Below, one piece after another: positions 1 to 24,331 of a stretch of 24,331 bases of DNA; the first letter of the stretch is position 1; each line of letters begins with the position of its first letter. Made by a program: the position numbers and the translations under genes. The stretch comes from a virus: positions 1 to 24,331 of IMG/VR virus record IMGVR_UViG_3300012351_000028; one strand, written 5' to 3'. The notes beneath the pieces are model-generated. The model made no database searches, was not told the DNA's origin, and was given only the letters and a program-made list of their open reading frames with translations.

Positions 1-33
1 AGGCGCAGCACTCGCAATCGAAACGTAGCCGTC

Positions 34-2178
34 ATGGATAAGCGCGAGATCGAGCGCATGATCGAGTCGGTGATTGCTCGAAGATACACGCCTCCTGCTG
101 GCGCGAATGTGACGCCGATTACACAGGCTGTTATCAACCAGATGCAGGCACAGATGGCGCCACAGGATAAGACGCAAGGCATGTTTAGTCCTGGCGCTCC
201 TATTCAGCCAACGCCAGGTATCACGCCAGCGCAAGGCCCGAGGCAATTCCAATACCCGTTTGGCTACAATATAGGCCAGCATCCTCGCTCGACCGAACTG
301 ACGAGCTTCGACACATTGCGCAACCTGGCCGCGCTCTATGATGGTATTGGCTTATGTGAACGTGTCTGGTTCGATCTGTGCAGTAAGCCAGAATTGCAGA
401 TCAAGCCTAAGCCGAAACTGACGATTGACGAGAAAGGCGACCCCATACCGCAAGAGAAGATCATGAGCCAGTACGGTGATCGTATCGCCAAATGGGAAGA
501 GTTTTTCGCCAAGCCTGACAAACGCCGTAGCTTGAAGAGTTGGATGCGCATGGCACTCAAAGAAGTGCTGGAGATCGACGCGCTCTCGATATACAAGCAC
601 AAGGATAGATCAGGCGGCTTGTATGCGCTGGAGATCTTGGACGGTAGTACCATCAAGCCATTACTCGATGAAAGAGGCATGGCCCCCTATCCCCCCTATC
701 CAGCCTATCAGCAATTTGTGTATGGCGTTCCTGGCATGTTGCTACTTGGCACAGACCTGATCTACAGGCGTGAAACGGAACGGGTCGAGTCGCCTTATGG
801 ACTCTCACGTGTTGAGCGGATCATCCTGAGAGTGAATCAGGCGTTACGCAAGCAAAATAAAGACCTCGCTACATTTACCGATGGCAACATGCCAGCAGGG
901 ACGCTTGAACCGCCTGACGATGGTACAACGGACTGGACACCTGAACAACTCTTTATGTATCAAGAGATGTGGGACGGCATGCTCGCAGGGAACGATGCCA
1001 CCAAGTCCAGAATTAAGGTGATCCCACCTGGCAGCAAGTTCAATAAATTCGACCCCGACGACATTATGTTCATGTTCGATCAGTTCCTGCTCAATGTCAC
1101 TGTGGGCGATTTCGGGCTGACCATGGCAGAGTTGAGCTTCACTGAAAGCGTCAATAAGAGCAGTGGCGAGACGCAGGAAGCGATCATCTATCGTAGAGCC
1201 ATGTCGCCGATCATGGACACGTTCGGCGAGACCTTTACCGATGTTATGGTCGATGAAGGCGAGACCGATCTCTATGCAACGTGGAAAGCCTTCGAAGAGC
1301 CAGAGGACTTCAAGACCAAAGTCGAGGCCTGGAATATCCTCACGACGAACGGCACACAAAGCACCAGCCAGGCAGCTACAGCACTGGGATTGAAGCCACT
1401 CATCGAAACAGAGCCATTTATCATCGTGCCAGGCCAGGGTATCCAGTTTATCAGCGACGTGAACGATATGCGAGAAGAAGCAAAGGCCGCGAAGCTCGCA
1501 GGCTATGACCAACAACAACACCCGGAGGCATACAATAATGAGCAGGGGACACAGCAAGGCAATCAAGGAACGCAAGGAGCAATGGCAGGAAAACAAGGCC
1601 AAAGTGGAGGAGCAACAAAAACAACTGGAAAATCTACAGGCCAATCGCAGGGCAATGGTCGCGCAAATGGCACCAGCAATGCAACGCGCAACACTGACGG
1701 AGTTGTACCAGGCCAATCTCGCGATGCTGAGAGAGCAGCGGACTATAGGCGATGGCGTGAACGCGCATTAAAGGACGTGAAAGAGGGCAAACTGATACGT
1801 TTGTCTTTTTCCACTAACAATGTTAGCGAGAATGAACAACAGCGTATTCGCGACGGCTTGGAGCTTTGCAAGACTGCCGATGATGTGAAGCGCGTCTTTG
1901 CCGACGTGAAACGTGATAGCGATGCTGGCGTGGATCCCGCCGATACACAGAGTTGGCAGGAAGTAGAGCCTGAAATACAAGACGCCTTGAAGAGAGCCAC
2001 CGATGCAGGCTACACACACGGCACCTGGAAAGAGTCGCTTATACCGTGTGCGGCATGTCTCATGAATAGAGGTGCCAAAGTGCGATTAGGCGAAACGTTC
2101 CCAAGTGGCGCATACTACACGCCGAATCACAATCATTGTGGATGCGAGATTATACTGAGCATGGAGGATGAAGCATGA
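34..2178 (+). CDS. Phage portal protein with C-terminal MuF-like zinc-binding domain
   Basis: Portal proteins form the dodecameric ring at one capsid vertex through which DNA is packaged and ejected. Residues of about 60-480 read as a portal core: a conserved aromatic/acidic N-terminal part, then a long helical region before the linker. Residues of about 490-580 are a Gln/Gly/Asn/Thr-rich low-complexity linker. The last 45 residues contain C672-x2-C675 and an H699-x-H701-C702-x-C704 cluster, resembling the C-terminus of MuF/SPP1 gp7-type minor head proteins, so this looks like a portal-MuF fusion. At 714 aa it is longer than a usual portal (about 400-500 aa), which the fusion explains. The frame is open to base 1 and no good ribosome site precedes the ATG at 34, so the true start may lie outside the window. 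The family call is by eye. Confidence 0.82.
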   Translation: MDKREIERMIESVIARRYTPPAGANVTPITQAVINQMQAQMAPQDKTQGMFSPGAPIQPTPGITPAQGPRQFQYPFGYNIGQHPRSTELTSFDTLRNLAALYDGIGLCERVWFDLCSKPELQIKPKPKLTIDEKGDPIPQEKIMSQYGDRIAKWEEFFAKPDKRRSLKSWMRMALKEVLEIDALSIYKHKDRSGGLYALEILDGSTIKPLLDERGMAPYPPYPAYQQFVYGVPGMLLLGTDLIYRRETERVESPYGLSRVERIILRVNQALRKQNKDLATFTDGNMPAGTLEPPDDGTTDWTPEQLFMYQEMWDGMLAGNDATKSRIKVIPPGSKFNKFDPDDIMFMFDQFLLNVTVGDFGLTMAELSFTESVNKSSGETQEAIIYRRAMSPIMDTFGETFTDVMVDEGETDLYATWKAFEEPEDFKTKVEAWNILTTNGTQSTSQAATALGLKPLIETEPFIIVPGQGIQFISDVNDMREEAKAAKLAGYDQQQHPEAYNNEQGTQQGNQGTQGAMAGKQGQSGGATKTTGKSTGQSQGNGRANGTSNATRNTDGVVPGQSRDAERAADYRRWRERALKDVKEGKLIRLSFSTNNVSENEQQRIRDGLELCKTADDVKRVFADVKRDSDAGVDPADTQSWQEVEPEIQDALKRATDAGYTHGTWKESLIPCAACLMNRGAKVRLGETFPSGAYYTPNHNHCGCEIILSMEDEA
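1538..1771 (+). CDS. Probable nested coiled-coil gene inside the portal gene (alternative frame)
   Basis: A 77-aa reading frame lies in the +1 frame relative to the portal gene. Its ATG has a perfect GGAGG (1524-1528) nine bases upstream. The product is very hydrophilic and helical: a Lys/Glu/Gln-rich coiled coil (KERKEQWQENK, EEQQKQLENLQ) followed by an amphipathic Ala/Met/Leu-rich helix. The portal frame across the same bases encodes only a Gly/Gln/Thr/Asn-rich linker, as expected where one frame is constrained and the other is tolerant. An upstream in-frame ATG at 1505 lacks a ribosome site. Function is unknown; a small scaffold or portal-associated assembly factor is possible. It could still be a chance frame. 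Confidence 0.5.
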   Translation: MSRGHSKAIKERKEQWQENKAKVEEQQKQLENLQANRRAMVAQMAPAMQRATLTELYQANLAMLREQRTIGDGVNAH

Positions 2179-2441
2179 GTGTTGATGCATTTAATAAGGC
2201 ATTTGATAATTGGCTCCGTGGCGTCCAGCATGAGAATAGAGTGAGGCAAGAGGACGCCAATCTCACGGCGCTAGTGAATGGCTTGCAGAAGCGTGGACAT
2301 GTCGTCACATATGATAATCTCTACCGGTATATTTTTGTCGATGCCAACACTCCGTACTCTTGCACGATTACAATGCATGTGGCGCGTGAGACAGAACCCA
2401 AACAAGTGCTGCAATGGGTAGATGAGAGGCAAATATGTTAA
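2175..2441 (+). CDS. Small hypothetical protein
   Basis: An 88-aa protein whose ATG overlaps the portal stop codon (ATGA), with a GGAGG-type site at about 2162. This overlap supports translational coupling to the portal gene. The N-terminal half is charged and probably helical; the C-terminal half has alternating hydrophobic residues suggesting beta-strands (residues of about 45-75, with VVTYDNLYRYIFVD). No cysteine pairs, membrane segment or signal peptide are seen, and I do not recognise the family. Its position between portal and protease suggests a minor head-assembly or accessory protein, which is inference only. Confidence 0.7.
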   Translation: MSVDAFNKAFDNWLRGVQHENRVRQEDANLTALVNGLQKRGHVVTYDNLYRYIFVDANTPYSCTITMHVARETEPKQVLQWVDERQIC

Positions 2442-2635
2442 GACTCCTTAACCAGTATTTCACTTGCCCGACGTGGCACCGTCCTTTGTTCGCTGTTGTG
2501 CCCGATGGTATCGAGATCAAGTGCAAGGCGTGTGGCGACAAGCATTTCATTGGCAGATCGCACTTAGAAAACGCATGGGATGATCTCGCGATTGCAGATC
2601 GCGCTACAAAGCCCTTGCGTGCAATCATCGCATAA
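2435..2635 (+). CDS. Small putative zinc-ribbon protein
   Basis: A 66-aa protein whose start overlaps the previous gene by seven bases, with GAGAGG as ribosome site. It contains C11-x3-H15 and C30-x2-C33 separated by a beta-hairpin-like stretch, a layout resembling small zinc-ribbon proteins of phages such as the Com-like family. One half of the site is Cys/His rather than the usual CxxC, so metal binding is likely but not certain. A nucleic-acid-binding or regulatory role is known for similar small zinc ribbons. Nothing here shows a specific target. The gene ends just before a likely promoter, so it is probably the last gene of the upstream transcription unit. Confidence 0.65.
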   Translation: MLRLLNQYFTCPTWHRPLFAVVPDGIEIKCKACGDKHFIGRSHLENAWDDLAIADRATKPLRAIIA

Positions 2636-2643
2636 GCTATAAT
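2615..2643 (+). promoter_or_regulatory. Candidate sigma-70-type promoter upstream of protease/capsid genes
   Basis: TTGCGT (2615-2620) and a perfect TATAAT (2638-2643) are separated by exactly 17 bases. The -35 box overlaps the end of the zinc-ribbon gene, and the -10 box lies in the only sizeable gap (2636-2711) between portal and protease genes. Transcription would begin near 2650 and leave a leader of about 60 bases before the protease start. A separate promoter for capsid genes would fit their high expression. Confidence 0.5.
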
Positions 2644-2663
2644 TGACGTAACAAAAACATAGC

Positions 2664-2685
2664 AGGCCATTCTACGAGGCCATTC
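2664..2685 (+). repeat. Short tandem direct repeat in the protease leader
   Basis: AGGCCATTC occurs at 2664-2672 and again at 2677-2685, a 13-base period, inside the leader downstream of the TATAAT box. It is followed by GAGAGGAG (2692-2699), which serves as ribosome site, and a weak four-base stem (GAGA/TCTC) before a run of five T. The repeat could be a regulator-binding site or a small structured leader. It is short enough that chance is possible. Confidence 0.35.
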
Positions 2686-2711
2686 CTTTCCGAGAGGAGT
2701 GGTCTCTTTTT

Positions 2712-3923
2712 ATGGACGAAACACAGAACAACCCCGAACATACCGATACTGAATCCGCTTTTATGTATGTCCCGATCACCCGCATCGACAAAGACAAATG
2801 GGTCGTTGAAGGGCAAGCAACCTCCGATGCCGTGGACTACTACGACACCACTTTTGATTACGAGAGCAGCAAGCGAGCGTTTGCAGCATGGCGCGGCAAT
2901 ATCCGCGAAATGCACCAGGATAAGGCCGTTGGACGCGCTATCGAAGTGACTCCGAACGATGAAAGTCACACGATTGATGTGCGGGCATTTGTGAGCAGGG
3001 GCGCGCGTGACACGTGGGAGAAGGTCTTAGATGGTACGCTTAGCGGCTTTTCCATTGCCGTACCTAAAGGCAAATATAAAGCCAGGACGGTTGAGCGCAA
3101 CGGACGCGCAATCAAAGAGTATTACGACCATGAACTCGCAGAACTGAGCCTGGTTGATAATCCTGGTAGTCCTGGCTGCAATATCGCAGTAGTCCGCGCT
3201 GACGGCGTGGCTACGGATGTGCTGGACGATAGCGAAGAAGAAACACCTACCACGCCAGCAAACGACGATCTCACCCGAGACGGCCAGCGTATCAGTCATG
3301 CAACGCAAGATCAACTGCACAGCGTACGCAATGGCCTTTTGAGACAGCTTGATACCGTTATTGATCTCTGCCTATGCGAAGAATGCGCCGCGCTGTGTGC
3401 CTTGTTTGATCCAGACGATGATGGGGATTTTGATATCGTTCCAAGTCTGGACTATGACAACGATGGTGGCCAGCCCATGCAAGGCAGTATGAACTACAGC
3501 GTTGAGGCCACTATCACACGCCACATGAACCCGCTTATTTCCCGCGTGAACGCGATGTTGAGTAGCTACGCATCGCGCACGATACCAATACAGACTTATC
3601 CACAGCAAACCGTAGAGTTTTCCACAGAGCCGTTAGAGCGCCGCATAGCCGACGTGGAACGCGCATTCGACACGAAGCTGACTGAAGTACGCTCGCTTCT
3701 GAGCGAGGTAAAAGAGTTGACCGTGAAGATTGCAGCGATGCCAATGCCGGGCGGTCCCGTTATGACGCCAGTGGATAAACGACTCGCAACCAGCCCGCAA
3801 CAGGGCTACAACCAGACCGACGATATAGCCGCGTTGCAACGTGCTTCGCAGCTCGTCCCCTTATCGCAAGAAGAACAAATCAAGTTCGCTGCTGAGATCT
3901 TCAAGCAGCAAAATAGAGGATAG
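2712..3923 (+). CDS. Prohead protease (XkdF/HK97 type) with scaffold-like C-terminus
   Basis: A 403-aa protein. Residues of about 18-165 match the phage prohead serine protease pattern: VVEGQATSD near residue 31, the candidate catalytic histidine H68 in REMHQDKAVG, and the Ser-containing LSGFSIAV at 110-117 (S114 the likely nucleophile), followed by HELAELSLVDNPGSP. Such proteases cleave scaffold and the capsid protein N-terminal arm during head maturation. Residues of about 165-403 carry acidic stretches and a coiled coil at about 305-345 (ERRIADVERAFDTKL). No separate scaffold gene is present before the capsid gene, so the C-terminal half probably acts as the scaffold. GAGAGGAG at 2692-2699 supports this start, though with a longish 12-base spacing. 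Confidence 0.85.
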   Translation: MDETQNNPEHTDTESAFMYVPITRIDKDKWVVEGQATSDAVDYYDTTFDYESSKRAFAAWRGNIREMHQDKAVGRAIEVTPNDESHTIDVRAFVSRGARDTWEKVLDGTLSGFSIAVPKGKYKARTVERNGRAIKEYYDHELAELSLVDNPGSPGCNIAVVRADGVATDVLDDSEEETPTTPANDDLTRDGQRISHATQDQLHSVRNGLLRQLDTVIDLCLCEECAALCALFDPDDDGDFDIVPSLDYDNDGGQPMQGSMNYSVEATITRHMNPLISRVNAMLSSYASRTIPIQTYPQQTVEFSTEPLERRIADVERAFDTKLTEVRSLLSEVKELTVKIAAMPMPGGPVMTPVDKRLATSPQQGYNQTDDIAALQRASQLVPLSQEEQIKFAAEIFKQQNRG

Positions 3924-3928
3924 AACAC

Positions 3929-5626
3929 ATGAACGAACAAGCAACCGCCGTGGTTGAGCCAGCGACATCTGGACTGAGCGAGAGCGATCTGACTCGTCTT
4001 GCTGAGCAGGTGATACGCATGATGCAATCCGGCTCCCTAGACGCGCCTGCTGCCACGCCTGAACTCGTACACGGCGTCCAGGATGGCGCAATCTTTCGTA
4101 ATGGTCCGGCCAATATGGGGCAGGGCGACGACATTTCTTCGCAGACCGTCGCACTGGTGCAGAACGCACGCGCCGATATCGCTCGTGCTGGTATCACCAC
4201 CGCGACGGGCTTCATCGGCTACGATCTCAAGACACCGGCTGCAATGCTGGTACCCTTTCTCACACCGCTGCTCAACATGCTTCCGCGTGAAGGCGGCGTT
4301 GGCGTGGACATCCACAACTGGAAAGCCGTGGTTGACTTCTTCGGCGGCAATGGTCCGCAGTCGGTCATTGGTGCCGTTGCTGACGGTGGCACACCATCAT
4401 TCGTCAGCTATAGCGTCTCTGCACTCAGTAACACCTTTCAGACCATCGGCCTCATGAACTCCGAGACCTTCCAGGCACAATGGAGAGGCAGGCAATTGCA
4501 GGGAGACTTGCGAGCAACCTTAACCGCGCAATTGCTCTTTGCCTTGAAACTCGTTGAAGAGAACTGGCTGATCAATATGAGCGATAAGCTGTGGACGCCT
4601 CCGCCTATCCTCATGAGTGCAGTCAACTCCGGTGGCACAATCACCAACGCAGTCAGCACCACAATGTACTTCATTGTAACAGCGGTCAACGCCAATGGTG
4701 AGACGCTTGGAACAACGATGCAGAGCATCGCTATTCCTGGCACAACTTCGAGCATAACGCTGACGATCTTCACGGTGCCAAATGCGACGAAGTACAACGT
4801 CTACGCAGGACTGGCAAGTTCGCCGCCTGCAACAAGCGCCATGTACTTGCAGACACCCGTCGCAACCTACTTCGGCAGTGCATCCGCGCTGAACCAGCCA
4901 GCAAGCCCAATTCAGGGCAGCTTTACCGCGACCATGACCGCGCCTGCTCTTGCATCAGGCACAGCATACAGCACGCAAGCGGCGGCTGGTAACACAGCCA
5001 AAGTCGCCGTAGATGGAAGCGGAAACATCATTACCTTCCGAGGCACACAATCGCTCGTCTACAACAACCAGGCCGCTAATACCAACGTCGGCGCCGGTGG
5101 ACTCAAGCCGCAGGTGCTACAGCCTGCTGCCACGACCGGCTTCCTGGCTTTGAGCGACATTCAGCAACTCTTCACCAATATGTACCTGAACGCTCGCGCG
5201 GATCCAAAGGTGCTCTTTGTGAGTCCACAGGACGCGATCTCGGTCAATAACCTGGTTGCGACCAACGGCGAGACCCGCGTCGTTGTCGATGGCTCTTCAC
5301 CATCGGGCGGACAGATGGATTTGACGGCAGGCTTCAAAGTGACCAGGGTACTCAACCAGGTCACACAGAGCCTGGTCAATATCATCCAGCTTCCTTTCCT
5401 GGCGCAAGGCACCATGATCGCCGCGTCGTTCACCTTCCCGTATCCGGTCAGTGGCTATGGGAACACACCTTTTAGAGTCATCACGAACCAGGAATACTAC
5501 GGTGTCGATTATCCACCAACACAGCAAAATCCGATGGCATGGGGCATGGGCGACTTCGTAGATGAAACGCTGGTCATCGAATTTTTAGGTGGAATGGGCG
5601 TTTTGAACGGGATTGTCTATCACTAA
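3929..5626 (+). CDS. Major capsid protein (HK97-like fold) with inserted Ig/FN3-like domain
   Basis: At 565 aa, directly downstream of the protease and preceded by a GAGGA ribosome site. Residues of about 1-90 are charged and helical and would suit a cleaved N-terminal arm. Residues of about 95-220 and 395-565 read as an HK97-type capsid protein, including the helix LFALKLVEENWLIN before the insertion and the C-terminal P-domain-like part. Between them, residues of about 228-330 form a beta-sandwich-like domain of FN3/Ig style: YFIVTAVNANGETL, then ATKYNVYAGLAS, the usual F-G strand pattern of such domains. Capsid-borne Ig-like domains are known from several phages and are thought to help adhesion to surfaces or glycans. 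Assignment rests on position and pattern. Confidence 0.82.
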   Translation: MNEQATAVVEPATSGLSESDLTRLAEQVIRMMQSGSLDAPAATPELVHGVQDGAIFRNGPANMGQGDDISSQTVALVQNARADIARAGITTATGFIGYDLKTPAAMLVPFLTPLLNMLPREGGVGVDIHNWKAVVDFFGGNGPQSVIGAVADGGTPSFVSYSVSALSNTFQTIGLMNSETFQAQWRGRQLQGDLRATLTAQLLFALKLVEENWLINMSDKLWTPPPILMSAVNSGGTITNAVSTTMYFIVTAVNANGETLGTTMQSIAIPGTTSSITLTIFTVPNATKYNVYAGLASSPPATSAMYLQTPVATYFGSASALNQPASPIQGSFTATMTAPALASGTAYSTQAAAGNTAKVAVDGSGNIITFRGTQSLVYNNQAANTNVGAGGLKPQVLQPAATTGFLALSDIQQLFTNMYLNARADPKVLFVSPQDAISVNNLVATNGETRVVVDGSSPSGGQMDLTAGFKVTRVLNQVTQSLVNIIQLPFLAQGTMIAASFTFPYPVSGYGNTPFRVITNQEYYGVDYPPTQQNPMAWGMGDFVDETLVIEFLGGMGVLNGIVYH

Positions 5627-5658
5627 GCCTGTAGAGCGGCTTTAGTATACATAGTTAT

Positions 5659-5687
5659 GGGACTAGAGGTGTGCTGCTTCTAGTCCC
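5659..5687 (+). terminator. Perfect hairpin after the capsid gene (attenuator, processing or 3'-stabilising element)
   Basis: GGGACTAGA (5659-5667) and TCTAGTCCC (5679-5687) form a perfect nine-base stem around an 11-base loop, 33 bases after the capsid stop. No T-run follows, so it is not a classical intrinsic terminator. A weaker AAGCC/GGCTT stem (5625-5642) lies just before it. Such structures commonly stabilise a capsid mRNA end or damp transcription into later genes. The next ribosome site begins about six bases downstream. Confidence 0.5.
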
Positions 5688-5704
5688 TGATTGGAGATAG
5701 AAAT

Positions 5705-5953
5705 ATGTCGAATTTAGGATACTTCGCGACTGGCACCGCGCTAGGGCCGCCTACCGTGCCAGCGTCCACAGTGGCTCTGACCAATCCATACGCGCAGGAT
5801 TGCCTCGTGTACGTCAGCGGTGGCACGGTAACGGTGATCAAGGTCAATGGCGTGACCACAGGACTTACAAGCGGTACTTTTATCGTGGAAGCGACCCAAA
5901 CCATCGCTATTACGCAGTCAAGTACGCCGACCTGGGTATGGGTTGCAATGTAG
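5705..5953 (+). CDS. Small beta-rich protein, putative capsid-associated
   Basis: An 82-aa protein made of alternating hydrophobic strands with many Thr/Val/Gly residues (CLVYVSGGTVTVIKVNGVTTG, ending TWVWVAM). This layout suits a small beta-sandwich or beta-barrel. The ribosome site is GGAGA at 5693-5697. It is the first gene after the capsid gene, the usual place for a head decoration or cement protein. That role is inferred from position; I cannot name the family with confidence. Confidence 0.7.
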   Translation: MSNLGYFATGTALGPPTVPASTVALTNPYAQDCLVYVSGGTVTVIKVNGVTTGLTSGTFIVEATQTIAITQSSTPTWVWVAM

Positions 5954-5965
5954 GAGGCTCCGAGT

Positions 5966-6259
5966 ATGCCAAGCAAAGCCAAAGCGATGCAAGCAGCATC
6001 TGAGCGGGACAAAGCAGAGCGGCGCATCAGGCTCACGATCATCGACAATAAGGCGTTCGAGTATCATCTGAACCCATATGAAAGCGTGGCCAAAGGGATA
6101 CTCGACCCTGATGTGCCTGACGCTTTTATCGAGGTGCCGATAGATCCGCTTTTAAAAGGCAGCGTCGTACACGCCTACCTGCATACGAGCCAGATCGCCA
6201 AATTGTACATACACGATGAGTTTAGCGCAACCACAGAAGAGAATGGAAAGGCGGGCTAA
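5966..6259 (+). CDS. Hypothetical protein in the head module
   Basis: A 97-aa protein with a strong AGGAGG ribosome site at about 5952-5957. The first 22 residues are Lys/Ala/Glu-rich and helical; the rest alternates polar and hydrophobic segments, with LTIIDNKAFEYHLNPYESV. No cysteine pairs or membrane segments are seen. The stop overlaps the next start by one base (TAATG), so the two genes are probably co-translated. I do not recognise it; a minor head protein is a reasonable guess from its place. Confidence 0.7.
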   Translation: MPSKAKAMQAASERDKAERRIRLTIIDNKAFEYHLNPYESVAKGILDPDVPDAFIEVPIDPLLKGSVVHAYLHTSQIAKLYIHDEFSATTEENGKAG

Positions 6260-6618
6260 TGGCAACCAATACCGCAAATCAGATCACCATGTTGCAGAAC
6301 CTGCAAACGCTGATTAACAATATCGAGAGTTTTGCCGCCAACTGGCGCAGCGGCGATCCAAACGTTGACGCTGCCAGCGTTGCACTCCTCACCACACGGC
6401 TTGATAGCGCGATGACTACACTGCTCAGCGGTGGAAGTCGAGCGCAGCAACTCGCAACATCACAGGCGCGGGCCGCCAATAACAATGCTGGCGCGGGCGT
6501 GGCTGCCGATATCCAGTTCAAGCTCGTGGATGACTTCATGTCTGCACTGGCGAAGCAGATTGCGATCTTGCAAAATCCAACGCAGACCTCGCGGCGCACG
6601 CATACAGCGGGGCAATAG
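6259..6618 (+). CDS. Helical hypothetical protein in the head module
   Basis: A 119-aa protein predicted mostly helical: two long amphipathic stretches (QITMLQNLQTLINNIESF at the N-terminus, and IQFKLVDDFMSALAKQIAIL near residue 90) joined by an Ala/Ser/Asn-rich segment. The ATG shares a base with the previous stop, with GGAAAGG upstream. No metal-binding motif or membrane segment is evident. I do not recognise the family. Its place suggests a structural or assembly role. Confidence 0.7.
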   Translation: MATNTANQITMLQNLQTLINNIESFAANWRSGDPNVDAASVALLTTRLDSAMTTLLSGGSRAQQLATSQARAANNNAGAGVAADIQFKLVDDFMSALAKQIAILQNPTQTSRRTHTAGQ

Positions 6619-6627
6619 GAGGCTCTT

Positions 6628-7263
6628 ATGGCTAATCCGACAGTCACGCCAATTATGACGCCTGCACGCGGGCCGGGTGTACCTGATGCACAACCGGTCT
6701 ACCTGGTTGATGTGTACGGCAATCCGATTGGCAGCACAAATGGGTATCCTGTGGCACCGACCGATGGACTGAAAGCGACATACCGCTATGCGATCCAGGC
6801 AACGGCACCGTATGCCTCGGCAACAGACTGGATTGTCCTTCGCGGCTCTGCCTCAAAAACGGTTCGCATTACGCACATCGAACTCTCTGGAGCGGCAACG
6901 GCTGCGACCGAGGTGATCATGCTGCTGAAAAAGCACACGGTTGCCAATACGGGCGGCACGTTTACCAACCCGACGCCAACCTTGCATGACAGCACCAACG
7001 GGGTGTCAATAGCGACGGTCCTGCTATACAGCGTAGCGCCGACCATTGATGGAACGGCAACGATCTTTCAACCGGTAAGGCTCACGCTGGCTGTAGCACC
7101 GGCGGCAACGGCTAACCTTGTTGACCGCTTCATCCTGGACTATGGCAACCGACCAGCACAGGCGCTCGTCTTGCGTGGAGCGGCACAAGAGCTAGCGTTA
7201 CAGCCGGGTACTATTCCGTCTGGCGGCGTCTATGATGTCGTGATTGAGTGGACTGAGGAATAA
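6628..7263 (+). CDS. Beta-rich virion protein of unknown family
   Basis: A 211-aa protein with an AGGAGG ribosome site ten bases before the ATG. It is dominated by short beta-strands: WIVLRGSASKTVRITHIELSG around residues 70-90, then AQALVLRGAAQELAL and a final VYDVVIEWTEE. The pattern recalls jelly-roll or beta-sandwich virion surface proteins. It immediately precedes the beta-helix gene and may serve as its attachment point. I recognise the general style of protein but not a named family, so the function remains open. Confidence 0.72.
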   Translation: MANPTVTPIMTPARGPGVPDAQPVYLVDVYGNPIGSTNGYPVAPTDGLKATYRYAIQATAPYASATDWIVLRGSASKTVRITHIELSGAATAATEVIMLLKKHTVANTGGTFTNPTPTLHDSTNGVSIATVLLYSVAPTIDGTATIFQPVRLTLAVAPAATANLVDRFILDYGNRPAQALVLRGAAQELALQPGTIPSGGVYDVVIEWTEE

Positions 7264-7267
7264 AGAG

Positions 7268-8965
7268 ATGGCTCTTACCGTCAACGCCAATGGCAGCTAC
7301 CAATACGACGCACTGGACATGCACGCCTTCAACGTGCGCGATTTTGACGCGTTCGGCAATGGAACGGATCAGACGATCCAGGTGCAAAATGCACTCAACG
7401 CTGCTGGAGAGGTTGGCGGTGGCCTGGTGTATGCAGGGCCAGGACTCTATATCTATTCAAGTGATCTTGTTGTTCCAAGCAATGTACACTTCCAAGGCTC
7501 AGGCAAAGGCACCATCTTTCAGGCGGCGCCAGGCTGCCAGGCGAACGGCTTCAAACTCTCTGGCGTCTCACACGTGACCATTTCGGACCTGCAGATCGAT
7601 GGCAACAAATTGCAAGTGGCGCAGCTCGCAACGCAGTACACAAAGCTGCAAGGCATCTACATCACTGGCGGCTCCGACGATATCACGATTGAGCGGTGCT
7701 ACATCCACGATTGCTATGTGAGCGGCATCATGGCGGATAGCAGCACGAATCTGATTATCTCCAATAATCGCTTACTCAATTGTGGAGATAATCAGGTCTA
7801 TGTGCGAGCCAAGAGCGTGAGTCCGTACACGCCTTGCAGCAATGTCACGATTACCGGCAATATTAGCAGCGGAAGCGCGTTTAGCGGTATCCAGGTGCTT
7901 GGAAGTAGTTATGGCGCTATCACCGGGAATACCTGCTATGGCAATGGGCCGAGCGCCGGACAAGGAAACGGGATCGGATGCGAGGGTGCGTCGCACGTCA
8001 CGATTACCGGCAATGTGAGTCATGATAACGGCGTGCAGGGAATCAATATTCGCTATACCAGTGAAGTCGGTTCAAACCAGGCGTCGAGCCATATCACTGT
8101 CGTTGGCAACACTATTTACAATCATCCTTCGACCGGTGGCGATGCTGGCGGTATAGGGGTCAGCGACTCCAACCATGTCTTGCTGGCGAATAATCTGCTG
8201 TATAACAACAACTTTGGCATTAACGTTGCAAACGTCGCCAATCTCGGAACGAGTGACCTGAAGATTTCAGGTAATAGCATTAAGACGAGTAGCGACACAG
8301 GCATTCGCCTCAATCCTACTGCTGGCGTGACGTATGAGATCGACAATAATTATGTGACAGATACCACCAACAATGGCATTGCCCTTTCTCGGAAGGCGTG
8401 GGTCCACGATAATGTGATTCCTCGCTCGGCTGGGAACGGGGCAATCGCGTGTAGCACAGGCAGCGGAGGAAGTGTGCTTGAGGGCAATAGATGCTACGAC
8501 GGAGCGAACAACGGCATTCAGATCGATAATGGCGTCGCGAACGTGATCCTGCGCCACAACTATCATGCCAATGTGGAAGTAGGCACGCAAGGGCGCGGCG
8601 TGCAAGAGGTGTCAGGTGCTGGACCGACACTGCTTGAAGACGAAACCTTTTCCAATATCACCTTTCAGCCTTTCAATCTCACCAATGCCAGCTCCGTTTC
8701 GCGTCGCTCGAAGCTCATTAATGGCTCAGCGGCAGGCTTCCTCGATGCCAATAGCGGCAATGCCAGCATTTCAGCCGCTACGAGTATAGTGGTCACTCAT
8801 GGCCTGTGGAAGACGCCGACGCGGGTGGAGATCACGCCGACGGGCGACCCAGGGGCGGGTATCAGGTATTGGGTGAGTGCCAAAGGTGCGACGACTTTCA
8901 CGATCACGCTGAGCGCATCCAGCACGGTGACATTTGATTGGCGTGCCTGGACATGGGACGGGTAG
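7268..8965 (+). CDS. Right-handed beta-helix (pectate-lyase-like) spike or fibre protein
   Basis: A 565-aa protein. Residues of about 15-90 form the typical N-terminal cap of pectate-lyase-3-type helices (DFDAFGNGTDQTIQVQNALN). Residues of about 90-470 are repeated beta-helix coils rich in ITGN, VTITGNISSGS, VLLANNLLYNN and similar rungs. The last 65 residues (VVTHGLWKTPTRVEITP to FDWRAWTWDG) match a beta-sandwich end domain often found at phage fibre tips. Such proteins bind or cleave host polysaccharides. I place the start at 7268, with GAGG and AAAGAG upstream; a start at 7244 would overlap the previous gene by 20 bases and has no ribosome site. Whether it sits on the tail or the head is unknown. 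Confidence 0.85.
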   Translation: MALTVNANGSYQYDALDMHAFNVRDFDAFGNGTDQTIQVQNALNAAGEVGGGLVYAGPGLYIYSSDLVVPSNVHFQGSGKGTIFQAAPGCQANGFKLSGVSHVTISDLQIDGNKLQVAQLATQYTKLQGIYITGGSDDITIERCYIHDCYVSGIMADSSTNLIISNNRLLNCGDNQVYVRAKSVSPYTPCSNVTITGNISSGSAFSGIQVLGSSYGAITGNTCYGNGPSAGQGNGIGCEGASHVTITGNVSHDNGVQGINIRYTSEVGSNQASSHITVVGNTIYNHPSTGGDAGGIGVSDSNHVLLANNLLYNNNFGINVANVANLGTSDLKISGNSIKTSSDTGIRLNPTAGVTYEIDNNYVTDTTNNGIALSRKAWVHDNVIPRSAGNGAIACSTGSGGSVLEGNRCYDGANNGIQIDNGVANVILRHNYHANVEVGTQGRGVQEVSGAGPTLLEDETFSNITFQPFNLTNASSVSRRSKLINGSAAGFLDANSGNASISAATSIVVTHGLWKTPTRVEITPTGDPGAGIRYWVSAKGATTFTITLSASSTVTFDWRAWTWDG

Positions 8966-8969
8966 CGAT

Positions 8970-9017
8970 ATGACTATTCTTGGAGCCGACAATTACGCAA
9001 ATAATGGAGGGGACTGA
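8970..9017 (+). CDS. Possible 15-residue leader peptide gene
   Basis: ATG at 8970 opens a 15-codon frame (MTILGADNYANNGGD) whose TGA overlaps the ATG of the next gene. Its end carries that gene's GGAGG. It would couple translation of the downstream gene, or could be the remnant of a small gene. The upstream ribosome site is weak, so it may be noncoding spacer. Confidence 0.3.
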   Translation: MTILGADNYANNGGD

Positions 9018-11353
9018 TGGCAGCAAAGGCCAATCCGTATGGTGTGACAATTGCCGTCTTCAACACGTCGCCGTATGCGTATTCGGCGCAACTCTTTCCC
9101 GACATCGCAACGATCGGGCTAGGATGCGTGCGCTTCCAGCAGAGTTGGTCACTTATCGAGGGTACAAAGGGCGTCTACAACTGGTCGGCGCTTGATGATA
9201 TGGTGGGTCGCTGCAATGCCAACGGCCTCTTTATCCAGTTCCCGATCAGGGGTGCTCCTGCCTGGTACATGACCACACTGGTGAATCCGGGCCAAACTAA
9301 CCGCACGACCTGCAACACAAACTTTCCGAATGACCGTATCTATAACATGGATGCAACGGCGGCGGGCGTGTTCGCTGGCATCCTTGCTCACCGCTACAAC
9401 GGCACGACGACGCCCAATTCACAGAAGCCTGGCACCTTTCTCTTCATCGATGCTATTGAGATCGGCAACGAGGATTTTGACGTTTTTTATGATTGTAACG
9501 CGGGTACCGGGGTCGGATACTTAGGCCAGGAAGGTCGCCTGGCAAAGTGGTACAATCCGGTGGTGGTGGCAGCAGCGCCTGCTATACGGACGAACTCGCC
9601 GAATACGCTTGTCGGCATGTTCGGCTCGTGGTGGAAGGATAACCTCCATCGCACGCAGTTCTTGACCGACATGTATAACGGGGTGGGTGTCTCAGGGCAA
9701 AACGTGGCGGCACTCTTAGACTACTTCAACTTCCACTTCTATCATAGCGGCAGCGACCCAAACGTCGATATCACCACGCTGGATGTGTCGCTGCCGCACG
9801 TCATCACGAACCTGTATAATGTCGTGACATCACATAGTGACACCAAACACTTCTGGGTCACCGAAATTGGCTGGACCGCGCAGGAGTTCTCAGGCGATCC
9901 CACAGACCCGACAGAGGCCACCATTGCAACCTACTATCAAGAGGCGCTGGACGAGATGCGCACCAGTGGCGTGGTTGACCGCTTCAACCTCTTCACGATG
10001 GCCTACACCACGCAGGCGGCCGGCAGCTGGGCGGCCGGCAAATCGCTCACGCAACCGACTGGCTATAGCCCGCACCTTGAGCCGGCCGCCTTTACGATCC
10101 AGAGCTATATCAATAATTACCCGCAGTGGAACGTGACAGCAGCAACGGTGCCATTATCTGTCTCTTCGACAAGCCTCTCGTTTACCGCTCCCTCCGATGG
10201 CAGTGACCCGGCCAGCCAAAGTGTGACGCTGACCAATCCCAACAGCGCCAGTGTGAGCTATACGACGTCAAGCAGCGTATCCTGGCTCAGAGTCTCACCT
10301 GCCTCTGGCACGGTTGCCGGGAGCAATGGCACTGCCACCAGCAGTATCAGCGCCTCGGGTGTGGGCAATTTTGCGCCCGGCACCTATAGCGGCGCTATCA
10401 CCTATGTGACGCCGTACGGGAGCACGGTCGTGACCTGTTACCTCTCTGTCCTCACTACTGTCGTGCCTGCCACGTTCTACGGGCAGGGAGTCTATGAAAA
10501 CCACGGGCCGCAGAACGGGCCAGCCTTCTATCAGCCACGCTTGAATCAGATAGCTGCGGCAGGCTTTAAGCTGGTCATGAACTATGACCTGCTCTTCGGC
10601 CATGCCAGCGATATCACCGCCTATATCAATTACGCGGCCACAGTTGGCTTGCAGGTCATCGTTGCCTTGAACAATCCGGTGATCTGGAAAACGAATCAGA
10701 TTGCCGCCACGTTTCCGAACCTGTATGCCGACTCAGGAAACCAGAGCACCGATAATGGCTTTACAACCTATGTCGTGAACCTGGTCAAAGGCTTACCAGG
10801 GACGTGGGGCTACTACGTCGCTGACGAGGTGGCGAATTCCGATCACGCAGCTTTACTCACACATGCCAATTATATCAAGGCGGCAGACCCCAATCATCCG
10901 CGCCTGATTATCTCCAATGGCGCCAGCACGGATGCTGTGTACACCGGGACGAGCCTTCTGGCTGATTGCTGTGAGGTATTGGGAGACGACTACTACCCGA
11001 TAGGGGACTCAGCCGCGTATGCCAATTCGCTCACGTATCGCGCTCAGCACATCCAGAACTTTTGCAACGGCAAAAATATCTACTCAGCCATTTCGCTTCA
11101 GGCGCATAGCCTTGCGCCTTACAACATCCTTGGTCCCTGGCCGACCCTGGCACAGATGCAAGCAAATCTCGCAACGGTGAAAGCCAACATGTATCCGCGT
11201 CTCATCCTCTGGTACAGCTACTTCGATGTGATTGCCACAGGCTCACCAGAGTACGCGCCGCCTGGCCAGTTCTCCGCGTTGGCCGAATCCATCCAGCAGC
11301 GATCAGGCATTGCGCTCTTTCCAGCAACGCAGAGAAGGGGGATCAAACCGTGA
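9017..11353 (+). CDS. Two-barrel glycoside-hydrolase-like virion protein with central BACON-like domain
   Basis: A 778-aa protein. Residues of about 5-375 form a clan GH-A-type TIM barrel: the Asn-Glu pair N151-E152 in IEIGNEDF fits the acid/base after strand 4, and E283 in FWVTEIGWT fits the strand-7 nucleophile, 131 residues later. Residues of about 378-480 are a BACON/Ig-like sandwich (LSVSSTSLSFTAP to SWLRVSPASGTV). Residues of about 484-770 form a second barrel (GFKLVMNYDLLFG, YYVADEVAN with D603-E604). That barrel lacks an evident strand-7 Glu and may only bind, or may use different chemistry. The gene follows the beta-helix gene directly with GGAGG six bases upstream. The likely role is degradation or binding of host or environmental glycan; the substrate cannot be read from sequence. 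Confidence 0.8.
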   Translation: MAAKANPYGVTIAVFNTSPYAYSAQLFPDIATIGLGCVRFQQSWSLIEGTKGVYNWSALDDMVGRCNANGLFIQFPIRGAPAWYMTTLVNPGQTNRTTCNTNFPNDRIYNMDATAAGVFAGILAHRYNGTTTPNSQKPGTFLFIDAIEIGNEDFDVFYDCNAGTGVGYLGQEGRLAKWYNPVVVAAAPAIRTNSPNTLVGMFGSWWKDNLHRTQFLTDMYNGVGVSGQNVAALLDYFNFHFYHSGSDPNVDITTLDVSLPHVITNLYNVVTSHSDTKHFWVTEIGWTAQEFSGDPTDPTEATIATYYQEALDEMRTSGVVDRFNLFTMAYTTQAAGSWAAGKSLTQPTGYSPHLEPAAFTIQSYINNYPQWNVTAATVPLSVSSTSLSFTAPSDGSDPASQSVTLTNPNSASVSYTTSSSVSWLRVSPASGTVAGSNGTATSSISASGVGNFAPGTYSGAITYVTPYGSTVVTCYLSVLTTVVPATFYGQGVYENHGPQNGPAFYQPRLNQIAAAGFKLVMNYDLLFGHASDITAYINYAATVGLQVIVALNNPVIWKTNQIAATFPNLYADSGNQSTDNGFTTYVVNLVKGLPGTWGYYVADEVANSDHAALLTHANYIKAADPNHPRLIISNGASTDAVYTGTSLLADCCEVLGDDYYPIGDSAAYANSLTYRAQHIQNFCNGKNIYSAISLQAHSLAPYNILGPWPTLAQMQANLATVKANMYPRLILWYSYFDVIATGSPEYAPPGQFSALAESIQQRSGIALFPATQRRGIKP

Positions 11354-12123
11354 GCAGCGCATACTATAGGCTCATTCTCTCAGAAAGTGGCTTACTCGCC
11401 TACTACCGCATGTCTGGTCCGGTTGGCGTGGCAGTGGCCTATGACGAGTCGCCCAACGCCTACCATGGCAGGATCGAGGGCAATACGCCTGATATCAGCT
11501 TTCTGCAGCAAGGCCCGATCATCGCCGACCCGACCGATTTTGCCATGAAGTTTAACGGCGTGACACCATACATTGCCTTGCCGTCCGGTCTTACGACCAA
11601 TGCGCGTGCAGCGTTCAGCGTCGAGTGTTGGCTCTTCCTCACAACCAACACCTATATCAATTACCAGACGCTCGTCGGCAATGACCATTCAAACAGTTCT
11701 CATGTCGGCTTTTACCTGGATTTGGCGCCGACCTCCGATGGCGCGGCGGCCTATTTCCAGGTCGGCAATGGTTCGGTCTCCAACTTCGCCAGTGTGGGCG
11801 GCGCGCCTTTCGCGACGGGAGGATGGATTTATCTGTGTGGCGTCTTTAACGGTTCATCGGTCGTGCTGTATAGCATCTCGGCGGACAAAGGCTACACGCA
11901 AACGAGCAACGCGCTTGCTGGCACGATTGGCACGACAGCGTTCCCAATCTGGATAGCGGCGAATCCGAATCAGGCAAGTGTCCTATACAGCAATACGCTT
12001 GACGAAGTGGCGCTCTATAGCACGGCGCTTACGACGAGCCAGGTGCTGAACCACTACCAAACAGGGATTTCTGGCAGATCAGGCGTGACACCGTTTCCAT
12101 CCGTGGCAAGGAGGCAATCATAG
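11350..12123 (+). CDS. LamG / concanavalin A-like lectin-domain protein
   Basis: A 257-aa protein starting at GTG, which overlaps the previous stop (GTGA), with AGGGGG about ten bases upstream. Almost the whole length is one LamG-type jelly roll: GLLAYYRMSGPVG at the N-terminus, FSVECWLFLTTNT in the middle, and DEVALYSTALTTSQVLNHYQTGI at the end. These are the hallmarks of phage-borne LamG_3 domains. The same domain occurs at the C-terminus of the tail-tip hub (22071-22757), with matching ends (DEAAEYQAQLSATRVLKHYNVGI). LamG domains bind carbohydrates. Here it probably provides adhesion beside the hydrolase and beta-helix proteins. Confidence 0.82.
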   Translation: MSSAYYRLILSESGLLAYYRMSGPVGVAVAYDESPNAYHGRIEGNTPDISFLQQGPIIADPTDFAMKFNGVTPYIALPSGLTTNARAAFSVECWLFLTTNTYINYQTLVGNDHSNSSHVGFYLDLAPTSDGAAAYFQVGNGSVSNFASVGGAPFATGGWIYLCGVFNGSSVVLYSISADKGYTQTSNALAGTIGTTAFPIWIAANPNQASVLYSNTLDEVALYSTALTTSQVLNHYQTGISGRSGVTPFPSVARRQS

Positions 12124-12471
12124 ATGACAGTCAGTTATCAGCCGTGGTACACCACAACGACCTACCCGAGTTGGGATATTCCACTCAATACGGATGCCGG
12201 GCCGGATGATCTGACCGGAGTGGACATTACCACCTTCGTCATGATCTTTCGCAATACGCAGGTTTCGCCAGTTGTGGACACGCCTGGTACCGGAACCTTT
12301 AGTATCAAAGTGGCGTATCCGGCTGAAATTTTATACAAGCCCTCACCGGCTGATGTGGCCTCAGCATTTACAGGTGAGTTGGTGATTCGGGCCGGATTCC
12401 CACCATCAAACGGCGCAGCCGACCAGGTGGAGTACGACCCGATTATGCCGTTCGTGATAACGCAGAAGTGA
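12124..12471 (+). CDS. BppU-like N-terminal domain protein (baseplate/fibre adaptor)
   Basis: A 115-aa protein, start directly after the previous stop and preceded by a strong AAGGAGG. The sequence has the style of the phage baseplate upper protein N-terminal domain: SWDIPLNTDAGPDDLTGVDITTFVMIF, then AGTGTFSIKV-like strands and the ending FVITQK. In lactococcal phages that domain anchors receptor-binding proteins. A lone domain here could be the adaptor holding the lectin or hydrolase proteins onto the virion. The match is by eye and moderate. Confidence 0.6.
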   Translation: MTVSYQPWYTTTTYPSWDIPLNTDAGPDDLTGVDITTFVMIFRNTQVSPVVDTPGTGTFSIKVAYPAEILYKPSPADVASAFTGELVIRAGFPPSNGAADQVEYDPIMPFVITQK

Positions 12472-12477
12472 GCAGCA

Positions 12478-13374
12478 ATGAATAGCTATATCTCGCATTT
12501 AGACTACATGAGATCACCAAGCGGACTAGAAACTGCCAGTCTGCTCGGTAATAGCTTGTTCTTGTCAGCCTCGCTTAGCGCAGGCGTAACCGTGCTGCTC
12601 GTCACGCCAACAACGGTACAGCTTAATCTCTATGATCGTGTGACCATCTTCGACGGCCCAAATAGTGAGGTAGTCGTTGTGGCGGGGCTTACGAGCGTAG
12701 GAGCAAACGGAATCGGAATACAAGCGCCTGGCTTGCAGTATGCCCATGCAGCCGGTACGCCGTGCTGCTCTGATGGCATCCTTGGCTCGTTGGCAGATGT
12801 GCTTGTCGATGCCTCCGCATGGATGGAAGAAGATTTGACCTATCAATCGCTCTTTCAGCAGACATACGCAGGCGAGGTGTTACCGCTACCAAGTATGCTG
12901 GCCAGCATCACCAATCAAAACGGCCTGTTGTTCCGACCAAAGCACTTCCCGGTGACAGCCGTGAGTAGCATCGCACTTGCAGCCGCGCAAGGACAGGCGA
13001 CAACCTTTGACGCGACGCAGGCATTCATCGACGCCAATCAGCAGTATGTGAAAGTGCCTGTGCTCTCAGGTTCAGGCAATCAAGGTCAGGTCTTCTGGCC
13101 GCAGCAGCCATTCGATAGGCGTGCTGAGCAGTGGCTGACGATCTCATACACGGCTGGTTACGCGCCTGCAAATCTACCGAGTGGTGTGCGCGAAATCGTG
13201 ATCTTGCTGGCATCGGATATCTTGAGTAGGCGTACTAATCCTAGCGGGGCAGATCAACGAGATGAGGGAAAACTTCATCTCGTAACAACACTAAGAGGCG
13301 ATGCCAGCGGCGAAAGTTTACTTGTAAAACGAGCTAGACGTATGTCCGCTAGATATAAGGTGAGGGCAATCTAA
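12478..13374 (+). CDS. Head-tail connector (adaptor) protein with inserted beta module
   Basis: A 298-aa protein. Residues of about 100-298 fit the HK97 gp6/SPP1 gp15-type adaptor that docks below the portal: helical repeats, LTISYTAGYAPANLPSGVREIVILLASDILSRR, and a basic C-terminus. Residues of about 20-97 (SASLSAGVTVLLVTPTTVQL to QYAHAAGTPC) form a small beta module of the kind often inserted into phage connector and tail proteins; a related copy lies in the tail-tip hub. The ribosome site is weak (GTGAG). The last codons (KVRAI, stop) are echoed at 14230-14240 beyond the HNH insert, suggesting the insert landed exactly at this gene's end. Confidence 0.78.
   Translation: MNSYISHLDYMRSPSGLETASLLGNSLFLSASLSAGVTVLLVTPTTVQLNLYDRVTIFDGPNSEVVVVAGLTSVGANGIGIQAPGLQYAHAAGTPCCSDGILGSLADVLVDASAWMEEDLTYQSLFQQTYAGEVLPLPSMLASITNQNGLLFRPKHFPVTAVSSIALAAAQGQATTFDATQAFIDANQQYVKVPVLSGSGNQGQVFWPQQPFDRRAEQWLTISYTAGYAPANLPSGVREIVILLASDILSRRTNPSGADQRDEGKLHLVTTLRGDASGESLLVKRARRMSARYKVRAI
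13360..13370 (+). repeat. Left copy of the direct repeat flanking the HNH insert
   Basis: GTGAGGGCAAT at 13360-13370 matches GTGAGGGCGAT at 14230-14240 in 10 of 11 bases. The left copy encodes the last residues (VRAI) of the connector protein. The right copy would encode the same residues and is also the ribosome site of the following gene. Confidence 0.6.
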
Positions 13375-13380
13375 ATGGTA

Positions 13381-14094
13381 CTACAGCAATCTACCACCCT
13401 CTGGCCATTCATGAGGCAATCTAAATGCCTTGCGATTATTGCAGCGTTGACAGGCAATCACCAGATTATCAGGGCCATTAGAACCGCCTCTACTGAGTGG
13501 CATCACATGGTCAACGTGGTACTTGGTGAGCTTCTTATGGCAGTAGTAGCATTTACCTTTTTGTCTCTGATATTGAGCCTCTATATCTTGCACTGTATGT
13601 TTGCCTGTATTCATTTTTTGTCTAGAGCGGCGCAAGTGAGAAAGGACTTTACTCTTAGCTCTACCTTCCTCACTCGTTCGACGAGAACTTATGCATTTCT
13701 TGCATATGGCTCTCAGGTGATCGGGCTTGCTACCATCGGATTGAAAGTATTCAAGAGTTGCAGGGTAGGGCTTTTCACAGATAGAGCAGGTTTTTATAGT
13801 CCCATCAGGCGGATATTTGCCGAACTTTTGTCCATTTTTCTGCTTTCTACACGCTCTACAGGTGCCACAAAGGCCATATTTCTCAGTAGAGCTAAGAGTA
13901 AAGTATTCATGTGTAGCAGGCAATACTTGCTTACATTCCTTACAGCGCTTATAGCCTTTTGGAACAGTATGTCTCTTTGTAGAACATCGGCAATTCTTGC
14001 AGCGAGCATGAAAGCCATCAGGGGATTTGGTTTCACGATGAAAGTAATGAAGTGTAGCAGGGTACTCTTGCTGGCATTTACAGCAACGTTTCAT
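13381..14094 (-). CDS. HNH endonuclease with three tandem zinc-ribbon modules
   Basis: A 237-aa protein read on the minus strand. Three cysteine modules follow one another: C4-x2-C7 with C32-x2-C35, C51-x2-C54 with C76-x2-C79, and C103-x2-C106 with C131-x2-C134. Each contains the same PAT-x-x-YF repeat (residues 12, 59, 111). The C-terminal HNH nuclease has C182-x2-C185, H193-V-D-H196, N210 and C215-x2-C218, and ends LPHEWPEGGRL, a common ending in this family. HNH enzymes cut DNA; free-standing ones drive their own spread. AAGGAG sits about eight bases before the ATG. The opposite + strand frame (13375-14244) is a shadow. The first three modules probably recognise DNA (inference). Confidence 0.9.
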   Translation of the reverse strand: MKRCCKCQQEYPATLHYFHRETKSPDGFHARCKNCRCSTKRHTVPKGYKRCKECKQVLPATHEYFTLSSTEKYGLCGTCRACRKQKNGQKFGKYPPDGTIKTCSICEKPYPATLEYFQSDGSKPDHLRAICKKCISSRRTSEEGRAKSKVLSHLRRSRQKMNTGKHTVQDIEAQYQRQKGKCYYCHKKLTKYHVDHVMPLSRGGSNGPDNLVIACQRCNNRKAFRLPHEWPEGGRLL

Positions 14095-14099
14095 GGTCT

Positions 14100-14116
14100 A
14101 ACTCCTTCAGTTAGTT
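14100..14116 (-). promoter_or_regulatory. Hairpin holding the HNH ribosome-binding site
   Basis: Read on the minus strand, CTAACT-GAAGG-AGTTAG forms a six-base stem with the Shine-Dalgarno GAAGG in its loop, just upstream of the HNH start at 14094. Hairpins over ribosome sites are known to delay or limit translation of homing endonucleases in T4-like phages. This one is short, so the effect would be mild. Confidence 0.4.
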
Positions 14117-14194
14117 CCTTGTGTTGTCGCGTGCCAGGTGTCAAGGAAACACTTTTCGCCTTGGTTCATGACGCCAATGCTATGCACGCATCTC

Positions 14195-14223
14195 ATTATA
14201 TCATTCTTTACCTGCCATTAAAA
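14195..14223 (-). promoter_or_regulatory. Candidate promoter of the HNH gene
   Basis: On the minus strand a perfect TATAAT (14195-14200) is preceded at 17 bases by TTTTAA (14218-14223), a weak -35 box. It lies inside the insert about 100 bases before the HNH start. This would let the gene be expressed against the direction of the surrounding operon. Confidence 0.45.
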
Positions 14224-14229
14224 GCGGAA

Positions 14230-14240
14230 GTGAGGGCGAT
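14230..14240 (+). repeat. Right copy of the direct repeat flanking the HNH insert
   Basis: GTGAGGGCGAT, differing in one base from the copy at 13360-13370. It supplies the GAGG ribosome site for the small membrane-protein gene that begins at 14241. Confidence 0.6.
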
Positions 14241-14351
14241 ATGAGCAAAGCTGAGAAAGTCGGAGCGATCATCCTGTTGCTATGGTGCCTCCTGTGGGGC
14301 GTGTTTTTCGGCTATCTCATCTTTGTGATGCCTGATTACGGGGTGCATTGA
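14241..14351 (+). CDS. 36-residue single-pass membrane protein
   Basis: Too short for most gene callers. The ATG at 14241 follows GTGAGGG, and the TGA overlaps the ATG of the head-closure gene, so the frame is tightly coupled. The product is MSKAEK, a hydrophobic span of about 23 residues (VGAIILLLWCLLWGVFFGYLIFV) and MPDYGVH; a short basic N-terminus before the span suggests N-in orientation. A membrane protein inside the connector genes is unusual. Its role is unknown; superinfection exclusion or a lysis-related role can only be guessed. Confidence 0.6.
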   Translation: MSKAEKVGAIILLLWCLLWGVFFGYLIFVMPDYGVH

Positions 14352-14644
14352 TGCCAGCAAACGAGATCAAGATCATGACGCAGCAACGCGCAGGAGCGGC
14401 CTTAGCACAGCACATTCCGTGCAGGCTGTTCAACGTCAACATGCCAATCGAGATGATGGCGCAAGGCGGTATTCCTGTGGATATTTTCGACTTGTTCACG
14501 GACTGGATTACGCTCAGCGTGCAGCGTGGCGATTATTTCATCGATGAGGTAACGAACGCGCAGTATAGCGTGTATGGCCGTCCTGCGTACTACGGCAATC
14601 ATCTTGAGGCGAGGGTGACGATACCGACAGGAGCGGTGCCATAA
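14351..14644 (+). CDS. Putative head-closure protein
   Basis: A 97-aa protein. The ATG at 14351 overlaps the stop of the membrane-protein gene; a TTG three bases earlier is a less likely start. The C-terminal half (GDYFIDEVTNAQYSVYGRPAYYGNHLEARVTI) has the beta-barrel style of head-closure proteins such as SPP1 gp16 or HK97-type head-tail joining proteins. These sit under the adaptor and stop DNA leakage. Its order after the adaptor and before the gp10-like gene agrees. Confidence 0.65.
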   Translation: MPANEIKIMTQQRAGAALAQHIPCRLFNVNMPIEMMAQGGIPVDIFDLFTDWITLSVQRGDYFIDEVTNAQYSVYGRPAYYGNHLEARVTIPTGAVP

Positions 14645-15072
14645 TGCCAGATTTTACGATTATTACGCAATTTGACGAGGCCAGTCTGAGAACAGTAGCG
14701 CGATTTGCAGAGTTTCAGGGCTTCTATGAGATGCGCCTCTACGATGCTGGACAGGCGAGCTTAGAGGCATTGCAGCGTGAAGCGGTGGAATATATGGACG
14801 CCAGGTTCATGAATCCAACGGGACAACTTGCCGATAGCTTAGAGGCGCAAATGCTCACACCATACGAGGGGCAGCTCGGCACCAATATGCCGTATGCCAG
14901 GCGTCGAGAATGGGGATTCAGCGGGATGACCGATGCATTAGGACGCTACTATCCAAATGACCCTGGTATCGGCTATATGGAAGCGGCGATCAGATTGGCA
15001 GCACCTGACATCACGAAATACTACGAAACGGCTGTCAAGCAGACCGTTGCTGATCTCGGAGGGACACCGTAA
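14644..15072 (+). CDS. HK97 gp10-like neck / head-tail joining protein
   Basis: A 142-aa protein whose ATG shares a base with the previous stop, with AGGAG upstream. The helical N-terminal half with many Glu/Ala/Arg residues (ASLEALQREAVEYMDARF), then a central LADSLEAQML and PYARRREWGFSGMTDALGR, matches the HK97 gp10/tail-completion style. In that family a Y-A-x-x-x-E-x-G pattern is typical, as seen here. It would link the head-closure ring to the tail terminator. Length is normal for the family. Confidence 0.72.
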   Translation: MPDFTIITQFDEASLRTVARFAEFQGFYEMRLYDAGQASLEALQREAVEYMDARFMNPTGQLADSLEAQMLTPYEGQLGTNMPYARRREWGFSGMTDALGRYYPNDPGIGYMEAAIRLAAPDITKYYETAVKQTVADLGGTP

Positions 15073-15576
15073 ATGACACTCAACAGTAGTCGTCTCATCA
15101 TCGCTCAAGGCATTGTTGCCATGCTGCAAGGCGTCCAGAATGGCGCGAGTGCGCTCTATGGCGAGGTTAAACTTGGTAGCGTCTTTGACCCGACGCCGTT
15201 TACAAGCTGGTGTGAAGTGACGTTCCATCAGGCCAGAAGCGGGCCAGCGGGAAGCGGAGGGAACCTTATCGGGTGGAGGATTGAAGACAATCCGATCTTT
15301 AAGATTACGTCGGGGTGGGATTACGAGGCAGACAGCACGGCGGCCATGACCAATATGCTGACGGCAATGGATATCCTGATGCCCCTACTGCACAGCCATT
15401 ACCAGATACCAGCGCCGAACAATCCGACGCAAGCCATAGCCAGCGTGTACAGCTTGCTCGAAGATCAACCCGAGCGCGCGATGCCTGTCAGGTTCCCGAA
15501 TGGTAGAGTTTATATTTTATGGGAGACATTCGTAACCGCAAAGCAACAATACAATGTTCAATTGAGTTCGCCGTAA
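15073..15576 (+). CDS. Putative tail terminator / tail completion protein
   Basis: A 167-aa protein with GGAGGG about ten bases before the ATG. It comes between the gp10-like neck gene and the tail tube gene, the usual location of the tail terminator, a ring that stops tube growth and joins the tail to the head. The N-terminus is a helix (RLIIAQGIVAMLQGVQ), followed by strands and a central helix (AMTNMLTAMDILMPLL), which fits the alpha/beta fold of that family. The assignment rests mostly on gene order. Confidence 0.6.
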   Translation: MTLNSSRLIIAQGIVAMLQGVQNGASALYGEVKLGSVFDPTPFTSWCEVTFHQARSGPAGSGGNLIGWRIEDNPIFKITSGWDYEADSTAAMTNMLTAMDILMPLLHSHYQIPAPNNPTQAIASVYSLLEDQPERAMPVRFPNGRVYILWETFVTAKQQYNVQLSSP

Positions 15577-15594
15577 TCCATGAGGAGCAATCAT

Positions 15595-15801
15595 ATGCCA
15601 GAAGAACGAATAACCATCCTGCCAGGACATACGTTACCTGGCTTTCCATCGGGTCATGGGCCAGGTGAATACCTCGTGGATTACGAGCTACGCACCATAC
15701 GCCCTGTACCCGTTGAGGTTGAGGTTTCTCAACCCGAAAGCGAAATCAAAACCGAGTCTCAACCAGAGGCTGGACCTACAGAAGCAAATCAGGGAGGATA
15801 G
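15595..15801 (+). CDS. Small acidic, proline/glutamate-rich protein
   Basis: A 68-aa product from the ATG at 15595, chosen because GAGGAG (15582-15587) lies seven bases upstream; the earlier in-frame ATG at 15580 overlaps that ribosome site and would not use it. Residues 1-40 (ITILPGHTLPGFPSG, GEYLVDYELRTIRPV) are compact. The rest is a disordered repeat-like tail with SQPESE and SQPEAG. The function is unknown. Placed before the tail tube gene, it may be a minor tail or assembly protein. Confidence 0.65.
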   Translation: MPEERITILPGHTLPGFPSGHGPGEYLVDYELRTIRPVPVEVEVSQPESEIKTESQPEAGPTEANQGG

Positions 15802-15804
15802 AAG

Positions 15805-17487
15805 ATGCCAGCACCGCCAGCAGCAGTAGCTTACACAAGTTTAACACAACGAGTACAGTTGTGTTTAGAACCAACGTCCATATCAAGCCCGCCTGCGCCA
15901 GGAGAACAGTTGCTCATGCCGCTGACCGCTGGTGCTGGCACTATGAGCTTAACCACGCAGCCAAACACGCTCTCGCCGACCACAGGTATGCACTTGCATT
16001 TCTTCGTGATCGGCAATACTGGCGCGGGAACTATCGGCATTGTGGGAACGAATGCCACAGGTGGAGCGCAAACCAGCATTACGTATCACGTGCCAGCAGC
16101 TCCACAGAGCGCGCAAGGCTACAACGAATTCACGACCAAAGAAGCATGGGGGACGGTCACAGCGGCAAGCATTACGCTGACCACGCTCACACCATGTCAG
16201 ATCATCGTGTATGGTTCGTTTGCCGGGAAAATCCTTATTCCTGCAACCGTCGAAAGTGAAGAGAAAATACCCAAACATAGTCCGCCCGATAAGCGCGGCG
16301 TGCTCTGGAAAAACCTGCGCGTGTCGCAACTAACCAAAGGTGTCAGTATTGATAAATTTGATGCTGACTTGTACCCGGACTCACTGTACCTTCCTTATAA
16401 TTTGATAGGGGCCGTTCCGGTTGTGACGACTCAACCGGCTGCGCCTGTATCGTTGCTTGCTGCCACCACGAAAGCGGCAACGATGACGCTGACAACAGGA
16501 CTGGCAACCGTGCCGCCAGGGATGTTCCTGATTTTCACACTGGCTGCCAATAGCGTAGCAGGTACGATTGTACTGTCTGGTTTCGACAACTATGGCGGCG
16601 CGGCCAGTGAAACGATCACCGTTCCAGCCACGAATGGGCCGGTCTATAGCACGAAACGCTATAGCAGTCTTACTTCACCAGGAGCCAACCAATTTACTAC
16701 CACTGGTTTATCAGCGGCAGGAACGATTGCAGTCACAGCGGTTTTTGCCTGGACGTACACCTGGACGTATGACGGTATTAACAACATCTATCCCTACACC
16801 AACTCGCTTGAGATATACAATGGCGTGTTTGGCTACATGCTGCCAGGAACCATTATCAGCGACGGTACCTTTGATTGGCAGAAAGAGAAAGAGATACTGT
16901 TTACTGGCAAAGGCGAAGCGCAAGACTTCTGTATCGTCGGAGATCCCACTGCGACGTTAGGAGGTAGCAATCCCTTTGCCACACTTGCTCAACCAAGTCA
17001 AATCCCGCTCGTTTCCTGGCCTGCAACCTGGTACATCGATGCTGGCTCAGGCACGCCGTTTACCACGCAAGATGGCAGCATGGAAACGTTCAAGCTGGCG
17101 ATCATGACGGGCCGTAAGTGGAAATTTAGCGGCGACGGGATGCAACGCGCGTCTTACGTGACCTGGGAGACGCAACCAGATTTCACAGCGGATGCGACGA
17201 TCTTGCTGCCCAATTATCAGAATTATGTGAACTACTTCAAGCCCAACCTGCCGATGATCTTTGGCGCTCAATTCCAGGGGAATTTACTCGGTTCCAACGG
17301 CTCAACCGTCTACTACGAGAATATCCAGTGGACGTTACCGGTCAAGATCGAGAGTTTCAAGGCAGATCACAGCAAGAATCCAACGGAGGGCGTTTTAAAG
17401 CTCATGGCAGAGTACAGCACAAGTTACTTAGGCTATGCCTATAAATGTGCATGGACGTGCCAGGTACCGCCAACCTACACCAGTTAA
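15805..17487 (+). CDS. Major tail (tube) protein with duplicated beta-sandwich domains
   Basis: A 560-aa protein with GGAGG eight bases upstream, lying between the tail terminator and the tail assembly chaperone, where the tail tube gene sits. Tube-like parts are residues of about 140-215 (VLWKNLRVSQLTKGVSIDKFDADLY) and about 330-560 (NSLEIYNGVFGYMLPGTIISDGTFDW, then the conserved C-terminal strands). Two related segments of about 100 residues interrupt it: 39-140 and 217-318. Each has the pattern TMSLTT or TMTLTT, then GTIGIVGTN or GTIVLSGFD, then a Thr/Val-rich end, so they are a duplication. Tail tube proteins are usually 150-250 aa; the extra domains probably decorate the tube surface. 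Confidence 0.75.
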   Translation: MPAPPAAVAYTSLTQRVQLCLEPTSISSPPAPGEQLLMPLTAGAGTMSLTTQPNTLSPTTGMHLHFFVIGNTGAGTIGIVGTNATGGAQTSITYHVPAAPQSAQGYNEFTTKEAWGTVTAASITLTTLTPCQIIVYGSFAGKILIPATVESEEKIPKHSPPDKRGVLWKNLRVSQLTKGVSIDKFDADLYPDSLYLPYNLIGAVPVVTTQPAAPVSLLAATTKAATMTLTTGLATVPPGMFLIFTLAANSVAGTIVLSGFDNYGGAASETITVPATNGPVYSTKRYSSLTSPGANQFTTTGLSAAGTIAVTAVFAWTYTWTYDGINNIYPYTNSLEIYNGVFGYMLPGTIISDGTFDWQKEKEILFTGKGEAQDFCIVGDPTATLGGSNPFATLAQPSQIPLVSWPATWYIDAGSGTPFTTQDGSMETFKLAIMTGRKWKFSGDGMQRASYVTWETQPDFTADATILLPNYQNYVNYFKPNLPMIFGAQFQGNLLGSNGSTVYYENIQWTLPVKIESFKADHSKNPTEGVLKLMAEYSTSYLGYAYKCAWTCQVPPTYTS

Positions 17488-17539
17488 GAAGTAGGTAATT
17501 CTACGTATATCAGAAAATCTAAGGAGGCACTACACACAC

Positions 17540-17923
17540 ATGGACGTTATCGGCATTCCGAACGCTTCGCATTGGCTCAACAATTCCACGGTGGTCGTGA
17601 AAGAAGACTACACAGCAGCAGACGAGGCGTGGATTATGAACAACCTTGTCAGGCTCGATGCAGCCAACACTGTTGAACTGACAGGCAAGCATCATGATAT
17701 CGTTTTTCTCAAGCGCCTGGTGCAACCTGGCTCAGTCGTTGCGGTGAAACGCGCGAATGGGCGTACGAAGCTATGCAATCTTCCGCAAGAGATCGAAAGC
17801 CTCCTGTGGAATGACCTGCAGTACATTGTTGAGCAAATCAACAGGCTCAACGAGCCGCCCATGACCGAAGAGGAACAGCAGGCTTTTCAGCCGCCTGTGA
17901 GCGAGTCCTCACAGGCGATTTAG
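17540..17923 (+). CDS. Tail assembly chaperone, short form (gpG-like)
   Basis: A 127-aa protein just before the tape measure gene, with AAGGAGG at 17521-17527 (a longish 12-base spacing). It is acidic and helical in its second half (EIESLLWNDLQYIVEQINRLNE). Phage tail assembly chaperones come as a short G form and a frameshifted GT form; both bind the tape measure before the tube assembles. The C-terminal codons include the slip site and hairpin for the long form. Length and place agree with lambda gpG analogues; sequence similarity is not obvious to me. Confidence 0.72.
   Translation: MDVIGIPNASHWLNNSTVVVKEDYTAADEAWIMNNLVRLDAANTVELTGKHHDIVFLKRLVQPGSVVAVKRANGRTKLCNLPQEIESLLWNDLQYIVEQINRLNEPPMTEEEQQAFQPPVSESSQAI
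17884..17917 (+). promoter_or_regulatory. Programmed -1 frameshift signal: slippery TTTT and stem-loop
   Basis: In the zero frame the codons are GCT TTT CAG, so a tRNA on TTT (17885-17887) can slip back onto TTT (17884-17886). Four bases later a perfect ten-base stem begins: CGCCTGTGAG (17892-17901) pairs with CTCACAGGCG (17908-17917) around the loop CGAGTC. Its position close behind the slip site is typical of frameshift stimulators. The -1 frame is open from 17833 to 18111. Confidence 0.68.
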
Positions 17924-18114
17924 AGGACGGTGACCCGATACCAGACATCTTCATCTGGTGTCGGATGCATGAGCATTATCAGGAGCCTGAGAAGCTGCCA
18001 GTACGCAGAGCACAAGAGTTGTGGCTCCTGAGTACGAAAGAAGTCTCGCTGGAGGTCGGACAGCGAGTCGCGCAGCGCAAAGCTGCTGAAGAGCAAGCAC
18101 GCAAAGGTCGTTAA
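17887..18114 (+). CDS. Frameshift extension of the tail assembly chaperone (gpT-like)
   Basis: The -1 frame relative to the chaperone gene. After slippage at TTTT it adds about 75 residues to the first 116, giving a fusion of about 191 aa. The extension has a charged helical character (EHYQEPEKLPVRRAQELWL, then AQRKAAEEQARKGR), like known GT tails. It has no convincing start of its own: the only ATG (17965) directly follows a second hairpin (17935-17964) and lacks a ribosome site. The stop touches the GTG of the tape measure gene. This agrees with the classical G/GT arrangement. Confidence 0.65.
   Translation, partial: SAACERVLTGDLEDGDPIPDIFIWCRMHEHYQEPEKLPVRRAQELWLLSTKEVSLEVGQRVAQRKAAEEQARKGR
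17935..17964 (+). promoter_or_regulatory. Second RNA hairpin in the chaperone extension
   Basis: CCGATACCAGA (17935-17945) pairs with TCTGGTGTCGG (17954-17964), an 11-base stem with one G-U pair and an eight-base loop. It lies 11 bases after the short-form stop and right before an ATG at 17965. It may modulate frameshifting or hide that ATG. Confidence 0.45.
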
Positions 18115-20109
18115 GTGTCTGACATAAATCTGCGTATTCTCCTGACCGCAAATAATCAAACAAGTAGTGCTATCAGGGCCGTCACAGGTGATCTCGGTGG
18201 CATGAACACGGCCTTGCTTGGCGTGGGCATCGGTGCAGCCGCTCTTGCTGTCGGCATAGGCGTCAAAGCGGTGCAAGCGGCGGCTGAGTATCAAACGGCC
18301 ATGACACGGCTGCAAAACACGACTGGCTCATCTGACGATCAGATGAAGCAGTACACGGCTACCATCCGCTCATTGTCAGACACGACAGGCAAAGCGCAAA
18401 CCGATCTCGCAGCAGGCATGTATCAGATCGTCTCAGCAAACTTTGCTGGCGCCGATGCAACCAAAATTCTCACGACCGCGACACAGGCCGCCATCATTGC
18501 AGGCGCCGATCAAACAAAAGTCACCACTGGCCTGGTCGTCACGCTCAACGCCTTTGGCCTGAAAGCCAATCAAGTTGACTCGGTAAGTAACCGCATGTTC
18601 AAAACTTTGAGCTTAGGCCGTGGGCAGATGAACGACCTTGCAGGGGCCTTACAGACTGGCGGCGCTCTGGTCGCTCACTATGGCGTCTCAGTGACCGATA
18701 TGGACGCCACACTCGCCACGCTCTCAACTGGCGGCATGAAGACATTCGGTACGTCTATGACTGGTCTGACGCAGTTGCTCAACGTCATGGACGGCAAAAC
18801 CGATCTCATTACAGGTCGTATGCATAAATTGCACATTGCCTTTGACGAAGGCAAGTTCAAGGCGATGAGCTATACCGATCAGATAGCATACTTGAATGAG
18901 GCGTTCAAAGGCCATGAAAAGCAAATGGTAGCAGTGCTCGGCTCGAAGCAAGCTGCTACTGCTTTAGGGATACTTGGCACGCAATCAAGTTTGCTGGCCT
19001 CCAACCTGAAGAAGCTCGGGGACACGCAAGAACTCGCCAAAGAGAAGACGAGCGCGTGGAGCAAGGTGCAGGGTGATTTCAATTTCCAGTGGGAGAAGTT
19101 CAAGACGAACATGCAGAACCTGCTGATTGATCTTGGGCTGAAGTTGCTGCCATACCTGACGCCAATTGTGAAGCAATTTTCGGACTGGGCTACCAACCTG
19201 CAATATAGCTTTGTGCCGTGGCTCCGCAATGCCGTGGATAGCATCTCGCAATTTATAGGATGGTTGCAGCAAGGAAGCGCAGGCGCCAATGCTTTCAAGG
19301 CTTTGATGGTAGGAATAGGAGCGGCAATCGCTGAAATCAAAATCTACCAGTTCGGGGTTGCTGCTGTGACCGCATTCAACAATGCAAAAGATTCCGTCTC
19401 GTCATTTCTCTCATGGATGGCGAAGATCGGGCCTGCCTCTACTACGTCGGCGGCAGAAGTCACAGGTGCATCGACAATAGAGGAAGCCGATTTTGCGGCG
19501 GTTGGAGCGTCGGCTGAGGCGACAGCGGGAGAGGTAAGCGGAATAGGTGCAGCCGCAACAGCTTCAGAGGCAGAAGTGGCAGTAGCAGGAACAAGCATGC
19601 TAGGGATATTTGGCGCAATTGCAGGAGTCGTTGGTGGTCTGGTTGCAGCGATTAGCACGATTGGCCCGACGATGGATACGGTCAATAGCGAGGGGACGAA
19701 CTGGTGGAATCACATCAATGTCAATGGGTGGTATCCATTCGGGCAGGGTAATCCCTACGCAGACGGCACACATGGCGAGGTGCCACATTACCCACCTAAC
19801 TCAGAAGTGCCTCCTAAGCCACGAAAGGCACCTACACATTACGGGCCTCGTGGCTTTGCATCAGGTGTCGCGAACTTTAGCGGTGGCCTCGCTTACGTGC
19901 ATGCCGGTGAAGTGCTGTCCAATCTCGCGCCAGGAACGAGCGTCACGCCTGCGAATCGTGTGAGTCTCGGCGGTCATACGTTCGTCTTCAACATCTCCAC
20001 GATGGCTGGTAGTCGTGCTGAGATCGTGCGCATGGTGGACTTGCTCGAAGCGGAGATCGCGCAACGCTTCCGCAGTCAGACCTCCTACGGATTTGGAGGT
20101 GTGGTCTAG
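18115..20109 (+). CDS. Tail tape measure protein
   Basis: A 664-aa protein starting at GTG immediately after the stop of the frameshift product, with AAAGG upstream. Residues of about 20-350 match the TP901-type tape measure core: SSAIRAVTGDLGGMNTALLG, EYQTAMTRLQNTTGSSDDQMKQ, GMYQIVSANFAGADATKI and the LGRGQMNDLAGALQTGGAL region. Hydrophobic stretches lie near residues 35-55, 400-425 and 500-520, as expected for a protein that enters the host membrane. The Gly/Pro-rich C-terminal part (residues of about 545-620) includes FASGVANFSGGLAYVHAGEVL, a common tape-measure ending. The length suggests a tail of roughly 100 nm, using the rule of about 0.15 nm per residue. Confidence 0.92.
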   Translation: MSDINLRILLTANNQTSSAIRAVTGDLGGMNTALLGVGIGAAALAVGIGVKAVQAAAEYQTAMTRLQNTTGSSDDQMKQYTATIRSLSDTTGKAQTDLAAGMYQIVSANFAGADATKILTTATQAAIIAGADQTKVTTGLVVTLNAFGLKANQVDSVSNRMFKTLSLGRGQMNDLAGALQTGGALVAHYGVSVTDMDATLATLSTGGMKTFGTSMTGLTQLLNVMDGKTDLITGRMHKLHIAFDEGKFKAMSYTDQIAYLNEAFKGHEKQMVAVLGSKQAATALGILGTQSSLLASNLKKLGDTQELAKEKTSAWSKVQGDFNFQWEKFKTNMQNLLIDLGLKLLPYLTPIVKQFSDWATNLQYSFVPWLRNAVDSISQFIGWLQQGSAGANAFKALMVGIGAAIAEIKIYQFGVAAVTAFNNAKDSVSSFLSWMAKIGPASTTSAAEVTGASTIEEADFAAVGASAEATAGEVSGIGAAATASEAEVAVAGTSMLGIFGAIAGVVGGLVAAISTIGPTMDTVNSEGTNWWNHINVNGWYPFGQGNPYADGTHGEVPHYPPNSEVPPKPRKAPTHYGPRGFASGVANFSGGLAYVHAGEVLSNLAPGTSVTPANRVSLGGHTFVFNISTMAGSRAEIVRMVDLLEAEIAQRFRSQTSYGFGGVV

Positions 20110-22760
20110 TGCGTATACTTTTAGGCGGCGTCGCGATGCCAACGGTTGACGGCACATCCGTGAATTACAAGAATACGACCGCTGACCCTGTGCCAGCGGC
20201 CAATGTGACGATTGTGGATAACACTTCAAGCATCACGGTGAACGCTCTCGATGAACTGCTTATCATCGATGAGAATGTGATCCCGAATCCAGCGCAAAAC
20301 TTTTTGCTCGGGCCTGCGCTGAATAGTAGTGATACGAGCTTCTATTTCTCAAGTGTTTCGGGAGGCTTTGGTGGCACGGTCTCCTTTGCTGGTGCGCCTC
20401 CTGTTACCGCTACCGTAACCAATGACAATCACATTGGCTATGCCTTGCGCGTGCAAAACTTGCAGCTTGGCTTGATTGTGCCAGGCCAGCAATACATGCT
20501 CTCAGGCTATATTGCGATATCCACACCGATGAATAACGCGCAATCCATTCTCAAATTCGGCTGGCTTGATGCAGGGTTCAACTATTTAGGTGATGCGGCG
20601 GCGGATTACCGCTCGACGACAGCAGGGGGTGGATTTGTGCGTGTCAGCATGAGTGCGGTCGCGCCTGCAAACGCGGTCAGTGCTCAGATCGCATTCGGTA
20701 TCCAGACCACAGCACAACCGACCAACTCAGGAACGGCCGTTTTTACCTACTTGCAATTTGAACCAATGTGGTGGCCCAACTCGATGAGCTATCCGAGTCC
20801 TGACTGCAACCCTGCTCAGAGCAATTGCAGACTTATACCGAACGAGACAACCATCAGGCAGTATCGCAAGTTTGGCGGCCTTGTGGTGGATGCGAAGCCG
20901 GGAAATTACATCGGCAACAAACGCACGATTGATGTGCTGGCTAATGGCTATGCAATGATCTTCAAAGGCGTTTTCACGATCAGCCAGTACAGCAATACCT
21001 ATGATAGCGTGGCCATTACTGGCTATCTGGATACGTACTTCCCTCCACGTGCTGACGGCCAGCGGCTCTTTCCTGTTGCTGGCGTTGTGCAGGGGGCGCT
21101 GATCTCCAACGTGCAACCGAACTGGGATGATTTGCATACGCTGTTCAACTCTTTCGCAGCACAAGCGGGGTTCTTCTGGACGGCGGATAACTATTGGAAT
21201 TTCCTCTATCAGCCGCCTGGCTATACACAAATGCCGATCTCGATCATTGCTGACAACTCGGGCAATCCTGACATGGTGACGACCTTCCCGATCTACAATT
21301 TCAAGAGCGAGATGGACGCCACGCAGCTCGGCGCCTCTGCGCTGGTGATCGGCGGGAATTGCAGTACAACGCTTACGACAAAGCTGACCAATGGTAATGC
21401 TGTGACCTCGATCTCGGTGGCTACGTTACCGGCGCCTATCCTCGACGGGACGGTCATGAGTGTCGCAGGCAGGCAGGGTATCACGCTCAACGGCAATGCG
21501 TCGGCAGGAGCGACCAGCATCACGATCTTTAATTTTACGCCGACTGCCGATTATGGCGTTGGGACGACTGTTAGCACCAATCCCTATGTTGCGAGCGTGT
21601 TTGACCCGGTGAACTTCAACAGATACAACCAGGCCATTTATGGCTACGGAGCAAGCAACGCTGTCTTCTTGCGCAAGGTCAACGACGGGTCTCTTCAGAG
21701 CGTAGCAGATGTGACCGCCAGGGGCGTCGCGGAACTGATACAGTATTCCAATCCGCGCAACCTCTACCACGGCGCGACCAATGTGGAGTTGCTGGCCGGG
21801 CAAAGTATCCAGGTGACTTCGAGCACGGAAAGCCTGAACGCGCAATCGCTGCTCATTCAGCAAGTCGCGGCGCAGTGGCTCGGCAAGAGCGAGACGCTGA
21901 GCGACACCTGGGAATATCAAGTCGATTTGGGATCCGTGAATCGTACCGCTTCGAGCATCCTCTCGCATATTTTCAGGCAAACGACGAAGAACAGTAGTCC
22001 GCCTGGCGTGAGCAATACAGCCTTAGCAATCTTCGAGCGGTTCAGCTATACCGACGTTGCGCAGAGTCCCTACGCGCTGACGGTGCTTGCTGATTCGCCA
22101 ATCGCGTACTATCGCTTAGGGGAGCCGTCTGGCAGCGTGGCGAATGACTCATCTGGCGATGGCTTCAACGGGACGTACAACGGTTCAGGCGTGACCTATG
22201 GCGTTGCTGGCGCTATTCTCAATGACCCGAATACAGCAGTTACCTTTGATGGCTCAGCAGGATACATCAATCTGCCATCAGGCGCAACGCCTACAGGCTT
22301 TAGCGCGATCACATTAGAAGCCTGGATCAACCTCTCAACCACCAGTTTCGGGACGGCGGCGCGTCTCCTGTCATGCGATAATACCGCCTCGGCACATAAT
22401 GGCGTGGACTTCTACGTGCAGATCAATGCGGCAGGCCTGACCGTGGTGATCGGCAACGGTACCAACGCCACGACGCTGGCAGTCACTTTCGCATTCCAAG
22501 CGGGCGTGTGGTACCACGTCGCGGCGACATGGAGCAACGCGGGCAATATTCTGCTCTATGTCAACGGCGTGCAGATTGGCAGCGGCACGCGCTCAGGCAC
22601 GATAGGAACGCCTGCGCAAACCATGAACATCGGACGTAATCCAGTCACGGCCTCGGGCTTTTTCCCCGGCACGATAGACGAGGCGGCAGAGTACCAGGCG
22701 CAACTCTCGGCGACGCGTGTCTTGAAGCATTACAACGTCGGCATCACAGGAAAGGCGTAG
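20109..22760 (+). CDS. Tail-tip hub protein with CBM-like jelly roll and C-terminal LamG lectin
   Basis: An 883-aa protein starting at GTG, which shares a base with the tape measure stop. Residues of about 55-225 resemble a carbohydrate-binding jelly roll of CBM4/9 style (NVIPNPAQNF at the start, YMLSGYIAIST, FTYLQFEPMWW). Residues of about 240-640 look like a baseplate hub/Tal fold (RTIDVLANGYAMIF, NWDDLHTLFNSFAAQAGFFW, then a Tal-like duplicated core), with a small beta module at about 418-495 like that of the connector. Residues 655-883 are a LamG lectin (LADSPIAYYRLGE to DEAAEYQAQLSATRVLKHY), paralogous to the lectin gene at 11350. No separate distal tail protein gene is seen, so the N-terminal region may cover that role. 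Confidence 0.75.
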   Translation: MRILLGGVAMPTVDGTSVNYKNTTADPVPAANVTIVDNTSSITVNALDELLIIDENVIPNPAQNFLLGPALNSSDTSFYFSSVSGGFGGTVSFAGAPPVTATVTNDNHIGYALRVQNLQLGLIVPGQQYMLSGYIAISTPMNNAQSILKFGWLDAGFNYLGDAAADYRSTTAGGGFVRVSMSAVAPANAVSAQIAFGIQTTAQPTNSGTAVFTYLQFEPMWWPNSMSYPSPDCNPAQSNCRLIPNETTIRQYRKFGGLVVDAKPGNYIGNKRTIDVLANGYAMIFKGVFTISQYSNTYDSVAITGYLDTYFPPRADGQRLFPVAGVVQGALISNVQPNWDDLHTLFNSFAAQAGFFWTADNYWNFLYQPPGYTQMPISIIADNSGNPDMVTTFPIYNFKSEMDATQLGASALVIGGNCSTTLTTKLTNGNAVTSISVATLPAPILDGTVMSVAGRQGITLNGNASAGATSITIFNFTPTADYGVGTTVSTNPYVASVFDPVNFNRYNQAIYGYGASNAVFLRKVNDGSLQSVADVTARGVAELIQYSNPRNLYHGATNVELLAGQSIQVTSSTESLNAQSLLIQQVAAQWLGKSETLSDTWEYQVDLGSVNRTASSILSHIFRQTTKNSSPPGVSNTALAIFERFSYTDVAQSPYALTVLADSPIAYYRLGEPSGSVANDSSGDGFNGTYNGSGVTYGVAGAILNDPNTAVTFDGSAGYINLPSGATPTGFSAITLEAWINLSTTSFGTAARLLSCDNTASAHNGVDFYVQINAAGLTVVIGNGTNATTLAVTFAFQAGVWYHVAATWSNAGNILLYVNGVQIGSGTRSGTIGTPAQTMNIGRNPVTASGFFPGTIDEAAEYQAQLSATRVLKHYNVGITGKA

Positions 22761-22765
22761 AAGAG

Positions 22766-23389
22766 ATGAGCATTGAAGTGTTGAAGCGTGGGCCAGATGG
22801 ACTGGATGGCATCTTGCGTATCTATGCAATTCCTGAAGAGTTCGCGCAGAATAAGGAACTGTTTGATGCCTGGTGGATGCCTGAAACAGAGCAGGGTCCT
22901 GATGGCTTCTACCGGATTGTGCGTGATGCACGTATCAGCGATGAAGCAAAGGCGCAACGCTTAGCAGCGCCGCCAGTACACAACCTGATTACCAATCTTG
23001 GCATAGCGCTTATCCTCAGCAATCTGAGCGTCACGACACAGGGGAGTATGCAGCCAGTTACGCAAATCATGAGCGCAGGTAATGGAACGTGTACAGGCGT
23101 GCTGCGAGGGGATACGAGCGTGCCGGGCGACGGCTTTACGACAGGAGCCAGAAAAGCACCTGCAAGTTTTGCGGTCGTCGGCTTTCTGACAACGATCATT
23201 ACCAATTTTGCCAGTGGCGACGGCGTTGGCACCTGGACGAGCGTTGGTTGGTATGGTTACAAGGTCGCTGGGGCGCAGAATGCCACGACTACAACCGGGA
23301 CAGGGGCACTTATGACGCACGCGCTCTTTCCGTTTGTCAAAGGCTCTAGTGCGTATTCGCTGAATTATAGTTTTCTGATGAGCAACTAG
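22766..23389 (+). CDS. Tail-tip / fibre-like protein
   Basis: A 207-aa protein following the hub gene after six bases. The first 70 residues are mixed and charged (IRIYAIPEEF-like segment, ARISDEAKAQRLAAP). The rest has the style of phage fibre-end proteins: HNLITNLGIALILSNLSV, PVTQIMSAGNGTCTGVLRGDTSVPGDG and repeated Thr/Gly strands ending SLNYSFLMSN. Such proteins often begin with a VTNAG-type segment and then a dt-x-L signature, which is seen here. It probably sits at the tail tip. Ribosome site AAGAG is weak, so translation may be coupled to the hub. Confidence 0.65.
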   Translation: MSIEVLKRGPDGLDGILRIYAIPEEFAQNKELFDAWWMPETEQGPDGFYRIVRDARISDEAKAQRLAAPPVHNLITNLGIALILSNLSVTTQGSMQPVTQIMSAGNGTCTGVLRGDTSVPGDGFTTGARKAPASFAVVGFLTTIITNFASGDGVGTWTSVGWYGYKVAGAQNATTTTGTGALMTHALFPFVKGSSAYSLNYSFLMSN

Positions 23390-23408
23390 AGAGGAAAGCG
23401 AGGCGGGT

Positions 23409-23699
23409 ATGCCACCGATCAGCAATGCCGAACTGAAACGTGAGATAGAAGAGTTGCATGCATCCTACAAGGAACATGTGGAGCAAGATCGTCTTTCCTT
23501 TGCGCAGATTGAGGCACGCATGAGCATGTACGAGCATCAAATAGGGGAAAATAACACGATTTTAAAAAGTGTGCAGCTCACCGTAGATGGCTACGAGAAA
23601 CGCATTAGGAACTTTCTGGCCTTTCTCAAGTGGCTTGCAACGATCATCTCGCTCATATTGGCATCAGTTATTTCAGCATGGATTATTTCACATCATTAA
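23409..23699 (+). CDS. XhlA-like holin-associated membrane protein
   Basis: A 96-aa protein: residues of about 5-65 form a coiled coil (ELKREIEELHASYKEHVEQ, AQIEARMSMYEHQIGEN, LKSVQLTVDGYEKRI), and residues 69-93 form one hydrophobic span (LAFLKWLATIISLILASVISAWII). This is the layout of XhlA/hemolysin-type proteins that act with a holin in lysis cassettes of Bacillus-type phages. It is the first gene after the tail-tip genes, with GAGG upstream, and is followed by two more membrane proteins and a probable endolysin. Recognition is by architecture. Confidence 0.75.
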   Translation: MPPISNAELKREIEELHASYKEHVEQDRLSFAQIEARMSMYEHQIGENNTILKSVQLTVDGYEKRIRNFLAFLKWLATIISLILASVISAWIISHH

Positions 23700-23715
23700 T
23701 GAGGAGGTCAGATCA

Positions 23716-23991
23716 ATGTTGTTTTTTTATGCTCAAGAATTGCTCCTAGGGCTTCTAGGATTGGCGGCGGCGACTTTGCCACTGCTCTTACCAGCTATGA
23801 AGCCACTGTATCGCTTTTTGTATATCGCAGGGGCATTATTCACGGCGTGTATGCTGACGGCTTTCCTGGCACAGCTCTTTTTCGAGACGGATACTACGCT
23901 CTCGTTTATACGTGCCTTTCTCATGATTGGCTTGCTCCAAAATATAGCCATCAGGATACCAGTGTATCCAACACTGGCGCCGAAAGGATAA
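23716..23991 (+). CDS. Putative holin (multi-pass membrane protein)
   Basis: A 91-aa protein. I choose the ATG at 23716 because GAGGAGG (23701-23707) lies eight bases before it; the longer frame starting at 23587 would overlap the previous gene by over 100 bases. The product has three hydrophobic stretches: residues of about 3-25 (FYAQELLLGLLGLAAATLPLLL), 34-54 and 63-80. A three-span, small protein next to an endolysin candidate is the class I holin layout. No charged C-terminal tail beyond a few residues is seen. The role is inferred from context. Confidence 0.68.
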   Translation: MLFFYAQELLLGLLGLAAATLPLLLPAMKPLYRFLYIAGALFTACMLTAFLAQLFFETDTTLSFIRAFLMIGLLQNIAIRIPVYPTLAPKG

Positions 23992-24003
23992 AGGACGAGC
24001 GTC

Positions 24004-24144
24004 ATGATGAGCTATCTGATAATCAGCGAGGTCGTGTGGCTCTTCTGGACGACAGCAGCTTTGCTTTCGATGCTCGGCTCATTCGTGTGTTTAGTCGGCT
24101 TTGTGCTCATCTTGAGCATACGTTCGTATAGTAGATTTTCTTAG
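24004..24144 (+). CDS. 46-residue membrane protein of the lysis cassette
   Basis: A short frame with tandem ATG codons at 24004 and 24007 and AAGGA about ten bases upstream. The product has two hydrophobic spans, residues of about 4-22 (YLIISEVVWLFWTTAALL) and 23-38 (MLGSFVCLVGFVLILS), followed by a basic end RSYSRFS. It sits between the holin candidate and the endolysin candidate, so it may be a second holin, an antiholin or another lysis factor. No family is recognised. Confidence 0.6.
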   Translation: MMSYLIISEVVWLFWTTAALLSMLGSFVCLVGFVLILSIRSYSRFS

Positions 24145-24157
24145 GAGGAATACCATT

Positions 24158-24331
24158 GTGGCAGATCATGTTATCCCGCTTCCGGGGAATTTTCATTATG
24201 TGTATCAGTTTCAGAGCGGCAAATCGCAATACAGATGCGTTGAAGCCTGTCTAGCAATGGCCGGTCAGATCGCCTATCCGACGCGCTATGCCAATCCGAC
24301 CGCGCTCATGGATCAGATTTATAGTCAATAT
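24158..24331 (+). CDS. N-terminus of a cysteine-peptidase-like protein, probable endolysin (truncated by window)
   Basis: Only 58 codons are visible. The GTG at 24158 has TTAGGAGGAA just upstream (24141-24150), a strong ribosome site. The segment FQSGKSQYRCVEACLAMAG has the C39/papain-like peptidase layout of an upstream Gln and a Cys at the start of a helix (C27 or C31). In a gene directly after holin-like genes this is consistent with a cell-wall endopeptidase or amidase. The remaining catalytic residues lie outside the window, so activity cannot be judged. Confidence 0.6.
   Translation, partial: MADHVIPLPGNFHYVYQFQSGKSQYRCVEACLAMAGQIAYPTRYANPTALMDQIYSQY

Follow-up and report, generated by a model that had tools for sequence, protein, structure and literature searches.

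A backwards HNH endonuclease cassette in a phage late operon, with a stop-free operon-strand frame as a possible path for ribosomes

How can a selfish gene lie backwards in an essential operon without silencing the genes behind it? This question is raised by the window, the whole stretch of 24,331 nucleotides analysed here (positions 1 to 24,331 of IMG/VR virus record IMGVR_UViG_3300012351_000028). Within it, an HNH endonuclease gene reads against an operon whose genes around the insert are all on the plus strand (Table 1). A first-pass annotation of this DNA had proposed that an 11-bp direct repeat flanks the insert and rebuilds the end of the host gene. Both copies of the repeat were found at the proposed places, 870 bases apart on either side of the antisense HNH gene, and both encode VRAI followed by a stop in the connector frame (870 = 290 x 3). 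Removal of the insert together with one repeat copy indeed leaves a connector stop that overlaps the next ATG (ATGA), and neither gene beside the insert is broken, in agreement with the proposal that the element entered without harm. The description of such overlaps as the style used throughout this genome is roughly right: a gap of 0 or an overlap is found at 10 of the 24 listed junctions.

Table 1. Features of the insert and its surroundings (window coordinates).
Feature	Position	Strand	Evidence or remark
Head-tail connector gene, 298 aa, upstream of the insert	12478..13374	+	PHROG 442 head-tail adaptor, E=5.2e-5
Functional connector end, AAG GTG AGG GCA ATC TAA (KVRAI-stop)	13357..13374	+	
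Repeat copy 1, GTGAGGGCAAT	13360..13370	+	
Bridge frame, 289 codons, stop-free across the whole insert	13375..14244	+	ORF listing
HNH endonuclease gene, 237 aa, C-terminal HNH domain	13381..14094	-	Pfam HNH 1.4e-12; PHROG 1035 endonuclease VII 4e-30
Hairpin CTAACT-GAAGG-AGTTAG holding the HNH ribosome site	14098..14114	-	6-pair stem, p=0.02 in the window
HNH leader RNA, int-alpA-like fold	14116..14190	-	Rfam RF02996, 28 bits, E=3.5e-4
TATAAT, -10 hexamer common to family leaders; -35 region weak here	14195..14200	-	
Second gene end, GAA GTG AGG GCG ATA TGA (EVRAI-stop), last bridge codons	14227..14244	+	
Repeat copy 2, GTGAGGGCGAT	14230..14240	+	
36-aa membrane-like ORF	14241..14351	+	Present in 0/7 relatives
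97-aa connector-region gene	14351..14644	+	Directly after the connector in 6/7 relatives

To place the insert, we used seven distinct relative contigs identified from matches to the connector, tail and capsid proteins (L018 to L022, L024 and L025; L024 is the same contig as L002, L015 and L016, and L018 the same as L017). The insert has a G+C content of 0.442, whereas the record as a whole has 0.532 (a lower value occurs in 1 of 470 windows), and none of the seven relatives carries an HNH gene after the connector. Both findings support the view that the insert is foreign and that the HNH gene entered at the junction of the connector and its next gene. Insertion between genes that are adjacent in relatives is a trait of free-standing homing endonucleases, and the gene is absent from this place in 7/7. 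The empty-site comparison proposed in the first-pass annotation thus bore out the absence of the insert; the exact predicted junction was not found in these relatives, and it cannot be matched because none of them has the 36-aa ORF. In five relatives (L019, L020, L021, L022 and L025), the end of the connector and the start of the 97-aa gene overlap; the gap is 21 nt in L018, and L024 has two other small ORFs at this junction. The connector protein is 65-66% identical to that of L002/L024; the closest relative, L024 (66%), likewise has a connector of 298 aa, which ends KVRSM-TAA in the same column. Scans of genome contigs yielded no prophage relative, and GenBank phages gave no match to the connector.

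Compared with L024, L018, L019 and L020 (34-2178 to 23389), the record is mosaic, with head genes nearest to L024 and tail genes nearest to L018-L020. Window genes up to the connector are nearest to L024 (capsid 80% and connector 66% identical), the 97-aa gene is 18% identical to L024 and 34-41% to the other relatives, and the 167-aa gene is 74% identical to L018. This switch of nearest relative is not clean, as a 142-aa gene is again nearest to L024 (46%). A further contig (L023), ~100% identical to the window, ends near window position 11343, short of the insert site and just before the tail-fibre-like and connector genes.

The HNH domain scored well above the curated cut-off (PF01844, 48 bits versus 21.4), and by our own reading the protein appears to carry zinc-finger-like CxxC repeats. 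Searches with the HNH protein found 12 loci, and those with an alignment of nine members found 40. The family shares a nearly invariant tail, [KR]LPHEWPEGGRL. In most full-length members with a readable 5' side, TATAAT lies 71-135 nt before the matched region, and a structured leader, of which there are two kinds, comes after it. As TATAAT and a structured leader precede the gene in most of these members, the mobile unit probably consists of promoter, leader and gene. The hairpin over the ribosome site is weak as a family trait (mean stem 4.96 versus 3.93, 24 loci). Rfam gave no match at gathering score in the window, either to a group I intron or to another catalogued RNA element.

The first kind of leader resembles the int-alpA RNA (RF02996), whose three-way fold is matched in the window leader, in L036 (291-368, 32 bits) and at a second site in L033 (461-398, 35 bits); all scores lie below the gathering score of 35.8, and the window leader is accordingly int-alpA-like rather than a member. 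The tie between int-alpA-like RNA and HNH leaders comes from the present analysis. The second copy in L033 lies after capsid-region genes and before a 66-aa ORF, and by our own reading the loop CCUU of the int-alpA-like fold seems able to pair with a downstream AAGG. The second kind of leader, also placed after TATAAT, has an outer stem and an inner hairpin (e.g., GCCAGAG-CGATGCTGGAAACATCC-CCTGGC) and is found 5' of the HNH gene in L010, L022, L026-L029, L031, L037, L048, L049, L051 and L052. It had no Rfam match, and for class A leaders Rfam gave no match to an HNH leader.

Opposite this cassette, the operon strand carries an open frame, the bridge, which had been absent from the first-pass annotation and which offers a better explanation of the unharmed operon. 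The bridge starts with an ATG directly after the connector TAA and ends with a TGA that overlaps the ATG at 14241. In six loci (window, L007, L022, L036, L048 and L051), the whole cassette is stop-free in the bridge frame. At 7 of 16 loci, the stop of the bridge and the start of the following gene overlap, by 1-13 nt (window, L022, L029, where the start is a GTG, L036, L037, L048 and L057). At the 5' end, the window has TAA-ATG and L022 has ATGA, and an AGGAGG- or GGGAGG-like site lies just before the ATG at the HNH stop in L026, L037 and L038. The displaced gene end forms the last bridge codons in the window (EVRAI-stop) and in L051 (KMYART-stop). As the bridge ends on the displaced gene end, the 11-bp repeat is tied to the bridge; in the window, this second gene end also holds a GAGGG ribosome-site-like motif for the next gene. 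Counting against the bridge as an explanation, it has no clear start in L007 and stops inside the leader in L026, L027 and L031. L022, a relative of the window phage, has its own backwards HNH gene (4290-5141) with a bridge frame two junctions further on, between homologues of window genes 14644-15072 and 15073-15576.

Besides the open frame and the end points of the bridge, we show that openness is linked to orientation across the HNH family. Counts of antisense stops had divided the family into two groups, and orientation was then examined as the cause. Of 42 candidate loci, 27 members were tested after removal of 6 near-copies and 9 short pieces, and orientation was taken from the majority strand of neighbouring coding DNA, leaving out ORFs that overlap the HNH gene. 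Eighteen members are inverted relative to their operon and nine are codirectional. We measured openness as the fraction of the HNH gene spanned by its longest stop-free antisense stretch. In the inverted group, 11 members have the full value of 1.00, 14 reach 0.96 or more, and the other four have 0.89, 0.87, 0.74 and 0.43; in the codirectional group, eight of the nine lie at 0.42-0.74, and L054 has 0.99 (Mann-Whitney p=3e-4; sense-strand control p=0.63). L055 and L059, inverted without a bridge, and L054, codirectional with one, count against the link. Five remoter homologues from annotated phages share the direction of their next gene, and their openness is 0.25-0.71. The tree of the 27 members is poorly resolved (2 of 24 branches starred); on the best tree, orientation changes 8 times and is unclustered (389 of 500 shuffles were as low), and only 2 independent supported orientation pairs were obtained, too few for significance in a sign test.

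Could this openness be a functionless by-product of HNH codon bias or base composition? Rarity of TTA, CTA and TCA by itself leaves antisense frames in the codon register open, and L054, with a G+C content of 0.55, is 99% open despite being codirectional. However, codirectional relatives of like G+C use these codons freely: they make up 52 of 186 leucine and serine codons there, versus 29 of 432 in inverted members (Fisher p=9e-12). When synonymous codons were resampled from codirectional members, p was at most 0.02 in 14 of the 18 inverted loci; shuffling within genes is uninformative, as the antisense codon register depends on codon make-up alone. Two inverted loci, L007 and L036, use TTA, CTA and TCA freely and are open in a different antisense frame, although their codon-register frame holds 6-8 antisense stops. 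Non-coding DNA of the leader and promoter is open as well: past the HNH start, the bridge frame stays open for a median of 136.5 nt, versus 23 nt for the other two frames (p=4e-5, over the 14 loci whose openness is 0.96 or more). HNH codons therefore cannot explain the bridge frame in this part, and we regard a by-product as very unlikely. The gene-like starts and stops of several loci would also suit a frame that encodes a functional protein, such as a nuclease inhibitor, instead of just a path for ribosomes. Against this, the bridge translation in the window matched no Pfam family and had nothing better than PHROG 1299 (holin) at E=0.41, and two different frames serve in different loci, which means that their amino acids cannot be the same. 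A protein product with its own function is, in our estimate, highly improbable.

The repeat calls for an explanation of its own. At each of 23 loci, the sequence past the HNH stop was scored against the sequence ahead of the promoter, with 506 cross pairs as a background. Among the loci other than the window, 2 of 22 (L044 and L051) reach a score of at least 11, both scoring 11, versus none of the 506 cross pairs. The repeats of the window and of L031 score 8, a value that 21 cross pairs reach, and 19 of the 23 loci score at most 7. The window pair is thus not significant in this DNA comparison, nor is it at the protein level (p=0.22). The L031 repeat, with p=0.095, was not counted as a repeat case. 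In L051 both flanks encode the end of one gene (KMYARS-stop and KMYART-stop), and in L044 both encode the start of one gene (AKTVYKPPTH and AKTIIHKPPTH). These flank pairs look like two diverged coding alleles, which homing with co-conversion would fit better than target duplication. This allele reading of doubled gene ends covers two clear loci and the window, where the GCA/GCG, ATC/ATA and TAA/TGA differences between the two VRAI-stop copies are all silent.

A short target duplication, made by a transposon-like cut-and-fill insertion, would likewise leave a near-perfect short direct repeat around the insert, and the repeats of L031, L044 and L051 are similarly spaced, at +11 to +15 from the HNH stop and -64 to -54 from TATAAT (-37 in the window). 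Yet the copies differ mostly at silent sites and vary in length, most loci have no repeat, and a repeat search found no long inverted repeats at the insert ends. As the L051 and L044 flanks resemble diverged alleles and the window differences are silent, the repeat was probably not made by target duplication at entry, and this origin is unlikely overall. A transposon with a target-site duplication does not fit the window, where the repeat is a 10/11 match with silent differences and the ends lack an inverted repeat pair. Could the HNH gene be an ordinary one, and the two copies chance-alike ribosome-site-like motifs (GTGAGGG) before two starts? Each copy lies 4-9 nt ahead of an ATG, and a match of at least 10/11 arose in 54 of 400 draws when stretches of 101 and 206 bases were compared (a few overlapping draws were skipped yet counted in the 400). 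With 30 x 30 bases, it arose in 12 of 3000 draws, and the record has just two occurrences of GTGAGGGCRAT (shuffle mean 0.04). Against chance motifs, both copies lie in the connector frame and encode VRAI-stop, and gene ends are doubled in L051 and L044 too. A 10/11 match alone is weak, and the repeat stands modestly above chance through its place and reading frame, not its length; we consider two chance motifs quite unlikely.

The window also holds an exact 13-bp repeat, GGCAATCTAAATG, at 13365-13377 and 13415-13427, which is stronger than the 11-bp repeat and was absent from the first-pass annotation. It is the sole exact 13-mer pair at most 100 nt apart in the record, its second copy sits within the conserved HNH tail codons, and it extends to ~16/17 with TGAGG/TGAGGG in front. 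Candidate origins are chance, template switching and homology-guided entry.

The explanation that we favour as likely is an inverted HNH cassette of homing type that brings its own "ribosome bridge" and so protects the operon from polarity, with translation of the bridge inferred from sequence. The cassette, a putative free-standing homing unit with promoter, structured leader and gene, lies in a soil phage, inverted within the late operon. On completing the connector, ribosomes would begin again at 13375, travel through the insert and pass on to the gene behind it. Rho stops untranslated mRNA. A message covered by ribosomes would suffer no Rho-type polarity and expose no bare antisense stretch, and translational coupling would be restored. 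Both repeat copies would represent the end of the connector gene: the copy beside the HNH stop would finish the connector, whereas the copy beside the HNH promoter would be the former gene end, now serving as the tail of the bridge and supplying the next gene with its ribosome site. As the gene ends are allele-like and the nearest relative changes at the border between the connector and the 97-aa gene, the two copies are most likely two alleles, joined when the cassette was copied together with its flank (homing with co-conversion, on the HNH 3' side).

For the family as a whole, we lean somewhat towards a selfish nuclease cassette that is double-coding by selection. On landing backwards, such a cassette would carry or evolve a stop-free operon-sense bridge through coding region, leader and promoter; one of two frames would serve, and the displaced gene end would close the bridge, keeping the next gene translationally coupled. 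In this way, an inverted selfish gene could be tolerated by an essential operon, whose genes would stay active through a ribosome path instead of terminators, and antisense overlap, polarity and translational coupling would become testable in one small element. The bridge may also explain long "ghost" ORFs opposite phage nucleases; for annotation, this is a warning that ORFs opposite nucleases may be selected without encoding a useful protein.

How does this cassette compare with known systems? In the literature covered, drawn mainly from outside the subscription journals, we found no description of an antisense homing gene crossed by an open frame in the operon sense. The window resembles the free-standing mob and seg homing endonucleases of T4-like phages, as described in the accessible part of one source, in that a nuclease gene with its own promoter lies between essential structural genes, with hairpins over the ribosome site; in T4-like phages the flanks are co-converted (PMC2988022), as may be the case in the window. 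According to the same part, all T4 homing genes other than segD lie along their operon, and segD is inverted and said to be surrounded by terminators (PMC2988022). Unlike in the window, we found no bridge opposite segD, the longest open operon-sense stretch being 59 of 224 codons. As segD is inverted and has no bridge, the bridge is one solution, not a law. Nuclease genes have also been placed at boundaries of genetic exchange (PMC10448857), and the window HNH gene likewise adjoins a mosaic border; antisense frames and doubled gene ends are not mentioned in the accessible part of that work (PMC10448857). In the ShiLan element, as far as the available portion of its description goes, an HNH gene hidden in a methylase gene overlaps a frame kept open for the host gene, on the same strand, out of frame and inside the methylase (PMC11855218). 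The window HNH gene is antisense and bridges two operon genes, and therefore differs in type from ShiLan (PMC11855218). ShiLan nevertheless is the nearest published idea: a frame kept open for the host across an HNH gene, there on the same strand (PMC11855218).
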